From: Levilactobacillus huananensis
Lineage (GTDB): Bacteria; Bacillota; Bacilli; Lactobacillales; Lactobacillaceae
Assembly: GCF_003946145.1 (NCBI RefSeq)
Contig: NZ_RHOC01000002.1
Coordinates: 62,001-126,000 of the forward strand
Length of the DNA: 64,000 bases
Direction: 5' to 3'
How positions within the stretch are numbered: position 1 is the stretch's first letter; each line of letters starts with the position of its first letter. The notes under the pieces are model-generated. The model worked only from the letters and a program-made list of their open reading frames with translations. It had not been told where the DNA came from and made no database searches. The position numbers and the translations under genes were made by a program. Shown piece by piece: positions 1 through 64,000 of the stretch.

Positions 1-1
1 C

Positions 2-574
2 CTGGTTCACAATGGTTTGGGCTATATTGACTGGGCTTCGACTGACCAAGGTCAAGAACCTGACGTCGTCTTCGCCGCAGCTGGTACTGAACCAACTTGG
101 GAAGCTTTAGCTGCAATTTCATTATTGCATGACGAATTCCCAGAAATGAAGATGCGCTTCATCAACGTCGTTGATCTGTTGAAGTTGCGTTCTCCTAAGA
201 TTGACCCTCGTGGGATTTCCGACGAAGAATTCGATCGTCTGTTCACGACCGATAAGCCAGTTATCTTTGCCTTCCACGGCTTTGAAGGCTTGATTAAGGA
301 TATCTTCTTCGACCGTCACAACCACAACTTACACGTTCATGGTTACCGTGAAAACGGGGATATCACCACGCCATTTGACATGCGCGTTTTGAACCATATG
401 GACCGTTACCACTTAGCTAAGGAAGCCGTTGACGACATTCCTAGTTACGCGGTCAAGGGTGCTTACTTCGCACAGCGCATGGATGACATGGTTGCTAAGC
501 ACACAGCTTACATCCGTGAAGTCGGGACTGACTTGCCAGAAGTTAATGCTTGGCAATGGAAGCCTCTCAAGTAA
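2..574 (+). CDS. xpk: Phosphoketolase (xylulose-5-P/fructose-6-P), C-terminal part
   Basis: This is the 3' end of a gene that begins before the window; the frame is already open at base 2. Phosphoketolase is a thiamine-diphosphate enzyme that splits xylulose 5-phosphate (some members also fructose 6-phosphate) with phosphate to acetyl phosphate plus an aldose phosphate, the central step of heterolactic and pentose fermentation. The visible ~190 residues are the family's conserved C-terminal domain: the segment [20 protein letters not shown] is followed by [13 protein letters not shown], the [20 protein letters not shown] stretch and [13 protein letters not shown] near the end. A strong intrinsic terminator follows, so it ends its transcription unit. 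The short distance to the sugar-uptake cassettes fits a shared pentose/ketose theme, but that link is inference. Confidence 0.94.
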
Positions 575-618
575 ATAATGATTAAAAAGGTCAACGCTAA
601 TTTCGATTGACGTGACCG

Positions 619-657
619 GAGCCTGCATTCTTGGTTGAATGCGGGCTCTTTTTGTTT
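619..657 (+). terminator. Intrinsic terminator after phosphoketolase
   Basis: A 12-bp arm GAGCCTGCATTC (619-630) pairs with GAATGCGGGCTC (637-648), with one wobble, around a 6-nt loop. A T-rich tract follows directly. Confidence 0.92.
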
Positions 658-801
658 GGAAATGGGTATTAGGATTGGCCGCCTGGTTCTACATGGTTGT
701 TCAAAGTTGGCTACCAAACAGAAAGACAACGTTAACCGGGTCACCAGTCATTTGAAGCTGAAAAATTGAAATTCATTTTTCCAGCCAACCAGTAAAGCAC
801 C

Positions 802-810
802 TGCTATACT
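802..810 (+). promoter_or_regulatory. Extended -10 promoter for the GNAT gene
   Basis: TGC-TATACT is an extended -10 box about 20 bp ahead of the coding region. No convincing -35 box lies 16-18 bp upstream, which is tolerated when the TGn extension is present. Confidence 0.5.
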
Positions 811-833
811 GAGAAAAAAGTGAGGCGAGTTTG

Positions 834-1373
834 ATGCGCGTGGAGATTAAGCCTTTAACAGTGGTGGATGTGGCGGAATTTTGGAACCTGGCCTACAGTG
901 ATCCGCAGGCGGAATGGACGATGTGGAATGGCCCTTATTTTCAAGATGAGTTGCCGAGTCGTGCAGCGTTTATCGAGAAAATTGCCGCGGAAAAATTCAT
1001 CGGGCACCCGGAACGCCAGGTGATCTGGGTGGATGGCCAGATGGCGGGAATGGTTTCTTACAACTTTGAAGACGGGGTCTTACAACGCTGGCTGGATGTC
1101 GGGATTGTGGTCTACTGCTCGAATGACTGGCATCGGGGGATTGGCCGACAAGCTCTGACCCAGTGGTTAGACTGGCTGTGGACACAGACGGATTTGCCGC
1201 ACATTGGCCTGACAACCTGGTCAGGAAATGAGCGAATGTGTCAGCTAGCCACCCGACTGGGCCTCAAGGAAGAGGCCCGTGTTCGTCAGGTTCGTTATTG
1301 GCAGGGCCAATACTGGGATTCCGTGAAGTTTGGGTGTCTGCGTGAGGAATGGCTGACCCGGAATAAGGTATAA
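834..1373 (+). CDS. GNAT-family N-acetyltransferase
   Basis: This 179-residue protein has the size and layout of RimJ/RimL-like acetyltransferases, which move an acetyl group from acetyl-CoA to an amine or a protein N-terminus. The acetyl-CoA-binding motif A is visible as WHRGIGRQAL at about residues 99-108. It is followed by a LPHIGLTTWSGNERM segment (motif B region, with the Asn seen in this group) and a C-terminal YWQGQYWDSVKFG strand typical of RimL-like proteins. I chose ATG 834 over the adjacent TTG 831 because GAGG at 822-825 is then 8 bp away. It is monocistronic with its own extended -10 promoter. The substrate cannot be deduced. Confidence 0.82.
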   Translation: MRVEIKPLTVVDVAEFWNLAYSDPQAEWTMWNGPYFQDELPSRAAFIEKIAAEKFIGHPERQVIWVDGQMAGMVSYNFEDGVLQRWLDVGIVVYCSNDWHRGIGRQALTQWLDWLWTQTDLPHIGLTTWSGNERMCQLATRLGLKEEARVRQVRYWQGQYWDSVKFGCLREEWLTRNKV

Positions 1374-1504
1374 TTGGTCAACTTTACCCGATGAAATTGA
1401 CTTAATCGCAAGAATAGTTAGGATCACGACCCTTTTTAGTTGACCTAAAGCCGACTCTAGGTAGTAGACTAATCGTGTTAATAAAATTAGGAGCGTGATT
1501 TTGG

Positions 1505-2344
1505 ATGACAAAAACATGGTTAATTACGGGTACTTCTACTGGTTTCGGGAAGTCTTTGTCGATTTACTTAGCCCAGCAGGCTGATGTGAACTTGGTTGCA
1601 ACGGCGCGACACACGGACCAACTGAGCTACCTGGACCAATATGATCACGGCCAAATTTTGAAGCAGACCTTGGACGTTACCAAGGCCAATGAAATTACGG
1701 CCGCGGTCAAGGCAACCACGGAAAAGTTCGGCACTCTCGACGTCTTGATTAATAACGCCGGTCTCGGCTACTTTGGGACTTTTGAAGAAAGTGATCGCGA
1801 TGCCGTTCGTTACATGTTTGACGTGAATGTCTGGGGCTTGGTCGACATGACTCGCGCCGTCTTACCAACGATGCGGGCCCAAAAGTCTGGGATCATCATC
1901 AACTTTTCTTCCATCGCCGGCTTGGCTTCCTTCCCAACACTGTCCTTCTACAATGGAACGAAGCATGCGGTTGAAGGGATTACGGATGCCATGGCTCAGG
2001 AAGTGGCGGACCAAGGCATTAAGCTTATGTTAATTGAACCTAGTGGCTTTCGGACGGACTGGGCGGGTCGTTCTTCTCAGAAGGCCATGCCAACGATCGA
2101 CGCCTACAAGCAGTTCACGGCGAACATCGAAGGCAGTGCCAGTGATGCCCACCATGAGGCGGGTGATCCCGATAAGGCTGCGGCAATTATCTATGATCAA
2201 GTGACGAACCACGCTACTGACCTGCCACTGCACTTGCCATTAGGGAAGTTTGCTTCAGATATGGCGATTGCCAAGTACGAGAAATCTTTAGGTGAATTCA
2301 AGACAGAACGCGATCTTTCTATCTCTGCCGATCAACCAGAATAA
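1505..2344 (+). CDS. Short-chain dehydrogenase/reductase (classical SDR)
   Basis: This 279-residue protein is an NAD(P)-dependent oxidoreductase of the classical SDR family. The N-terminal cofactor loop is TGTSTGFG (residues 8-15), the structural NNAG motif is near residue 84, and the catalytic Tyr-x-x-x-Lys is Y149-K153 in YNGTK, preceded by the Ser of NFSSIAG. The TGxxTGxG variant with Arg/Thr after strand 2 is common in NADP-preferring members, but cofactor choice is not certain. AGGAG at 1489-1493 lies 11 bp before the ATG. A clean terminator follows, so the gene is a single unit. Substrate unknown. Confidence 0.88.
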   Translation: MTKTWLITGTSTGFGKSLSIYLAQQADVNLVATARHTDQLSYLDQYDHGQILKQTLDVTKANEITAAVKATTEKFGTLDVLINNAGLGYFGTFEESDRDAVRYMFDVNVWGLVDMTRAVLPTMRAQKSGIIINFSSIAGLASFPTLSFYNGTKHAVEGITDAMAQEVADQGIKLMLIEPSGFRTDWAGRSSQKAMPTIDAYKQFTANIEGSASDAHHEAGDPDKAAAIIYDQVTNHATDLPLHLPLGKFASDMAIAKYEKSLGEFKTERDLSISADQPE

Positions 2345-2361
2345 GTTAAAATAAGATACTG

Positions 2362-2398
2362 GAAGCCGTGGCCCAATTGAGGACCACGGCTTCTTTTT
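2362..2398 (+). terminator. Intrinsic terminator after SDR gene
   Basis: A 10-bp perfect stem, GAAGCCGTGG (2362-2371) with CCACGGCTTC (2384-2393), is followed by TTTTT. Confidence 0.93.
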
Positions 2399-2422
2399 AC
2401 CCTATGATTGATTGTGCGGGTG

Positions 2423-2431
2423 TGGTATAAC
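2423..2431 (+). promoter_or_regulatory. Extended -10 promoter of the metalloprotease
   Basis: TGG-TATAAC forms an extended -10 box. The predicted transcript start is near 2438, about 30 bp before the chosen start codon. Confidence 0.5.
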
Positions 2432-2466
2432 TAAAACATTGAAAGAAAACGATGGGGGACGAGGAG

Positions 2467-3144
2467 ATGCGTTGGGGACGTGCAATTGTATTAACAGTTT
2501 TAGTAGGGGCTTTGTTAGTGGGACTCGGGTACCGAAGCGGTCAATTTCCACAGTTATCGGCAGCCGTTGATCATGCCCGATCAGAGATGCCCTTTCAACA
2601 GCAGAAACGTGTGACCTCGAAGGCTTCCTCACTCGATGTGCCGAAGACCGATACGCCGGTTGTGGACATTGTCCAGGGCATGGATTTGTCGAAAACCTAT
2701 TATTACCAGTTCAGTGATAAGATGCCGGCCGGAGGTAAACAGGCCTTCGCCGATGCCATTAATATTTATAATCAAACGGGAACCGTTCACCTGGTCGCCA
2801 ACTCAGGTTGGTCTGGGGCTGGACATAATCGGATTACCTTTTCTATCTATCATAAGAGGATGAAGAAGCATGCCGAAATGGTTGAGCTGGGTCACGGGGG
2901 TCCGAAGATCATCCAGACCAGTGATTTTCTCGGAACGAAGACGGTCAATCACGCAGAAGCCAGTTTAAACGGAGATTATGATGCGGCGTTCAACGATGAT
3001 GTTGCGGTGCACGAACTGGGACACGCGTTGGGATTAGCCCACAGCAAGTCCAAGCATTCGGTGATGTATCCGTTGACGCATGGGCAAACGAAGTTGGCTA
3101 CGAGTGACATAAAGAGTTTGAAACTCATCTATAATCAGCAATAA
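2467..3144 (+). CDS. Matrixin-like (M10) zinc metalloprotease, exported or membrane-anchored
   Basis: This 225-residue protein has the full metzincin active site: H182-E-L-G-H186-A-L-G-L-A-H192, where the three His ligate zinc and Glu is the base, followed by a Met-turn in HSVMYPL. This is the signature of matrix-metalloprotease-like (M10) domains. Residues 7-22 (AIVLTVLVGALLVGLG) form one hydrophobic segment right after a basic start, so the protein is probably secreted or anchored with the protease outside. No cleavage site of AxA type is obvious, favouring an anchor. ATG 2467 is preferred over ATG 2452 because GGGGGA and GAGGAG sites precede it and the hydrophobic segment then sits at the terminus. 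Small M10 proteins of this type occur in lactobacilli; substrate unknown. Confidence 0.85.
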   Translation: MRWGRAIVLTVLVGALLVGLGYRSGQFPQLSAAVDHARSEMPFQQQKRVTSKASSLDVPKTDTPVVDIVQGMDLSKTYYYQFSDKMPAGGKQAFADAINIYNQTGTVHLVANSGWSGAGHNRITFSIYHKRMKKHAEMVELGHGGPKIIQTSDFLGTKTVNHAEASLNGDYDAAFNDDVAVHELGHALGLAHSKSKHSVMYPLTHGQTKLATSDIKSLKLIYNQQ

Positions 3145-3153
3145 GAATGGCGT

Positions 3154-3194
3154 ACCCGAATCAGTCGTGAGAAGCGATCGGTCCGGGTATTTTT
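3154..3194 (+). terminator. Imperfect intrinsic terminator after metalloprotease
   Basis: ACCCG (3154-3158) pairs with CGGGT at 3184-3188, with an imperfect inner stem including TCG/CGA and wobble pairs, followed by ATTTTT. Confidence 0.6.
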
Positions 3195-3227
3195 GTCTGT
3201 TCTCAGATTGATAACCGTTAGAACGAA

Positions 3228-3279
3228 AGAAACAACCGTGATCCTATCGAGAATTGACTCGAGGGGTCGCAGTTGTTTT
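3228..3279 (-). terminator. Hairpin ending the cassette A regulator transcript
   Basis: Inverted arms AAACAAC (3230-3236) and GTTGTTT (3272-3278) enclose an inner TCGAG/CTCGA stem. Read on the minus strand the structure ends in GTTGTTTCTTTC, a T-rich tail just after the regulator stop codon. Confidence 0.65.
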
Positions 3280-3282
3280 GGA

Positions 3283-5349
3283 TTAGGCTTCCGCCATTAA
3301 GGTGACAAGTTCGGACTTGTGTTCAGAATGAATCAGGGTCTGGTATTTGTCGTCGTCTTCGAGAATATCAAGCAGGTCGCTGAGCGCTTTTAAATGCTGC
3401 TTTTCTCGCTTAGGCGCTAGACAAATGATGGTGGTAATAGTTTTGTCTGCCATTTGGACCGGATGTTGGAGTTCTAAGAGGGACATCCCCATCTTGTGAA
3501 TCTTACTAGACGGTGCAGAGTGAGCTAATAGGACACCGCCCTTAACAATCATAAAGGGCCCATTTTTTTCTAGTTTTCGGATAATTTCAGTGACATAACT
3601 TTTATCAACATACCCACCGCTCAGTAGGGGAAGAAAGGATCGTTGAATAGCTTGTTTCCAAGTTAATACCTTGGAGGTGACGTGGATGTGATCGGGGGTC
3701 AGGAGTTCCTGAATAGACGGCCGACGATTGCTATCGGCAGAGTTTTGAGGATCCTTAGCGACGGTTGTGTCACCGTTAAAGTAAGCCATCAACTTATGCG
3801 AGAGTGATTGTGGATTGGTAATCATGACCTCATTGGAAATGATGTCCATGATGTCATTGGTCATCTTGGTGGCATCTAAGGTCCCTAGGAGCCCAACTTT
3901 GTGAAGGGCCTTGTCGATTTGATCGAAGTCGTTGTCTGTGGGAATACTTTGTACGGTGAGTCGCGGCGTCTCTTGGGGCGTTGTGATGTCGATGGTGGAA
4001 ATAATCAATTTTGCATGAATTAGCGGTGCCATTCGATTGAATTCACGGACACTCATCGGATGGGAAAACTTGATGTGACCATACTTACGTCGCAACGTTT
4101 GCTGAAGAAAGTAAGAGGTCCCGACGCCGCTGGAACAGATTAGAAAGACATCGATGTTGGGATTGAATGTTTCCGAGTTACTGAGATAGTTGGTTTGTCC
4201 CCCAAAGTAAGTCGTTAACAGCGCCAATTCATCACTCGAAAGGGTCTTATGCATGAAGTCTTCAAAAGGTTTAACTGCATAACTGGTTAAGGTCATCAGC
4301 TCCTGGTAATCACGCTTGATATCTTCAAGGTTGGCTGCACGGTAAGGAATGCCAGCCATGACCCGTTGATAGGTGGTAATGAGATGTGCCTTCAATCCGT
4401 TGCGCAGGTTAGGCGTGCTGACCTCAGCACCGGAAATGCTACTGAATCGTGAGATGATTTGGTTGGCGAGAACATCGGCCGGAAAGTTCTCAGTGAATGC
4501 CCAGTGAGCAATGCTTTTGGTTTGGGCACTATAGATGATATCGCGGAAGAAGGTCACTTCATCGATAGCGATTGGAATCTTGTAATGGGTCATTAGACTT
4601 GTAATCCAATCATTGACCACTTTATCACCGGGCGTGAGGTGATCAGGAGAACTCGTCAGAGTCAGAGCTGGATTGAGTTGAACTCGTTTTAGACACCACG
4701 ATAGAAAGGTCGCCAACAGTTCGAGCGCGTTGTCACTGAAGATAACGCGGCTTGCGCGCTGGAGTGTAATGAGTTCGCCAATCAAATAACGGTAGTGGGC
4801 ACCGTGCATGTCATTAATCAGCAACGAATTATGGTGCATACTAACCTGGCTATAGACCCATAAACGTTTTTCCCTTTCATTACCGATTAAACGCTTACCA
4901 CTTTTATCATTAATAATTGAAAACTGTTTTGGTAAATGTTCGCGGATACCCTGAATATCATTGATGACCGTGTTTTTTGAAACCCGAAAGTATTTTGCGA
5001 GTTTAGTCAGTGACACGTGGTCCTTATTCTGAATGAGAAACCAAATGATGAGGTCGCGTCGTGAGTACTTATTTGAGTAGGCAATGGGGTAGTCATCTGT
5101 CTCCAAGTTGTCATAATGGCGGAGGGCCTCCTTCGTTTCTGGCGGCAAGAAGTATTGACTTTGTGCGAGTTTAGCAATGCGATCGAGTTGCATTTCATCG
5201 AGCTGTTTATTAAAACTTGTAATCCAATAGAAGGCACTTCTTCTGGAGATCTTAAATTCCATTTCGATGTCTTTGATATTAATGTAATCGTGTTCAATAA
5301 AATACGTCGCAAGTAAATTGATTCTTTTTTTATGACTGATGACAATCAC
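3283..5349 (-). CDS. MtlR/BglG-type PRD transcriptional regulator of PTS cassette A
   Basis: This 688-residue protein is a PTS-controlled regulator. An N-terminal HTH (about 1-60, ISRRSAFYWI) and a second HTH (about 85-150, VSKNTVINDI) bind DNA. Two PRD domains (about 180-400) carry His residues phosphorylated by HPr and EII. A EIIB-like domain (about 400-500) has CSSGVGTS with its Cys, and a C-terminal EIIA-like domain (about 545-688) has H610 in LLAHSAP. That order matches MtlR-type DNA-binding activators, not RNA-binding LicT antiterminators. The GTG start is supported by AGGAGGG at 5357-5363. It is transcribed away from the EIIA-EIIC-EIIB operon and shares its control region, so it most likely activates that operon when substrate drains phosphate from the EII proteins (inference). 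Confidence 0.9.
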   Translation of the reverse strand: MIVISHKKRINLLATYFIEHDYINIKDIEMEFKISRRSAFYWITSFNKQLDEMQLDRIAKLAQSQYFLPPETKEALRHYDNLETDDYPIAYSNKYSRRDLIIWFLIQNKDHVSLTKLAKYFRVSKNTVINDIQGIREHLPKQFSIINDKSGKRLIGNEREKRLWVYSQVSMHHNSLLINDMHGAHYRYLIGELITLQRASRVIFSDNALELLATFLSWCLKRVQLNPALTLTSSPDHLTPGDKVVNDWITSLMTHYKIPIAIDEVTFFRDIIYSAQTKSIAHWAFTENFPADVLANQIISRFSSISGAEVSTPNLRNGLKAHLITTYQRVMAGIPYRAANLEDIKRDYQELMTLTSYAVKPFEDFMHKTLSSDELALLTTYFGGQTNYLSNSETFNPNIDVFLICSSGVGTSYFLQQTLRRKYGHIKFSHPMSVREFNRMAPLIHAKLIISTIDITTPQETPRLTVQSIPTDNDFDQIDKALHKVGLLGTLDATKMTNDIMDIISNEVMITNPQSLSHKLMAYFNGDTTVAKDPQNSADSNRRPSIQELLTPDHIHVTSKVLTWKQAIQRSFLPLLSGGYVDKSYVTEIIRKLEKNGPFMIVKGGVLLAHSAPSSKIHKMGMSLLELQHPVQMADKTITTIICLAPKREKQHLKALSDLLDILEDDDKYQTLIHSEHKSELVTLMAEA

Positions 5350-5409
5350 GAGCTATCCCTCCTAAATGTAAACGATACCAATAGCATACCATTTTGGGCA
5401 GACTGGTCC

Positions 5410-5434
5410 GTGCAAGCCTGCCCAATTCTTGCAC
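5410..5434. promoter_or_regulatory. Inverted repeat, candidate operator of cassette A
   Basis: GTGCAAG (5410-5416) and CTTGCAC (5428-5434) form a perfect 7-bp inverted repeat with 11 bp between. It lies in the divergent regulator/operon gap. Cassettes B and C have comparable repeats with a TGCAC/GTGCA core. Confidence 0.5.
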
Positions 5435-5470
5435 TTTTCGAGTGAATCAAATTGGCTTTTTGCACAGCAA

Positions 5471-5484
5471 TGTAAGCGCTATCA
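5471..5484 (+). promoter_or_regulatory. cre site (CcpA operator) of cassette A operon
   Basis: TGTAAGCGCTATCA matches the cre consensus TGWAANCGNTNWCA at all 14 positions. It overlaps a plausible -10 box TATCAT (5480-5485), so CcpA binding there would repress the operon when preferred sugar is present. Confidence 0.82.
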
Positions 5485-5517
5485 TTGTTCTTGTAGAAAG
5501 GAACGAGGTGAACAGGG

Positions 5518-5982
5518 ATGAACAATGTCGCTAATTTTGTTGACGTCGTTACGGCGTTCGATATTGATGCAGATTCTAAAGAAGAGGCTATCAAAGCCGT
5601 AATTACCAAACTAGACGCAGCTGGTAAATTATTGGATAGAGAAAAGTTTCAAGCCGATGTCTTTGCTCGGGAAGCGGAGTTACCGACCTATATTGGATTC
5701 GGGTTCGGGTTACCACATTCCCAGAGTGATTACGTTAAGGATGCGACAATCGGAATTGGAAAGCTTACCCACCCAGTAGAGTGGAATGACGGAAAGAAAG
5801 CCGATTTTATTTTTCTGATTGCCGTACCTTATGGCGGAAAAGAAAATACGCATCTTAAAATCTTAGCAAATCTTTCACGGTTACTGATGCATGATGACTT
5901 TCGAGATAAGCTTCGGAGCACATCTGAAACAGAGGTTCGAGAGTTGTTAATGGCTAGTCAAAACCCTCACAGGAGTGAATAA
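5518..5982 (+). CDS. PTS EIIA, fructose/mannitol family (cassette A)
   Basis: This 154-residue soluble protein accepts phosphate from HPr and passes it to the cassette's EIIB. The active His is H67 in GLPHSQS, inside the family's GIGxPH-type loop (here GFGFGLPH). The second conserved His (in ENTHLKIL) that lines the active site is near residue 111. Length equals stand-alone EIIA-Fru proteins. The ribosome site is AGGTG about 7 bp before the ATG. It is first gene of the operon, 35 bp after the cre site, and the EIIC start follows its stop directly. Confidence 0.92.
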   Translation: MNNVANFVDVVTAFDIDADSKEEAIKAVITKLDAAGKLLDREKFQADVFAREAELPTYIGFGFGLPHSQSDYVKDATIGIGKLTHPVEWNDGKKADFIFLIAVPYGGKENTHLKILANLSRLLMHDDFRDKLRSTSETEVRELLMASQNPHRSE

Positions 5983-5983
5983 C

Positions 5984-7075
5984 ATGGCTGAAAATGCAAG
6001 CAAGAAAAAGCAGAGTTGGTGGGCACCAGCGCAGAAGCACTTGATGACCGCGACTGGGTACATGATTCCCTTCGTTGTTGCCGGTGGTATTATCTTCGCA
6101 CTTGCCGTCATGCTGAGTGGGAAACCATCAGTTCCAACTACAGGGAATCTTGGAAAATTAGCGTCAATTGGTTCCGCCGGGTTGGCCTTGTTTATCCCAG
6201 CTTTAGGGGGGTACATCGCCTTCAGTATGGCTGACCGGCCTGGTTTAGCGCCCGGTTTCATTACCGCCTACTTAGCAACTCAAATTCATGCCGGATTTAT
6301 CGGTGGGATTATCGGCGGTATCATGGCTGGATTCGCCGTTAAGTACTTAAAGAAAATCAAAGTTCCAAATAATTATCGGACATTAACCACTATCTTCCTT
6401 TATCCATTAGGAGGAACGTTAATCGCCAGTGGGATCATGGTTTACCTGATTGGGGCGCCAATCGCTAACTTCATGACGTTCCTGACCCACTTCTTGAATA
6501 GCTTGAGTGGCGCAGCCAAAGCACCACTTGGAGCGGTTCTAGGTGCCATGGTCGGGGTTGATATGGGTGGTCCAATTAACAAGGTTGCCTATACCTTCGC
6601 TCAAACGCAAGTGGATACCTTACCATTCCTGATGGGGGGTGTTGGTGCCGCTGGTGCCACCCCACCAATTGGTTTAGGGATTGCCACGTTAATCTTCAAG
6701 AAGAAGTTTAGTCCTGAAGACCGTGATGCCGGTATTGCCGCTTTATTGATGGGAACCATGGGAATTACCGAAGGTGCGATTCCATTCGCTACTGCGGATC
6801 CACTTCGGGTCATTCCAGCGAACACGATTGGTGCCGCTGTCGCTTGTTTATCAGGATTCATGTTTGGGTGTTTGAACCATGCGCCTTGGGGCGGACTTAT
6901 CGTCTTACCGGTGGTGGATAACCGCTGGGGATACATTGCCGCCGTTGCCCTTGGTTCAGCGGTAGTCGCGTTAATTGTCGGATTCGCTAAGAAACCGTAC
7001 GTTGCAGAAACGCCGGCGGAAGAAAAAGCAGAAGCTAACGATGATGACATTGATTTCGATATTCAACAATTCTAA
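5984..7075 (+). CDS. PTS EIIC, fructose family permease (cassette A)
   Basis: This 363-residue membrane protein is a stand-alone fructose-family EIIC, the sugar-translocating subunit. It has about nine or ten hydrophobic segments, the PFVVAGGIIFALAVM start typical of Fru EIIC, the GFIGGIIGGIMAG segment, and the substrate-loop motifs MGGPINKVAYTFA and TEGAIPFATADP. ATG 5984 is chosen because AGGAG (5970-5974) is 9 bp upstream; a GTG at 5975 overlaps the previous stop and lacks a site. Family members move fructose, mannitol, tagatose or related ketoses, so the sequence fits a ketohexose but does not fix the substrate. Confidence 0.92.
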   Translation: MAENASKKKQSWWAPAQKHLMTATGYMIPFVVAGGIIFALAVMLSGKPSVPTTGNLGKLASIGSAGLALFIPALGGYIAFSMADRPGLAPGFITAYLATQIHAGFIGGIIGGIMAGFAVKYLKKIKVPNNYRTLTTIFLYPLGGTLIASGIMVYLIGAPIANFMTFLTHFLNSLSGAAKAPLGAVLGAMVGVDMGGPINKVAYTFAQTQVDTLPFLMGGVGAAGATPPIGLGIATLIFKKKFSPEDRDAGIAALLMGTMGITEGAIPFATADPLRVIPANTIGAAVACLSGFMFGCLNHAPWGGLIVLPVVDNRWGYIAAVALGSAVVALIVGFAKKPYVAETPAEEKAEANDDDIDFDIQQF

Positions 7076-7093
7076 TTTACAGGAGATGGCAGT

Positions 7094-7399
7094 ATGAAAA
7101 TTGTTGGTGTGACATCTTGTCCGAGTGGGGTTGCCCACACGTATATGGCAGCCGAAGCCTTACAAAAGGCCGGCAAGGAAAAAGATATTGAAGTTCACAT
7201 TGAAACCCAAGGAACCAGTGGGGTAGATGACGAGTTAACTAGCGGTCAAATTTCCGCAGCTGACTTCGTGGTTCTCTCCACCGATACCAGTATTCGGGGA
7301 ACTGAACGTTTCAAGGGAAAGAAAGTGGTTCAGTTAACAACGACTCAGATCATTGAAAAAGCCGACGCATTGATGAACAAGCTAGCAAAGATGGCTTAG
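7094..7399 (+). CDS. PTS EIIB, fructose family (cassette A)
   Basis: This 101-residue protein is the phosphocysteine subunit that hands phosphate to the incoming sugar. The active Cys is C9 in TSCPSGVAHTYMAAEAL, the classic EIIB-Fru motif, and VHIETQGTSG follows at about residue 35. AGGAG at 7081-7085 lies 8 bp before the ATG. It sits 18 bp after EIIC, completing a split EIIA, EIIC, EIIB set; many fructose transporters are one fused chain, whereas this one is three genes. Confidence 0.93.
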   Translation: MKIVGVTSCPSGVAHTYMAAEALQKAGKEKDIEVHIETQGTSGVDDELTSGQISAADFVVLSTDTSIRGTERFKGKKVVQLTTTQIIEKADALMNKLAKMA

Positions 7400-7433
7400 A
7401 CAGAAAAGCATTTTTATTGGAGGCAAATATATT

Positions 7434-8723
7434 ATGAGTGAAAAAGTTTCGATCAAGCAATCAATCAGTACTATGTTGAAGTTACAAGATCAAGGACGTT
7501 ACGCAACATTGCTGGGTATCGGGCCAATGTCACCAAACTTATTGCGGGCTAGTTTCGAATTAGCTAAAGACGATGATTTTCCATTAATGTTCATCGCTAG
7601 CCGTAACCAAGTTGATAAGGATGACCTCGGTGGGGGCTACGTCAATGGCTGGGACCAGACCCGGTTCAGTGCCGACATCAAGAAGGTTGCCGATGCCGTT
7701 GGGTTCAATGGTCTTTACTACTTATGCCGTGACCATGGTGGTCCATGGCAGCGTGATAAGGAACGGAACAGCCACTTGAAGTTTGACGAAGCCATGAAGC
7801 TCGCCAAGGAATCTTACTTAGCTGATATCGAAGCCGGATTTGACTTACTGATGATTGACCCAACCAAAGACCCCTTCCAAATCGGGAAAGTAGTCAACTT
7901 GGACAACGTTATCGACTGGACTGTTGAGTTGATTGACTACTGTGAAACTGAACGTAAGAAGCGCAACTTGCCAGAAATTGGTTATGAAGTTGGGACTGAA
8001 GAAACCAACGGTGGGTTAACGACGACCGCTAAGTACGAAAACTTCATCCAACGATTGAAGAGTGAACTCGACAAGCGCAACTTACCAATGCCAACTTTGA
8101 TTGTTGGTCAAACTGGGACGTTAACGCGTATCGGTGTTCAAGCCGGTGAATGGAACTTTGAAAACGCCGTGGAATTAGGGACAATGGCTAAGAAGTATGG
8201 TGTTGGGTTGAAGGAACACAACGCGGACTACCTAGACGACGTTACCTTACTCTTACACCAGCCAGCACACATTACGGCTTGCAACGTTGCCCCACAATAT
8301 GGGACTGCTGAAACCCACGCCTTGATCCACTTAACGGAAGTTGAACAACAACTGGTAAAGCATGGTTTAGTTGAAAATCCATCAAACTTATACAATGTTC
8401 TTTTGGATAAGGCTATCCGCAATGGTCGTTGGACCAAGTGGATGGAGGGCGACGATGACAAGTTGACGGTCGACCAAGCTTTGAACCGTCCTGACTTATA
8501 CCAAATCATCCTGGACGTTGCTGGTCACTACGTTTACAATGAACCCGAAGTTAAGGCAGAAGTTGCTAAGTTATATGCTAACTTATCCGAAAACAATATC
8601 AATGGTCAACGTTACGTGATCGACCGTATCAAGGATCCCTTACGTCAATACGTTGAAACCTTGAACTTAACTGGTTTAACGAGTGACATTCGTAAGAATG
8701 TAGCCCAAGCACAAAAAGCTTAA
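7434..8723 (+). CDS. GatZ/KbaZ-family protein; possible ketose-6-phosphate 4-epimerase
   Basis: This 429-residue protein belongs to the GatZ/KbaZ family, whose enterobacterial members stabilise the catalytic tagatose-bisphosphate aldolase GatY/KbaY. It shares the family's ASRNQVDKDDLGGGYVNGWD segment (like SNQVNQFGGYTG in GatZ) and a DHGGPWQ motif where GatZ has DHLGPN. No GatY-like aldolase or tagatose-6-phosphate kinase occurs in the window. Some members of this family work alone; to my memory an Agrobacterium homologue interconverts tagatose 6-phosphate and fructose 6-phosphate. GGAGG lies 10 bp before the ATG, and the gene is co-oriented with the fructose-family PTS. My inference is that it epimerises at C4 the phosphosugar delivered by this PTS. 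Family membership is fairly sure, the reaction is not. Confidence 0.75.
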   Translation: MSEKVSIKQSISTMLKLQDQGRYATLLGIGPMSPNLLRASFELAKDDDFPLMFIASRNQVDKDDLGGGYVNGWDQTRFSADIKKVADAVGFNGLYYLCRDHGGPWQRDKERNSHLKFDEAMKLAKESYLADIEAGFDLLMIDPTKDPFQIGKVVNLDNVIDWTVELIDYCETERKKRNLPEIGYEVGTEETNGGLTTTAKYENFIQRLKSELDKRNLPMPTLIVGQTGTLTRIGVQAGEWNFENAVELGTMAKKYGVGLKEHNADYLDDVTLLLHQPAHITACNVAPQYGTAETHALIHLTEVEQQLVKHGLVENPSNLYNVLLDKAIRNGRWTKWMEGDDDKLTVDQALNRPDLYQIILDVAGHYVYNEPEVKAEVAKLYANLSENNINGQRYVIDRIKDPLRQYVETLNLTGLTSDIRKNVAQAQKA

Positions 8724-8742
8724 TGTAAAGGAATGATGACTG

Positions 8743-8982
8743 ATGAAACGAACAAATACAAGTAATCATGGTGTCGGCAAGTTCATTCGCGGGTTAATTG
8801 TTACCGTCTGTACGCTGTTTATCCTCTACCTAATCATTGGGTTCTTCGGTTTAACCGCGGCACAGAAGACCACCGGGTTCATGTTTAGTTGGATTGGGAT
8901 GTTCTTCGTCAGTGTCTACATCATCGTTCGTTGCATCTACCCGAGAGCGAGATTGTCAAACCTCTTTCGAGGGAAGCTATAA
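8743..8982 (+). CDS. Small two-span membrane protein in cassette A
   Basis: This 79-residue protein is not recognised. After a polar start (KRTNTSNHGVGKF) come two hydrophobic spans, about residues 18-36 and 46-63, then a basic tail RARLSNLFRGKL. It starts 19 bp after the GatZ-like gene with AAAGGA upstream, in the same operon, and a stable hairpin follows it. The place suggests an accessory to the EIIC or a host-membrane partner, but nothing in the sequence proves that. Confidence 0.6.
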   Translation: MKRTNTSNHGVGKFIRGLIVTVCTLFILYLIIGFFGLTAAQKTTGFMFSWIGMFFVSVYIIVRCIYPRARLSNLFRGKL

Positions 8983-8990
8983 GCATAACA

Positions 8991-9020
8991 AAGAAGCCTT
9001 CCTTAACGGGAAGACTTCTT
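8991..9020 (+). other. Intercistronic hairpin without T-tract
   Basis: AAGAAG-C-CTTCC pairs with GGAAG-A-CTTCTT with one mismatch around a short loop. The absence of a following T-run argues against simple termination; an mRNA processing or stability element between the PTS part and the transketolase part is more likely. Confidence 0.6.
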
Positions 9021-9080
9021 GGCATTAATAAACGAATACGGTTTACGGCTAAAAACAGTATAGGTTATTTCTGCCATTAA

Positions 9081-9094
9081 TGCAAGCGATTTCA
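9081..9094 (+). promoter_or_regulatory. cre site before the first transketolase
   Basis: TGCAAGCGATTTCA matches the cre consensus at 13 of 14 positions (C instead of A/T at position 3). It lies 52 bp before the ATG, suggesting an internal, catabolite-controlled promoter; I could not assign clear -35/-10 boxes. Confidence 0.65.
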
Positions 9095-9145
9095 ATAACC
9101 GATTTTCGGCTTTCTTAAGCTACCAATGAAAACGGAGGAAGATCA

Positions 9146-11152
9146 ATGATTAATGCAGAAGACATGTCGACTAAAAAATTTGACGAAACAGATGAACTAG
9201 CAGTTAACACGCTCAGAATGTTGAGTGTTGATATGATTCAAAAGGCCACGTCTGGCCACCCAGGTATTTGTCTGGATGCTGCACCCATGGCGTATGTCTT
9301 GTGGAATTACCAGATGACTGTCGATCCGAAGCATCCAGACTGGATTAACCGCGATCGATTTGTCCTGTCAGCAGGGCACGGGTCTGCACTTCTTTACAGT
9401 CTGTTACACCTTAGTGGGTACGATTTGCCGATGAGTGAATTGAAACAATTCCGTCAACTCGGGTCCAAGACGCCTGGTCACCCAGAATTTGGAAAAACCG
9501 CGGGCGTTGACGCGACGACCGGTCCTTTGGGTCAAGGAATTAGTATGGCCGTTGGGATGGCGATTGCTGAAAAGCATCTGGCGGCTGTTTACAACCGCAA
9601 CTATCGACTGATTGACCACTATACTTATGCCATCGTTGGTGATGGGGACTTGATGGAAGGAATCAGTCAGGAAGCTATCAACATTGCTGGAAAAGAAAAA
9701 CTAGGTAAGTTGGTGGTTCTTTATGACTCAAATGATGTGACGCTTGATGGGCCACTGAACAATGAGTCCGTTGAAAATGCGGGACAACGTTTCCAAGCGG
9801 CTGGTTGGGGCTATCTCTCCGTCTCTAATGGGGAAGACCTAGCTGCCATCAATGAGGCTATCGACCAAGCAAAGAAGACCGACAAACCGACGTTGATTGA
9901 AGTTAAGACTGTGATTGGCTATGGGTCGCCACAAGCTGGGACTAACAAAGTTCATGGGGCTGCATTGGGTGACGAGAACATTGCCGCTACCCGGAAGGCT
10001 TTACACTATACGGATGCCCCATTTGAAATTGAAGATGCGGTTTACGAACAATTCCAGAAGAATCTTCAGAGTCGTGGGATTCAGGCCTACAATGACTGGG
10101 AAGCAGACTATCGTGACTTCAGTGATAAGGATACCTTAGCGAAGGCCTTCTCCACTGATCCGCGTGAAAAACTCAACTTGGATCAGGTCACGTCATCCTA
10201 TAAGGTAGGCGATGAGATCGCGACACGAGTTGCTAATTCAGATATCTTACAACAGATCAGTGATCACAACCTTAATTTCTGGGGTGGGGCTGCCGACTTG
10301 TCTTCAAGTAACAAAACACAATTAGCAGATAGTGGACGTTTCTCACCACTGAATCCGCAGAATAAGAATATCTGGTTCGGGGTTCGTGAATTTGGGATGG
10401 CTGCCGCACTGAACGGTATTGCCTTACATGGTGGTAGTCGGGTCTTTGGGAGTACCTTCTTTACCTTCTCCGACTATATGAAGTCTGCTGTACGTTCCTC
10501 GGCTTTACAGAATCTACCAGTGACTTATGTCTTTACCCATGATTCTATTGCCGTTGGGGAAGATGGGCCAACCCATGAACCGGTTGAACAATTAGCTGCC
10601 TTACGGTCGATGCCGAATGTTAATGTTATTCGGCCAGCTGATGCAAATGAAGTGCTGAGTGCTTGGAAGTTCATTGCGGAAGAAACTCAGGCACCAAGTG
10701 TCCTGGTTCTTTCACGGCAAAAATTACCCGTTTTGAAGGAGACAGTGGCTGCCGATGTTTCCAAAGGCGCTTACGTCCTCTCACCAGCCAAGACTGGTAA
10801 TCCAGATGCTATTTTGATGGCTACTGGGTCCGAGGTCCCGTTAGCTTTAGCAGCTAAGAAAACATTGACTAAACGTTCCTACGACATTTCAGTGGTTTCA
10901 ATGCCAAGTATGGAACTCTTCGATAAGCAGTCTAAGGACTATCGTGAGTCTGTCTTACCAAGTGACATCAAGCGGCGAATTTCTATTGAAGCTGAAAGTA
11001 CATTTGGTTGGGGCAAGTATGTTGGTTTAGATGGGACTAGCGTTGGGATCGACACGTTCGGTGCCAGTGGTAACGGTCCAGCAGTTCAGGAACATTTTGG
11101 GTTTACGGTAGACAATATTGTTAAGCACTTTGAAAGGTTATGGAATAAGTAA
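9146..11152 (+). CDS. tkt: Transketolase (first copy, cassette A)
   Basis: This 668-residue protein is a full-length transketolase, which uses thiamine diphosphate to move a two-carbon ketol unit between ketose and aldose phosphates. Visible family marks are the N-terminal SGHPG motif, the ThDP motif GDGDLMEG with the downstream Asn in YDSNDVTLDG, the GVREFGMAAALNGIALHGG segment and the THDSIAVGEDGPTHEP motif of the second domain. GGAGG at 9134-9138 is 7 bp before the ATG. It is co-oriented with the PTS genes and has its own cre site. It is clearly similar to, but not identical with, the second transketolase 3.3 kb downstream. Fructose 6-phosphate as donor would feed the phosphoketolase route (inference). 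Confidence 0.95.
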   Translation: MINAEDMSTKKFDETDELAVNTLRMLSVDMIQKATSGHPGICLDAAPMAYVLWNYQMTVDPKHPDWINRDRFVLSAGHGSALLYSLLHLSGYDLPMSELKQFRQLGSKTPGHPEFGKTAGVDATTGPLGQGISMAVGMAIAEKHLAAVYNRNYRLIDHYTYAIVGDGDLMEGISQEAINIAGKEKLGKLVVLYDSNDVTLDGPLNNESVENAGQRFQAAGWGYLSVSNGEDLAAINEAIDQAKKTDKPTLIEVKTVIGYGSPQAGTNKVHGAALGDENIAATRKALHYTDAPFEIEDAVYEQFQKNLQSRGIQAYNDWEADYRDFSDKDTLAKAFSTDPREKLNLDQVTSSYKVGDEIATRVANSDILQQISDHNLNFWGGAADLSSSNKTQLADSGRFSPLNPQNKNIWFGVREFGMAAALNGIALHGGSRVFGSTFFTFSDYMKSAVRSSALQNLPVTYVFTHDSIAVGEDGPTHEPVEQLAALRSMPNVNVIRPADANEVLSAWKFIAEETQAPSVLVLSRQKLPVLKETVAADVSKGAYVLSPAKTGNPDAILMATGSEVPLALAAKKTLTKRSYDISVVSMPSMELFDKQSKDYRESVLPSDIKRRISIEAESTFGWGKYVGLDGTSVGIDTFGASGNGPAVQEHFGFTVDNIVKHFERLWNK

Positions 11153-11211
11153 GTTAGTCTCAGCTGGTTTCTAAATCTCTTGGAGGTTTTGAACTAGAAA
11201 GGACGGTAAAA

Positions 11212-11658
11212 ATGGACTTAATGAGTACGATTAATCCAAATAATATTTCACTACAGCTTGAATGTTCCAATCGAGAGGCAGTTCTTCAGGAGATGACCCA
11301 TTGGTTGTTTCAATCACATGCCATTACGAATGAAGAGGGGTTTCTAGAGGACGTTGACTATCGTGAAATGTCAGGAATGACCGGAATTGGTAATGAAGTG
11401 GCTGTTCCTCATGGGAGTAATTGTGTCGTCTATTCTACCGTTGCCATTGCCACTCTCCAAACGCCAATCGCTTGGAAGAGTATTGACGATGCGCCAGTTC
11501 GATTAGTTCTGTTGTTCGCAGAACCTGACGAACCGACCCCAGATCGCGTTCATCAAGCGTTACTAACTAAGATGATTCAGAAACTCAGCAATGATGAGGT
11601 CTTGTATACCGTGAAGCAGGCGACGACAGCGGATGAAATTGTAAACGCCTTGAAATAG
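11212..11658 (+). CDS. PTS EIIA, fructose/mannitol family (second EIIA of cassette A)
   Basis: This 148-residue protein has the EIIA-Fru fold with active H67 in the loop GIGNEVAVPHGS and the later VLLFAEPDEPTPDRVH segment, where the second active-site His normally sits. AAAGGA precedes the ATG. It follows the transketolase by 59 bp and lies 5.2 kb from the first EIIA of the same cassette. It might serve a different EIIB or regulator, or be a spare. Sequence around the His (AVPHGS, not GLPHSQ) is closer to the EIIA of cassette C. Confidence 0.9.
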   Translation: MDLMSTINPNNISLQLECSNREAVLQEMTHWLFQSHAITNEEGFLEDVDYREMSGMTGIGNEVAVPHGSNCVVYSTVAIATLQTPIAWKSIDDAPVRLVLLFAEPDEPTPDRVHQALLTKMIQKLSNDEVLYTVKQATTADEIVNALK

Positions 11659-11748
11659 CTCAGGAACGAGTTGACCCAGACTTATCTTTTGCTACTGTAA
11701 AGACGGTTGATGTGGTGTAAGAGCTTAGTAGCTTGCATACTGTTCTGA

Positions 11749-11916
11749 GAGATTCCGAAAAATAGGTGTGCGACGACAATTTTTTCAGACACGATCAGTG
11801 ATGAAAAGTGGGGTACGCAACACTTAACCGCGTTAGTTGACCGAACACTAGATGCCGAAGGTAACGAAGAAGTCAAACAAATGGTTAATGCCTTGACGGC
11901 CGTTCTCAATAAGTAA
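11749..11916 (+). pseudogene. Possible 3' remnant of an unrecognised gene
   Basis: A frame open from a stop at 11746 to the stop at 11914 gives about 55 residues ending in EVKQMVNALTAVLNK. Its last 35 codons have the codon choice of real genes here, but no start codon with a ribosome site precedes it, and the upstream part (CATTIFSDT) looks random. A terminator-like hairpin follows within 20 bp, as expected for a gene end. I do not recognise the family. It could also be chance. Confidence 0.35.
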
Positions 11917-11931
11917 GCCGTAACGCAAGTA

Positions 11932-11966
11932 AAAAGACTGTGGCGTTTGTCGCAGCCTTTTTGTTT
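11932..11966 (+). terminator. Intrinsic terminator between cassettes A and B
   Basis: AAAAGACTG...GCG pairs imperfectly with CGCAGCCTTTTT (11951-11962), followed by T-rich sequence. Confidence 0.65.
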
Positions 11967-12056
11967 GCGTTACTTTTGATCGGATCTATCAGTTGTGACA
12001 ACCTTAACTTCTGTCCATTGTTTTGGACGAAAACCAGGTCGTTCTGTATATTCGAT

Positions 12057-12138
12057 GGGTTTATGATTAAATTATGATGAATTCACACACGAAACTTCTC
12101 ATGATAAACCGCATAGTGACAAGGGTTTATTGATTAAC
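12057..12138. repeat. Repeated GGTTTAT-type motif in the cassette B upstream region
   Basis: GGGTTTATGATTAA (12058-12071), the inverted ATGATAAACC (12101-12110) and GGGTTTATTGATTAAC (12123-12138) share one core. The rest of the 11.97-12.19 kb gap shows no gene. The motifs could be protein-binding sites upstream of the cassette B promoter. Confidence 0.35.
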
Positions 12139-12194
12139 AGCTAAGCAATTTAGTCAGTCTGAAGATGCAGAAAAAGGCATAAAGGTTCACTTTC

Positions 12195-12213
12195 TGCACT
12201 CCATAAGAGTGCA
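12195..12213. promoter_or_regulatory. Inverted repeat, candidate activator site of cassette B
   Basis: TGCACTC (12195-12201) and GAGTGCA (12207-12213) form a perfect 7-bp inverted repeat with a 5-bp spacer. It abuts the -35 box at 12214, the usual place for an activator such as an MtlR-type regulator. Confidence 0.55.
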
Positions 12214-12242
12214 TTGACTGCACTTGGAACCGTTTCCATAAC
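12214..12242 (+). promoter_or_regulatory. Cassette B promoter with internal cre site
   Basis: TTGACT (12214-12219) and CATAAC (12237-12242) are separated by 17 bp. A palindromic cre-like site TGGAACCGTTTCCA (12225-12238) fills the spacer; it matches 12 of 14 cre consensus positions and is symmetric. Binding of CcpA there would block polymerase. Confidence 0.65.
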
Positions 12243-12284
12243 AAGTTAAAGTGTAGTTGTCTTTAGAAGCGGAGGTTGATTAGA

Positions 12285-12734
12285 ATGTTAGAAACTTTAT
12301 TGACGCCCCAGACTGTCCAGGTAAGACAGGCTGGTCACCTAGACTGGAAGGAGGCAATTAAGCAGGCAGCATCGCCATTGTTAACTACAGGGAAGGTTGA
12401 ACAATCATACGTTGATGCCATGATTAATGTTGTCGAAAAGAACGGTCCATTTATCAATATTGGTCCCCACATTGCTTTAGCACATGCTCGTCCAGAGAAT
12501 GGTGTAAATGAAATGTCGATGGCCCTCATGAAAGTCGATCCAGCGATCGATTTGGTTAGTGAAGACCACCCAATTACATTATTCTTCGTTCTGGCTGCTA
12601 GTGATAACACCAAACATTTGGAAGCGCTACAAGAATTAGTTATGAAGCTTCAGGATGCGGATAGTTTCGCCAGAATGGAAAAAGCAACAACTGTCGAAGA
12701 GTTGGTTAATGAATTCAGAGGAGTGGAAAAATAA
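12285..12734 (+). CDS. PTS EIIA, ascorbate (Ula/Sga) type (cassette B)
   Basis: This 149-residue protein is an EIIA of the ascorbate/mannitol-type fold, with active H67 in IALAHARPENGVNEMSMAL, the classic motif of UlaC/SgaA proteins. It transfers phosphate from HPr to the EIIB encoded next. ATG 12285 is favoured over TTG 12276 because GGAGG (12271-12275) is 9 bp away. It is the first gene of cassette B; its stop codon overlaps the EIIB start by one base, so the two are translationally coupled. Confidence 0.9.
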   Translation: MLETLLTPQTVQVRQAGHLDWKEAIKQAASPLLTTGKVEQSYVDAMINVVEKNGPFINIGPHIALAHARPENGVNEMSMALMKVDPAIDLVSEDHPITLFFVLAASDNTKHLEALQELVMKLQDADSFARMEKATTVEELVNEFRGVEK

Positions 12735-13033
12735 TGAAAATCGCAGCAGTTTGCCAATCAGGTTTAGGGTCAAGTTTTATGATTCAAATGAACATCGACG
12801 CTGTTCTTAAAGCAGAAAACGTCGACACGGATAACATCGAAGTTACCCACTTTGATACGGGTAGCATGAACGTCAATGCCGCTGATTACTTCTTCTTAGG
12901 GAATGACTTAGCTGAACAAGCTTCAGACATGCCTGAAGAAAAGGTCTTCGTTTTGAAGAGCATCATTGATAAGAAAGAATTGCAAGAAAAGCTCAATGTC
13001 TTATTGGACAGAGAAGGTATCAAGCACGACTAG
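12734..13033 (+). CDS. PTS EIIB, ascorbate (Ula/Sga) type (cassette B)
   Basis: This 99-residue protein is the phosphocysteine subunit, with C7 in the P-loop-like VCQSGLGSSFM motif seen in UlaB/SgaB. The rest has the expected alternation of strands and helices and ends in a charged KKELQEKLNVLLDREGIKHD helix. It overlaps EIIA by one base and precedes the EIIC by 34 bp. Confidence 0.92.
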   Translation: MKIAAVCQSGLGSSFMIQMNIDAVLKAENVDTDNIEVTHFDTGSMNVNAADYFFLGNDLAEQASDMPEEKVFVLKSIIDKKELQEKLNVLLDREGIKHD

Positions 13034-13067
13034 TGTTTTTTAACGTTAGATTGGAGGAATAGCAATT

Positions 13068-14432
13068 ATGCAATCAGTTATTAATTTTATTGTTTCTATC
13101 GTTAGTACACCTGCCATCCTAGTTGGGTTAATTGCATGTCTAGGTTTGGCACTTCAAAAGAAGCCCGGAACTAAGATTATGGAAGGAACTGTTAAGACCT
13201 TCGTTGGGTTCTTAGTTCTGACCGGTGGTGCAGGAATCTTATCAAATTCATTGGCACCATTCGCTTCCATGTTTAAGTTTGCTTTACATGTTCAAGGGGT
13301 TGTCCCTTCTAACGAAGCCGTTGTGGCGATTGCCTTACAACAGTACGGGACCACGACCGCTTTGATCATGTTCGTTGGGATGATTGTCAACGTTCTGTTG
13401 GCACGTTTCACGAAATTCAAGTACATTTTCTTAACGGGTCAAGCAATGCTTTACGTTTCTTGTTTAACTGCCGTTATCCTGATTTCTACTGGGATGAAGG
13501 CTGGTGCAGCCACGATTCTCTTAGGTGGGCTGTTTGAAGGAACCTTGTTAACTGTAACGCCAGCATTATGTCAACCATTTATGCGTAAGATTACCGGTGG
13601 TGACGAAGTTGCCATGGGTCACACGGGTAACATTGGTTACGCAACTTCCGGTTTGATGGGTAAGTGGTTTGGTGATGCCAAGAAATCTACTGAAGATATC
13701 AACGTTCCTAAGGGCTTAAGCTTCTTACGGGACTCAACGGTTTCTATTACATTGGTTATGGCTATTGTTTACTTAGTATTGGCTTTAGTTTCTGGTCCAC
13801 ATTTCGTTGAAACAAAGTTGAGTTCAGGTACTAACTACCTGATTTATGCCCTGACACAAGCTGGGACTTTCGCCGCTGGTTTCTACGTTGTTTTAGCCGG
13901 TGTTCGGATGATCTTAGGTGAAATTGTGCCAGCCTTCCAAGGGATTGCAACGAAGTTGGTTCCAAATGCCAAGCCAGCCTTGGATGTGCCTATCATCTTC
14001 CCATACGCACCTAACGCTTTGTTGATTGGTTTCTTCGTCAGCTTTATCGTGGGTACTTTGAGTATGTTCGGGATGATCGCTATGGGGTCAACCGTTATTA
14101 TCCCTGGTGTTGTTGGTCACTTCTTCTGTGGGGGTGCCGCTGGGATTTACGGAAACGCTACCGGTGGTCGTCGTGGGGCCATCATTGGTTCTGCGGTTAA
14201 CAGTCTGTTGATCAGTTGGTTACCATTATTGATTCTGCCTGTTCTGGGTGGTTTGAAGATGGCTGCTTCAACTTTCGCCGATACCGACTACTTGGTACCA
14301 GGTATCTTACTTGGTAACTTGGGCCACTATGGTGAAGCTGCTGTTATCGCTGGTATCATTGGCTTTACAGTTGTTGTTATTGTTTGGTCTTTCTTCCTCA
14401 AGAGCAACAAGAAGGCTAAGGCCGAAGGTTAG
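13068..14432 (+). CDS. PTS EIIC, ascorbate (UlaA/SgaT) family permease (cassette B)
   Basis: This 454-residue polytopic protein is a UlaA/SgaT-type EIIC, a fold unlike the fructose EIIC. Marks are the N-terminal TPAILVGLIACLGLALQKK, the KTFVGFLVLTGGAGIL segment, GHTGNIGYATSGL and GHFFCGGAAGIYGNATGGRRGA. E. coli UlaA moves L-ascorbate, but homologues move other sugar acids or pentose-like sugars. No ascorbate-6-phosphate lactonase (UlaG) or the other Ula enzymes follow; a transketolase does, so ascorbate is unlikely (inference). GGAGG precedes the ATG. Confidence 0.92.
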   Translation: MQSVINFIVSIVSTPAILVGLIACLGLALQKKPGTKIMEGTVKTFVGFLVLTGGAGILSNSLAPFASMFKFALHVQGVVPSNEAVVAIALQQYGTTTALIMFVGMIVNVLLARFTKFKYIFLTGQAMLYVSCLTAVILISTGMKAGAATILLGGLFEGTLLTVTPALCQPFMRKITGGDEVAMGHTGNIGYATSGLMGKWFGDAKKSTEDINVPKGLSFLRDSTVSITLVMAIVYLVLALVSGPHFVETKLSSGTNYLIYALTQAGTFAAGFYVVLAGVRMILGEIVPAFQGIATKLVPNAKPALDVPIIFPYAPNALLIGFFVSFIVGTLSMFGMIAMGSTVIIPGVVGHFFCGGAAGIYGNATGGRRGAIIGSAVNSLLISWLPLLILPVLGGLKMAASTFADTDYLVPGILLGNLGHYGEAAVIAGIIGFTVVVIVWSFFLKSNKKAKAEG

Positions 14433-14485
14433 ATTTAGAGACTCACTTTTTAAAATTTTAGTCCAAGGATAAGGAGTAATCGTTA

Positions 14486-16510
14486 ATGACAAACGCAGGC
14501 GTAAGCGAAGTTCAAGCGAACTTCACAGAGAAAGACGAATTAGCTGTTAATACTTTAAGAATGTTAAGTGTGGATATGATTGAAAAGGCTAAGTCGGGAC
14601 ACCCAGGCTTGTGCTTGGATGCCGCTCCTATGGCTTATGTTTTATGGAACTACCACATGACGACTGATCCAAAGCGTCCTAACTGGATCAACCGTGACCG
14701 GTTTGTACTTTCAGCAGGTCATGGCTCAGCCTTACTTTACAGCTTACTTCACATGAGTGGGTACGCAGTTAAGATGGATGACTTAAAGCAATTTCGGCAG
14801 ATGGGGTCATTAACGCCAGGACATCCTGAGTATGGTCATACCCCAGGGGTTGATGCAACCACTGGACCGCTGGGCCAAGGGATCGGTATGGCTGTCGGTA
14901 TGGCCTTAGCTGAAAAGCATTTAGCAGCTAAGTACAACACGGCAGATTACGATTTAATCGACCACTGGACTTATTCAATCGTTGGTGATGGGGACCTGAT
15001 GGAAGGGATCAGTCAAGAAGCCATCAACATCGCTGGTAAAGAAAAGTTGAACAAGTTAATCGTGCTCTATGATTCAAACGACATTACGTTGGATGGCCCG
15101 TTGGCCAATGGTTCTGTAGAAACGCAAAGTTATCGTTTCAAGGGTGCTGGCTGGAACTATCTCTTCGTCGAAGACGGGGAAGACTTAGCCGCCATCAACA
15201 ATGCTATCAACGAAGCTAAGCGTTCAGCACAACCAACGATCATTGAAGTTAAGACCGAAATTGGTCATGGATCACCAGAAGCTGGGACGAACAAGGTTCA
15301 TGGTTCCGCTTTAGGTGCCGAAAACGTCAAGAAGACTAAGGAATTCTATCACTGGAGTCAGACCCCATTCTCCGTTTCTGAAGACGCCTACGCGCAATTC
15401 AAGCAAGGTATTGAAGAACGTGGGACCTCTGCTCACCATGATTGGACGGAACTCTACACGAATTACCAACGTAACGAACCTAAGTTGGCTGCTGACTTTA
15501 CACCTGAAGTTGGGCCTAAGTTGGATATGAGCCAAGTTAAGTTGAGTGATGAAACGATTGGCAAGGAAGTTGCCACCCGTGTCAGCAATTCAGAATTGAT
15601 GCAACAAATCTCCAAGTACAACCCGAACTTCTGGGGTGGGGCTGCGGATTTGTTCTCAAGTAACAAGACGCAATTGAAGAATGAAGGTCGCTTTAACCCT
15701 GACGAGCCTGCTAACGACAACGTTTGGTTTGGTGTTCGTGAATTCGGTGAAGCCACTGCCCTGAACGGGATGACGTTACATGGTGGTTCCCGAGTATACG
15801 GGTCAACCTTCTTCACCTTCTCCGATTACATGAAGGCCGCTATTCGTTTAGCTGCCTTACAAGGACTTCCCGTTACCTTCATCTTCACGCATGATACGAT
15901 TGCCGTCGGTGAAGATGGCCCAACCCATGAACCAATTGAACAATTGGCTGGTTTACGGGCTATTCCAAATGTGAACGTGATTCGTCCAGCCGATGCTCAT
16001 GAAATGTTAGGGGCATGGCAAACGATCGCTAACACCACTGACAAGCCAACGGTTCTGGTTCTTTCTCGTCAAGGGTTACCTCTGCTGGAACAAACACATC
16101 CAGAAGATGTTGCTCGTGGGGGCTATGTGGTCTCACCTGCTAAGAATGAAGATTCAGATGGTATCCTAATTGCCACTGGTTCCGAAGTTCAATTAGCTCT
16201 GAAGGCCCAAGTCGCATTACGAGAGAAGCAATACGATGTCTCTGTGGTTTCTATGCCAAGTGTCGATCTCTTCGACCAACAGAGTGAAGACTACAAGAAT
16301 TCCGTCTTGTCACCTAAGGTTGACAAGCGGATCTCGATCGAAATGGACAGTACGTTTGGCTGGGGCAAGTACACCGGCTTAAAGGGTGCCAACATTGGAA
16401 TCGATACCTTCGGGTTGAGTGGTAAGGGTTCAGACATTATTGAACACTTTGGCTTTAACACTGAGACTATCGTTAAAAAGTACGAAGAATTGTGGAAGAA
16501 GTCGGAATAA
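14486..16510 (+). CDS. tkt: Transketolase (second copy, cassette B)
   Basis: This 674-residue protein is a full-length transketolase with SGHPG, GDGDLMEG plus the Asn of YDSNDITLDG, GVREFGEATALNGMTLHGG and THDTIAVGEDGPTHEP. It is closely similar to the first copy along its whole length, so the two are paralogues. The GVREFG segment has Glu-Ala-Thr where the first copy has Met-Ala-Ala, a difference near the active-site Glu region that may affect activity. It stands between the Ula-type EIIC (53 bp) and the Enzyme I gene. A transketolase placed with a Ula-type PTS suggests a ketose-phosphate intermediate, as in the known apulose-4-phosphate pathway, but this is analogy only. Confidence 0.95.
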   Translation: MTNAGVSEVQANFTEKDELAVNTLRMLSVDMIEKAKSGHPGLCLDAAPMAYVLWNYHMTTDPKRPNWINRDRFVLSAGHGSALLYSLLHMSGYAVKMDDLKQFRQMGSLTPGHPEYGHTPGVDATTGPLGQGIGMAVGMALAEKHLAAKYNTADYDLIDHWTYSIVGDGDLMEGISQEAINIAGKEKLNKLIVLYDSNDITLDGPLANGSVETQSYRFKGAGWNYLFVEDGEDLAAINNAINEAKRSAQPTIIEVKTEIGHGSPEAGTNKVHGSALGAENVKKTKEFYHWSQTPFSVSEDAYAQFKQGIEERGTSAHHDWTELYTNYQRNEPKLAADFTPEVGPKLDMSQVKLSDETIGKEVATRVSNSELMQQISKYNPNFWGGAADLFSSNKTQLKNEGRFNPDEPANDNVWFGVREFGEATALNGMTLHGGSRVYGSTFFTFSDYMKAAIRLAALQGLPVTFIFTHDTIAVGEDGPTHEPIEQLAGLRAIPNVNVIRPADAHEMLGAWQTIANTTDKPTVLVLSRQGLPLLEQTHPEDVARGGYVVSPAKNEDSDGILIATGSEVQLALKAQVALREKQYDVSVVSMPSVDLFDQQSEDYKNSVLSPKVDKRISIEMDSTFGWGKYTGLKGANIGIDTFGLSGKGSDIIEHFGFNTETIVKKYEELWKKSE

Positions 16511-16531
16511 GCATTTGAGGTGAAGGCAGAC

Positions 16532-18256
16532 ATGTCAAAGAGAATTACAGGTATTGCAGCAAGTGATGGGATTGGGATCGCCAAGGCTTATCGCCTAGTC
16601 GACCCAGACCTAAGCTTCAAGAAAAAGTCAGTGACGGATGTGGACGCCGAAATCAAGCGTCTCACCCAAGCCATGAGTGACTCAACAGATGACTTAAAGG
16701 TCATTCGCGACAAGGCAGCGCAGAACCTTGGCGAGAGTGAAGCCGAAGTCTTCGATGCACATATGACGATTCTGGCCGATCCTGAAATGACTGGTCAAAT
16801 CGAACAGCTCATTAAGGATCAGAAGATTAATGCTGAAGAGGCTTTGAAAGAGGTCACTGACCAGTTCATTGCCATCTTCGAGGGAATGACGGACAACAAG
16901 TACATGCAAGAACGGGCAGCCGATGTTAAGGATGTGACGAAGCGTGTCTTGAGCCATTTACTTGGGAAGGCCCTGCCTAACCCAGCATTAATTAACGAAC
17001 CCGTCATCGTGATTGCTCATGATTTGACCCCTTCTGATACTGCCCAGATGGATACCCAGTTTGTTAAAGGGTTCCTGACGGATCTCGGTGGTCGGACCAG
17101 TCATTCAGCTATCATGTCACGGACCTTGGAAGTGCCAGCAGTTGTTGGGACTGAAGAGGCCACCAAAGAAGTTCAAGATGGGGATCTCCTCGTCTTGGAT
17201 GGGTTGGATGGCTTCGCGTTGGTTGCGCCCGACAAGGATGAAGTTCATCACTATCAGGAACAGGCTAAGCAATATGCTCAGGAACGTGCCGAATGGCGGA
17301 AATTGAAGGATGCGGCGTCCGTCTCTAAAGATGGTAAGCATTTCGAAGTTGCTGCTAATATTGGGACACCGGATGATGTTGCAGCTGTTGTCGATGCCGG
17401 GGCCGAAGCCGTTGGCTTGTTCCGGACCGAATTTCTTTACATGAACAGTGATAAGTTGCCATCCGAAGAGGACCAGTTCGAGGCCTACAAGTCTGTGGCT
17501 GAGGCCATGAAGGGTAAGCCCGTGGTTATTCGGACGATGGATATTGGTGGGGATAAGCATCTTCCATACTTACCACTTCCTGAAGAAATGAATCCATTCC
17601 TGGGTTACCGGGCAATTCGGATTTCATTGGACCGACAAGAAATTTTCAGAACTCAGTTACGGGCACTGATCCGGGCTTCCCACTACGGTGAGATTCGGAT
17701 TATGTTCCCAATGATTGCCACGCTGGATGAATTCCGTGCAGCCAAGAAGGTCTTTACAGAAGAAAAGGCCAAGTTGGTTGCCGCTGGCGTTCCCGTAGCG
17801 GACGATATTAAGCTGGGGATGATGGTTGAAATTCCAGCCTCTGCGGTCTTTGCAGACCAATTTGCTAAGGAAGTTGACTTCTTTAGCATTGGCACCAATG
17901 ACTTAATTCAATACACTTTCGCTGCTGACCGTGGGAACGAACACGTTTCCTACCTCTACCAGCCTTACAATCCTGCGTTACTGCGACTGATCAAGAAGGT
18001 TATTGAGGCCGCTCACAAAGAAGGTAAGATTGCGGCGATGTGTGGCGAAATGGCCGGTGACAAGATTGCCGTCCCATTGTTGATGGGGATGGGCCTCGAC
18101 GAATATTCGATGAGTGCCACCTCTGTTCTACGGGTTCGGAGTGAAATGAAGAACATTGACACCACTGATTGGGCTAAGGTTGTTGACGAAGCAGTCACCA
18201 CCTGCCAGACCAATGAAGAGGTCAAGGCTCTCGTGGAAAAGCACCTTCAGGCTTAA
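16532..18256 (+). CDS. ptsI: PTS Enzyme I (phosphoenolpyruvate-protein phosphotransferase)
   Basis: This 574-residue protein is full-length Enzyme I, which takes phosphate from PEP and gives it to HPr. The phospho-His is H191 in [12 protein letters not shown], the PEP-binding part has [19 protein letters not shown] and [15 protein letters not shown], and the catalytic Cys lies in [13 protein letters not shown] 16532 is chosen over GTG 16520 since GAGGTGAAGG precedes it. No HPr gene (ptsH) is next to it or anywhere in the window, although general ptsI genes of lactobacilli normally follow ptsH. It is 21 bp after the transketolase and so is co-expressed with cassette B. It is either a relocated main Enzyme I or a dedicated paralogue. 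Confidence 0.94.
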
Positions 18257-18292
18257 TCACGAGTCGTTCATCTTAAAAGAATAATCTTTGCA

Positions 18293-18340
18293 AAACGTAT
18301 GGCTGCCAAGTGTCTTTGGCGTCATACGTTTCGTGTTTTA
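18293..18340 (+). terminator. Terminator after cassette B operon
   Basis: AAACGTATG...GCCAA pairs with TTGGC...CATACGTTT in a long stem (arms 18293-18309 and 18315-18331), followed by TCGTGTTTT. The T-run is weak but the stem is strong. Confidence 0.75.
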
Positions 18341-18384
18341 TGCTGTGGTGCGAAACCGTTGGGTCTGCTGAACGGGATTCAGCG

Positions 18385-18393
18385 TGGTACAAT
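18385..18393 (+). promoter_or_regulatory. Extended -10 promoter of the second PRD regulator
   Basis: TGG-TACAAT is an extended -10 box 140 bp before the ATG. It would give a leader of about 130 nt containing the 18420-18450 hairpin. Confidence 0.5.
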
Positions 18394-18419
18394 CAATACC
18401 AATTAGGTTTCTAGATCAA

Positions 18420-18450
18420 TCGGTTGTAGGGTTCGACTCCCTGCAACTGA
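18420..18450 (+). other. tRNA-minihelix-like hairpin in a regulator leader
   Basis: TCGGTTGTAGGG (18420-18431) pairs with CCCTGCAACTGA (18439-18450) in 12 unbroken pairs (two G-U) around the 7-nt loop TTCGACT. Twelve pairs capped by TTCRANY is exactly the acceptor-plus-T-arm geometry of a tRNA (7 + 5 pairs). No D arm, anticodon arm or CCA end is present, so it is not a tRNA gene. It lies in the leader of the PRD regulator. Confidence 0.7.
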
Positions 18451-18532
18451 CTTAAAAGGGTGATGGCTCGGTTTCAGGGGAAATATGGGACCGGTCACAG
18501 GGATTGTTATTTTGGAGAATTGATGAGGTAAG

Positions 18533-20593
18533 ATGATGCTAAATATTAGTGAAAAGGGTCAGATAAACCTATTGGTTTCCATTTTGGCCGAGGGCAAAAA
18601 GTATAAAACAGTTGCTGATCTCGAAGACAAGATGAGCCTCTCTCGGCGCAGTGTATTCTACTGGTTGAAGCAAACCAATGGTGCGTTGAAGACGCTGGGA
18701 CTGGATGATATTCAACGCCTGTCTCAAGGGGGGTACTTCCTGACGCAATCGACACTAGACGATCTACAGGAACACAACCAGGCCAACGCACGGCCCGTCT
18801 TAAATGCCGACGAGCGGCGTCAAATGATTATCTGGGCACTCATTCAGCATAACCCACACCTCTCCTTGGTAAACCTGTCAGAGCGCTTAGAAGTCTCCAA
18901 GAATACCATCATTAAGGATTTTCGTGAGTTGACGTCCAATCTACCAGCCGACACGGAGGTTATTAATACCAGTCATGGTAAGGCTTTGGTAGGAAGTGAG
19001 GTTTCACAACGACAGTGGGTCTATCAACAATTGGCCCAGCAGAACCCACTGATTATTCAGCAGATACAAAAGTTGCCGCGCCTGCAGACCGTTACGGAGC
19101 GGTTAACACAATTGCAAGTTGATACGGGAAACTCGTATAGCGGGGATGCCACTCAGCTCTTAATCTGGTATATCGCTTGGTTACTGGACCGAATTCAAGA
19201 CCGTGAGCGTGAGTTGACGGGTGTTAGTAACTATCCGTTGGATCAATATAGCCAGTGGTGTGAGGCGCTCTTGGCCAAGTACGGACGTATCACCCCAGCT
19301 GAGATTGGTAATCTGAGAAAGCTTCTGTTAGCGGGTCAGTTACAACAGGTTAATGAGGACGGTCGATTCAGCAAGCAACTCCTGACGACCACCAAGGAAG
19401 TCGCCCAACGCTTCAGTTCTGTTTCTGGAATTGATTTAGTGACGGACGCCTTTCTTGGGGCGCTAGCGACCCACCTGTACTCCACGTATTTTCGGATTAA
19501 ATATAATGTCCAGTATCATAATGCCAATCTGACAGATGTGAAGTTGGAATATAGTTATCTGATGAGCCTAACGAAGTATGCGCTGAAACCATTTGAAGAT
19601 TTTTTGCGATCGCCAGTATCTAGCGATGAACTGGCTTTGATTGCCGTGTACTTTGGGGGTGAGGTGAAACGGCTTTCGCCAGATTGGCTCGATGCTGAAC
19701 AACAACCCGATGTCATTCTGGTCTGCACTAGTGGGATCGGAACGAGTTTGATCCTGTATCAACAACTCTCAGCGCGGTATCCCGGCATTAGTTTTTCACA
19801 ACCGTTTAGTTTGGAAGAATTTCAGAAGATGGATCTGACGCATGGTGCCCCCAAGCTGGTGCTGACCACGGCCAAGATGGAAGCGACGGGGGATGTGCCG
19901 ATCTTGTGGGTCCAAGCTATTCCGACTTCCAGCGATTTCCAACGACTCAGTCAGGAGTTCCGCCAGTTGGGACTACTGGATAATACGCGCGAGACCAAGT
20001 TAGTTCATGCAGTTCTAGATATCATTACGGATTACGCGCGGGTCGATGACTTCGAAGGACTCACGGCGAGCCTGCGAGATTACTTCCAACAGGTCCCACC
20101 AGAGACGAAGGTAACCCCTAGTGATCGGCCATCATTGGCAGACCTCCTAACGACGTCCCATATTCAACTCATCGACACGGCAGAAAACTGGCAGACTGCG
20201 GTACACGCGGCGATGGCCCCACTGGAGAGCGATAGCTCGGTAGAGGCCAGATATGCGGACCAGATCATCGATATTACCTTGAAGAATGGGCCCTACATGA
20301 TGATTAAGGAGGGGGTTATGCTTGCGCACGCGAAACCAGAAGATGGTGTCAATCAATTGGGCATGTCCTTATTGATCTTGAAGAAGCCGACTACTATGAC
20401 GGTAAATGGACAATCTAAACGGCTTCAGGTTATATTTGGACTGGCTTCAGTGGACAGAGATGCGCATGTTCATGCCTTGAGCCAACTGTTGGCGTTACTT
20501 CAAGACGAGGGGCTCTCTCAGAAGTTGATCACGGCCCGTCACTTATCAGATGTACAAGCGGTCATTGGGAAATCCACTAGGCAACAGGTTTAG
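18533..20593 (+). CDS. MtlR/BglG-type PRD transcriptional regulator (cassette B)
   Basis: This 686-residue protein is a paralogue of the cassette A regulator with the same layout: two N-terminal HTH domains (LSRRSVFYWL near 32, VSKNTIIKDF near 120), two PRDs (about 180-395), an EIIB-like domain with C398 in CTSGIGTS, and a C-terminal EIIA-like domain with H599 in MLAHAKPEDGVNQLGMS. The EIIA part resembles the free EIIA of cassette B (LAHARPENGVNEMSM), which supports pairing with that cassette. It has its own promoter and leader after the Enzyme I terminator. GAGG at 18524-18527 precedes ATG 18533; ATG 18536 is an equal alternative. It probably activates the 12.2-kb promoter (inference). Confidence 0.9.
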   Translation: MMLNISEKGQINLLVSILAEGKKYKTVADLEDKMSLSRRSVFYWLKQTNGALKTLGLDDIQRLSQGGYFLTQSTLDDLQEHNQANARPVLNADERRQMIIWALIQHNPHLSLVNLSERLEVSKNTIIKDFRELTSNLPADTEVINTSHGKALVGSEVSQRQWVYQQLAQQNPLIIQQIQKLPRLQTVTERLTQLQVDTGNSYSGDATQLLIWYIAWLLDRIQDRERELTGVSNYPLDQYSQWCEALLAKYGRITPAEIGNLRKLLLAGQLQQVNEDGRFSKQLLTTTKEVAQRFSSVSGIDLVTDAFLGALATHLYSTYFRIKYNVQYHNANLTDVKLEYSYLMSLTKYALKPFEDFLRSPVSSDELALIAVYFGGEVKRLSPDWLDAEQQPDVILVCTSGIGTSLILYQQLSARYPGISFSQPFSLEEFQKMDLTHGAPKLVLTTAKMEATGDVPILWVQAIPTSSDFQRLSQEFRQLGLLDNTRETKLVHAVLDIITDYARVDDFEGLTASLRDYFQQVPPETKVTPSDRPSLADLLTTSHIQLIDTAENWQTAVHAAMAPLESDSSVEARYADQIIDITLKNGPYMMIKEGVMLAHAKPEDGVNQLGMSLLILKKPTTMTVNGQSKRLQVIFGLASVDRDAHVHALSQLLALLQDEGLSQKLITARHLSDVQAVIGKSTRQQV

Positions 20594-20621
20594 CGATTGA
20601 TAGCAATGAAGACGTATGGGG

Positions 20622-20651
20622 GGAACAGCCATTCCGAGGCTGTTCCTTTTT
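20622..20651 (+). terminator. Intrinsic terminator after cassette B regulator
   Basis: GGAACAGCC (20622-20630) and GGCTGTTCC (20638-20646) form a perfect 9-bp stem followed by TTTTT. Confidence 0.95.
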
Positions 20652-20692
20652 GTATATCATGCCGGGTCAATGGTCAGATCGCTTCGGTCAAA

Positions 20693-20710
20693 TGTCCAGT
20701 GCACTGGACA
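20693..20710. promoter_or_regulatory. 18-bp perfect palindrome, candidate operator of cassette C
   Basis: TGTCCAGTGCACTGGACA is a perfect palindrome with the same AGTGCA/TGCACT core as the inverted repeat of cassette B. It lies 65 bp before the regulator start. Confidence 0.6.
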
Positions 20711-20717
20711 GTAGTCA

Positions 20718-20731
20718 AGAAAGCGCTTACC
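20718..20731 (+). promoter_or_regulatory. cre-like site of cassette C
   Basis: AGAAAGCGCTTACC matches 12 of 14 cre consensus positions, failing only at the two ends. It is 7 bp from the palindrome. A -10 box TATGAT (20743-20748) follows without a good -35, as expected for an activator-dependent promoter. Confidence 0.55.
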
Positions 20732-20774
20732 TGGTCTGATGATATGATTATTTATGTAGAAAGGAGCATGTCAA

Positions 20775-22271
20775 ATGGTTAAAACCGACATTAATCGTGA
20801 GTTAATGAATCTGCTCTACCAGCAAGATTCTTATGTTACGGCAAAGAAACTCTCTGAAGAATTGGAAGTTTCTCCCAAGACCGTCTACCGTGCCATCACC
20901 CATATTAATGAGAAAGTCGGTGCCCCCCAGCTGATTACCACGGCAAAGGGGAAGGGCGTTGAAATTAACCGGTCACGTTCATTGAATGAAAGTGGTCAGT
21001 TCGTCCAACATGATCTCGCAAAGCTATCTGAGGATACGTTGTCACCCAGCAAGCGGCGAAAGCAGGTCATGATTCGCTTACTTTATGTGTCACCAAGATC
21101 CATTGATGTTCAGTACTTATACGAACACTTTTATGTAAGCGATTCAGTGATTAGTAATGACGAAAAAATTATTAATCAGTGGCTTGATCGCTACGGACTT
21201 CGGCTACAACGAACCAATCGGAAAGCTTCGATTCAAGGCGATGAATTGGCAGTTCGGCAAGCTATTTCTGTGTTGACCGATCTGACCGGAATCATCGACT
21301 TCGATAATATCTTTAGTCGCTCGGAGGTTGCTTTGAATCAGGTTGACGTAAACTTCGTCATTGACCTGATTCGGGATGCTGAAAAGGACTTAGAAATCGA
21401 GATTCCTTATCCATATGATGTGAACCTCTTCTCACATATCTACATTCTAATCAACCGGTATCGGAATGTTGGCCAGAAAGGGTCCCTGCCCGCTAACCAA
21501 GTTCCCGGTACCATTACTCAGAATAAAGAATTGTTACACTGTGCGGAGGTGTTGAGCCATAGAATTGAACAATATGCGCACGTCAACTTACCCCAAGCGG
21601 AAATCTCGTTTATTTACGAGTATCTGGAGTCGTCACGGATTACAAATCTCAGTGATCGTACAGAGGTTGTCCCCCAACGGGCCATCCTCATTGCGGATGA
21701 TTATGTCCGCCAGGTAAGTCGACTACTGCAAATTGATATCGATGGGAAAACAATTTTACCCGATTTGATTAATCACGTTCGACCGATGCTGAATCGGCTC
21801 GAGAATGGCATCCATGCCACAAACGAGTTGCTCGAACAGATTAAACAGGAATATCCAGCAATCTTTAATGCCGTTTGCACAGTATCTCAGAAGATCGCGT
21901 TGGATTACGACCTCCCGAAAATTCCTGTTGATGAAAGTGCCTTTATTAGCATTTACTTTGCGCGGGCCGTTGAACAGTCTACCCGACCGCTGCACATCTT
22001 GATTGCCTGTACAACCGGGGTTGGAACGGCGGAATTACTCCGTGTCAAAGTTAGCAAAAACTTACCGGAATTGGTGATTGATGATGTGGTGTCGATGCGG
22101 CAATATCAAGTCAATCGCCAACAGTATTCGGGGGTTGATTTCATCATCTCGACCGTTCCCATTCGGGATGAACAGGTGATTCCAGTCATTGTGGTCAGTG
22201 CGTTATTTAGTGCCAGAGACCAAGCCGCCATTAGAAAAGTTGTCACTAAACTTTCTGGGGCGACCAAATGA
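20775..22271 (+). CDS. PRD-containing transcriptional regulator (cassette C), lacks EIIA domain
   Basis: This 498-residue protein has an N-terminal HTH_11-like domain (about 12-60, VSPKTVYRAI), a second HTH (about 85-160), two PRDs (about 190-400) and an EIIB-like domain with C412 in CTTGVGTAELL. It stops after that domain, about 140-190 residues shorter than the other two regulators, because the EIIA domain is missing. The next gene encodes an EIIA-like protein and overlaps by 4 bases (ATGA), as if the usual regulator were split in two. It is the first gene of cassette C, and AAAGGAG precedes its ATG. It likely controls its own operon through the 20.69-kb palindrome (inference). Confidence 0.88.
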   Translation: MVKTDINRELMNLLYQQDSYVTAKKLSEELEVSPKTVYRAITHINEKVGAPQLITTAKGKGVEINRSRSLNESGQFVQHDLAKLSEDTLSPSKRRKQVMIRLLYVSPRSIDVQYLYEHFYVSDSVISNDEKIINQWLDRYGLRLQRTNRKASIQGDELAVRQAISVLTDLTGIIDFDNIFSRSEVALNQVDVNFVIDLIRDAEKDLEIEIPYPYDVNLFSHIYILINRYRNVGQKGSLPANQVPGTITQNKELLHCAEVLSHRIEQYAHVNLPQAEISFIYEYLESSRITNLSDRTEVVPQRAILIADDYVRQVSRLLQIDIDGKTILPDLINHVRPMLNRLENGIHATNELLEQIKQEYPAIFNAVCTVSQKIALDYDLPKIPVDESAFISIYFARAVEQSTRPLHILIACTTGVGTAELLRVKVSKNLPELVIDDVVSMRQYQVNRQQYSGVDFIISTVPIRDEQVIPVIVVSALFSARDQAAIRKVVTKLSGATK

Positions 22272-22699
22272 AAGCTAGTCGAGAAACCCAAGCTGTCTTA
22301 GTTGAGCGTCACTTAACCAAAACACAGTTATTCGATCGCGTTTGCCGGATACTTGGTGATCAAGCTGTGATTACGGAACCCGAAGTTGCTGTGGCGGCAT
22401 TAGAAGAGAGAGAACGATTAGCGGAAACGTTAATTACCAAGAGAGTAGCCATGCCACATTGCCAAAGCGAGGTCATTAAGCAATCTAAGATCTTGTTAGT
22501 TAATTGTAAGCGTTTTCCGATTGTTTGGGATGACGCTGGCCATCAGGTTGTGGGACTTGTGATGTTGTTACTGGCAAAGGATGCGCGACAGGATCAATTA
22601 CTAAGAATTACTGATTTTGTTCGCCAGTTGGCGGACAGTGACGTTGCAGATTCCCTGTTTGAAGGGGAACCAACGGCGGCAAATACCATAGAGATTTGA
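22268..22699 (+). CDS. Divergent EIIA-like protein, split partner of the PRD regulator
   Basis: This 143-residue protein has a recognisable EIIA-Fru core, with H64 in AMPHCQS, but the rest is diverged: the loop before His reads AETLITKRVAMPH, without the usual GIG, and the second active-site His region (DARQDQLLRITDF) lacks an obvious His. It overlaps the regulator gene by 4 bases, so the two are made together, and precedes a canonical EIIA. I infer that it replaces the C-terminal EIIA domain of MtlR-type regulators as a separate chain. It could instead be a degenerate transport EIIA. Confidence 0.8.
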   Translation: MKASRETQAVLVERHLTKTQLFDRVCRILGDQAVITEPEVAVAALEERERLAETLITKRVAMPHCQSEVIKQSKILLVNCKRFPIVWDDAGHQVVGLVMLLLAKDARQDQLLRITDFVRQLADSDVADSLFEGEPTAANTIEI

Positions 22700-22713
22700 G
22701 AGGGAGAGAAACT

Positions 22714-23166
22714 ATGACCGTAGTAGAGGAAGCGTTAGATCCTAATGCAATTGTCGTTAACAGTTCGGCAAAAAGTAAAGATGAAGTTTTAAAGGAATTG
22801 ATTCACCAACTGGCCTTAGCGGGCAAGGTGAGTGACGAAGCCGGGTTCTTGAAGGACGTTTACGTCCGCGAATCCGAAGGCGTGACCGGTATTGGGAATG
22901 GCGTTTCCATCCCTCATGGTCGTAGCGTGAGTGTTTCGGAACCCGCCGTCGCCATCGCCACTCTGACGACGCCCGTTGAATGGGAAAGCTTGGATGACGA
23001 AAAGATTTCTATCGTTATCTTATTCGCTGTCACGGATTCAACGGAAGGCGCGCAAGATCATCTCAAGATGTTGTCTGAGTTTGCTAAGAAACTCGGGGAC
23101 GATGACGTTCTTGAGAGCTTGAAGGCTGCTCAGAGTGTTGACGAAGTCATTGTTGCATTTGAATAA
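22714..23166 (+). CDS. PTS EIIA, fructose family (cassette C)
   Basis: This 150-residue protein is a canonical EIIA-Fru, with the loop VTGIGNGVSIPHGRS holding active H68 and a later GAQDHLKMLSEFAKKL segment with the second His. ATG 22714 is preferred over TTG 22696 because AGGGAG (22701-22706) is 7 bp upstream. It should phosphorylate the EIIB encoded 16 bp downstream. Confidence 0.93.
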   Translation: MTVVEEALDPNAIVVNSSAKSKDEVLKELIHQLALAGKVSDEAGFLKDVYVRESEGVTGIGNGVSIPHGRSVSVSEPAVAIATLTTPVEWESLDDEKISIVILFAVTDSTEGAQDHLKMLSEFAKKLGDDDVLESLKAAQSVDEVIVAFE

Positions 23167-23182
23167 ATAGGAGGATTTAATC

Positions 23183-23506
23183 ATGAAAATTGTTGGTGTT
23201 TGTGCTTGTACTGTTGGTATCGCGCACACTTATATTGCGCAAGAAAAACTCGAAAAGGCCGCTGAGAAGGCGGGCTACGACATTCACTTGGAAACCCAAG
23301 GCACTATCGGGACACAAAATGAATTAACGCCAGAAGACATTGCCGATGCTGACATTGCTATCTTGGCTATCGATGTCAAGATCAAGGGAATGGAACGATT
23401 CGACAAGATTACGAAGATGACGGTTCCTACCGATATTGCCATTAAGTCACCTAATAAATTGATGGAAAAGGCTGCCCAAGTTATTAAGCAACGTCAAAAC
23501 GCTTAA
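23183..23506 (+). CDS. PTS EIIB, fructose family (cassette C)
   Basis: This 107-residue protein has the EIIB-Fru motif CACTVGIAHTYIAQEKL with active C9, and HLETQGTIGTQNELT further on. The usual Pro after the Cys is Thr here, a small deviation. AGGAGG precedes the ATG. It lies between EIIA and EIIC of cassette C, an order different from cassette A. Confidence 0.93.
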   Translation: MKIVGVCACTVGIAHTYIAQEKLEKAAEKAGYDIHLETQGTIGTQNELTPEDIADADIAILAIDVKIKGMERFDKITKMTVPTDIAIKSPNKLMEKAAQVIKQRQNA

Positions 23507-23522
23507 AAAGAAGAAGGTATAG

Positions 23523-24629
23523 ATGATGAAAAGCGCATTCAAAAAGTTACGGTTGAAGAATCATTTATTGACGGCGATTTCATATTTAATCCCAGTGGTT
23601 TGTGGTGCTGGGTTCATGATTGCCATTGGGATGGCATTCGGTGGGAGTTCCTCTGCTGACTTGACGAAGTCCTTCTCATTTTGGGATGCTTTGTCAACGA
23701 TGGGTGGTGCCGGCTTAGGCATCTTACCGATGATCATTTCTACCGGGATCGCCTTCTCAATCGCTGACAAGCCAGGGATTGCTCCAGGTCTAGTGATTGG
23801 TTTAGCTGCACAACAGATTGGTGCCGGATTTATCGGTGGGTTAATCGGTGGGTTTATTGCCGGTTGGTTAGTTTTAGCCATTTTAAAGTATGTCAAGTTA
23901 CCTACCTGGGCCAACGGGTTAATGCCAATGCTGATTGTGCCCTTCTTAGCGTCATTCATTGGCTGTCTGATTATGATTTACATTATCGGGGGACCAATTG
24001 GTTGGTTCACGACTTGGTTGACGCATTACTTAGGGACGTTAAACAACACGTCCAAGCTGTTCTATGGCTTAATGATTGGGGTCTTAGCCAGTGTTGATTA
24101 TGGTGGCCCAATTAACAAGACGGTTTTTGCCTTTGTCCTGACGATGCAAGCCTCCGGTGTTAACGAACCCATTACGGCGTTAATCCTGGTTAATATGGCA
24201 ACACCATTAGGCTTCACGGCTGCCTACTTCATTGGCAAGCTGTTCCGCAAGAATATTTACAATAAGGTTGAAGTTGAGACTATCAAGACTGCCTTTCCAA
24301 TGGGGATCTTCGAAATTGTTGAAGGGGTTCTGCCGATTGTCTTAAATGATATTGTTCGCTGTGTGGTTGCCACTGGTATCGGTGGTGCCGTCGGTGGGGC
24401 TATCTCAATGTACTTCAGTGCTAACAGTAAAGTGCCATTCGGTGGTTTGTTAGCTATTCCAACGATGACTAAGCCAATGGGCTTCATTATCGGATTAGTT
24501 GCGAACATCCTTGTCACTGGGACAGCACTGGCTCTTTTGAAGAAGCCAGTTCCCGTTGATGAAAAAGAAGAGGAAGAAGATACCAGTAGCGAAGCTGAAT
24601 TGAATATGGACGACATTCAGATTTCATAG
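23523..24629 (+). CDS. PTS EIIC, fructose family permease (cassette C)
   Basis: This 368-residue membrane protein has the Fru-EIIC features LLTAISYLIPVVCGAGFMIA, GFIGGLIGGFIAGW, a YGGPINKTVFAFVL substrate-loop motif and a EIVEGVLPIVLND segment, with about nine hydrophobic spans and a very acidic C-terminal tail (DEKEEEEDTSSEAELNMDD). The second motif replaces the TEGAIPF of cassette A by VEGVLPI, so substrate specificity probably differs between the two. AGAAGG precedes the ATG; ATG 23526 is an alternative. Confidence 0.92.
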   Translation: MMKSAFKKLRLKNHLLTAISYLIPVVCGAGFMIAIGMAFGGSSSADLTKSFSFWDALSTMGGAGLGILPMIISTGIAFSIADKPGIAPGLVIGLAAQQIGAGFIGGLIGGFIAGWLVLAILKYVKLPTWANGLMPMLIVPFLASFIGCLIMIYIIGGPIGWFTTWLTHYLGTLNNTSKLFYGLMIGVLASVDYGGPINKTVFAFVLTMQASGVNEPITALILVNMATPLGFTAAYFIGKLFRKNIYNKVEVETIKTAFPMGIFEIVEGVLPIVLNDIVRCVVATGIGGAVGGAISMYFSANSKVPFGGLLAIPTMTKPMGFIIGLVANILVTGTALALLKKPVPVDEKEEEEDTSSEAELNMDDIQIS

Positions 24630-24642
24630 GAGGGTAATTGAA

Positions 24643-25332
24643 TTGAACGTAAAGTTTGCACCATCATTGATGACGATGAATCTAAAGAATTTCAATGAAG
24701 AAATTAGTTTCTTGAGTGACAAGGTTGATTCCTTCCACGTGGACATTATGGACGGTAAGTTTGTGCCCAATCTGACGCTGTCACCTTGGTTTATCGAACA
24801 GGTTAGAACCGTTTCAGATACCCCTATTTCCGCACACTTAATGGTTGAAGACCCCGCCTTTTGGGTTGATGAACTCATTAAGGTTAATTGTGAAGTGATT
24901 TGCTTCCCAGCCGAACGGGCTAATGGGATCGCCTTCCGGATGATCGACAAGATTCACCGGGCTGGTTTAAAGGCCGGGGTCGTCTTGAATCCAGAAACTC
25001 AGATTTCTGAGATCCTGCCTTATATCGCTGATGTCGACAAAATCACCATTATGACAGTCGATCCTGGTTTTGCTGGCCAAAAGTTTGTGGCTTCTGCTTT
25101 GGAAAAGATTAAGCAACTTCGTCAGTTGCGGGCTGAAAATGGTTACGGCTACGAAATCGAAATGGATGGTTCCTCTAACCGGAAGTCCTTCAAGCGAATT
25201 CACGATGCCGATCCTGACATTTACATTATCGGTCGGAGCGGACTCTTTGGTTTGGAAGACAACATCGAAGATTCCTGGAACGAAATGACCAAGAACTTCT
25301 ACGATGCCACAGGTATTCCTGTTACGGAATAG
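24643..25332 (+). CDS. alsE: D-allulose-6-phosphate 3-epimerase-like (AlsE type)
   Basis: This 229-residue TIM barrel belongs to the ribulose-phosphate 3-epimerase superfamily and is closer to AlsE. It shares with E. coli AlsE the stretches FHVDIMDGKFVPNLTLSPWF, NGIAFRMIDKI, VLNPET, DKITIMTVDPGFAGQKF and YEIEMDGSSN, and the same length (231). Metal ligands (His/Asp in FHVDIMDG, HLMVED, IEMDGS) are present. AlsE converts allulose 6-phosphate to fructose 6-phosphate. The start is TTG 24643: AGGAGG (24628-24633) is 9 bp away and the conserved FAPSLM begins at once. It is the last gene of cassette C, which supports D-allulose or a similar ketohexose as substrate (inference). Confidence 0.85.
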   Translation: MNVKFAPSLMTMNLKNFNEEISFLSDKVDSFHVDIMDGKFVPNLTLSPWFIEQVRTVSDTPISAHLMVEDPAFWVDELIKVNCEVICFPAERANGIAFRMIDKIHRAGLKAGVVLNPETQISEILPYIADVDKITIMTVDPGFAGQKFVASALEKIKQLRQLRAENGYGYEIEMDGSSNRKSFKRIHDADPDIYIIGRSGLFGLEDNIEDSWNEMTKNFYDATGIPVTE

Positions 25333-25367
25333 AAGACACAGACATTGAGAGCATTGGGAAAATGAAA

Positions 25368-25410
25368 AGAGCTACTAGAACGGGTGTGACCCGTCTGGTA
25401 GCTCTCTTTG
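25368..25410 (+). terminator. Intrinsic terminator after cassette C
   Basis: AGAGCTAC.AGA.CGGGT pairs with ACCCG.CT.GTAGCTCT around a 3-nt loop, followed by CTTTGTTGTT. Confidence 0.9.
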
Positions 25411-25427
25411 TTGTTCAGAATTTTAAG

Positions 25428-25457
25428 GAAAAACCGACCACGACTGGTCTTTTTTTC
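25428..25457. terminator. Bidirectional terminator-like hairpin
   Basis: GACC (25436-25439) and GGTC (25446-25449), flanked by A-runs on one side and T7 on the other, can stop transcription from both sides. It serves the converging greA-like gene. Confidence 0.6.
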
Positions 25458-25471
25458 ATGGTATACTGGAT

Positions 25472-25960
25472 CTATTGTTCTGGTGGGTTAAGGCCGACTG
25501 TGAGTAGGATTACCTGATAAGAACCATTGGGGGCATGAACCGTGACGGTATCATTGGCTTGATGCCCCATGAGTGCTTTGCCCAGTGGTGAGATGCGGGT
25601 AATTTTACCCGCATCGAGATCGGCTTCAGCCGTGCCAACGAGTTGGTAGGTTTCCAGTGCTTCATCATCAACGAAGCGCAGGGTGACCCATTTTCCCAGC
25701 TCTACGGTGGGGTCCGCACTGGGAGTGACGACACGAGCGTACTGGAGTTGTTTGTTCAAAAAACGTAGGCGACTCTCCAGATGCCGTAGATCGCGTTTAG
25801 CGGCTGAGTAGTCTGCATTTTCAGAGAGGTCACCGTGAGCACGAGCCTCCGCTAAGGCCGCAATCTTAGTTGGCCGGTCCGCCTGTAAGGCGGCGATTTC
25901 GTCTTCGATGTGATGATAACCCGCTGCAGTGATGGGATTGAAGTCTCGTGAATCTGCCAT
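25472..25960 (-). CDS. GreA/GreB-family transcription elongation factor
   Basis: This 162-residue protein matches Gre factors, which enter the RNA polymerase secondary channel and stimulate cleavage of backtracked RNA. The coiled-coil tip carries the acidic motif HGDLSENADYSAAK, and the C-terminal FKBP-like domain has SPLGKALMGHQANDTVTV. ATG 25960 is chosen because GAGG is about 9 bp upstream and because homology starts there. Many lactobacilli have a second greA elsewhere, so this may be a paralogue. It forms a single-gene unit convergent with cassette C. Confidence 0.9.
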   Translation of the reverse strand: MADSRDFNPITAAGYHHIEDEIAALQADRPTKIAALAEARAHGDLSENADYSAAKRDLRHLESRLRFLNKQLQYARVVTPSADPTVELGKWVTLRFVDDEALETYQLVGTAEADLDAGKITRISPLGKALMGHQANDTVTVHAPNGSYQVILLTVGLNPPEQ

Positions 25961-26033
25961 AATAGAACACCTCATTACATACATTTAATTCTAGTCTATA
26001 ACAGTTTTACCGGAAAAGGAAAGGTGGATAGCT

Positions 26034-26459
26034 ATGAAAATTAAGGGATCATACTGGTTACGTCAAGCCGGGGTTGGCTTGGTCATCGTCCTCATCATTG
26101 CCCTTCTTGGGCATTTGAACTATGCCCAGTGGCGGCTGATGCCGGGTATCACCGGCGCTGACTGGTATTTTTTAGTTAGTTGGTTATGTTTTCCATTTGC
26201 CAAGTGGGTAATTTTAGAAGATAACCGTGACGTCAAGGCCCCGACGATTCGGCGTAAACGTAAACGCCGGCGTCAGTCAGCCGATGAGACGGCTTCGATC
26301 TATGAAAAGATGGGCAAGTCCCAGCGCGAACCGCGGTTGGCCGCAGCACCCAAGACCGCTTTGAAGTGGTACTGGCGGGGGGTAATCGACATTGTAGTTG
26401 CCTTCGTGGGTCCCTTAATCTTGGGTGGGTACGTGACTTATTCGCTACGACACAATTAA
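26034..26459 (+). CDS. Unknown membrane protein with basic cytoplasmic loop
   Basis: This 141-residue protein is not recognised. Hydrophobic spans lie at about residues 12-27 (GVGLVIVLIIALLG), 43-58 and 118-135. Between the second and third is a very basic stretch IRRKRKRRRQS, which by the positive-inside rule should be cytoplasmic. AAAGG and AGGTGG precede the ATG. Its promoter must overlap the divergent greA-like gene. No function can be given. Confidence 0.7.
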   Translation: MKIKGSYWLRQAGVGLVIVLIIALLGHLNYAQWRLMPGITGADWYFLVSWLCFPFAKWVILEDNRDVKAPTIRRKRKRRRQSADETASIYEKMGKSQREPRLAAAPKTALKWYWRGVIDIVVAFVGPLILGGYVTYSLRHN

Positions 26460-26534
26460 ATTGTGCTGATTTCGGGGGCATTAACGTGCAAATATTGACG
26501 TTTTTGCTATTTAACGGCTGATAAGTTAAGAACA

Positions 26535-26863
26535 TGGTAAAGTGATAACAGTTGGAAGGGGTCAGTTTTACGGAAACTGATTTCGCGAATCAATCAATTA
26601 AAGTATGCGTGATTAACACGATATTTGGGGGATATTGATTGGGTCGTATTTAAGATTATCTAATGACATGGCGGCTTGGTAGAACGCAATCTTTGTCAGA
26701 TGCTTAGGATGGCTAGTAACAAGACTTTCAGCAGTGACTGAAGAGTAAGTATATAGCAGTATCTGATGACTTAATTAGAACTTGGGGGAGTGCTAATTTG
26801 GCCAGCACCAAATTAAATAATCCATGCGGAATGGGGACCATCAGAGGGGATGGTTCCTTTTTT
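26535..26863 (+). ncRNA. Candidate structured RNA upstream of the LytTR operon
   Basis: An extended -10 box TGG-TAAAGT (26535-26543) predicts a transcript from about 26550, and an intrinsic terminator ends it at 26863 (GGGACCATC 26834-26842 with GATGGTTCC 26849-26857, then T6). The 310-nt interval holds no convincing gene. Inside are a perfect hairpin TCAGTTT/AAACTGA near the start, and the interleaved pairs 26790-26794 with 26804-26808 and 26795-26800 with 26809-26814, which form either alternative hairpins or an H-type pseudoknot. A 23-codon frame from TTG 26798 behind GGGGGAG runs through the terminator, probably by chance. It could be a trans-acting RNA or a leader. Confidence 0.45.
26834..26863 (+). 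terminator. Intrinsic terminator before the LytTR operon
   Basis: A 9-bp stem (one G-U) with a 6-nt loop is followed by TTTTTT; the response-regulator promoter begins 15 bp later. Confidence 0.85.
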
Positions 26864-26878
26864 GCATGAGTAAAACGA

Positions 26879-26907
26879 TTGCAAGTCATCGCGATTCAAT
26901 ATATATT
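26879..26907 (+). promoter_or_regulatory. Promoter of the LytTR two-component operon
   Basis: TTGCAA (26879-26884) and TATATT (26902-26907) with a 17-bp spacer form a good housekeeping promoter 45 bp before the ATG. Confidence 0.75.
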
Positions 26908-26951
26908 AGTGGGTGATAGATACAGTGCCGGTTTAGTTGAAAGGGTGTGAG

Positions 26952-27710
26952 ATGGTGTTAGCTGTGTATTTGTGTGAAGATAATCCGGAACAATTACAGC
27001 ACTACAGCGACGTGATTAAACGTTACATCATGATTAATGAGTATGACATGGTCGTTAATCTCGCCACGCCCAGCCCGCAGGAACTCTTAAACACACTGAA
27101 AGCGGATCCGCCGGCGTATGCCTTGTTCTTTCTTGATATTGAATTTCCTGCAGAGAAGACGAGTGGTCTGGAGACGGCGATTGCCATTAGAAAACTTCTA
27201 GGTTTTGCTGAAATTGTTTTTGTCACCACACATTCCGAAATGGCGCTACTTACCTTTGAACGGAAAGTAGAACCGATGGACTTTGTCGTCAAGGATTTGG
27301 GACGCACTCAGATTGACCAGAAGCTCCGTGAGAACATCGACTACGGTTATCAGCGCTACACGAATTATCTCGGAAATACCGAAAATCTCTTTAGTTATAG
27401 CATTGCTGGCCGAAGTTTTAGCTTACCCATGGGCGATGTGTACTTTGTGGCTACTGCGGAGACTCCCCACAAAGTGACCGTACACGCGGCCAATCAGTTA
27501 GTGGAGTTTCCAGGATTTCTAAAGGACATTGCTGACCAGTATCCGGATCTTTACCGAACTGACAAGAGTTTTCTGGTGAATCTCGACAATGTCAGTGGGA
27601 TTGATTCAGAGAACCGCCGATTGATTTTTCCTAATGGGGATGAGACAGACGTCGCGACTCGTCGCTTTCACGAGGTGAAAACGTTGGTACAGAAGCATTT
27701 AAAATCTTAA
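26952..27710 (+). CDS. LytTR-family response regulator
   Basis: This 252-residue protein has a receiver domain with acidic pocket E9-D10, phospho-acceptor D62 in FFLDIEF, the Thr of VFVTTHSE and the Lys of FVVKDL, followed by a C-terminal LytTR DNA-binding domain (about 140-250, with YRTDKSFLVNLDNV). This is the AgrA/PlnC type that controls quorum sensing or bacteriocin genes in lactic acid bacteria. ATG 26952 has AAAGGG about 6 bp upstream; the TTG at 26937 has no such site. Two kinase genes follow at once. No AgrD-like or double-glycine pheromone gene was found in the window, so the signal is unknown. Confidence 0.92.
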   Translation: MVLAVYLCEDNPEQLQHYSDVIKRYIMINEYDMVVNLATPSPQELLNTLKADPPAYALFFLDIEFPAEKTSGLETAIAIRKLLGFAEIVFVTTHSEMALLTFERKVEPMDFVVKDLGRTQIDQKLRENIDYGYQRYTNYLGNTENLFSYSIAGRSFSLPMGDVYFVATAETPHKVTVHAANQLVEFPGFLKDIADQYPDLYRTDKSFLVNLDNVSGIDSENRRLIFPNGDETDVATRRFHEVKTLVQKHLKS

Positions 27711-27722
27711 GAGGGTGCAGTG

Positions 27723-29051
27723 ATGGACGCCGTACTACAAGTCTTTGGACGTCAATTTTGGACAAATTTCGTGTTGGCAATGACCATGCAGTGGTTTCTC
27801 ACGACGTGGATCGGGCTTATCCGGCCCCAAAATTGGAAACTACCTCTGAAATGGGTAGGCTGGGCCCTGATCCCAGCCTTTATTGGGGAGCCGTGGAGTC
27901 TCTTTATTCCGCCGATCAGTGCCTTAGTCTATTTGATTCGGCACCGGCGACATTTGGCGTTGATTTTTGTCAATGCCACTATTGTGATCTTCTTAGTGGT
28001 GGTCTTGATTAACGATGTGGCCCGACAAGTAACGGTAGAGCTTTGGGGCCTAGGCGTTGCGGACGCGGCACCAACCATCGCGGGTCGGCTACTTTTTCAG
28101 CTGGTGATCTATACCCTGATCTCATTAGCCGTTTCAGGAATGCACATTCAGCCTGGGAACCTGACCAAATTAGCGTTGAGTCGTAAGGAACAGTGGACGG
28201 TTATGGCCATGCTAGCCAGCCTCACGGTGCTGGCGGAGATGTCGTCGCTCATCATTCACCACCTGAAAATTTCACATGCCATGCTGACGTTTTCCCTCAG
28301 CATTGAATTGGTGATGGTACTCCTGATCTCGGCGAGTCTCTTTGGCTTTCTTCAGAGTTTTTTCTCCCGGCAACGTATGCGGGCGAAGTATCAAAAAACG
28401 CTATTGCGGACGCGTTATGACCGGCGAATCTCCGATCAGGTCCAGGCCATTCGTCAGTTTAAGCAAACCTATCAGAAACAGATGCTTCAACTTGGAGATT
28501 ATTTGGATGCCGAGGATTATGACGGTCTGGCGGCATATTACGAGACTCTCAACAATCGCTGGCAAGCCACGAGTCACTTGGCCGGGCTGGAGGCAGATGG
28601 CCTTCAGCAACTCGGGGACCCTGCCTTAAAAAGTCTGTTGTTTCAGAAAATTCTGGCGGCTCAGAATCAAGGCCGAGACCTTCATCTGGAGATTCCAGAG
28701 GCCATCGTCAGTCTTCCTATGACCAGTATGGATTTGTTACGGATTGTGGGGATTCTATTGGATAACGCGATTGAAGCACCAGTTGTGGGCGATCGTTCCG
28801 ACATTCACTGTGCTTTTCTGGTGTACCCGAGTTCCTATGAAATCACGGTGGCTAATCCGGTCTCAACGACTAATCCGCCGAAGATTAACCATTTTCTGAA
28901 GGCCGGCTACACCACCAAGGGGAATGGCCACGGACAGGGGCTCAGCACCGTGAAGGAATTGATTGATCGAACCGAGAACGCTGCCCTACAGGTGGCCTTG
29001 AAACGCGGCATGTTGTACTTTACCGTGATTTTAACCAAGCCAGGGAGGTGA
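27723..29051 (+). CDS. HPK10-type sensor kinase lacking the phospho-acceptor His
   Basis: This 442-residue protein has six or so N-terminal membrane spans (to about residue 205) and a cytoplasmic HPK10 kinase part like AgrC/PlnB. The ATP-binding half is intact: N-box LLDNAIEA (N348) and G-box GNGHGQGLS (about 400-408). In the dimerisation helix, where HPK10 kinases have F-R-H-D-Y, this protein reads F-K-Q-T-Y: the phospho-acceptor His is Gln248. The helix is otherwise as expected, ending in LGDYLDAEDYDGLAAYYETL. It lies between the response regulator and a second kinase with the opposite defect. I infer that it can bind and use ATP but must phosphorylate another protein. Confidence 0.88.
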   Translation: MDAVLQVFGRQFWTNFVLAMTMQWFLTTWIGLIRPQNWKLPLKWVGWALIPAFIGEPWSLFIPPISALVYLIRHRRHLALIFVNATIVIFLVVVLINDVARQVTVELWGLGVADAAPTIAGRLLFQLVIYTLISLAVSGMHIQPGNLTKLALSRKEQWTVMAMLASLTVLAEMSSLIIHHLKISHAMLTFSLSIELVMVLLISASLFGFLQSFFSRQRMRAKYQKTLLRTRYDRRISDQVQAIRQFKQTYQKQMLQLGDYLDAEDYDGLAAYYETLNNRWQATSHLAGLEADGLQQLGDPALKSLLFQKILAAQNQGRDLHLEIPEAIVSLPMTSMDLLRIVGILLDNAIEAPVVGDRSDIHCAFLVYPSSYEITVANPVSTTNPPKINHFLKAGYTTKGNGHGQGLSTVKELIDRTENAALQVALKRGMLYFTVILTKPGR

Positions 29052-29055
29052 GCAC

Positions 29056-30378
29056 ATGATTACAGTGAGCATCTGGAGCTTTGCGGTCGCAGACTTCATG
29101 CTAATTTTTTGGTTTATCTATTTTCAATACTACTGGTTTCCAGAACTCCGGCAGAAACATTTTCTCACCTACTGTGCGGGGATGGCCGTTGGCTTTACCT
29201 TCCTGGATATCGTCAACCCTTTCACCGCGCGGAGTTCATTACTAGGGGCACTGGCGGTGGTGGTCATGCTAGTTATCGAGGTGGCCCTTCTCGGCAAGGA
29301 CAAACAGTGGCAGTATTTACCCGCCTTTATTGACGTGACCATTATGGCGTACCTCTTGACGGAATTCGTCGATATGGTGGTGTTGAATGGTATCATCTGG
29401 CTCACTAGCCTGAGTTTTGCGACCAGTTGGTGGGGGACGTTAACGGAAATGACGATCGATGCTGTCTTGTTTACCCTGCTGGCGATGGGGTTATGGTTGA
29501 CGCGAGCGCCAATGGAAAACCTCATTCAGGCCACATTGGGCCGGTCCATGGAGTATCTCTTCTTGATCTTTATGACCGGGATTGCGCTGGTGTACATTCT
29601 CTTCGAGTACTCCCTGCAAGAATTGGCCGATTCTGACCACTATCTGATCTTCTTGACGGGGGTGGCGGGGACACTACTGATTGGTCTCTCTTTAAGTACT
29701 TATATGTTGATGCTGACCCATTTACAAGAGGAACACACGCAGTTACAACGCCAACAACAGGAATTTCGTGAACAGTATACGCATGAGCTAAACCGGCAAA
29801 TGGCGGCTATTCGCAAGTTCAGCCACGACTACCAAAACATGTTGTTGGGATTAGGAGGTTATCTCGAGGATCAAGATTACGAGGGATTTCGGCAACTCTA
29901 TATCGACATTCGTTCGGGCTGGGAGACCAGTGATGCGGCGGAATTGACGATTGATGATCTGACCAATATTCCTGGTGATGGCTTGCGCTTCGACGTTTAC
30001 CATAACTATTTGGTGGCGCAGGAGGCCGGTGTTCAGCTGTTTATCAAGGTTCCAGAGCCGTTGACGGCGACCATTACGACCCTTAAACTGGTAGGGACGT
30101 TATTGAACCGGACACTGCCCCCACTGTTTGAAGGGGTGAAGCATCTGACGCCAGCCGTGGTGACACTGGACTTGGAAGAGACAGCACAAATGATTCGTTT
30201 CAAAGTAACCTTTCCTGTCCCGGATGATGCTCAAGTTGGCGGCCAGGCCCATGTTCAAAGCGCTCAGGCGGAGTTAGATTTGTCGCGTTTGCAGCGAGTT
30301 GTACCAACGAATGCGACGAGCACCTTGAAGCTAAAGCGGCATTGGGGACAATTGACGGTGGCCTTACCCAAAGGATAG
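29056..30378 (+). CDS. HPK10-type sensor protein with His but no ATP-binding motifs
   Basis: This 440-residue protein has about six N-terminal spans (to residue 220) and the dimerisation helix IRKFSHDYQNMLLGLGGYLED, in which H257 is the normal phospho-acceptor. The ATPase half is degenerate: where its neighbour has LLDNAIEA it reads LLNRTLPP, and no GxGxG box exists. It starts 5 bp after the preceding stop with GGGAGGTGAG upstream, so both are made together. The pair thus holds one working half each, which suggests an obligate heterodimer with phosphotransfer between chains (inference). Alternatively it is a binding-only receptor. Confidence 0.85.
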   Translation: MITVSIWSFAVADFMLIFWFIYFQYYWFPELRQKHFLTYCAGMAVGFTFLDIVNPFTARSSLLGALAVVVMLVIEVALLGKDKQWQYLPAFIDVTIMAYLLTEFVDMVVLNGIIWLTSLSFATSWWGTLTEMTIDAVLFTLLAMGLWLTRAPMENLIQATLGRSMEYLFLIFMTGIALVYILFEYSLQELADSDHYLIFLTGVAGTLLIGLSLSTYMLMLTHLQEEHTQLQRQQQEFREQYTHELNRQMAAIRKFSHDYQNMLLGLGGYLEDQDYEGFRQLYIDIRSGWETSDAAELTIDDLTNIPGDGLRFDVYHNYLVAQEAGVQLFIKVPEPLTATITTLKLVGTLLNRTLPPLFEGVKHLTPAVVTLDLEETAQMIRFKVTFPVPDDAQVGGQAHVQSAQAELDLSRLQRVVPTNATSTLKLKRHWGQLTVALPKG

Positions 30379-30464
30379 CCCAAGGCTTGAGCCATTCACA
30401 AAGTCGGGTCAACAGGTTGGTGGGTTTCACCAGAAAACAGTTATCGTTTCATTCCTGAAAACGC

Positions 30465-30492
30465 TTGCAATTATAGTCCCGTCTGCTATACT
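30465..30492 (+). promoter_or_regulatory. Strong promoter of the 30.5-kb RNA
   Basis: TTGCAA (30465-30470), a 16-bp spacer and TATACT (30487-30492) with TGC just before the -10. Confidence 0.75.
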
Positions 30493-30498
30493 TAATGA

Positions 30499-30769
30499 AT
30501 GTAATACCAATCAATCCTTCAGGGAAGTCGTAAAATGAGGAAGTTTTACGGATTCTCAACTTTGTGAAGTGGCCCTTACCGTCATGATGAGAGTTACTTT
30601 AATGGCTCGATTAGGTTCCCAACCTAATTGGGTAGAGTTGCTCAATAAAGATTACATATTGAGGTCTAGCAAGTCTGAGAGAACAGCGATTTCCTGACTA
30701 CAAACGGTGAAAACGTTGCGACTCAAAGCTACTAACTGGGAGCCGGAGCGTGGTTACTCCGGTTTTTTT
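30499..30769 (+). ncRNA. Candidate structured RNA between the LytTR operon and cytidine deaminase
   Basis: A strong promoter and an intrinsic terminator (CCGGAG 30743-30748 with CTCCGG 30757-30762, then T7) bracket about 270 nt with no gene. A hairpin CGTAAAA/TTTTACG lies near the 5' end. One ten-codon frame (MRKFYGFSTL) follows an AGGGAAG site and might be a leader peptide. It resembles the 26.5-kb element in size and layout, not clearly in sequence. It may be an independent RNA or a leader/attenuator for the deaminase 165 bp on. No known riboswitch motif was recognised. Confidence 0.45.
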
Positions 30770-30934
30770 GATCCCCAGCGAAAGGCAAAGCTAGGTGTTT
30801 TTAGTCCAGACGATCATTTTAATTGATGTGGACGTTTAGGTTGAGAGCCTGTGCGACGAAGGTGTCTTAGCGCTGACGGTCTATGGTGTTGTTAAGATTG
30901 CTAATGATGACTGAAGAAAGAACGGTGAGTGAAG

Positions 30935-31360
30935 ATGGCTATCTGGGAAGACCTGTATCAAGCTGCCAAGCCATACTATCATCCCACGGCGGTGAATGAG
31001 TTTATCTATACGCACAACGTGGTCTGTGCGCTACAAAGCAAATCCGGGAAAATCTATACTGGATACTGTGTCGAAGCATTGTCTGGCGTCTTGAACCTCT
31101 GTGCGGAACGGGTTGCCCTACTTCAAATGTATATGGATAGTGGTGAAACCGAGGTGCAGCGACTGATTGCCTTTCGAGATACGCCACCCAAAGGTAATGG
31201 CGGTATGCCTTGTGGCGCCTGTCGTGAGGCTTTCATGCAATATAACCAAGCCAATCAAGAGATGCAAATAATGGTGGATTATGCAAAACGAGAGACCTTA
31301 ACCCTGGGTGAGCTGATGCCTCATTGGTGGGGAACATCGGTAAAACCAGAATCAGATTAG
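30935..31360 (+). CDS. cdd: Cytidine deaminase-like protein
   Basis: This 141-residue protein has the zinc-deaminase signature: C-A-E in NLCAERVAL, with Glu as proton shuttle, and P-C-G-A-C in MPCGACREAF for the other zinc ligands. Size and motifs fit the tetrameric cytidine deaminases that turn cytidine to uridine in nucleoside salvage. Blasticidin-S-deaminase-like members have similar motifs, so the substrate is not certain. ATG 30935 is chosen as GGTGAG lies 7 bp upstream. It is a single-gene unit followed by a strong hairpin. Confidence 0.85.
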   Translation: MAIWEDLYQAAKPYYHPTAVNEFIYTHNVVCALQSKSGKIYTGYCVEALSGVLNLCAERVALLQMYMDSGETEVQRLIAFRDTPPKGNGGMPCGACREAFMQYNQANQEMQIMVDYAKRETLTLGELMPHWWGTSVKPESD

Positions 31361-31364
31361 ACCA

Positions 31365-31407
31365 AATAAGCGGGAAGTTTGCTGAATAGGCAAACTTCCC
31401 GCTTATT
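31365..31407 (+). terminator. Long hairpin after cytidine deaminase
   Basis: AATAAGCGGGAAGTTTGC and its exact complement flank a 7-nt loop. No T-run follows (AATGG), so it may protect the mRNA end as well as stop polymerase. Confidence 0.7.
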
Positions 31408-31510
31408 AATGGACGATGCTTGTGAATCCGGTAAAAACTATCCGGAGGAGGCCCTTAACAAGGGCACCCGGTGACGTCTAGAAAACCTTGTTATTTCTAA
31501 AGTAATAGAA

Positions 31511-31552
31511 GACCAGCTCGATAACCCGTATTTGGGGGTTATTGAGCTGGTC
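31511..31552. other. Strong orphan hairpin
   Basis: GACCAGCTC.ATAACCC and GGGTTAT.GAGCTGGTC form an almost perfect 17-bp stem. TATTAATGG follows, the same bases that follow the 31365 hairpin. On the minus strand it lies just after a 29-residue small gene, and may be its terminator although no T-run is present. Confidence 0.6.
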
Positions 31553-31564
31553 TATTAATGGTGA

Positions 31565-31654
31565 TTATCGAAGAAGATTGAAGATTCCCCAGATTAATAA
31601 GATGGCTAACAGTCCCGTAAGGATAATCAGGGCACTCTTTTGTTGCCAGCGCAT
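31565..31654 (-). CDS. 29-residue single-span membrane peptide
   Basis: The frame encodes a peptide starting MRWQQKSALII and ending IFNLLR: a basic start, one span of about 19 hydrophobic residues and an Arg end. A GGGGGG ribosome site lies 6 bp before the ATG, and a hairpin follows the stop. I do not recognise the family. The layout matches another small gene at 48311-48418, which also has a G-rich site. Small peptides of this kind can be membrane regulators or toxins of type I systems, but no antisense partner is evident. Confidence 0.6.
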   Translation of the reverse strand: MRWQQKSALIILTGLLAILLIWGIFNLLR

Positions 31655-31767
31655 CGAATCCCCCCTAGTGATACCAACTGCCTAGAGTATAACTGATTTC
31701 AGTGGTTAACAGTGGCAATCGTCTCTATCGTAAGAAATTTGACGATTATGCTGACTTATTGATAAGT

Positions 31768-32661
31768 TCAGTTGAGCACATCAAAATCGCTAGGCACAGG
31801 GGCTGTTATGGTCGTTAATTGGTTATCGGTGGCAAAGGGAGTGGGAAAGGTTAACTGCCAACAGTGGAGTCGTAGGCGCGTCTTAGACGTCACACCGTAG
31901 AGGGGATCGCCGATCAAGGGATGACCACTGGCCGCCAAGTGAACGCGAAGCTGGTGAGTTCGGCCGGTCTCTAGCTGTAATTTGACCAGAGTGGCCCCTG
32001 GTTGCTCGTCTAAGACGGCGTAATGGGTGACGGCTCTCTGTGGATGGACGCCATTAACTTGACGCTTACGGCGATCCTGGGGGTCTCTGCCGATGGGCGC
32101 GTCAAACGTGCCTTTCCCAGAAAGGTGACCAGCGACCCAGGCTAAATAGGTGCGCTGAACCCGTTTTTCGGCAATGTTGCGGACCATGATAGGGACGACG
32201 GCAGGGGTCTTGGTCATCATCAAGGCGCCGGTAGTCTCCTGGTCTAGTCGGCTCAGAATATAAGGCCCAGGCTGCTCGTCTCCCAGATAAGCAGCGACGT
32301 GATTCAGAGTTGTCCCCCGTTCGCCGGGTTGATTAGGATGAGTCTTACTGCCCCGAGTCTTGTTGACAATAATGAGATCCGCCGTTTCATAAATGACGGC
32401 CACGGTGGCGGCACTGTCAGGGTCGACCTCCGGAAAGGGTTCTTTAAAGTCATCGGGGACAAAGGTCATTTGAACAATGTCGCCGGGCGTGATGAGTTGG
32501 TTCATCGATCGGTAACTGCCATTGACGAGGACCCGTTGATTAATGCGTAGATCATGTACCAGGTGACTCGGCAGTAACCAGGCCGTCAGCTGATCGCGCA
32601 GAGAACGGACTATTTGAGTTGGGGGGAGAGTGCGTGTATAGGTCCAGTGCAAGGCCATCAT
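31768..32661 (-). CDS. RluA-family RNA pseudouridine synthase
   Basis: This 297-residue protein isomerises uridine to pseudouridine in rRNA or tRNA. The catalytic Asp is in SRLDQETTGALM (family motif HRLDxxTSG), and the C-terminal motif LETGRTHQLRVHLAASGHPLIGDPLYG is typical of RluA-type enzymes. An S4-like N-terminal part (LRINQRVLVNG) is present. GAAAGAG precedes the two adjacent start codons. Which RNA position it modifies cannot be told. Confidence 0.92.
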   Translation of the reverse strand: MMALHWTYTRTLPPTQIVRSLRDQLTAWLLPSHLVHDLRINQRVLVNGSYRSMNQLITPGDIVQMTFVPDDFKEPFPEVDPDSAATVAVIYETADLIIVNKTRGSKTHPNQPGERGTTLNHVAAYLGDEQPGPYILSRLDQETTGALMMTKTPAVVPIMVRNIAEKRVQRTYLAWVAGHLSGKGTFDAPIGRDPQDRRKRQVNGVHPQRAVTHYAVLDEQPGATLVKLQLETGRTHQLRVHLAASGHPLIGDPLYGVTSKTRLRLHCWQLTFPTPFATDNQLTTITAPVPSDFDVLN

Positions 32662-32763
32662 CTCTTTCTTGAGTTGCGTATTTTAAACGTTGATGATAGG
32701 TGCCATCAAGGAAGGCAAGCCTACTTAATTACCAACCATCATACCATTTGAGAGTCAAAAGAG

Positions 32764-32821
32764 GGGCCAAAAAAACGATCAGTCACACGCCGTGTTGTTT
32801 AACAGGGGGGACTGATCGTTT
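32764..32821 (-). terminator. Terminator of the 32.9-kb secreted protein gene
   Basis: AAACGATCAGTC (32773-32784) and GACTGATCGTTT (32810-32821) form a 12-bp stem whose loop has an inner ACAC/GTGT pair. On the minus strand it ends in seven T. Confidence 0.88.
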
Positions 32822-32890
32822 GTGTTTTATGATAATTAACAGTAATCCAAAGCAAAGACAAGTGTTGCCGGTTCTGAACCACGGAACGAA

Positions 32891-33724
32891 TTAGTCATAG
32901 GACAGATCGGTAAAACCAGAGAAGAACGGGTTGCCGTTGACCTTGTAGTTTGACCAGTCGGCAGATGCGTAGTAGCCGTCTTCAAATGGGAAGAAGCCCC
33001 GGCCGGTGTGACGATTCAAATCCTTGATGGTCAAGCGATAGTTGTTGTGAGCAAGGCGCTTGTTAGGCAATCCCTTGATGGCTCGATGGGTGTAGACTCG
33101 CGTTGTTCGGCCTTGAGTGGTCACTTTATAGGCCTTGACTGAGTGCGATGGCTTCCAAACGTCGAATCCTGAGACAGATTCGTCGGCGCCACCGGGCGTC
33201 AGTTTCTTCATTTTAGCCGCACTGTAGTATTGAACATAGTGGTCCAATGTTAAGTAGAAAGCGGCTGGTGAGGTAAATATCGTGCTATTCGGCACAGGCT
33301 TGAACCCGGTACCGGCCTGATACAGGATTGGGTTGGCTCCCAGGTTGACAATTTTAAAATCAGACTTTTTAAGCGGGATGGAAACATGCTGGCTATACCT
33401 CAGGTTCTTGATGCGATTATAGTGATTGGGGACGTTGGTAAAGTCAGCATTGACGATCCAGTAACCAGTTTGATGCTTTCTGTGGTAACCCATTCCGCCA
33501 ATCTCAACAATGGTTCCCTTCTTACTCTGAACGCGTTTGAAAGTCTTCCCCGACTTTTTCTGAGCGCCGATGTAAAGGTTCTTCTTGAGCTGAACGTAGC
33601 GGACCATCGAATGGGTGACATCCAAGTATGGTGATTTGGTAGCCGCTTGGGCCGTGGTCAGACTGCCGGTTAGACCGATAAGACCAATCGCCAGGGCCAG
33701 AGACCCCCTAAGTAGGTTGTTCAT
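32891..33724 (-). CDS. Secreted protein of unknown function
   Basis: This 277-residue protein begins with a signal peptide: two Asn, Arg, a hydrophobic core LALAIGLIGLTGSL and a TAQAA cleavage site near residue 28. The mature part is rich in Lys, Tyr and Asn (pI high) and has no Cys, as common in lactobacillar cell-surface proteins. No LPxTG or anchor is seen. AGGAGG precedes the ATG by 8 bp. Family not recognised; an SH3-like or wall-binding role would be a guess. Confidence 0.75.
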   Translation of the reverse strand: MNNLLRGSLALAIGLIGLTGSLTTAQAATKSPYLDVTHSMVRYVQLKKNLYIGAQKKSGKTFKRVQSKKGTIVEIGGMGYHRKHQTGYWIVNADFTNVPNHYNRIKNLRYSQHVSIPLKKSDFKIVNLGANPILYQAGTGFKPVPNSTIFTSPAAFYLTLDHYVQYYSAAKMKKLTPGGADESVSGFDVWKPSHSVKAYKVTTQGRTTRVYTHRAIKGLPNKRLAHNNYRLTIKDLNRHTGRGFFPFEDGYYASADWSNYKVNGNPFFSGFTDLSYD

Positions 33725-33874
33725 AGTTAACTCCTCCTGTCATCACGAGGGATGACTTTTCCTAGAAATAATGAGACGGACCCGCTCCGATTCGGGCCAT
33801 AGATTGTTATCTACAGTAAGTTATTATAGTCCTATTTAATGATCCTGTTCAGAGGGCGATTATTGTAAATGACC

Positions 33875-33906
33875 ACAAAAAAATCCCACACCATGAAGGT
33901 GTAGGA
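33875..33906 (-). terminator. Terminator of the universal stress protein gene
   Basis: On the minus strand CCTACACC and GGTGTGGG flank a short loop and are followed by ATTTTTTT. Confidence 0.88.
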
Positions 33907-33914
33907 TGAGTTGT

Positions 33915-34370
33915 TTATTTAAGTTTAGTTGGCTTAACGATTAAGACGTCGCAGATGGCAGAACGGCTAACATAGTTGGTTACAGAACCAACCATTAAAC
34001 GTTCAACGGCGGTCAATCCAGTTGACCCAATGACAATCAATTCGGAACCGTGGTCCGCTGGGAACTCTCGTGCGATAACCGGCTTAGGATTACCGAAACG
34101 AACGTGGATACTGACGTCAGTCACACCGGCGTTGATAGCTTGTTGCTTCAAGCCATCAAGCCGTTCCTGAACGTCCTCAGAAAGCTTGTAAATGACGTCA
34201 CCACTCACAGCACCACCATAAGTGTCGCTGAATTGGTTAACTTCAAGGACATTTAAGATATCAAGATGGGTTTGGTTGCGTTTAGCGACTTCAATTGCCT
34301 TTTCTAAGACTGGTTGGGTTGCTTTGGAACCGTCAACGGGAACCAGAATGTTCTTGTATTGTTGTAACAT
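33915..34370 (-). CDS. Universal stress protein (UspA family)
   Basis: This 151-residue protein has the UspA fold: strand one with ILVPVDGSK, and the ATP-binding G-x2-G-x9-G-S/T motif as GSTGLTAVERLMVGSVT near the C-terminus. Usp proteins bind ATP or similar nucleotides and raise stress survival. ATG 34370 is chosen because GGGGTGG is 8 bp upstream; the longer frame to 34397 has no site. It is a single-gene unit with its own promoter (34415-34442). Confidence 0.93.
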   Translation of the reverse strand: MLQQYKNILVPVDGSKATQPVLEKAIEVAKRNQTHLDILNVLEVNQFSDTYGGAVSGDVIYKLSEDVQERLDGLKQQAINAGVTDVSIHVRFGNPKPVIAREFPADHGSELIVIGSTGLTAVERLMVGSVTNYVSRSAICDVLIVKPTKLK

Positions 34371-34414
34371 ATGGAATGCCACCCCTTCACGAGTCATGTT
34401 AAAACTTTACCTAT

Positions 34415-34442
34415 ACTATATCATTAATTTCGCAGAGTGTAA
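34415..34442 (-). promoter_or_regulatory. Promoter of the universal stress protein gene
   Basis: On the minus strand TTACAC (34437-34442) and TATAGT (34415-34420) are 16 bp apart, 45 bp before the start codon. Confidence 0.65.
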
Positions 34443-34615
34443 GTAATTAATTCCGAGAAACCCGTATGAAAAGGGATGAAAACGCTGGAACTAGGGGGTG
34501 CCCTTAGTTTGAAAAAATTATAACAAAAGTTGCGTAAGACCATCTGTGACTCATTTCATTTTAACCAAGGCTTGGGTGACTGATGTTAGTGGTTTTCTTG
34601 ACGTTGTCCGCTTTT

Positions 34616-35083
34616 CTAACGAGAGTATTTCTTGAGAACCTCATCAATGGCGTGATTAAGGTTAATCTTCATTTCTAGCAAGTCGTTAGGGGCAGGGGTG
34701 GTATCATCCGCATACATAATAGCAGGATCAACCCACCAGATAGGCCCAGGTTGTGGCGTGTCACCATGATGTCTCGGCAAAATATGCCAGTGGGCATGGG
34801 AATCACCATTTCCTAGCATTTCAATATTCATCTTGTCGGCTCTAAATGCGATAGAACAGGCTTCTGAGACCCAGCTCATCTCTTTTAGGAACTGGTCCTT
34901 AAGTGTGGGGGGCATTAAATGAAGCTCGGTGACATGTTCTTTGGCTAGAAACAAGGTATACCCCCGAAAGTATTGCGTATCCGCTAAAACCACGTAACCC
35001 GTGGCTAATTCTTTCACAAAATAAGGGTTCTTATGCGCTTTAATCAGGGCAATGCGCTGACAAATTAAGCAGTTATTTTGCAT
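34616..35083 (-). CDS. HIT-family nucleotide hydrolase
   Basis: This 155-residue protein carries the histidine-triad motif H-A-H-W-H in SHAHWHILPR, where the middle His is the nucleophile for nucleotidyl transfer. An N-terminal CLICQR pair of Cys may bind metal. The motif, the RGYTLFLAKEHVTEL stretch and size agree with diadenosine-polyphosphate hydrolases of the HIT superfamily. ATG 35083 is chosen, with GAGG 12 bp upstream; the ATG at 35089 is very close to that site. Substrate not certain. Confidence 0.86.
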   Translation of the reverse strand: MQNNCLICQRIALIKAHKNPYFVKELATGYVVLADTQYFRGYTLFLAKEHVTELHLMPPTLKDQFLKEMSWVSEACSIAFRADKMNIEMLGNGDSHAHWHILPRHHGDTPQPGPIWWVDPAIMYADDTTPAPNDLLEMKINLNHAIDEVLKKYSR

Positions 35084-35133
35084 GATCATCGACCTCAGTT
35101 CATTTTCTCATGGATTCTGCAGCGACTTTAGAC

Positions 35134-35170
35134 AAACAAAAACCGCCGAATCTCTCTGGATTCGACGGTA
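35134..35170 (-). terminator. Terminator of the opp operon
   Basis: On the minus strand CCGTCGAATC pairs with GATTCGGCGG (one mismatch) and TTTTTGTTTG follows, just after oppA. Confidence 0.9.
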
Positions 35171-35204
35171 ATCGTCATGGTTCATGAACCGAAACATCTT
35201 CGAT

Positions 35205-37031
35205 TTACTTAAGACTTGATGAGGTCAAGGATAAGTTCGTCCAGAAGTTCTGGTTAGCAGCACCCATGTCAAAGCCCTTAACCCGCTTGTTAACTGGGGC
35301 CCAGTTGTAACTGAAGTTATCAGGAACAACGGCGGCTTGTTCGTTCATGTAGTTCTGCCAATCCTTGAAGGCCTTGATTCTGTATGATTCGTTCCAGGCC
35401 TTGTCATTGTTCATGTCATTCATGAGTTGCGTGTTCTTCTTCGTTGCGAAGTGACCCATGTTGTAAGTGGCATCTTCACCATAGATTTGTGTAGGCGTTG
35501 GTTCAGATGACAAGCTCCATGCGGCAGCGTAAACGTCGACCGTATTTTGTTGTGGCTTTTGAATAGTAGAGTAGAAACTGTTCATTTCCATTGTCTTACC
35601 CGTTGCCAACTTGGCATTCAAGCCCACCTTACGCCATTGTTGCAGGTAGTCTTGGTATTCAGCAGCTTGCGCTGAAGTTCCAGTCATAGCCCCAAAGTTA
35701 ATGGTTAATGGCTTACCCTTAGGATCTGAACGCCACTTGCTACCATTACGCTTCTTGTAACCGGCCTTATCCAGTAATTGGTTAGCCTTCTTGATGTTCA
35801 GAGGGTAACCTTTGGCTGAAGAATCCCAGTACTTCTTGAAGATTGGTGGAATCAACGTGTTCCCACGCCAAGTGATCCCATTCCCGAACTTCTTGTTGAC
35901 GGCATCGAGGTTCAAGGCGTACATCATGGCTTGACGTAAGCTCTTGTTGTTCATCTTGCTGTTCTTATCCATCACGTTCTTTTGAGTCTTAGTGTCGTAG
36001 TGACCGACGTTGAAGCCGAAGTAACCATAGGAGAGGGCAGGTTGTCCGACCATCTGGTAGTTCTTGGTGTTCTTGATCTGCTTGTAGTCAGTCCCACGCA
36101 TGACACTGTTAGGAACAGTGAAGTCGTACTTGTTGGATTGGATAGCCTTGTCAATGTTATTGGAAGAAACCACGTTGATGCTGATGTGCTTGATTTGTGG
36201 TGTCTTGCCATAGTAGTACTTGTTTGGTGACCAAGTCGTGGATTCACCTTCAACCACTTTATCCAATTGGTAAGGACCAGTGAAGAGGGGTGCCTTACGG
36301 ATTTGCTTGGATGAAGCTAACTTGGCGATTGGCACGTTCTTGATGTACTCGTAAGGTTCTACAGAACCCCAAATGAAGGAGTTACCAGAATATTGCATGG
36401 ATGGCGTAACCTTCGTCAAATGGATAACCGCCGTCCGACCAGTTTGGCCGTCGGGGAAGGTGATCCCAGAGATGGTCTTGGCACTACCGGTGTGGTATTC
36501 AGCCATCCCTTTAATAGCGTTGTAGTCAGCAGAGTACTGTTGGGAAGTCGTGTTCTTATTGGCAATGACTTCGTATGGATACTCGATATCCTTAGCAGTT
36601 ACCTTGTCACCGTTTGACCACTTAGCGTCTTTACGTAAGGTGATCGTCACTGTCTTGGCTTTACGGTCAATCTTCTGGTTGGCAAGCCCACCATTGATGA
36701 TCTTGAAGTTACCGTCAGTGCGGAATAATCCGTTGATGTTACCCGGCGTTTCCCCACCTGGTGAGAAGACATCGGCATCTTCGGCGTTGGTCGATAAGAC
36801 GGGATCGGCGATCCCTTGGAATGGTGAGTCGTTAGGTTCTGCGAGCTTTAATGTACTGTTCTTCGTCGCGGACTTATCAGTGGCTTTCGTGTTCTTATAT
36901 GAAGCGGACATTTTTACGGAAGCGCCACTAGTTCCAGAGTTGGAACTGGATGAACTTTTGCTGGAACATGCTGCAAGGCTGAGTGTTGCAAGAACAGCCA
37001 CGGCAGACAATGCGAGCTTTTTCTTATCCAT
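35205..37031 (-). CDS. oppA: Oligopeptide ABC transporter substrate-binding lipoprotein
   Basis: This 608-residue protein is the extracytoplasmic peptide receptor. It has a lipoprotein signal with LAAC, lipid Cys C22, followed by a Ser/Lys linker, and the SBP family 5 domain (e.g. WSNGDKVTAKDIEYPYEVI and FNVGHY.TKTQKN). It is last in the oppDFBCA operon, separated from oppC by 131 bp with a stable hairpin. That arrangement often gives more binding protein than permease. A PTS-independent peptide source fits the fastidious nutrition of lactobacilli. Confidence 0.95.
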   Translation of the reverse strand: MDKKKLALSAVAVLATLSLAACSSKSSSSSNSGTSGASVKMSASYKNTKATDKSATKNSTLKLAEPNDSPFQGIADPVLSTNAEDADVFSPGGETPGNINGLFRTDGNFKIINGGLANQKIDRKAKTVTITLRKDAKWSNGDKVTAKDIEYPYEVIANKNTTSQQYSADYNAIKGMAEYHTGSAKTISGITFPDGQTGRTAVIHLTKVTPSMQYSGNSFIWGSVEPYEYIKNVPIAKLASSKQIRKAPLFTGPYQLDKVVEGESTTWSPNKYYYGKTPQIKHISINVVSSNNIDKAIQSNKYDFTVPNSVMRGTDYKQIKNTKNYQMVGQPALSYGYFGFNVGHYDTKTQKNVMDKNSKMNNKSLRQAMMYALNLDAVNKKFGNGITWRGNTLIPPIFKKYWDSSAKGYPLNIKKANQLLDKAGYKKRNGSKWRSDPKGKPLTINFGAMTGTSAQAAEYQDYLQQWRKVGLNAKLATGKTMEMNSFYSTIQKPQQNTVDVYAAAWSLSSEPTPTQIYGEDATYNMGHFATKKNTQLMNDMNNDKAWNESYRIKAFKDWQNYMNEQAAVVPDNFSYNWAPVNKRVKGFDMGAANQNFWTNLSLTSSSLK

Positions 37032-37072
37032 ACTATGTTTCCCCCTTGTATAAAATCCTCAAGTTATAAGCC

Positions 37073-37096
37073 AACCGATTCTCCTCAGGATCGGTT
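37073..37096 (-). other. Hairpin between oppC and oppA
   Basis: AACCGAT (37073-37079) and ATCGGTT (37090-37096) form a 7-bp stem with a 10-nt loop and no T-run; likely a processing or stabilising element that separates oppA expression. Confidence 0.55.
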
Positions 37097-37162
37097 GTAG
37101 ACCCAATGTGACGACTGACGCAGATGAAGGGTGGCACCATCTCCTCAAATGAAAGTGGGTGA

Positions 37163-38113
37163 TTAATCGGCAGCTCCTTGGCGTTGCGAAGCATCCGCAG
37201 CGCGCCGCAGAACTTGGCCGACATAGCTAATCGCTAAACAAAGAATGATGATTTCCAGTGCGGCTGGCAACCAAGTCCACCAGTATTGCGTGATGTTATT
37301 GGGGTCATTGGCATTAGAAATCATGGTCCCGAGTGAAGGCGTCTGGCTTGGTAGCCCGAAGCCCAGGTAAGACAGCCCGGTTTCAACCCCGATGTTTTCG
37401 GCGAAGGACAGGGTACAGTCGACGATGATCAGAGAAGAAATGTTAGGCATAATTTCTCTGAAGATAATCTTCCAGTGGCTGGTTCCAGAAGTCCGGGAAG
37501 CGGCCACATAATCCTTCTCTGACTCGGCCAAGGTTCTGGACCGAATCAACCGTGACGTTCCTTCCCAATAGAAGATGGAGAAGATGAACGTTAAGGTCAC
37601 GGAGTTGTAGTGTGGGATGATGGTTACCAGAACGATAATCATCATGGTCATGGGTAACATCATCATGAAGTCATAAACCCGTTGCATTCCCCAGTCGATA
37701 TAGCCATTGAAGTAACCGGAGATGAGTCCCCAACAGATCCCGAAGGTGGAAGACACAATGGTCAAGCCAATCGCAATCCCGATGGAGTTACGCGATCCGA
37801 CGATCAGTTGCTTGGCTACGGAACGGCCACCTGAATCGGCACCGAGCCAGAATTCAGGGGTGAACGGCTGGTTGAAGTACGCCATGATATTGGTTTCCAT
37901 CATCTTAGGTGTGTTGATAAATAGGGCACCCACCATGACGAAGGCAATGAAGCCCACGATGATGAAGAGGGCGACCATGGCGGGACGATCCGCTTTAAAT
38001 TCACTCCAGATGATTTTGGCCGTCGATGGCGTGGCTTCCGCCTGAGCCTCCTGCGATAGGCGGGCCAAATCAGCTGCGGAAATATCTGAATGTTGTTCGA
38101 AGTTTTCTGCCAT
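37163..38113 (-). CDS. oppC: Oligopeptide ABC transporter permease OppC
   Basis: This 316-residue inner-membrane protein has the DppC/OppC shape: a cytoplasmic N-terminus, one span at about 45-65, an outside loop NQPFTPEFWLGADSGGRSVA and then five spans with the EAA-type loop EKDYVAASRTSGTSHWKIIFREIMPN that contacts the ATPases. It starts 15 bp after oppB. It forms the heterodimeric channel with OppB. Confidence 0.95.
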   Translation of the reverse strand: MAENFEQHSDISAADLARLSQEAQAEATPSTAKIIWSEFKADRPAMVALFIIVGFIAFVMVGALFINTPKMMETNIMAYFNQPFTPEFWLGADSGGRSVAKQLIVGSRNSIGIAIGLTIVSSTFGICWGLISGYFNGYIDWGMQRVYDFMMMLPMTMMIIVLVTIIPHYNSVTLTFIFSIFYWEGTSRLIRSRTLAESEKDYVAASRTSGTSHWKIIFREIMPNISSLIIVDCTLSFAENIGVETGLSYLGFGLPSQTPSLGTMISNANDPNNITQYWWTWLPAALEIIILCLAISYVGQVLRRAADASQRQGAAD

Positions 38114-38128
38114 TCTGTTTAGCCTCCT

Positions 38129-39088
38129 TTATTCAATCCGAATTCGTGGGTCGACGATGCTCAGGATGATATCGGAGAGCAGGGTTCCCAGTAAGTTTAA
38201 AATCCCATAAATGAGGACTAGAGCGGTGATAACCGTGTAGTCCCGGTAGCTGATCGAGTTCACGAACAGCAGGCCCATCCCGGGGTAAGAGAAGACCGTT
38301 TCGGTAAAGATTGATCCGTTCAACAGCCCAGTGATGGAGTAGCCGGCAAAGGCGGCAATTGGTAAGAGTGAGTTTCTGAAGATATGGTGTAAGTAAATGT
38401 CTCGGTTCGGCACCCCTTTGGACCGCGCCGTTCTGACGTAGTCTGAATGCTTGGCGTCGATAACTTCGGAACGCAGGTACTGAACAATGTTGACGGTACC
38501 GAACAGCGCCCCTAGGAGACCCGGTAACAAGATATGGTAGAAACGCGACCCGACGGTATGGAGCCATCCGGTAGCGTCCGAGGATATTGACCCGGTCGTT
38601 GGGAACCACCCCAAAACGTAACCGAAGATCCAAATCCCGATAACCAGGATAACGAAGAACGGAATACAGTAGGTCACGTAGGTGTAGACCCGGATAATGG
38701 TATCGGGTAACTTACCTTCGTGCCGACCCGCGAAGACCCCCATTGGGAGGGCAAAGATGTAGGTCAGAATCATCGTGAACAGTGCCAACCAGAGCGTGTT
38801 CCCGGCCCGGCCTTCAATCAGCCGCGTTACAGGTTCTTGATACTGGTAGCTGTTTCCTAAGTTCCCATGGAACAAGTGAACAACCCAGTTCCAATATTGT
38901 TGATACCAAGGGTCGTACAACCCATTGATGCGCATTAAATGCTTGATTTGCTGGGGGTCAGCCTTAGGGTTAATCGAACCGGTAAATGGGTCACCGGGCA
39001 TCGCCTTAGCCAGGAGGAAGACCAGCAGACTGAGAATAATGACTTCAGGAATCATGATTAAGAAACGTCGGAGAATCGTTTTCCACAT
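38129..39088 (-). CDS. oppB: Oligopeptide ABC transporter permease OppB
   Basis: This 319-residue protein is the partner permease, with the N-terminal RRFLIMIPEVIILSLLVFLL span, the conserved MPGDPF segment and the EAA loop HSDYVRTARSKGVPNRDIYLHHIFRNSLLP. Its start overlaps the oppF stop by one base. Confidence 0.95.
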   Translation of the reverse strand: MWKTILRRFLIMIPEVIILSLLVFLLAKAMPGDPFTGSINPKADPQQIKHLMRINGLYDPWYQQYWNWVVHLFHGNLGNSYQYQEPVTRLIEGRAGNTLWLALFTMILTYIFALPMGVFAGRHEGKLPDTIIRVYTYVTYCIPFFVILVIGIWIFGYVLGWFPTTGSISSDATGWLHTVGSRFYHILLPGLLGALFGTVNIVQYLRSEVIDAKHSDYVRTARSKGVPNRDIYLHHIFRNSLLPIAAFAGYSITGLLNGSIFTETVFSYPGMGLLFVNSISYRDYTVITALVLIYGILNLLGTLLSDIILSIVDPRIRIE

Positions 39089-40062
39089 TAGGCCTGCACC
39101 TCTCCTTCCTGGGTGGCAAGTTGCTGAGCCAGAGCTTGTGGCAAGGCTACCGCGTGGGTCTTCGTAATCTGGACCAGTGGGTAGGCCTCGCCGTCATCGT
39201 CGTAGTACTTGCTTTGTTGTTCTTGGTAGACCTTTTCAACGGCCAAACGGGAGGCTCTGTGGGCTTCACGTTGGTTGACGTTGGTTTCGGGAATTGCTGC
39301 CAGAAGCCGCTTGGTGTAGATATGTAACGGGTGATTGTAGATGTCGTCACGGGTTCCAATCTCGACTAATCGACCCCGGTTCATGATGGCAATGTTGTTA
39401 CACATGTGCCGCACAACCCCTAAGTCATGAGAGATGAACAGGTAGGAAATCCCAAATTCACGTTGAATCTTCTTCATAAAGTTCAAGACTTGTGCTTGAA
39501 CGGAGAGGTCCAATGCAGAGACGGGTTCATCGGCAATGATGAGCTTCGGGTTGGTGGCCACCGCACGGGCGACGCCAATCCGTTGTCGCTGGCCACCGGA
39601 GAATTGGTGAGGATACTTGTATAAGGCATCTGCATCCAGTCCGACGATGTCGAGGAGTTGTAAGACACGCAGCTTCTCATCATCTTTGCTGAGGTGTTCG
39701 AAGTTTCGGAGGGGTTCGGCGATGATGTCTTCGATCCGCTTCCGGGGGTTTAGACTCGACAGGGAATCTTGGAAAATCATTTGGACGTCGCGGTTGTAGT
39801 CCAACTTGCGACGGTTATCAGCCTTAGTGATGTCTTGTCCTTTATAGAGGATAGACCCACTGGTGACCTTTTCGAGACCGACGACGGATTTGCCAGTCGT
39901 GGACTTTCCGGAACCAGATTCACCTACTAATCCGTAGGTTTCACCGGCTTCAATATTGAAGGTGATGCCATCGACGGCCCGGACGGAATCGGTGATGCGG
40001 TTCCAGAATCCAGTACGGATGGGGTAGTGAACTTTAAGATCTTTGATTTCGATTAGGCTCAT
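39088..40062 (-). CDS. oppF: Oligopeptide ABC transporter ATPase OppF
   Basis: This 324-residue protein is the second nucleotide-binding subunit, with Walker A GESGSGKST, signature FSGGQRQR, Walker B LIIADEP and the switch His in SHDLGVV. The C-terminal extension RLLAAIPETNVNQRE is the oligopeptide-transporter type, but the Cys cluster for an iron-sulfur centre seen in some members is absent. It overlaps oppD by 4 bases and oppB by 1. Confidence 0.95.
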   Translation of the reverse strand: MSLIEIKDLKVHYPIRTGFWNRITDSVRAVDGITFNIEAGETYGLVGESGSGKSTTGKSVVGLEKVTSGSILYKGQDITKADNRRKLDYNRDVQMIFQDSLSSLNPRKRIEDIIAEPLRNFEHLSKDDEKLRVLQLLDIVGLDADALYKYPHQFSGGQRQRIGVARAVATNPKLIIADEPVSALDLSVQAQVLNFMKKIQREFGISYLFISHDLGVVRHMCNNIAIMNRGRLVEIGTRDDIYNHPLHIYTKRLLAAIPETNVNQREAHRASRLAVEKVYQEQQSKYYDDDGEAYPLVQITKTHAVALPQALAQQLATQEGEVQA

Positions 40063-41072
40063 GCCATCACGCTCCCCTTCTCGTCTGGAAATTCAAAGTC
40101 CTTGTAGCAGGTGCAACGGACTTCGTGACCCGGTGCAACTTCATGCATTTCCGGGTGTTCTTCGTGGGCACTGGCTGGTACCCAAGGGATCCGTGGTGCG
40201 AATCGATCACCCTTACTTGGCATCTTCTGTAAGGAAGGCACGTTACCCTGGATGACGTAGAGGTCATCATTTTCGTTGTCCCGTTGGGGCATCGACCGCA
40301 AGAGGGAACGGGTGTAAGGATGTTTTGGTGAATTGAAGATTTGTTCCGCGGTTCCTTGCTCGACAATCTGACCGGCATACATGACGGCAACTCGGTCGGC
40401 GGTTTCGGCCACAACGCCTAAATCATGAGTGATCAGGATGATACCAGCGTGGTTTTCATGTTGAATGTCGCGGAGAACATCCAAGATCTGGGCTTGAATC
40501 GTGACATCCAATGCCGTTGTGGGTTCGTCGGCAATGATTAAGTCTGGTTTACAAGCAATAGCAATGGCAATGATGACCCGTTGCCGCATCCCACCGGATA
40601 GTTCGTGGGGATATTGGTGAGCCGTTCGTTCGGGATTAACGATCCCAACTTCATTGAGCAGTTCAATGACCCGGTCATGTTTAGCTGACTTAGATAGGGA
40701 AGTATGGTAATCCATGACCTCACTAATTTGGTCCTCAATGCGCTTGAGGGGATTCAAGGCTGACAAGGGATCTTGGAAGATCATGCCAATCTTGGCACCT
40801 CTGAATTGGTTATAACCATCTTCATCTAAGCCAAGTAGGTCGGTTCCTTCAAAGTCGACGGAACCGGAAATCTTGGTTTCGGCAGGATCATGAAGGCCCA
40901 TAATCGTTGTGGCTAAAGTACTCTTACCACATCCTGATTCACCAACGATGGCGAGAATTTCGTCGTGTTGGACTTGGAGGTTAATGTGGGAGATGGCGTC
41001 GTAGTAGTGTCCGTTAATCTTGAAAGCCGTGCTGACGTCTTTAATATCTAGAAAGTTTGATGCGGTTTTCAC
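40059..41072 (-). CDS. oppD: Oligopeptide ABC transporter ATPase OppD
   Basis: This 337-residue protein is the first nucleotide-binding subunit, with Walker [10 protein letters not shown], signature LSGGMRQR, Walker B LIIADEP and switch His in THDLGVV. The C-terminal CTCYKDF region is what remains of the Cys-rich extension. GTG 41072 is chosen over an ATG at 41108 because GGGAGGG lies 7 bp upstream. First gene of the operon, about 100 bp after a consensus promoter. Confidence 0.94.
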
Positions 41073-41178
41073 GGAAATCCCTCCCCAATGTTCTAATCTA
41101 CCTCTCATTATGTAGATTAAGCCTGATGAATAAACGTTCTTGCGTATTCAATCTGCTAGCGAACAATAATTGGTTCTG

Positions 41179-41207
41179 ATTATAATTAATCAAATTCTCA
41201 TTTACAA
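41179..41207 (-). promoter_or_regulatory. Consensus promoter of the opp operon
   Basis: On the minus strand TTGTAA (41202-41207), a 17-bp spacer and TATAAT (41179-41184). The rest of the 445-bp gap to the divergent Rrf2 gene is AT-rich, with only a small GAGAA/TTCTC repeat near 41406-41418 noted. Confidence 0.85.
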
Positions 41208-41456
41208 CCCTTATTTTATAATTTTAATCATGATTTCTTCATAATTACCTCACAAACTCTGATGTATCAAGTTTCTCAGACAATAGTTAAAATGATAAAA
41301 AATTTAACTTAAAACCAGGTAGTTGGACAACTTGCTTGTCTAACCATCTATTTCAGGGCACAATCTATACAATTTGTTAGAATAATATGCATGTATATTC
41401 TCTATGAGAAAGTTCTCAGGGGACCACTGCTTTCTCATCGCCATGCCGCGGTTTTG

Positions 41457-41465
41457 TGGTATGAT
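41457..41465 (+). promoter_or_regulatory. Extended -10 promoter of the Rrf2 gene
   Basis: TGG-TATGAT, 53 bp before the ATG; no good -35 box. Confidence 0.5.
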
Positions 41466-41517
41466 ATCAGTATTGGTTACATGCGAATACAGACTTTTTG
41501 AAAGCGATGGCTAGACG

Positions 41518-41988
41518 ATGAGATTAGACTTTTCCGTTGCAGTTCATAGCTTGCTCTATCTGGATGAGAATCGTCCCCGGAAGATTGCAAGCCGCGAACT
41601 GGCAATGTCACTTCAATTGAACGCGGTGATGATCCGCAATATTCTCTCCGTACTCCATAAGCAGGGGTACATTGAAGGATCCGTTGGGAAGAATGGCGGT
41701 TACCAGCTCCTGCGCAATCTTGATGAGATTAATGTTGGTGAACTCTATGACCTGACGATTCCCCCAACCATCAGTTATGCACGGTTCATTACGGGGGATT
41801 CCAAGGGAACGCAAGCTACTGATGATACGGATATCTCGGCCAACATCTCGCAAACTTTGACGGATCTCTTTACCCTCGCTGATGAGGACTACCGAAAGTT
41901 CTATCATCAATTCACGATGACCGATCTCAAGGAGGACCTTAACAGTCACGGTTACTTTCGTCGCTTGGTAAATGGCCAGAATGACTAG
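41518..41988 (+). CDS. Rrf2-family transcriptional regulator without cysteines
   Basis: This 156-residue protein has the Rrf2 winged helix: MRLDFSVAVHSLLYLDEN, the recognition helix region NAVMIRNILSVLHKQGYI and the wing GKNGGYQLLR. IscR, NsrR and other sensors of the family bind an iron-sulfur cluster with three Cys; this protein has no Cys at all, so it must sense something else or act through partner binding. The C-terminal part (about 85-156) is not conserved in type. It is divergent from opp, and the shared gap makes opp a candidate target (inference). The ribosome site is weak. Confidence 0.87.
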   Translation: MRLDFSVAVHSLLYLDENRPRKIASRELAMSLQLNAVMIRNILSVLHKQGYIEGSVGKNGGYQLLRNLDEINVGELYDLTIPPTISYARFITGDSKGTQATDDTDISANISQTLTDLFTLADEDYRKFYHQFTMTDLKEDLNSHGYFRRLVNGQND

Positions 41989-42020
41989 GCATTTTTCTAT
42001 AATTATTTTATTAAAGCGAT

Positions 42021-42135
42021 TATAATGAGAGGTGTAAAGGGATGGTGACTACGGCCACCATTAATGGCCATACTTTCAACGCCAGGGGTGAACCTTGACG
42101 CGGCTGGTGCTAGACTTCGGTCTGGCACTTTTTTT
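42021..42135 (+). ncRNA. Candidate short structured RNA (about 105 nt)
   Basis: A -10 box TATAAT (42021-42026) predicts a start near 42033, and an intrinsic terminator (GTGC.GAC with GTC.GCAC around TTCG, then T7) ends it at 42135. Between are GGTG/CACC and GGCC/GGCC-type hairpins and a CCAG/CTGG pair around the block GGGGTGAACC. No open frame with a ribosome site is present. It has the size of a small regulatory RNA. No family recognised; T-box and common riboswitch motifs are absent. Confidence 0.4.
42107..42135 (+). terminator. Intrinsic terminator with TTCG tetraloop
   Basis: GTGCTAGAC and GTCTGGCAC pair around TTCG; seven T follow. Confidence 0.92.
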
Positions 42136-42182
42136 ATGTGATCGCACGTTTCGACCGTCTGAATTCAAAGGACAAAGTCTTC

Positions 42183-42213
42183 AACCTAACAGGTCCCCCA
42201 CAAATGTTAGGTT
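42183..42213. repeat. Inverted repeat upstream of lipoate ligase
   Basis: AACCTAAC (42183-42190) and GTTAGGTT (42206-42213) are exact complements 15 bp apart. It may be an operator or an RNA hairpin; nothing else is seen in 42136-42330. Confidence 0.4.
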
Positions 42214-42333
42214 CAAACTAAATGCACCACGGGAGAATCGTAGGCTGACATGCCAGCACACCACATTCTGAGAAGTTTAGCGCCGTAATACAACGTATTT
42301 TATGACTAGATTCTTCCATAGAATACGTGTAAA

Positions 42334-42362
42334 TTGTAATCGTTTTCATAGCGTGCTATCAT
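42334..42362 (+). promoter_or_regulatory. Promoter with perfect cre for lipoate ligase
   Basis: TTGTAA (42334-42339), 17 bp, TATCAT (42357-42362). The cre TGTAATCGTTTTCA (42335-42348) matches all 14 consensus positions and covers the -35 box, so CcpA would repress this gene on good sugars. Confidence 0.82.
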
Positions 42363-42418
42363 TTAGCGTAGCCGGGTTATCCCCGGTGGTTGTGTAATTT
42401 GAAAGGGGTCTTAGGTCT

Positions 42419-43432
42419 ATGTACTGGTATGCCATGAAGTCACACGATATTCGTCGGAATCTGGCAACGGAACAATACTTAATGAACAATAAAAAATTCG
42501 ATGAACCATTGGTCCTCTTTTATTATGAAGGTCCTTGCATCATCGTTGGTCGGAATCAAAATACATTGGAAGAAATTAATCAAAAGTATGTTGAAGAGCA
42601 GGGGATTACCGTCACTCGCCGGCTATCCGGGGGTGGGGCCGTGTACCAAGACCTGGGCAACTTATGCTTTAGCTTCGTGGTCGATAGCGATAGTGAGGAG
42701 ATCGGGGACTTCAAGTCTTTCGTTCAACCGATCGTTGACGCCCTTCACGCTATGGGAGCCACGACCGCAGAAGTTTCTGGCCGGAATGATATCTTAGTCG
42801 ATGGCAAGAAGTTTTCGGGGAATGCGATGTATTCTCACAGCGGGAAAACTTTCTCTCACGGCACGTTGATGCTAGATGTTGACCAGGACGTGATTGCACA
42901 CGCCTTGAATGTTCCTGAAGATAAAATGAAGTCTAAGGGCATCAAGTCTGTGCGCTCACGAGTGACGAATCTGAAGCCATTCTTAGCACCGCAATACCAA
43001 AACTTAACCGTACCAGAATTTAGAGACACCTTGCTAAAGGAACTGTTCCATGTTGATGACCTTACTGCGATCGCAGACAAAGAGGTTCAGATTGCGGAAA
43101 GTGAACAGACCGCTATCGATAAAATTTTCAATGATTACTATGCCAACTGGGATTGGGTCTACGGCAATTCACCAGAGTTTACGGTCAAGAAACGCCAACA
43201 CTTCACGGCTGGAACGATTGATGCTCGTTTGATGATCACGTCGGGGAAGATTGAAAAGATCACGTTCTTCGGGGACTTCTTTGGCCCTGGTGATGCGACT
43301 GAATTAGCGGATAAATTAGCTGGTGTGCGGTATGATCGTCAGGATGTTGCGGCCGTTTTGAACAGTGTTGACACACAGCAGTATTTTAACGGCATCGATA
43401 CCAGTGATATCATTGACCTCTTAGTCGATTAA
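42419..43432 (+). CDS. lplA: Lipoate-protein ligase
   Basis: This 337-residue protein attaches lipoate to lipoyl domains of 2-oxo-acid dehydrogenases or GcvH by way of lipoyl-AMP. It has the LplA motifs VGRNQN, RRLSGGGAVY (lipoate-binding loop) and KKFSGNAMY with the catalytic Lys, and a C-terminal accessory domain (about 250-337). AAAGGGG lies upstream of the ATG. The cre in its promoter links lipoylation to carbon status, which is sensible if pyruvate or acetoin dehydrogenase is used after sugar is gone (inference). Confidence 0.95.
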   Translation: MYWYAMKSHDIRRNLATEQYLMNNKKFDEPLVLFYYEGPCIIVGRNQNTLEEINQKYVEEQGITVTRRLSGGGAVYQDLGNLCFSFVVDSDSEEIGDFKSFVQPIVDALHAMGATTAEVSGRNDILVDGKKFSGNAMYSHSGKTFSHGTLMLDVDQDVIAHALNVPEDKMKSKGIKSVRSRVTNLKPFLAPQYQNLTVPEFRDTLLKELFHVDDLTAIADKEVQIAESEQTAIDKIFNDYYANWDWVYGNSPEFTVKKRQHFTAGTIDARLMITSGKIEKITFFGDFFGPGDATELADKLAGVRYDRQDVAAVLNSVDTQQYFNGIDTSDIIDLLVD

Positions 43433-43496
43433 CTAGCCGATTTGGGAGATCTACTGATTTTATCGGGCGAATACGTTAGAATAGAATAAATTGACT

Positions 43497-43528
43497 GAAG
43501 GCGTCGTCGGTTTGAGGGCGCCTTTTTC
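43497..43528 (+). terminator. Intrinsic terminator after lipoate ligase
   Basis: AAGGCG (43498-43503) and CGCCTT (43519-43524) form a 6-bp stem with T5 after it. Confidence 0.75.
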
Positions 43529-43563
43529 TTATTCTTAACTAATATTGAGGAGTTTAATTCTAA

Positions 43564-43977
43564 ATGAAAGATCGTAACGTAATTGCTTGGGACATCATTT
43601 CTCTTTTTGGGTTTTGGGTAATTAACTTTTTAATGACTCGATCCTTTGTCACAGGCGGTGGTCAGGCAAATTCGATGACGGAATTCTGGCAGACATCGTT
43701 ACTGGCACTGGTCCTTTACGCGATTCCAATCGTGATGGCTGCGCTTAATTGGCGGCTATCGTTCTACCTGATGGGACTGATTATGACGCTCTATACGTTG
43801 GCCCCAATTGGGGTTATCCTGACGATGTGGTATGGTCATGCGGCGATTGTGGTTCGTCTGGGGATGGCGCTGGCGAGCTTAGCGGTTATCGCAGCTAATG
43901 CTTACTGGTTGGTCCTGGCCTTACGGTTACGGAAAGCTGATCGCGAACGTGCAGACCGGCGACGGTTCCAGAAATAA
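43564..43977 (+). CDS. Unknown four-span membrane protein
   Basis: This 137-residue protein is not recognised. Four hydrophobic spans are seen at about 9-25, 41-58, 63-88 and 98-120, and the tail is strongly basic (RKADRERADRRRFQK), so both ends should be inside. GAGG precedes the ATG. It is 21 bp ahead of another unknown gene, and the two probably form an operon. Confidence 0.75.
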   Translation: MKDRNVIAWDIISLFGFWVINFLMTRSFVTGGGQANSMTEFWQTSLLALVLYAIPIVMAALNWRLSFYLMGLIMTLYTLAPIGVILTMWYGHAAIVVRLGMALASLAVIAANAYWLVLALRLRKADRERADRRRFQK

Positions 43978-43998
43978 TAAATGAGGTGTTAAGCTAAA

Positions 43999-44481
43999 AT
44001 GAAACGCAACGTGAATGATTTTATGGCGGCTGTTGAAGCCGATAATTTAGAACATTTCGAACAAAAGACAACCCAAGCAAAATTCTTTGCTGATCCCGAT
44101 GGTGTGATGGCGCCTCTAGCAGCCTTTATGCGTGAAAAAATTCAGGCAGATGCGCTTGCCCAAGCAACGCTGACGCTGACGGATACGGACGTCTCGGTCC
44201 GCTTAGAACTTAGTGTGATTAACCTGCCATTGCAAGACACCAAGACTATCGGGAAGATCATGACGACCGACGTTGAGAAACCCTTGAATGTTTACGCCGT
44301 CATTGAGGCCGCTGATGTCAATGTCTCAGGTTTGCGAATCGATGCCTTGGCGCCGGCCGATACCTACGTCGATCAGGCGGAAACAGCGGACCAAAGCCTA
44401 CACGATTGGTTAAACCTACAGATTGAAAAGCTCCAAACGGCGGAAACTAACCGCGAAGAAACCGACGTTAAGAAAAAATAA
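43999..44481 (+). CDS. Unknown soluble protein
   Basis: This 160-residue protein is acidic, without signal peptide, spans or Cys, and not recognised. The N-terminal 40 residues look helical and the middle has alternating polar/non-polar strands (ATLTLTDTDVSVRLELSVI). The tail is charged (REETDVKKK). GAGGTG precedes the ATG. It follows the four-span protein closely, suggesting a joint function. Confidence 0.7.
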   Translation: MKRNVNDFMAAVEADNLEHFEQKTTQAKFFADPDGVMAPLAAFMREKIQADALAQATLTLTDTDVSVRLELSVINLPLQDTKTIGKIMTTDVEKPLNVYAVIEAADVNVSGLRIDALAPADTYVDQAETADQSLHDWLNLQIEKLQTAETNREETDVKKK

Positions 44482-44484
44482 GGG

Positions 44485-44513
44485 TTGAATGGGTAGAGAG
44501 TCTGTGCTATGAT
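44485..44513 (+). promoter_or_regulatory. Strong promoter of the 44.5-kb RNA
   Basis: TTGAAT (44485-44490), 17 bp, TATGAT (44508-44513), with TGC ahead of the -10. Confidence 0.8.
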
Positions 44514-44519
44514 TCTCTG

Positions 44520-44734
44520 TATGCGATGAGTCGAGAAATCACGCGTTCCTTGCTTGCAAGGGGCGTCCGCGCAAGCGGCTAGGTGAATTTGTCAGCAGGG
44601 CACATATGTCACCGTATTGTGACGTGTCTGATTTTGAGGGAATGTGGATTCCGAGATAAATCCATTCGTTTCGACGAATGCTGTGGAAAAAGCGTTCAAT
44701 TGGTCTTTTGACCAGTTGAGCGCTTTTTGTTTTG
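44520..44734 (+). ncRNA. Candidate structured RNA, about 215 nt
   Basis: A near-consensus promoter and a strong terminator bracket a gene-free interval made of hairpins in a row: CCTTG/CAAGG near 44553, CCGC-GCAA-GCGG (GNRA loop) near 44572, GTCAC/GTGAC near 44610, GGAAT/ATTCC near 44640, and CATTCG/CGAATG near 44665. The terminator pairs GCGTTCAATTGGTC with GACCAGTTGAGCGC. The size is right for 6S RNA, but the long closing stem with a central bubble is not evident, so I do not call it that. It might instead be a leader of the surface-protein gene, though that gene has its own promoter. Confidence 0.5.
44692..44734 (+). terminator. Intrinsic terminator of the 44.5-kb RNA
   Basis: A 14-bp stem with one G-U pair and a short loop is followed by TTTTTGTTTT. 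Confidence 0.93.
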
Positions 44735-44799
44735 TCTAACGTCGAGAAATCTGGATGGTTTTGAACCCGGACACGTTAGATTGCGGACTTAAAGATAGG

Positions 44800-44828
44800 T
44801 TGCAGTTGTAAGCGCTCACCACTATAAT
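44800..44828 (+). promoter_or_regulatory. Promoter with cre for the surface protein gene
   Basis: TTGCAG (44800-44805), 17 bp, TATAAT (44823-44828). The cre TGTAAGCGCTCACC (44807-44820; 13 of 14 positions) fills the spacer. Confidence 0.8.
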
Positions 44829-44958
44829 TTGTGTAAGGAAAGGTCGTCAAACTTGTCGTTTCTGATACGAGTAGTCAGGGTTCATGACCTATGTTTAGTG
44901 TTAAACGTCTCAGTAAATGGTTGAACTGCTAAAAGTGGGCTTTCGTGAGGAGAGAAAA

Positions 44959-46419
44959 ATGAAAAATTTGAAAAGACTCGTGGTCCCCGTTTTATTAAGC
45001 ATCTGCGGCTTGATTTTAGGATTTGGCATGTTTAATGCAACTCATGTGACTAAGGCTCAGGCGGATGAAGTAGATATTACGTTTTTTTCGCCTGTTCAAA
45101 CGGATCAACCAGTTCATATATCGGCATTTACGCCGCTGTCAGTACCGAACTTCCCGGCCGGGACGACATTTAAAGATATGTATGCGCAATTGTCAGGCCT
45201 TGGAAATGAAGGCAAAACACAGTATGAGAAGGACCGAGCCGAGCTACAATTGTACTCGAACTATACGAATGGAATCTGGGGCGACGACAAGACAATCGCG
45301 CAATTTAAGAAGCTCAACGGTTCTGACGTGTCTGAAGAACAACTTAAGAAAATAACCCCTTTTTTTGAGGGCTATACGTTTAATTCGGCTAATTTTACGA
45401 AATTACGGGATCAGGCAATTGAAAAATTTAGAATTAATTCAACGACGTATAATGTCCCGACGGTTAACGATCCCGCAACGGATGACGATATTTTTATCAA
45501 AAATAACGCCAAGATTATGATTACCTACACGAGTTCAGATGGCCGCGCTCAGGTTCCTGCGGCCCGTACGATCACAGGAATATCAGGTGAGACGGTCGAT
45601 GATACGGATGTTTTTCCGGTGATTCCGGGGTATACAGCGGATATAACCTCGGCGACCTTTACGGATCAGCCTGAACGGAAACTAACGGTAAATTATCAAA
45701 ATAACAATCAGAATACTGGCAACACGGGGGCAACTTCTCCTCAGGAAGTACCCGAGAGATCTAGTTTTCAGGTTTACGGAAAGCAAACGTTCTACCGTTA
45801 CCAGAACGTTGATTTCAAGAAGAGTGAGCGAATCCAAAAGTACGATAAGAAGCCGCGGATCTATGCGCCCGTCTTCACCGTTGTTGGGACTGCCACTTCC
45901 AGGGCTGGTAATCCACGGTATAAGCTGAGTGATGGTACGTACATCACAGCAAAGTCCGCGTATGTCGGCGCTCTCTTCTTGCAACAGGAGGTTAAAACAC
46001 TCTATGTCACGAATCCAAAGGGAATTTGGACGCATGCAACCGTGATGTTTAACTATCCTACACAATACCTTCATCATATTAAGCAGGGGACCAAGGTGAC
46101 AGTGACGCAGTGCGTTAAGAATGGGGCCATTACCCGCTATGTGTTGCCTAACGGAACCTTCATTACGGGGAATAAGCGTTATGTGACGGCAACGAAGCCC
46201 AAGCCGGTCTTCTATGTGAAGGCTAGAGGGGGACGCAACCTTTACCGTGACGTCAACCTGACCCAACGCCTCAAACACTACAAGAAGGGCCACATCTTTA
46301 AGGTCACCGGTTGGGATTACTCTCATGGCTGGAACACGGCCGTTCATGGCACTAAGCGCTACAAGGTGGCGGGTGGTTATATCACCGGTAATCCTAAATT
46401 AGTTAAGATCATCCAGTAG
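44959..46419 (+). CDS. Secreted surface protein with DUF5776-type C-terminal domains
   Basis: This 486-residue protein starts with a signal peptide (KNLKRL, hydrophobic core, cleavage near ATHVTKAQADE). An N-terminal domain of about 190 residues is unknown; a short MucBP-like segment (YTSSDGRAQVPAARTITGISGETV, about 190-250) and an Asn/Thr linker follow. The C-terminal 200 residues hold two or three copies of a pattern like LYRYQNVDFKKSERIQKY ... FTVVGTA ... YITANKRYV, which I take as DUF5776 repeats of lactobacillar surface proteins. No LPxTG is seen, so binding to the wall is by these basic repeats. ATG 44959 has GAGGAGAG just upstream. It is under cre control. Confidence 0.8.
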   Translation: MKNLKRLVVPVLLSICGLILGFGMFNATHVTKAQADEVDITFFSPVQTDQPVHISAFTPLSVPNFPAGTTFKDMYAQLSGLGNEGKTQYEKDRAELQLYSNYTNGIWGDDKTIAQFKKLNGSDVSEEQLKKITPFFEGYTFNSANFTKLRDQAIEKFRINSTTYNVPTVNDPATDDDIFIKNNAKIMITYTSSDGRAQVPAARTITGISGETVDDTDVFPVIPGYTADITSATFTDQPERKLTVNYQNNNQNTGNTGATSPQEVPERSSFQVYGKQTFYRYQNVDFKKSERIQKYDKKPRIYAPVFTVVGTATSRAGNPRYKLSDGTYITAKSAYVGALFLQQEVKTLYVTNPKGIWTHATVMFNYPTQYLHHIKQGTKVTVTQCVKNGAITRYVLPNGTFITGNKRYVTATKPKPVFYVKARGGRNLYRDVNLTQRLKHYKKGHIFKVTGWDYSHGWNTAVHGTKRYKVAGGYITGNPKLVKIIQ

Positions 46420-46420
46420 A

Positions 46421-46469
46421 ATCGCACAACGGGTTTCTCAATACGATGAGAAACCCGTTTTGTGTGATC
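46421..46469 (+). terminator. Intrinsic terminator after the surface protein
   Basis: AACGGGTTTCTC and GAGAAACCCGTT form a perfect stem that extends outward with ATCGCACA/TGTGTGAT. Confidence 0.9.
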
Positions 46470-46518
46470 GCTTTACGATTGCTAAACGGGTAAACTAGGG
46501 GAAAAGGAGTCGAAGATT

Positions 46519-47124
46519 ATGTCAGATTATCCGGTCATTGCCAATCAAACCTTGGCGTTTGATGACATCGAAATGGCGCATACTTACCAAAGCTGTACCT
46601 TCACACCGGCCAACGCGGCTATCCGCCTGATGGATGTCGAACTGGATCATTGTTCTTTTCAACAGACTAATTTTGATGATGGCGAGTTCGTTCGAGTGAA
46701 CTGGCGTCACAGTCAATTGGTCAACACATCGTGGCGTGAAACCCGCTGGTATGATTGTGATTTACGCAATCTACAGTGGTCAGGAGCTGAACTGACCGGT
46801 AGTTTCTGGCAGCGATCGCGTATTCAAGCCTCAAAGTTAGTCTATGCCAATTTTAGCGAGGCTGAACTGAATCAAATGTGTTTTCTAGATTGCGATCTGT
46901 TAGAAAGTGCTTTTCAGGCCGTTCAGAGTAAGCGGGGCGTTGATTTTTCGGGTTCTCGACTAACCGGCGCTAGCTTTATTGAGACCCGGTTAGCTGGTTT
47001 CGACTGGCACACCGCGGACTTTGTTGACGTCAGTCTCAACGCAGATCTGGCGAAGGGATTAAAGATTAACCAATTCCAAGCGGCCCAGCTGATCGGTTTG
47101 CTAGGGATTGAGGTTACGGAGTAG
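46519..47124 (+). CDS. Pentapeptide-repeat-like protein
   Basis: This 201-residue protein has repeats of five residues with a central Leu or Phe (CSFQQTNFDD, NTSWRET, CDLRNLQWSGAELTGSF, ANFSEAELN, VDFSGSRLTGASF), the mark of pentapeptide-repeat proteins, which fold as a right-handed square helix. The repeats are irregular and broken by non-repeat stretches. The C-terminus (AAQLIGLLGIEVT) is like the cap of such proteins. Related proteins protect gyrase from quinolones, but most have no known role. AAAGGAG lies upstream. Confidence 0.8.
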   Translation: MSDYPVIANQTLAFDDIEMAHTYQSCTFTPANAAIRLMDVELDHCSFQQTNFDDGEFVRVNWRHSQLVNTSWRETRWYDCDLRNLQWSGAELTGSFWQRSRIQASKLVYANFSEAELNQMCFLDCDLLESAFQAVQSKRGVDFSGSRLTGASFIETRLAGFDWHTADFVDVSLNADLAKGLKINQFQAAQLIGLLGIEVTE

Positions 47125-47191
47125 TGTGGTTGCGTTGCCTTATGCTATTCTAGAGTGAGTCTTGAAATTATTGTGGAGGAGCTTTTGTGTC

Positions 47192-48262
47192 ATGCAAAAT
47201 GAATTGTTCGCTATTCCTGCTGTGGTGTACCTGGGATGGTTAATTCCCCTGGGGTTTGGTCTGATATTTGGGATAAGCTACGGTCTCGAGAAACGCCGTC
47301 TGGGAAACGGTATCTGGTTTTCGCTATTTTTTTATTCGTTTTTAACTATGCTCGCGATTTCGATTCTGGGCACCAATAATAAATGGTTGATTGTCATCAG
47401 TATTGCTTTATTCGTGATTCTCCTGATGGTTATTGGGGTCGTGTTCGCGCTCCAAGCATTTCTCTTGTTATGGAATGCTTGGATCGTTTGGAGACGTGAG
47501 AGTCATACGATTGCCAATATGTTGACGCTTTTTCTGGGAATTGCGATTCTCCTGGCGCCATTCGTAGTCCGATTGACCTCTCTCTACCTGCCGGTGCCGG
47601 TGGCGACAGCAATCAACCTATTTCCGTCGATGGTGATCTTCTACGTCCTATTTTGGTTTTACAACTACCTGACGATGTTGTTCATCTATCAGTTTAATCA
47701 CCCGCGCTACAAGCAGGATTACCTGATTGTCCTAGGTGCGGGTCTGCTAAATGGGAATGAGGTTTCACCCTTGTTGGCTCAGCGCATTGATCGGGCTATC
47801 GCCTTTTACCAAAAGCAGCTGGTCAAGACCGGCCGGGCACCCATGATTATTTTTTCTGGGGGCCAGGGCGGTGACGAGACCATACCGGAGGGTGTGGCTA
47901 TGCGGCAGTATGCATTGCGACAGGGGTTGCCAGCCGAGAATGCTATCGCAGAGGATCAGTCGAAGACCACTTATGAGAACATGGTGTTTTCCAAGGCCAT
48001 CATTGATCAACGGGGACTTGCGAATCCGCGGGTGACCTTTGTGACCAACGGCTATCATACTTTTAGAGCGGGGATGATCGCTAAGAAGGCTGGACTCAAG
48101 GCCAATGGAATTGGTGCTCATACCGCCAAATTTTTCCTACCTAATGCTATTTTGCGGGAGTACATCGCCGTGTTCGTTGGCAACAAGCGTTGGCATGCGG
48201 TGGCCATTGGTCTCATGTTGATCCTGACGATTGCATTGACCTGGGCTGAATACCATCATTAG
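47192..48262 (+). CDS. YdcF/DUF218-family membrane protein
   Basis: This 356-residue protein has about five N-terminal spans (to residue 170) and then a DUF218 domain: VLGAGLLNG, SGGQGGDE, EDQSKTTYENMVFSKAI and VTNGYHTFRAGMIAKKAG. The family (SanA, ElyC, YdcF) takes part in envelope maintenance. A last span is near the C-terminus. ATG 47192 is chosen because GGAGGAG (47175-47181) is upstream; a TTG at 47162 would add ten unlikely residues. Confidence 0.87.
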   Translation: MQNELFAIPAVVYLGWLIPLGFGLIFGISYGLEKRRLGNGIWFSLFFYSFLTMLAISILGTNNKWLIVISIALFVILLMVIGVVFALQAFLLLWNAWIVWRRESHTIANMLTLFLGIAILLAPFVVRLTSLYLPVPVATAINLFPSMVIFYVLFWFYNYLTMLFIYQFNHPRYKQDYLIVLGAGLLNGNEVSPLLAQRIDRAIAFYQKQLVKTGRAPMIIFSGGQGGDETIPEGVAMRQYALRQGLPAENAIAEDQSKTTYENMVFSKAIIDQRGLANPRVTFVTNGYHTFRAGMIAKKAGLKANGIGAHTAKFFLPNAILREYIAVFVGNKRWHAVAIGLMLILTIALTWAEYHH

Positions 48263-48264
48263 AC

Positions 48265-48298
48265 GAAAAAACGTTGACCAAAAGGTCAACGTTTTTTT
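48265..48298 (+). terminator. Intrinsic terminator after YdcF gene
   Basis: AAAAACGTTGACC and GGTCAACGTTTTTTT around AAAA; also active on the other strand, where a small gene ends at 48311. Confidence 0.95.
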
Positions 48299-48310
48299 AG
48301 TTTGAAAGAC

Positions 48311-48418
48311 TTAGTCATCATTGCGATGGGTCTGATAGCTGGCAAAGGCGGCATAGCCGACCGCCACAACTAACAAGGTCCCCACGCCGTAAAACAAGAT
48401 GTTCACCAGTGCCATCAT
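48311..48418 (-). CDS. 35-residue single-span membrane peptide
   Basis: The frame runs from two ATGs (48418, 48415) and encodes a peptide with one span, about residues 4-26 (LVNILFYGVGTLLVVAVGYA), and a polar end SYQTHRNDD. A GGGGGA ribosome site lies about 10 bp upstream, and the shared terminator follows. It resembles the 31.6-kb small gene in architecture but not in sequence. Function unknown. Confidence 0.6.
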   Translation of the reverse strand: MMALVNILFYGVGTLLVVAVGYAAFASYQTHRNDD

Positions 48419-48541
48419 GATTGGATTCCCCCTGAATGGATTGCTACTTAGTATGATAGCAAATTCGGTATTCAGGATAAATAGGTAGCAGGCAGTTTGT
48501 TGATTTGTAATATTTACTAGCCCACTAAAGAACGAATCCGG

Positions 48542-49393
48542 TTATTTGACCAGGTAAACGTGATCTTTGATTAGGTCAATCGGCGTATAGTGCCGGTTCA
48601 AATCACGGGTGGCTTTATTTTCTAGGAGTTCGGCATGGTCCCAGAACTGATTAGATCCGGTGGCACCATGGGGTTCACCCAAGACAACAAAGTCCACGTC
48701 TTTATCGGACTGTCGGATGGCCTGAAGGAGTTCCCAATCTAATGGTAAGCCATCGGGAGACCAGGACATGACGACGACGCCTACCCGATCGTGGTAGGTA
48801 TTCCAGGCATCCAGTGCAGAGAGGGGCTCAATCGCCGTCAAAGGATGCCGACCCGTCTCGTTTTCCTTAGTCCAGGTCTGACTATCGGTGGCGTAGACCG
48901 TCTTGTGTGCAGCCCGCAACCCTTTAGAGATGTAGCCATTACCGGCCATCACTTCGAGCACAGCCCGGTTACCAACAAATTTGGCTAGGTCACTCACGAA
49001 CGGTGCTGGCGTGTAGGCCCACATCCCATAGTGGTTCTCGAGATAATCTCTAAACGAGCGCAGGTCGTGGTCCAACTCTGGCAGCGCATCGGTCAGGCTG
49101 TTCCACAGTTTGTCGCCTTGCGCATCACCAGCAGGATATTGTTGGGCTAGCTTGCGATAAATCTGGTCCTGAATATCGTCGGGAAGTTGGAGTAAGGGTA
49201 ACTGTTGTGGTAGGTCACCGGCAGCCAGCATTCGGTCTGCCAGGAGGATGTTACTGATAAGAATCTTCACAGCTGGGTAATCCCCAAATTGATGGTAATA
49301 GTCTGTCATGCGGGCAATGTAGGCGGTCTTGCGTTGACTCAAGGGTTGGTGTCGAATCTTCTTTTTTAGTTTTTGCAGTTTTTTCGGGTTCAC
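48542..49393 (-). CDS. SAM-dependent methyltransferase-like protein
   Basis: This 283-residue protein has a Rossmann-type methyltransferase core in its second half: motif I is VLEVMAGNGYISKGL (usual E/D-x-G-x-G, here with Met-Ala), then VYATDSQTW for the acidic residue that binds the ribose, and VVVMSWSPDG as motif IV. The N-terminal 120 residues are helical. GTG 49393 is chosen since AGAAAGG precedes it; an ATG at 49456 would add a hydrophobic segment without a good site. It lies downstream of the XRE regulator in the same direction. Substrate unknown. Confidence 0.7.
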   Translation of the reverse strand: MNPKKLQKLKKKIRHQPLSQRKTAYIARMTDYYHQFGDYPAVKILISNILLADRMLAAGDLPQQLPLLQLPDDIQDQIYRKLAQQYPAGDAQGDKLWNSLTDALPELDHDLRSFRDYLENHYGMWAYTPAPFVSDLAKFVGNRAVLEVMAGNGYISKGLRAAHKTVYATDSQTWTKENETGRHPLTAIEPLSALDAWNTYHDRVGVVVMSWSPDGLPLDWELLQAIRQSDKDVDFVVLGEPHGATGSNQFWDHAELLENKATRDLNRHYTPIDLIKDHVYLVK

Positions 49394-49482
49394 TTGGAAA
49401 ATCCTTTCTGAAATAAATGAAATGCCAAAATAAAAGAGTCGATCGATTAGCCTCAACGGCTGATCGGCCGGCTCCTAAATGG

Positions 49483-49905
49483 TTAGTGGTCGTCAAGATG
49501 GAGATCTAACTCCTCTTGTTGGTTGGTTTCCGGGGCGGTGAAGCGATTTTCCTTACCATGCAGGTAGCCGTCGATAAGTTGATAGATTTCATAACGGTCA
49601 CGACCACTCAATAATTCCCGATTGAAGCTTAATTGCTTTCCAGAAAGGAAGAGTCGGCCAAGGTCGTATTCGTCGCGTTCCGCTTTACCCGTTAGGTAAT
49701 CCATGGTGACATCGAAGTATTCCGCGAGCTTGCGGACCTCTACGTAAGACGGGGTACGAATGCCGCGTTCCCAGTTACCAATTTGTGACGCAGTGTTCGA
49801 ATGATCATCCGCTTCCACGGACTGTTGTTCATTTAGGGCTGTGGCCAATTGCTCCAAAGTAATGTGTTGGCCGCGTCGCAAGGCCCGAAGTCGTTCAGAA
49901 AACAT
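49483..49905 (-). CDS. XRE-family HTH regulator
   Basis: This 140-residue protein has an N-terminal HTH_3 domain: FSERLRALRRGQHITLEQLATAL, an insertion, and SQIGNWERGIRTPSYVEVRKLAEYFDVTMDYLTG. The insertion EQQSVEADDHSNTA between helices 2 and 3 is unusual in length. The C-terminal half is acidic, with a helical part that may mediate dimerisation. ATG 49905 is chosen with GGGTG 7 bp upstream. It precedes the methyltransferase-like gene by 89 bp, and may control it. Confidence 0.88.
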   Translation of the reverse strand: MFSERLRALRRGQHITLEQLATALNEQQSVEADDHSNTASQIGNWERGIRTPSYVEVRKLAEYFDVTMDYLTGKAERDEYDLGRLFLSGKQLSFNRELLSGRDRYEIYQLIDGYLHGKENRFTAPETNQQEELDLHLDDH

Positions 49906-49978
49906 GTTAGTCACCCGTTTCTTCCATTAGTCTATACGACTATTATACCACTTAGCGTTACTTTTAACCTAAACTTGA

Positions 49979-51787
49979 CTATTTCACCAGTGAATCGGTT
50001 AACCGCATAAATTCTGCCACATCGCGCTTGATAAGTTGAACGCCAGCTAGCCAGAAATCAGGCTTGGTGAGGTCGACTCCCAGGTGTTTTTGAGCCAGCT
50101 CTTCGGTGGACATGTTGGCCGTGTCCCGTAATAAGGCAATGTATTGGTCTTCGAAGTTACCTTCCTGCTGGGCTTTAGCGTAGATCCCCAAACTGAAGAG
50201 GTAACCGAAGACGTAAGGGAAGTTGTAGAAGGAGGGATCAGCGATGTAGAAATGAAGCTTGCTAGCCCAAAGGTGAGGTGAATAAGTCGACAAGTCGTGA
50301 CCAAAGGCTTCCTTCTGGGCATTTAACATCAGTTCATTCAATTCGGCTGGTGTAACTAATTTTTGTTGGCGTAGTTGGTAGAAACGGGATTCAAAAAGGA
50401 ACCGGGCCCGAATATTTAGGAACATTGCGAGCGGGTTATCCATTTTAGCGTTGATTAAGGCGATCTTCTCAGCGTCGTTAGCAGCGGCCTTGACGTTGGC
50501 GTCAGCCACGATCAGTTCACCAAAAGTTGAGGCCGTTTCAGCCACATTCATGGCATACCCCTGTCGGAAGTAAGGGAGATCGTTCATGACACTGGAGTGA
50601 AATGCGTGGCCGAGTTCGTGAGCCAGTGTGGAGACATCATTGGGAGACCCGGTAAAAGTCATGAAGATTCGGGATTCGTTGGTTTCAGGAGCGCTTTCCA
50701 TCCAACCACCGGGGGCCTTGCCCGCACGGTCTTCTGCTTCGATCCAGTTGTGTTCGAAAGCGTGTTGCGCTAAGGCAGCCATCTTTGGCGAGAATTCACC
50801 ATAATGTTTAATGATGAAAGCTGCGGCCTCGTCGTAGGTGAAGTGGTGATGTTGGGCTCCCGGTAAGTTCAGGGGGGCCTCAACGTCTTGCCAACCGGCG
50901 TGTTTCTTGCCTAGCAAGGCGGCCTTTCTGTCGAGGTAGTCAAGTAGAAATTGCTTGTTGTCATCGACGACTTGCCAGATGGTAGTCAAGGTCTCAGCAC
51001 GCATTCGGTTATCCTTGAGTGGTTTCTTTAAAAAGTCCGTGGTGCCGTGGGCCGCATACTCTGTCAAACGAAAGCCGGCCAAGTGATTTAGGGTATCGGC
51101 AAAGAGTTGTTCCTTAGCCGTCCAAGCCTGTTCCCAGACAGGCAAGAGGTCGGCTCTGTATTGCGGATCGGCGTTCCCTAGAAGGTTGTTATCGGCTTGC
51201 CCAGCAGACAGTGTCGTGGGGTTGCCGTCGGCGTCGTGGAAGGGCATGGTCACAGTCGCCACTAAGGAGTCGTAGTGGGCACTCCAGGCGGAACGGCCAT
51301 CCAGATTCAGGCGGCTGATCAGAGCTTCGGTCTTGTCGTCCAGGAGTTCTTTACCAGCGTCACGCATTTCTTTTAAGTTAAAGGCTAGTGGTTTCAGTTC
51401 GGGAACTGCCAGGATTGCGTTGAAATGAGCATCTGGTACCTGAACCAGGACTTTTTTCAACTTACCGCTAACTGTCTCGATTTCATTTTCGAGGCCGTCA
51501 AGTTTGGCTACCATGGGGGCCACTTCAGGATTGTTGACATCGGCGGAACCGATGGCCGTCATGAACAGGCCAGCCTGGCCGATACCAGCCTCAATCTTTT
51601 GGAGATGAGTGATCAGTTTGATAAATTGTTGGTAGTCGGGGGCATCGCTCGCAGCGTCCCACCGGTCCAGCAGATCGCCCAGAGTTGCAATGGCCGTTTT
51701 AATCTGCGTTAATTTTGTTGCCAGTTTGGCAGAATTAATTCCACCAGGAAACAACGAGTCCAGGTCCCAATTCATCGAATACTTCAT
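49979..51787 (-). CDS. pepF: Oligoendopeptidase F family metallopeptidase (M3B)
   Basis: This 602-residue cytoplasmic enzyme cleaves medium-length peptides. The zinc site is H390-E-L-G-H394 in LAHELGHAFHS, with the third ligand Glu in NVAETASTFGE. The N-terminal part shows the helical M3 propeptide-like region (KLATKLTQIK...). It is part of peptide use together with Opp, although far from it. ATG 51787 has GGAGG 9 bp upstream; a TTG at 51793 is less likely. Its 5' leader is structured. Confidence 0.94.
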   Translation of the reverse strand: MKYSMNWDLDSLFPGGINSAKLATKLTQIKTAIATLGDLLDRWDAASDAPDYQQFIKLITHLQKIEAGIGQAGLFMTAIGSADVNNPEVAPMVAKLDGLENEIETVSGKLKKVLVQVPDAHFNAILAVPELKPLAFNLKEMRDAGKELLDDKTEALISRLNLDGRSAWSAHYDSLVATVTMPFHDADGNPTTLSAGQADNNLLGNADPQYRADLLPVWEQAWTAKEQLFADTLNHLAGFRLTEYAAHGTTDFLKKPLKDNRMRAETLTTIWQVVDDNKQFLLDYLDRKAALLGKKHAGWQDVEAPLNLPGAQHHHFTYDEAAAFIIKHYGEFSPKMAALAQHAFEHNWIEAEDRAGKAPGGWMESAPETNESRIFMTFTGSPNDVSTLAHELGHAFHSSVMNDLPYFRQGYAMNVAETASTFGELIVADANVKAAANDAEKIALINAKMDNPLAMFLNIRARFLFESRFYQLRQQKLVTPAELNELMLNAQKEAFGHDLSTYSPHLWASKLHFYIADPSFYNFPYVFGYLFSLGIYAKAQQEGNFEDQYIALLRDTANMSTEELAQKHLGVDLTKPDFWLAGVQLIKRDVAEFMRLTDSLVK

Positions 51788-51812
51788 CGGCAAGTCCTCC
51801 TAAATGATCTTT

Positions 51813-51887
51813 GTGTGTGGCTTTTTAAGTCTGCGGTCTTCATCGGGTAGCGTCCAGTTGCCGCAGGTAGTATGAAAGGCCACACAC
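51813..51887 (-). promoter_or_regulatory. Nested stem-loop leader of pepF
   Basis: Outer arms GTGTGTGGC and GCCACACAC (51879-51887 / 51813-51821 on the minus strand) enclose inner arms CTGCGG/CCGCAG (51861-51866 / 51831-51836) with a 24-nt loop. It begins about 6 nt after the predicted transcript start and ends 15 nt before the ribosome site. No known riboswitch motif was recognised. Confidence 0.55.
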
Positions 51888-51900
51888 GTAAGTTGTGCTT

Positions 51901-51909
51901 ATTATAGCA
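51901..51909 (-). promoter_or_regulatory. Extended -10 promoter of pepF
   Basis: On the minus strand TGC-TATAAT; no clear -35. Confidence 0.65.
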
Positions 51910-51990
51910 AACATCATAACGATTGCGCTGATCAAAGGAACTTCGTATACTTACTGAAGAAGAGAAATGAGACATTGGGAGGAAACGAAA

Positions 51991-52935
51991 ATGAGTAAGC
52001 GAAAAAAGTGGGGATTGATTAGTCTCGGTGTAATTGGGGTGCTGGTAGCCGGGGGACTGCTAGGGGCCAGTCTGTATTTTTACAATATGACGGTGGCAAG
52101 CGGCAAGAAGAGTTTTGTCGGGACCGAAAAGCCGTTACGCAAATCAGATCGACTGTACGCACAGAAAAAATGGTATCGCGATTCTAAAAAAGAGCGCTGG
52201 ACCGAAAATGCGGTTGGTACGCGGTTGAAACAGGTCGCTGATTATATTCCCGCGGACAAGACGACTAAAAGAACGGTCGTGTTGGTTCACGGGTTCGGAT
52301 CGAATAAAGAAGCTATGGGGGGCTACGCGGCGCTTTTTCACCAGCTTGGCTACAACACTTTAATTCCAGACACTAGAGGTCAGGGTGAGAGCCAAGGGAA
52401 GGTGATTAGTTACGGTTATTACGAGAGCCGTGATTATTTGAAATGGGTCAAGCAGGTCATTGCTAAGCAAGGTCCGCAGTCGCAGGTTGTATTGTTCGGC
52501 GTTTCTATGGGAGGGGCCACGACGATGATGACCAGTGGGTTGAAGACACCAACACAGCTAAAGGCCTACATTGAGGACTGTGGCTATACGGACGCACAAT
52601 CCGAGATCAGTTACCAGGCTAAGCAAATGTACAATCTCCCATATTGGCCGTTAGTGCCGCTGACTAGCGCCGTGGCGAAGGCCAAAGCCGGGTTTCATTT
52701 CAAGGATGCCAATGCGTTAGCGGCAGTTAAGAAGAATCATAAGCCCATGTTGTTCATTCACGGTGGAGCGGATACCTTCGTTCCGACCAGAATGGTTTAT
52801 CAGGTCTACCGCGCGGACGCCGGTCCCAAGGAACTCTTGGTGGTCAAGGGCGCACAACACGCAGCGGCCCTGTCTCATAATCCGGCACTTTATGAGAAAA
52901 CAGTCACGGCCTTTTTAGCCAAATATATGAAATAA
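51991..52935 (+). CDS. Membrane-anchored alpha/beta hydrolase
   Basis: This 314-residue protein has an N-terminal anchor (residues 6-30, WGLISLGVIGVLVAGGLLGA) and an alpha/beta-hydrolase fold outside the membrane. Visible are the oxyanion loop HGFGSN, the nucleophile elbow GVSMGG, the acid in HGGADTFVP and the catalytic His in GAQHAAAL. Homologues in lactobacilli are called cell-surface hydrolases; the substrate (ester or peptide) is unknown. ATG 51991 has GGGAGG 8 bp upstream. Confidence 0.88.
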   Translation: MSKRKKWGLISLGVIGVLVAGGLLGASLYFYNMTVASGKKSFVGTEKPLRKSDRLYAQKKWYRDSKKERWTENAVGTRLKQVADYIPADKTTKRTVVLVHGFGSNKEAMGGYAALFHQLGYNTLIPDTRGQGESQGKVISYGYYESRDYLKWVKQVIAKQGPQSQVVLFGVSMGGATTMMTSGLKTPTQLKAYIEDCGYTDAQSEISYQAKQMYNLPYWPLVPLTSAVAKAKAGFHFKDANALAAVKKNHKPMLFIHGGADTFVPTRMVYQVYRADAGPKELLVVKGAQHAAALSHNPALYEKTVTAFLAKYMK

Positions 52936-52955
52936 GTTAAGGGAGTCTAGTTATT

Positions 52956-53639
52956 TTGAGTGATGTCACGCGACAATTTCGACCGGAAACCGATACGATC
53001 CTAACACTAGGGGCCACGCTGATAATGGGGCTCGTTGATGCCGATACCTTTCTTAAGCATGGCGAGGTCTTCGTGAGTGCACAGACCGGTAACCTGATTG
53101 TGGGGGTCATTAAGCTCATGGAACACGGCTGGCAGGTTGCTTGGACCAATGGGTTTGTTTGGATCGGTTACTTTCTAGGGTGTTTCATTGCCCAGGGGTT
53201 GAGTGAACGCGTCAGTGCCCACAATCCGCGGCGCCAGATGCGCTGGCTTCTGTTGATTGATGTGGTGGCCTACGCACTACTCGCCAGCCTGCAAAAGACA
53301 TTGCCAGATAGCTGGCTGATCTTTTTTCTCGGGACAGTGGCCGGTTACGAACTCACGATCTTTCGCCAGGTCGGAGGCATCGCCATTAATAACGGCATCA
53401 TGACGGGAAACACCAAGGCCTTTGCCACGAGTTTTTATCGGGCAGTGGTCAATCGCGATCATCAGGCGGGACAACGGGTGTTACGCGTTGGGGCCGTCCT
53501 GGTGACCTTCCTGCTGGGGTGTGCGATCGGTGTTCGCTTAGCCGATCTAGCAGCTCTGGATGTTCTGTGGGTTGCGAGCGGCTTCAAATTAATCCTGCTT
53601 GGCTGGTTGTTTTTACCGGTAGCTATGGAAACCCCTTAG
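52956..53639 (+). CDS. YoaK/DUF1275-family membrane protein
   Basis: This 227-residue protein has six hydrophobic spans and the family marks GLVDADTFLKHGEVFVSAQTGN and INNGIMTGNTKAFA. The function of the family is unknown. The start must be TTG 52956: GGGAG is about 10 bp upstream and no ATG precedes the conserved part. It follows the hydrolase by 20 bp and is probably co-transcribed. Confidence 0.85.
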   Translation: MSDVTRQFRPETDTILTLGATLIMGLVDADTFLKHGEVFVSAQTGNLIVGVIKLMEHGWQVAWTNGFVWIGYFLGCFIAQGLSERVSAHNPRRQMRWLLLIDVVAYALLASLQKTLPDSWLIFFLGTVAGYELTIFRQVGGIAINNGIMTGNTKAFATSFYRAVVNRDHQAGQRVLRVGAVLVTFLLGCAIGVRLADLAALDVLWVASGFKLILLGWLFLPVAMETP

Positions 53640-53739
53640 CTTGAACAGTTGGGTTGTGACCATAAATAGCGTATAATTAACGGGAAAAGTGACAATCCCC
53701 CCGGGACATCCGGGACTGAAAATTAAGGAGCACATTATA

Positions 53740-55350
53740 TTGTTAATAACAGGACTGACTATCGGTCTGTTGTTGATTGGGATTGTGATCGGTTACCTGG
53801 TTCGGCAACGACAACATCGTGCGGAATTATTGGCGGTTCAGGCCAAGGCAAGAACCATCATTGCTCAGGAGACCGAGAAGACGAAGCAGCGCGTCGACCA
53901 GCTTACGCAGAAGAGTCGGCAAGCCACACTCGCCTATCAGCAATCCGTCAAGGACGAATTGACCGAACAACAAAGTGATATTCGCGTTAGAGAACAACGA
54001 CGGCAACAGCGAGAGCGTTTAATGGGACAGGCTACGGTCCGTCTCGATGATCAAACAGAGATGCTAGATGAACGGAGTCAGGCTAACCGCGAGCAACGGC
54101 AGGCTATTCATTTACTTCGTGATCAGGCGGACGAATTGACAACGACACGTCATCAGACCTTAGCGCAGCGCGCAGGTATGACTGAAGATGTCGCCAAAAA
54201 AACGGTGCTGGATCACGCTGAATTAGAGTTGAAGCGTGACCGAGATATCGAGGTCAAGGCACTTAACGACAATGCGGTTGCCAACGCTGAAAAGTGGGCC
54301 AAGGATGTTGTGTTATCTGCTACGGAGAGTGGTCCCCAGGATTTACCGAAGGAACATATGGAACACACCGTGACCGTGCCGAATGGTGACATTCGGAGTA
54401 AGATTATCGGCCGTGAAGGGCAACATATTCGGTTGTTAGAGACGCTTACAGGGACGGATCTAATCTTTGTGCCGGATGACAACACGACGTTGTTTATTAG
54501 CACGCATGATCCGATCCGCCGTGAGATTGCACGGGTGGCGCTGACCAACTTAGTTGCCAGTCGCCGTATCTCAGCCAACCAGATTGAGACGCAGGTGGAG
54601 AATGCACAGCGTGATGTTAATCACAGCCTCTGGGAGGCCGGCGAACAGACCGTTAGCCTGCTTCATGTGGGCTGGATGCATCCTGATTTGATGAAGTTGA
54701 TTGGCCGGCTTAAATATCGGACCAGTTACGGTCAAAATGTGTTACTTCATTCGATTGAGGTGGCGCAACTGACGGGGGCTATGGCGGCTCGGTTGGGGTA
54801 CAATACTCGGTTAGCACGCCGAGCCGGTCTTCTGCATGACTTGGGGAAGGCTATCGACCATGAAGTCGAGGGTACCCACGTGGAAATCGGAACGGAATTT
54901 GCCCAGAAGTACGGAGAAGATCCAATTGTCATCAACGCTATTGCAGCGCACCATGGGGACATCGAGAAGACGTCGCCATTGTCCGACTTAGTTGCGGCAG
55001 CCGATGCTATCTCGGGTGCGCGCCCTGGGGCACGGAGTGAATCGGTGGAAGACTACATTAACCGGTTGCGGGCCCTTGAGCAAATTGCAAACGAGCAGAA
55101 GGGTGTCTCAGAGAGCTATGCCATTCAGGCTGGGCGAGAGTTGCGGATCATGGTCAAGCCGCATGAGTTGGATGACCAAGCTGCGGCTAGCTTGACTCGA
55201 GAAGTGGCGAAGCAGATTGAAGACAAACTCACGTATCCTGGTAAGATTAAGGTTACGACGATTCGCACGCTGACGGCGGTCGAATATGTCGGCGATGAAA
55301 AGAAAAAGAAGAAACATAAGAATAAAAAGAAGAAGGTTGCCAACGCTTAA
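53740..55350 (+). CDS. rny: Ribonuclease Y, divergent copy with Lys-rich tail
   Basis: This 536-residue protein has the RNase Y layout: one N-terminal span (LITGLTIGLLLIGIVIGYLV), a long Arg/Gln-rich coiled coil (about 25-190), a KH domain with SKIIGREGQHIRLLE and an HD domain with LLHDLGKAIDHEVEGTHVEIG. RNase Y starts mRNA decay at the membrane in Gram-positives. TTG 53740 is chosen because AAGGAG (53725-53730) is upstream and the span then begins at the terminus. The KH region is diverged (GDIRSKIIG for usual DEMKGRIIG) and the end carries about 15 extra residues, mostly Lys. This may be a second RNase Y rather than the main one. Confidence 0.88.
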   Translation: MLITGLTIGLLLIGIVIGYLVRQRQHRAELLAVQAKARTIIAQETEKTKQRVDQLTQKSRQATLAYQQSVKDELTEQQSDIRVREQRRQQRERLMGQATVRLDDQTEMLDERSQANREQRQAIHLLRDQADELTTTRHQTLAQRAGMTEDVAKKTVLDHAELELKRDRDIEVKALNDNAVANAEKWAKDVVLSATESGPQDLPKEHMEHTVTVPNGDIRSKIIGREGQHIRLLETLTGTDLIFVPDDNTTLFISTHDPIRREIARVALTNLVASRRISANQIETQVENAQRDVNHSLWEAGEQTVSLLHVGWMHPDLMKLIGRLKYRTSYGQNVLLHSIEVAQLTGAMAARLGYNTRLARRAGLLHDLGKAIDHEVEGTHVEIGTEFAQKYGEDPIVINAIAAHHGDIEKTSPLSDLVAAADAISGARPGARSESVEDYINRLRALEQIANEQKGVSESYAIQAGRELRIMVKPHELDDQAAASLTREVAKQIEDKLTYPGKIKVTTIRTLTAVEYVGDEKKKKKHKNKKKKVANA

Positions 55351-55362
55351 GGCTGGCAATAC

Positions 55363-55403
55363 AAAAGCCACGCGATTCTCATTGGAGAAACGCGTGGCTT
55401 TTA
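55363..55403 (+). terminator. Intrinsic terminator after RNase Y gene
   Basis: AAAAGCCACGCG (55363-55374) and CGCGTGGCTTTT (55391-55402), with inner TCTC/GAGA; serves both strands. Confidence 0.93.
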
Positions 55404-55452
55404 TGAATATGTATGGTTAATCGACGTTCCAGACCAAAGAACATAAACCGGT

Positions 55453-57027
55453 TTATCCAGGTCGATTAACGACTGTAAAGTTATCATTAGTCGTCGCTGA
55501 AATCGTAGGGTGTTCCTGCAAATAGTCAGCAATAATCTCACTCATTGCGCCCTGACTCTCAGCAATAATCTTGTCGGCACTGTACATGGCGTAGTGACCG
55601 CCCCCAACTGCGCGATATTGGTTTAATGCGATTCGCAGTTCTTGATCAGCGGTCACGGGTTTCCCGTGATAGGTGAGGTTTTCAATACGCTGACCTTCGG
55701 GTTTGGCCACGTTTATCTGGTAGTTCACACCCTCGTACATGTCGTAATTATATTGCCGCCGCTTAGGATGGACAAAGGCTGGATTGACTGTAATCTTTTG
55801 ATCTTCGATCGCAAAATAGCGTGCAGAAACTTCCAGCGCTCCACGTAGGTCGGCACCAGTGATCTTTAGGAGAGATAGGCCGTTAGGATAGACGTAATTG
55901 GTCATGATATTTCGCATCGTGATTGGGTTTTCAAAACCACGGGACTCATCACTGAAGAGCGCTGTTGCCGAAATATCCGCCCCCATCGTGGCCATTTGAA
56001 CTTTTTGGATAAATTCGATATAGGGGGTCTCATGCATTCGCGCTGCAAAGGGATCGTTGAAGGTCATGTCACCTTTGATGTGACCTAGTGGTTGATCGAG
56101 CCAGTGGCCGACTTCACTATTCAATCCGTTGGCGGCCGCTAAGACCTTAGGATCTAACGGTGCATGTTTGGTGGGCACCAGTTCGCTTTCATGGCTGAGA
56201 ACGGTCACCGTACCATCAGCCTTGCGGTCGAGCTCCAATGTGATTTTACCAATTGCTTGGCCTCGAAAACCCGGTTGGGTGATGGGGGTATCGAAAACGT
56301 CGGTGGCTAACTGTCGATGTTGGTGACCGGTGACTAAAGCATCGATGCCGGGAATGGCCTCTAGAATGTGGTAGGCTTCATTTTCACCAACATGAATGTC
56401 ATTAGGCTTACCGGTGGTCAAATCACGTTCAAAACCGCCATGATAGCAAACAACTACCACGTCAGCCTGCTTTCTGATGATGGGAACGTATTTTTTGGCG
56501 GCTAGGTAGGCAGACTCGAACTGGAGGCCACTAATGTTAGTCGCCTTTTCCCACTTATAGACGGCTTGGGTGGTGAGCCCCAGAACGCCAATTTTGATGC
56601 CGTCTTTTTCGATGATTTGGTAGGGCTGCCCGTATTCGGGCTCGCCGGTATGATCCAAGATGTTGGCGCAGAGAATAGAGCGTTTCGCGTCACGAATAGC
56701 GGTTTGTAAATATTTTTGACCGTAGTTAAATTCGTGATTGCCGAGGATGCCGCAATCGTAGTCGATTTGGTTATAGATGGCCATCAAGGGAGCTGGATCG
56801 CGTTCGGACTTAACCCGAGCCACGTAGTAGGCTAATGGGGACCCCTCAAGAAAGTCGCCATTCTCCACAGTAAGGACTGGGCCCAGTGACTTAGCCTGCG
56901 CTTGTTCGCGAGCAATTACGGTAGCGGCTCGGGCCAGGCCGAAGCCTTGGCGACTGCCCTTCTTTACATAATTTGTCGGAAAGACATACCCGTGAGTATC
57001 GCTTGTCGATAAAATTGTCAGCTTCAT
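55453..57027 (-). CDS. Metallophosphatase/5'-nucleotidase family protein, cytoplasmic
   Basis: This 524-residue protein has the two-domain 5'-nucleotidase layout. The metallophosphatase domain shows DTHG, NGDFLEG, GNHEFNYG, CYHGG and TGHQHR, which bind two metals; the C-terminal substrate-binding domain (about 320-510) has FNDPFAARMHETP and NQYRAVGGGHYAMY. It lacks a signal peptide, unlike UshA, so it should act inside, like YunD of Bacillus. Substrate may be a nucleotide, sugar nucleotide or cyclic nucleotide. GGAGGGTG precedes the ATG. Confidence 0.9.
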   Translation of the reverse strand: MKLTILSTSDTHGYVFPTNYVKKGSRQGFGLARAATVIAREQAQAKSLGPVLTVENGDFLEGSPLAYYVARVKSERDPAPLMAIYNQIDYDCGILGNHEFNYGQKYLQTAIRDAKRSILCANILDHTGEPEYGQPYQIIEKDGIKIGVLGLTTQAVYKWEKATNISGLQFESAYLAAKKYVPIIRKQADVVVVCYHGGFERDLTTGKPNDIHVGENEAYHILEAIPGIDALVTGHQHRQLATDVFDTPITQPGFRGQAIGKITLELDRKADGTVTVLSHESELVPTKHAPLDPKVLAAANGLNSEVGHWLDQPLGHIKGDMTFNDPFAARMHETPYIEFIQKVQMATMGADISATALFSDESRGFENPITMRNIMTNYVYPNGLSLLKITGADLRGALEVSARYFAIEDQKITVNPAFVHPKRRQYNYDMYEGVNYQINVAKPEGQRIENLTYHGKPVTADQELRIALNQYRAVGGGHYAMYSADKIIAESQGAMSEIIADYLQEHPTISATTNDNFTVVNRPG

Positions 57028-57617
57028 GAATTCTCACCCTCCATTACGTCTAACAGACCCTGAGCGCAACGCCGAATCTATAACGTGTTAAAGAAATTAT
57101 AAGCTAGTTTGCTAACGCTGTAAATTTATGAGAGCGCATTCGTCTAGATTATGAGTAAATTTCTAACAAATGGGTGGCCATTGACTATTATCGGCTGGAA
57201 TTTTCAGTTATTAACATATTTTATGTGGGGGCTGGCGTTTGCGATAAGCCCAGAGGGATTCCGACTAAATGACGAGAGCAATGGATAAATTACAACTCAT
57301 GTGGGCTAAACGAATTGGCTTAGACTGACGTCAGTGTTGGCGGTATCTGTCAGATTATCTTTTGAGTTACCTCAACCGTCAAGATTTTTAATTTAAGAAA
57401 AAAGGCACAAAAAAACAGCGATCGGACCGTAATTGTCCGCATCACTGCTAAATAAAAACACATGTTACGTTTGGAGTGGGTCGGTATCGCCGTAGCGGTC
57501 CGCCCGTTTTTTACTTTTGGAGGAGTAAAATTGGTAACTTATTCGTTGTTTAATTCGTAAGTTATGCGACTACTATAGCATTCAATTGTGAAGAAAATGT
57601 GACGCTGAGTCGTTAAT
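57028..57617. other. 590-bp intergenic region
   Basis: No credible gene is seen. It holds a 12-bp palindrome ACTGACGTCAGT (57324-57335), the antiporter terminator (57409-57450), a GC-rich hairpin near 57480-57505, and an eight-codon frame from TTG 57531 behind a strong GGAGGAG, which may be a tiny leader or the trace of a lost gene. Confidence 0.5.
57409..57450 (-). terminator. Terminator of the antiporter gene
   Basis: On the minus strand AGCAGTGAT.CGGAC pairs with GTCCG.ATCGCTGT, followed by seven T. Confidence 0.85.
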
Positions 57618-59645
57618 CTATTCTTCCCCAGCAATTTCTTGGGTATAGAGCATTTGATCGGTCGAGACTTGTTGATAAAGTTCATCCGCCAGGGTTGTGG
57701 AAATTTCTTTGGATGATCGACGTTGACGAATGTAGGTGTATTCGTATTGGAAAGCCTGGATAAAGAGCTCACTTTGTTCGTCTGCAGCATCGGTGGATTC
57801 AAAGCGGCGGTGGCGTGCGTTGTAGTAGTAACGCACGGCGTTGACTTCGGCTTGGTTATCCACAGTGGTCACCTTGGTGAGAAAGGTCATGACTTGCGTG
57901 TAAATATTCTGTTCAATGGTCATGAAGTTTTCTCGACGTTCACGTTCTGCGGCAGAAACGTGGCCAGGACGTGAACGGTCTTCACCGCGACGACTGTGTC
58001 GTTGACCAGTTTGAAGGCGTTCTCGCCGTTTGCGGCGATCACCGTGGTGAGTCACAAGATGCCAGAGGCGGTGTCCCACGAAGCGAAACCAGATACTGGT
58101 GTTAACCAGGGGATTACGACTGCTCATTTGTGATTTCATCAGAAGTAAGCGCACGTAGCGATTGGCAAAAGGAACGGGGATCGTACCGTCATCGGCAAGC
58201 TTCTGGACCGCGGTAACCTCGATTTGAGTGGCCTGGTTGAGCAGGAGTCGTGTGGCCTTCTTGTCTGGACGAGAGACGCTAGCCTGGCTATTTAAGACTT
58301 GAATGACAGCCTGGGCACTGGCTGGTGTGTCTGGATTTTCTTGAGCCAGTCGTTCACTTGCGTAAGCGACCAGAGCCTTACGCTCATGAAGGAGCTGGTC
58401 GGGATCGACCGTGGCCGTCTTCTTGGGCAGGAAGAAGGGCAGAACGATAGTCGGAACTAAGAGGCTGAGGATAATCACAACGGCCGCCACGAAGATCATG
58501 GTGTTCCGGTAAGGGAAAGCAGTCCCGTGTAACGTCAGAGGCAAGGAGAAGGCCATGGCCAAAGTGATGGTCCCATGCACGCCAGACAAGGCCCCCACAA
58601 GGGCATTTGAGCGCCGTTCCTCAGTCTTGGAATGGATGAGTGCCCAGTCGAAGCGAATCCAAAGATAACGCAAAATAGTCATCACCACGTAAAGTACGAC
58701 GGCTAGGATGAGAAAGGTGATCAGGTCCTTGGTGTGATCCTGTTGAATATTTACCCAAACCGTGGGAAGTGTCGCCCCTAAGAGAACAAACACAAATCCA
58801 TTTAAAATGCTGGTTACAATGCGCCATGAAGAACGTGTGACCAACTGAAGCTGTGTACTGGAGAGTCGTAATTGGTTTGAAGAAAAACTATACATGAGCC
58901 CGGCAGCTACGACGGCGAGAATTCCTGAGAGTTCGAGATGTTCAGCGGCGAGGTAGATGAGGAAGGGCACTATGAGGTCATAAGGGACAATGACACTGGA
59001 AGAATCCATACCACTCTGGACTAATAGGACACGGGCCCAAACGGCTAAGCCACCCAGAATAACACCGATTAGCAGGCCGCCGAAGAAAACAAGGAGGAAG
59101 TGTTTAACCCCCAGGCCAACCGAGAATTTACCAGTGGTGAAGGCCGTCAGTGCAAGGTTGAAGGCAACCAAACCAGAAGCGTCATTGAATAGAGATTCAC
59201 GTTCCAACATACTCATGACTCGTTCGGGGACCGCCATATTTGTGGTAATCGAGGAGACGGCTACGGCATCGGTTGGGGTTACAATCGCTGCTAAGGCAAA
59301 TGCCAGGGCTAGGGGAATCCCTGCCAACATGCTGTGAGTCAGGTAACCCATCGCCACCACAGTCAGGACGGCTAAGACAATCGCCATAGAAGCGATGGAT
59401 CCCATGTTTCGTCGAAGATCCTTGGCGCTGGCGTTCTTCCCATCGTAGAACATGAGTGGCCCAATAATTAGAAGCATAAAGGCTTCAGGCTCCAGCGTAA
59501 AATGATGAAACATGGGGATTAACGAGAGTAAGGCCCCGGCGAAAATCTGGTAGAATGCCTGAGGGATGACAGAAAAGTAGGGATAGACGGTGTTGGCAAC
59601 GATTGTCGCCAAGATCAGTAATAGAACGGAATAAAAGGCTTCCAA
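57618..59645 (-). CDS. CPA1-family Na+/H+ antiporter
   Basis: This 675-residue protein has about 12 spans (to residue 415) and a long cytoplasmic tail. The family's ion-binding motif is in SLFNDASG, and TPTDAVAVSS lies in the preceding span. It exchanges Na+ (or K+) for H+ and helps pH and salt tolerance. The tail (about 420-675) is charged, with an Arg-rich part RRKRRERLQTGQRHSRRGEDRSR, probably regulatory. The start is TTG 59645, with GGGAGG about 9 bp upstream and no suitable ATG. Confidence 0.92.
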   Translation of the reverse strand: MEAFYSVLLLILATIVANTVYPYFSVIPQAFYQIFAGALLSLIPMFHHFTLEPEAFMLLIIGPLMFYDGKNASAKDLRRNMGSIASMAIVLAVLTVVAMGYLTHSMLAGIPLALAFALAAIVTPTDAVAVSSITTNMAVPERVMSMLERESLFNDASGLVAFNLALTAFTTGKFSVGLGVKHFLLVFFGGLLIGVILGGLAVWARVLLVQSGMDSSSVIVPYDLIVPFLIYLAAEHLELSGILAVVAAGLMYSFSSNQLRLSSTQLQLVTRSSWRIVTSILNGFVFVLLGATLPTVWVNIQQDHTKDLITFLILAVVLYVVMTILRYLWIRFDWALIHSKTEERRSNALVGALSGVHGTITLAMAFSLPLTLHGTAFPYRNTMIFVAAVVIILSLLVPTIVLPFFLPKKTATVDPDQLLHERKALVAYASERLAQENPDTPASAQAVIQVLNSQASVSRPDKKATRLLLNQATQIEVTAVQKLADDGTIPVPFANRYVRLLLMKSQMSSRNPLVNTSIWFRFVGHRLWHLVTHHGDRRKRRERLQTGQRHSRRGEDRSRPGHVSAAERERRENFMTIEQNIYTQVMTFLTKVTTVDNQAEVNAVRYYYNARHRRFESTDAADEQSELFIQAFQYEYTYIRQRRSSKEISTTLADELYQQVSTDQMLYTQEIAGEE

Positions 59646-60173
59646 AACAAGTTCCTCCCGAAAATAATTGATGCCACCATTTTACGCCATTCGTCGGGAG
59701 AACGGGTAGAGGATCGCTTGAAAAGGTAAAAATAACCATTTTAATGGAGGTGGGAGAACGGTTTAACTTGTTATAAGAAATGGCAATTGAATAATATATC
59801 ACTAGAAATGAATATTCATACATTCTTGTAAAAAAGACACGCGTGGCAAGTCCAACCTTAACGGAACCTAAAAATGGCGAGGGATAATTGGGTAAGTGTC
59901 GTAACTTTGTGGCAAGGTAACGGACGCATTTGTGGGCTTTCGTCCAATTTATCACAAGTAAAACGATGAACGTTGCTTTAGTTGCGAAGACCAACTAATA
60001 CGTTGAAAAAAGATGAGGGTTGTTTAGAAGATTTCCAAAAAGGGTTGATTATTCATTCAATTGTGGTAACATATAAGTTGGTTCTACTAGATAGTTCAAT
60101 GAAACATTTTGGGAGAATCAAGTTGTCTGTGTTTCTATCGTTACTCAATCCAACGATAAGGAAGTGCTGAGAT
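59646..60173. other. 528-bp divergent intergenic region
   Basis: No credible gene is present; long frames here lack ribosome sites and codon bias. The region holds the antiporter promoter, not located precisely, and the Spx-paralogue promoter at 60045-60072. Confidence 0.5.
60045..60072 (+). promoter_or_regulatory. Promoter of the Spx paralogue
   Basis: TTGATT (60045-60050), 16 bp, TAACAT (60067-60072) with TGG just before; a leader of about 95 nt follows. Confidence 0.55.
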
Positions 60174-60572
60174 ATGATTAATTTGTACATTGCGCCAAGT
60201 AGCGCATCCAGTCGGAAAGCACGTGCATGGCTTAAGGAACATGAGATTGCGTTCAAGGAACGTAACATCAAGTCTAAGCCACTGAATGCTACCGAGGTTA
60301 AACAGATTCTTCGGCTCACAGAAAATGGGAGCGAGGATATCATTTCTACCCGATCCAATATTTTCAAGCAATTAAATATTGATTTGGATAGTCTATCGGT
60401 CAGCCAATTAGTTGACTTAGTTGTTAAGTATCCAGACTTAATCAAGCGCCCAATCATCTTTGATGATAAACGACTTGAAGTGGGGTACAACGAAGAGGAA
60501 ATTCGTCGTTTCTTACCACGTGAGGTACGAACCGCTGAATTACACCACTTAGAATCACAATTAAGCTCATAG
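60174..60572 (+). CDS. Spx-family RNA polymerase-binding regulator without the CxxC switch
   Basis: This 132-residue protein matches Spx along its whole length: RKARAWLKEHEI, ERNIKSKPL, DIISTRSNIF, KRPIIFDDKRLEVGYNEEEIRRFLPR. Spx binds the alpha subunit of RNA polymerase and changes promoter choice under disulfide stress. The redox switch, C10-x-x-C13 in SPSCTSCRKAR, is here APSSASSRKAR: both Cys are Ser, and no Cys is left in the protein. So it cannot respond by that disulfide and may act constitutively, respond through its level, or compete with the normal Spx. AAGGAAG precedes the ATG. Confidence 0.92.
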   Translation: MINLYIAPSSASSRKARAWLKEHEIAFKERNIKSKPLNATEVKQILRLTENGSEDIISTRSNIFKQLNIDLDSLSVSQLVDLVVKYPDLIKRPIIFDDKRLEVGYNEEEIRRFLPREVRTAELHHLESQLSS

Positions 60573-60576
60573 ACCT

Positions 60577-60614
60577 AGTCGATCAGTTCTCGGGGGAGTG
60601 CTGGTCGATTTTTT
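60577..60614 (+). terminator. Intrinsic terminator after the Spx paralogue
   Basis: TCGATCA (60579-60585) and TGGTCGA (60602-60608), one wobble, then TTTTTT. Confidence 0.82.
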
Positions 60615-60637
60615 ATTGATATTTTTATAGTTAGACG

Positions 60638-60677
60638 ACAAAAGCCCAGGACACGACACCGTGTCCTGGGCTTTTGT
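60638..60677 (-). terminator. Bidirectional terminator
   Basis: AAAAGCCCAGGACACG and its exact complement (16 bp) around ACAC, with T or A runs at both ends; ends the ATP-cone gene on the minus strand. Confidence 0.95.
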
Positions 60678-60736
60678 GCGCAATCAAATGATGCGATTAG
60701 CGATTGAACCGGCTAATGATTACCAGCCACGACCAA

Positions 60737-61024
60737 CTAAGCGTGTTGACGGCGACGGTAATTATGGGCCATATTCCCATAGCCTAGTTGTTCCAAAGTC
60801 TCTACAATTGTCGCTTCAATCGTTCCCGTTGCAACAACGTCAAACCCTGCCAATTGGGCAACAATGAGACTTTCAACGCGATGAACGACTGTGGGATCAT
60901 TGGTCAATGCTGTGAGTGATCGGTGAATCTTTCGCGAGTTAAACGGAATGTGCTTTCCTGCTGTATTTTCCACGGTGAGACCACCCGGATACATCGTTGT
61001 TTGTGATCGTCTTAAAACATCCAT
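60737..61024 (-). CDS. Stand-alone ATP-cone domain protein
   Basis: This 95-residue protein consists almost only of an ATP-cone: GKHIPFNSRKIHRSL (family R-x-G-x-x-x-P-F-x-x-x-K-I), then VVHRVESLIVAQL and the ending ETLEQLGYGNMAHNYRRR. ATP-cones bind ATP/dATP and regulate ribonucleotide reductases, or DNA binding in NrdR. Here the zinc ribbon of NrdR is missing and no reductase is fused or adjacent. AGGAGGG lies 10 bp before the ATG. It may be a free nucleotide sensor acting on a partner, or a derived fragment of NrdR. Confidence 0.75.
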   Translation of the reverse strand: MDVLRRSQTTMYPGGLTVENTAGKHIPFNSRKIHRSLTALTNDPTVVHRVESLIVAQLAGFDVVATGTIEATIVETLEQLGYGNMAHNYRRRQHA

Positions 61025-61207
61025 CGTCTCTAGCCCTCCTAGGGTTTGCCGAACCCGTTAGTGTCTCTTTTTAACGCCCGGTCAAAAATTAGTATAAGTC
61101 TATGTTACGATGAATTTTAGAAAATTACAACTAGATATAGAGCGGAAGTGTGAGAAATTTCCACATATAGTATGAAAGTGACAGAGCGTGGTGCTCGCTT
61201 TTTAAAG

Positions 61208-62140
61208 TTAGTTGATACCACGGAGAGACTCTTGACTGTGGATCAGTTGTGTCAGTAAGGCATTGGTTGGTGCCGGAACACCGAGCTTCTGACCAAGTTG
61301 GGCAACGTAACCATTTAAGAAGTCAATTTCGGTCGGCCGGTTCTTTGCCATATCTTGGTGCATAGACGGATAATGGCCGCCATTTTTGTCGGGATCAAAT
61401 TGTGCCGCGATGAGGGCGGTGTCGGCCGCCGCATCGAATTGAATATGAGCAGCCTTAGCCACGGCGGCAAATTCTGTTAAGACAGCATCGTTAAGGGGTC
61501 GCCAATTTGGCAATGCCCCAAATTCACCAATATTACAGTCAAAGAGGGTGCAGTAGGTATTAAGGACACTGTTTAACGCGGCCTTTTTCCAGATAGCAGC
61601 CAGAACATTTTCGGCCGGACTAGCGTTGAGGTGGGCAGCATTCAACGCCGTGATCAAGGCTGGCAAGTCGTTGAATTTTTCTGGCACGATAGCTTGGAGT
61701 GAGATGCTCCCGGTTCCGGTAACCGTGATGTGACCCGGACCTGTCAGACTAGAGGACCAAACTGTTGTTCCGGCCACGACGCGTTCCTTAGGGACATGGC
61801 GTTCAATAGTTTCCACGTTTCCAATGCCGTTGGCTAAAGTCAAAACGATGGGTTGGTTATCTAAGATGCCGCTGAGTTGTTGGAGCATGTGGTCCATTTG
61901 CATGGCCTTGGTGAAGAGAATTACCAGGTCGAATCGGTCTGTAACATCCTCAGGACGTTTAGCGGTTATTGGCGTGACGTGGTCTTGGTTGTCATCCGTG
62001 GTGACGATTAAGCCGTGTTTCTGAATGGCAGTAACGTGCTCCTGCCAATTATCGATCAGGGTAACTTGGTGCCCAGCATCCTGGAGCTTGACCCCGAAAC
62101 GACACCCCATGGCGCCAGCACCCGCAATTGCGATTTTCAT
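61208..62140 (-). CDS. panE: 2-Dehydropantoate 2-reductase (ketopantoate reductase)
   Basis: This 310-residue protein reduces ketopantoate to pantoate with NADPH, a step of pantothenate synthesis. It shows the N-terminal GAGAMG nucleotide loop (residues 7-12), the TLANGIGNVE motif, the conserved Lys in AAIWKKAALNSVLNTYCTLF and the C-terminal SMHQDMAKNRPTEIDFLNGYV. AAGGAG precedes the ATG. Lactobacilli often have several PanE-like reductases acting on other 2-oxo acids, so the exact substrate is open. Confidence 0.9.
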   Translation of the reverse strand: MKIAIAGAGAMGCRFGVKLQDAGHQVTLIDNWQEHVTAIQKHGLIVTTDDNQDHVTPITAKRPEDVTDRFDLVILFTKAMQMDHMLQQLSGILDNQPIVLTLANGIGNVETIERHVPKERVVAGTTVWSSSLTGPGHITVTGTGSISLQAIVPEKFNDLPALITALNAAHLNASPAENVLAAIWKKAALNSVLNTYCTLFDCNIGEFGALPNWRPLNDAVLTEFAAVAKAAHIQFDAAADTALIAAQFDPDKNGGHYPSMHQDMAKNRPTEIDFLNGYVAQLGQKLGVPAPTNALLTQLIHSQESLRGIN

Positions 62141-62302
62141 ACTTGCTCACTCCTTATCACATTAGTTACTTTTAGTGTAGCGGTTTTCCGCTGTGGACGC
62201 ACGTGAAGGCTGTAATTGCGTTTGACAGGGGCCAAAGTGGGAGCGTAAGATAAAACGCAACCGTTTAATGAGAAAATAATGAGAAATTCAAGGAGTGGTG
62301 AG

Positions 62303-64000
62303 ATGACCCAGAGCGTGCAAGCACAGGATTTATTTATCTTAAAATCAGTCACACAACCAATCGTGGCTGGTGATCGGATCTTCTTTGTAGAAAATAGCGT
62401 CGATCAGGCCAGTAATGCGTATCGAGCGGAGGTTCGCGGTGTGAGTGACGGCGAGACCTGGCCGGCTGGAAGCATTGGTGATCAGAACACCCGACCGGCG
62501 GTGGCCGGTCAGCGGCTTTACTTTGCCGCGAAGGTCGGTCAGGCCAAACCACAACTTTTTACAACGGCGCTCAATGGTGGTCAAGCGCTGGCGGTGACGC
62601 TCTTAATGCCAGACCAAGCGGTCAGCACCGTGTTAGCGAGTGAGGACCAGCAGACAATCTTTTTTAAAACAACTGAGACCACGGAACAACCTAAATTCCT
62701 GAAGACCGAGACTTTTCCACAAACGCGGCACATTTCTCGTTTGGTTAATAAAGCTGATGGTCACGGTTGGCTGCCACAACACGCGGTCTATCGTGTCTGG
62801 CGTTATCGGCCGGAGACGGATCAGCTGCGAGAGGTTTTGAGCCAGGGGACGGACTTTGAGTTAACCAGTGCCAGTGCGGATGGTCGCTGGCTCACCTTGA
62901 TTCAAGATAGTCAGCCGGATAACGACCGAGACTTCACTCGCCACGCCTATTGTTTGGATACTGCCGTTCACGAGCAAATCGATCTGACCAGTGACCTTAA
63001 AGGCCAGGTAGCGGATGCCACGATCTCCGCCGATGGTCGCCGAGTGCTTGTCGTGGGTAACGATGGATCGCATGGGTTACATACGGTGGCTAACGTTTAT
63101 ATTTCCAATCGAGAGACCGGAGAGTTAGTCAATCAGACAGCATCTTTGGATGCAGACCCCGTGCCGGAATTTGCGGCTGATTTTGCTCAGAATCCAAGTG
63201 GTAAATTGGCACAGTGGCTGGATGGCCAGCACTTTGTCTTTACCGCAGCCTTTCATGGGCATAGCCAACTTTACGTTGGGGATGGTGAACGGGTTCGCTT
63301 ACTGGATAATCAGGCAAGAGAAATCGTTGATTTTGCGGTTATCGATGATGATTCTGTGGTTCTCGCCGTTTCTGCACAGGATCGGCCCAGCTTGTTAGTT
63401 CGGCACACACTGAGTGATAGTAATGAACGGATTCTGGTGAATCCTAACGCTGCTTATGAAGATACGCATGTTTACGCGCACCCGAAGCATTTCAACTTTG
63501 AGGCCACTGATGGTCAGGACTTGGAAGGGTGGTACCTTCCAGCCCAAACGACTGCTAAGAAGACGCCAGTCCTACTCTACGTTCATGGGGGACCACATGC
63601 GAACTACGGGGAGACCTTCTTCCATGAGTTCCAGGTACATGCCAGTCGCGGGTATGGCGTCGTTTTCTTCAATCCCCGGGGCTCAACCAGCTACGGTCAG
63701 ACCTATCAGGACGCAGTGATCGGTCACTACGGTGAGCACGATTATCGCGACGTGATGAGTGGCTTGGACGTGGCGCTCGCGAAGTTTCCCGAATTAGATG
63801 CCGACCGGCAATACATAGCTGGTGGCTCATACGGAGGGTTCATGACCACTTGGGCCGTGGGACACACGACACGCTTTGCCGCAGCAGTTGCCCAACGGTC
63901 TGTGACCAACTGGATTAGCTTGTTTGGGACCAGTGATATTGGGTTCTACTTCAATCCGGATGAATTGGCTGGGGATCTCTTCGATGAAGGCGGTGTGAGT
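62303..64000 (+). CDS. S9-family (prolyl oligopeptidase-like) peptidase, 5' part
   Basis: The frame is open from ATG 62303 (AAGGAG upstream) to the window end, 566 codons. It is a serine peptidase of family S9, acylaminoacyl-peptidase type: an N-terminal beta-propeller (about 1-400, e.g. FASADGRWLTLIQDSQPD-like blades) and an alpha/beta-hydrolase domain with YVHGGPH, NPRGSTSYG and the nucleophile motif GGSYGGFMTTW. The Asp and His of the triad lie past the window. No signal peptide, so cytoplasmic. It probably releases short peptides, in line with PepF and Opp. Confidence 0.93.
   Translation, partial: MTQSVQAQDLFILKSVTQPIVAGDRIFFVENSVDQASNAYRAEVRGVSDGETWPAGSIGDQNTRPAVAGQRLYFAAKVGQAKPQLFTTALNGGQALAVTLLMPDQAVSTVLASEDQQTIFFKTTETTEQPKFLKTETFPQTRHISRLVNKADGHGWLPQHAVYRVWRYRPETDQLREVLSQGTDFELTSASADGRWLTLIQDSQPDNDRDFTRHAYCLDTAVHEQIDLTSDLKGQVADATISADGRRVLVVGNDGSHGLHTVANVYISNRETGELVNQTASLDADPVPEFAADFAQNPSGKLAQWLDGQHFVFTAAFHGHSQLYVGDGERVRLLDNQAREIVDFAVIDDDSVVLAVSAQDRPSLLVRHTLSDSNERILVNPNAAYEDTHVYAHPKHFNFEATDGQDLEGWYLPAQTTAKKTPVLLYVHGGPHANYGETFFHEFQVHASRGYGVVFFNPRGSTSYGQTYQDAVIGHYGEHDYRDVMSGLDVALAKFPELDADRQYIAGGSYGGFMTTWAVGHTTRFAAAVAQRSVTNWISLFGTSDIGFYFNPDELAGDLFDEGGVS

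Follow-up and report, generated by a model that had tools for sequence, protein, structure and literature searches.

In Rhodobacter sphaeroides, neither CheA3 nor CheA4 autophosphorylates alone, and it is a mixture of the two that phosphorylates CheA3 (excerpts of PMC3591291). According to the same excerpts, modelling of this pair indicates that responses can become ultrasensitive or bistable when a bifunctional kinase is split, and a survey counted 1556 proteins without HATPase among 42417 HisKA proteins. Mixing of H-minus and ATP-minus mutants is a laboratory test of trans phosphorylation (excerpts of PMC12148442 and PMC5956149). A membrane-bound paralogous split pair did not appear among the matches listed from open-licence PMC papers. 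Within a 64,000-nucleotide stretch of the Levilactobacillus huananensis genome (the window; contig NZ_RHOC01000002.1, positions 62,001 to 126,000), we identified an operon for a response regulator (RR) and two sensor kinases, HK1 and HK2 (Table 1). We consider it likely that this operon encodes one two-component system whose sensor kinase is divided between two membrane-bound paralogues, and in which HK1 phosphorylates HK2, probably as a heterodimer.

Table 1. Features of the operon, in window coordinates.
Feature	Position	Strand	Remarks
Sigma70-like promoter of the operon: TTGCAA, 17 nt, TATATT	26879..26907	+	Found by eye; consensus match only
LytTR response regulator (AgrA-like)	26952..27710	+	Likely start ATG 26952; longest ORF from TTG 26937
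HK1, HPK10/AgrC-like sensor kinase, ATPase domain intact, no phospho-His	27723..29051	+	From ATG 27723
HK1 Gln248 codon CAA at the phospho-His site, motif FKQTY	28464..28466	+	Q24, R5, H5 in 34
HK1 N-box LLDNAIEA	28755..28778	+	D347, N348, A349, E351 in 34/34
HK1 G-box GNGHGQGL	28920..28943	+	G400, H403, G404, G406, L407 in 34/34
HK2, HPK10/AgrC-like, phospho-His helix intact, ATPase domain degenerate	29056..30378	+	From ATG 29056
HK2 FSHDYQN: phospho-acceptor His257 (29824-29826), Asp258, Asn261	29818..29838	+	F, H, D, Y, N invariant
HK2 LLNRTLPP at the N-box place	30100..30123	+	Catalytic Asn replaced: R10, Q8, E6, K5, A3, S1 in 33

The regulator has a receiver domain with a phospho-acceptor Asp and a LytTR domain (Response_reg, E 8.1e-8; LytTR, E 1.7e-14), in agreement with the earlier note, which had placed one LytTR regulator beside the kinases. 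It matches the AgrA model at E 4.9e-37, below the cut-off of that model. The Asp, in the motif (F/L)FLDIE, is present at all 33 loci with a visible N-terminal half (29 by pattern, 4 by eye). Genome G000 has four LytTR matches, and the regulator described here is the only one in an ORF of response-regulator size (257 aa). HK1 and HK2 are separated by 4 nt (29052-29055), rather than by the 5 bp first reported, and the HK1 stop codon falls within the ribosome-binding-like GGGAGGTGA of HK2. Of 34 such junctions, taken with longest-ORF starts, 21 have a gap of 4 nt and 8 have an overlap of the same length. The near-overlap of the two genes suggests that their synthesis is coupled.

An upstream alignment of 31 loci has ATTGCAA and TA.ATTA among the few runs conserved at 85% or more. 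A loose scan for LytTR-like direct repeats upstream of the regulator identified none in the window, and found them at 8 of 31 loci. Upstream, at 26034-26459, the window encodes a probable membrane protein of 141 aa without a Pfam match; at 28 of 34 loci, the operon has a gene of the same cluster beside it. Downstream, an intergenic stretch of 550 nt (30379-30928) lies between HK2 and a cytidine-deaminase-like gene. Rfam gave no match at gathering score between 24000 and 36000 of the window, and only one match, at chance level, in 30379-30940.

HK1 combines an AgrC-like transmembrane part with a GHKL ATPase domain that holds both N-box and G-box. HATPase_c_5 was matched in the window at E 6.7e-10, and a Pfam ATPase domain is present in all 34 HK1 orthologues. 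The comparison with AgrC that had been proposed for both kinases gave matches to the AgrC model (HK1, E 2.8e-39; HK2, E 2e-15; both below its strict cut-off) and, by profile, to the AgrC kinase module 6e52 (E 2.9e-35 and E 1.6e-9, respectively). In the window, HK1 lacks the phospho-acceptor His of the F-x-H-D-Y motif. The next position (249) is T in 14, I in 6, N in 6, L in 4, Q in 3 and R in 1 of the 34 orthologues, and never D or E. An acidic residue beside the phospho-His is generally required in the family. The +4 position (252) is K in 24, Q in 5, R in 2, D in 2 and G in 1 of the 34, and never N or T. Around these drifted sites, F246, Y250, Q251, Q253, M254 and L255 are invariant. Ranked by entropy among 85 DHp columns, the drifted sites (His site, next, +4) are 26th, 2nd and 21st; the acceptor-chemistry sites of HK1 vary, yet they are not uniquely variable.

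HK1 could instead be a DivL-like pseudokinase regulator, with a different kinase or acetyl phosphate as the phosphate source of HK2. Pseudo-histidine kinases that act as modulators have been described (excerpts of PMC12632262 and PMC9491836). However, a non-catalytic regulator would have no use for N348 or the G-box, and the ATP-site residues of HK1 are retained in 34 of 34 orthologues. Searches of genome G000 with HK1 and HK2 gave no other match, i.e., no third kinase, at E 0.001, which also speaks against this explanation; the two further PF14501 matches in this genome lie in ORFs 494 and 565 aa long. We consider a purely regulatory role of HK1 very unlikely.

HK2 has the complementary defect. 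We identified the phospho-acceptor His in F-x-H-D-Y, and F255, H257, D258, Y259 and N261 are present in 33 of 33 proteins, the residue statistics covering 33 of 34 genomes (L100 was left out as the HK2 frame is split there). HDYQN is present in 41 of 41 HK2-type ORFs holding the region; this count, like the kinase tree, includes the longer piece of the L100 HK2. The ATP site is missing, as neither N-box nor G-box was identified in the HK2 of the window, and none of 40 HK2-type proteins matched a Pfam ATPase (E 0.01) or any other Pfam domain. HDYQN also has the form of the HE/DxxN/T phosphatase motif that, in a split bifunctional kinase as defined in PMC3591291, lies on the ATPase-less protein, a likeness that concerns the presence of the motif only. 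In the AlphaFold models, which are of middling to low confidence (mean pLDDT 71 for HK2 and 63 for HK1) and from which the domain fold alone was used, the C-terminal domain of HK2 aligns with the AgrC ATP-binding domain 4bxi (E 4.5e-5, TM 0.74 by target length, rmsd 3.5, 13% identity). The fold is ATPase-like without the boxes, and has a gap in the lid region; the C-terminal domain of HK1 fits 4bxi better (TM 0.83). HK2 is thus predicted to retain the ATPase-domain fold despite loss of the N-box, the G-box and part of the lid.

The motifs that the earlier note had read in the two kinases are all present in these ORFs, including the LLNRTLPP of HK2 and its missing G-box. We also found no hidden alternative that would undo the complementary pattern: HK1 has no invariant cytoplasmic His among the orthologues other than H403 of the G-box (two further sites have His in 16/34 and in 18/34), and HK2 has no ATPase match.

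Loss of the acceptor in HK1 is not strict, as the site is His in five of the 34 orthologues (FTHNY in L073, L075, L076 and L077; FKHTY in L096). It may be that these HK1 forms have kinase activity, and that HK1 signals alone in the species concerned, the pair being elsewhere a drifting duplicate. However, all five lack the acidic neighbour and the +4 Asn or Thr, as does every other HK1 (0/34 for each), and HK2 remains HDYQN in the same five genomes. Parsimony places Gln at the root of the HK1 site, with five changes. Given this root and the missing acidic neighbour, the His-type HK1s look like one-base drift from Gln codons, and we find it highly improbable that HK1 acts on its own. Intact motifs in an orthologue had been named as a reason to doubt the split, and the five His residues count to that extent against it, although the rest of the acceptor motif was restored in none.

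Protein searches covered 58 genomes, of which 35 are from Levilactobacillus, the genus of the window; the relatives include L. humaensis, L. paucivorans, L. lindianensis and L. brevis. The split pair, which the earlier note had suggested looking for in related genomes, was identified in 34 of the 35, with one locus in each and with either kinase always accompanied by the other. Genome G006 (72% complete) had no match to HK1 or HK2. Gene order in the loci read is RR-HK1-HK2; the contig of L072 begins after the RR. The gene cluster of the 25472-25984 gene of the window lies upstream in 31 of 34 loci and that of the 31768-32661 gene downstream in 28 of 34, and the misses are mostly contig ends. 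We take these flanking genes to be greA-like and RluA-like, respectively. A mobile element is not favoured, given the sharing of these flanking clusters.

Median dN/dS values for the sensor, DHp and CA domains are 0.14, 0.12 and 0.10 in HK1 and 0.05, 0.08 and 0.10 in HK2 (pairs with 0.1<dS<1.5 only; 23-54 pairs per domain). Both kinases are under purifying selection. Mean identity among HK2 proteins is highest in the DHp (79%) and lowest in the CA domain (54%). Local decay or sequencing error was rejected as the source of the pattern, given its presence in nearly every genome of the genus and the low dN/dS. The complementary defects are therefore beyond chance, as they recur across the genus, mostly in the same neighbourhood where flanks were fetched, and 68 of 71 related ORFs from outside the genus are intact.

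Individual loci depart from the common layout. At L073:10620-12750 the RR gene is interrupted by an ORF of 391 aa on the opposite strand, presumably transposase-like, and the downstream HK1 and HK2 are open frames. On an L. brevis CD0817 contig (L092:6880-8704), ORFs of 429 and 156 aa, which we assume to be TnpB- and TnpA-like, separate RR from HK1 and may uncouple the operon there. HK2 at L100:9437-10754 and the regulator at L101:12578-13337 each consist of two overlapping frames, reflecting either error or decay.

A second HK2-type gene (HK3) follows HK2 in seven genomes (L095-L101). It encodes HDYQN and lacks the N-box. The third kinases do not form one clade in the tree, and the labels HK2 and HK3 were given by operon place and identity. 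In these seven species, one ATP subunit would serve two His subunits.

In the proposed mechanism, HK1 would bind ATP and act in trans on HK2, phosphorylating its His257; the two chains most likely meet in a heterodimer joined through the DHp helices that they share. Only HK2 would pass the phosphate on to the LytTR regulator, and with its HDxxN motif it may also be the only one to dephosphorylate the regulator. There would be no output unless both sensors acted together. An HK1-HK2 heterodimer is likely from the sequences, as the DHp helices are retained in both proteins and are more alike between them (30% identity) than the sensor and CA domains (16-17%). Some kinases work only in cis and show no complementation, e.g., MtrB H305Q with N419D (excerpts of PMC5956149); if HK1 and HK2 had such a geometry, the pair would be dead.

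The kinase could also be split without a heterodimer, with HK1 homodimers phosphorylating separate HK2 homodimers, much as CheA4 acts on CheA3. The motif evidence is the same for this arrangement, CheA3 and CheA4 provide a precedent, and the dimerisation domains show no coevolution: HK1-HK2 identity in the DHp is 0.296 within the same genome vs 0.290 between genomes. Co-assembly is weakly favoured over it by the full-length transmembrane and DHp regions of both proteins, by the DHp being the part most alike, and by the translational closeness of the genes. Separate homodimers thus seem unlikely to us. The earlier note had predicted that one chain supplies ATP catalysis and the other the phospho-His within an obligate heterodimer. 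The division of labour is upheld by complementary conservation and purifying selection; the obligate heterodimer is not, since HK1 homodimers acting on HK2 homodimers fit equally and there is no coevolution signal. For the heterodimeric split kinase in its most far-reaching form, we lean towards a genus-wide obligate heterodimer that arose by reciprocal loss and would act as an AND gate, with phosphotransfer and phosphatase activity confined to HK2 and, in the seven species with HK3, a second His-only partner sharing the single ATP subunit.

Outside the genus, we identified 71 distinct HPK10-like ORFs, at loci picked by similarity and not at random; 68 have all three motifs and three are fragments. 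L182, L225 and L226 have intact tandem kinases, and in L183 one of the two is a fragment. By reading and alignment, N-boxes are present in the kinases of Ligilactobacillus and Lactobacillus, save that of L144, which is truncated where its stretch ends. L225:4394-7149 (genome G372) encodes two tandem intact HPK10 kinases with near-identical cytoplasmic halves and different sensor halves, and an RR and a further kinase fragment are nearby. HK2-type relatives were not identified outside the genus, where the best match has E 1.1e-29 vs best matches of 6.1e-202 or better within the genus (two overlapping draws, with 25 genus genomes among 397 and 7 among 395).

In the trees, HK1 forms a clade (99/99) separate from that of HK2 and HK3 (100/100). 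These two clades join before other kinases (94/66), a grouping that is less than certain because the branches are long, and together they adjoin kinases of genus g22 (98/93). Genome G100 of this genus has the order RR-HK with one intact kinase, and its regulator is 39% identical to that of the window. The simplest history, judged from these sequences, would be duplication followed by reciprocal loss: an intact RR-HK pair may have been duplicated in the Levilactobacillus ancestor, after which each kinase copy would have lost what the other kept.

If our reading is correct, a pair of the H-minus/ATP-minus type has seemingly been fixed by evolution across a genus. It would be a natural system in which to study trans chemistry, obligate hetero-oligomerisation and phosphatase activity restricted to one partner, and a membrane-sensor example of a split bifunctional kinase, from a group to which the food species L. 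brevis belongs. Pairs of this kind are easy to overlook, because a Pfam scan shows no domain in the His-bearing half.

The system shares features with several that are known. RR-HK pairs of another Lactobacillaceae genus (G100 and G157) have the same RR-HK order, the closest kinases in the tree and regulators 36-39% identical to that of the window. Unlike the operon studied here, their locus holds a single kinase, which has all the motifs, and in G157 a second such kinase is encoded elsewhere. AgrC and AgrA of Staphylococcus aureus (HPK10 and LytTR) are similar in sequence and predicted fold to both kinases and in sequence to the regulator. A 2009 paper by Cisar is reportedly on AgrC dimers. 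In contrast to HK1 and HK2, AgrC is one protein that works as a dimer and has His239 and Gly394/Gly396 together (excerpts of PMC6755735). The peptide-processing protease AgrB of agr quorum sensing (PF04647) was identified in none of the 35 Levilactobacillus genomes at E 0.001, the control search having matched one of 14 genomes, with a match that fell short of the cut-off. For AgrD (PF05931), neither the 35 genomes of the genus nor the control genomes gave a match, so that this search does not bear on its presence.

In CheA3 and CheA4, as here, the ATPase and the phospho-His are on two proteins, and the CheA protein with the His is also a phosphatase; however, the CheAs miss whole domains, whereas HK1 and HK2 are full-length membrane sensors in which residues were lost (excerpts of PMC3591291). 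The split CheA of Synechocystis, Hik36/Hik43, also has HPt and catalytic parts on two proteins with one regulator, and contact between Hik36 and Hik43 was found by two-hybrid. It is a CheA homologue encoded by genes far apart, whereas HK1 and HK2 are AgrC-like and encoded in one operon (excerpts of PMC7656254). Split kinases are known in CheA, and what is different here is the occurrence of two full-length membrane sensors with reciprocal loss at the level of residues, in one operon and in one genus.
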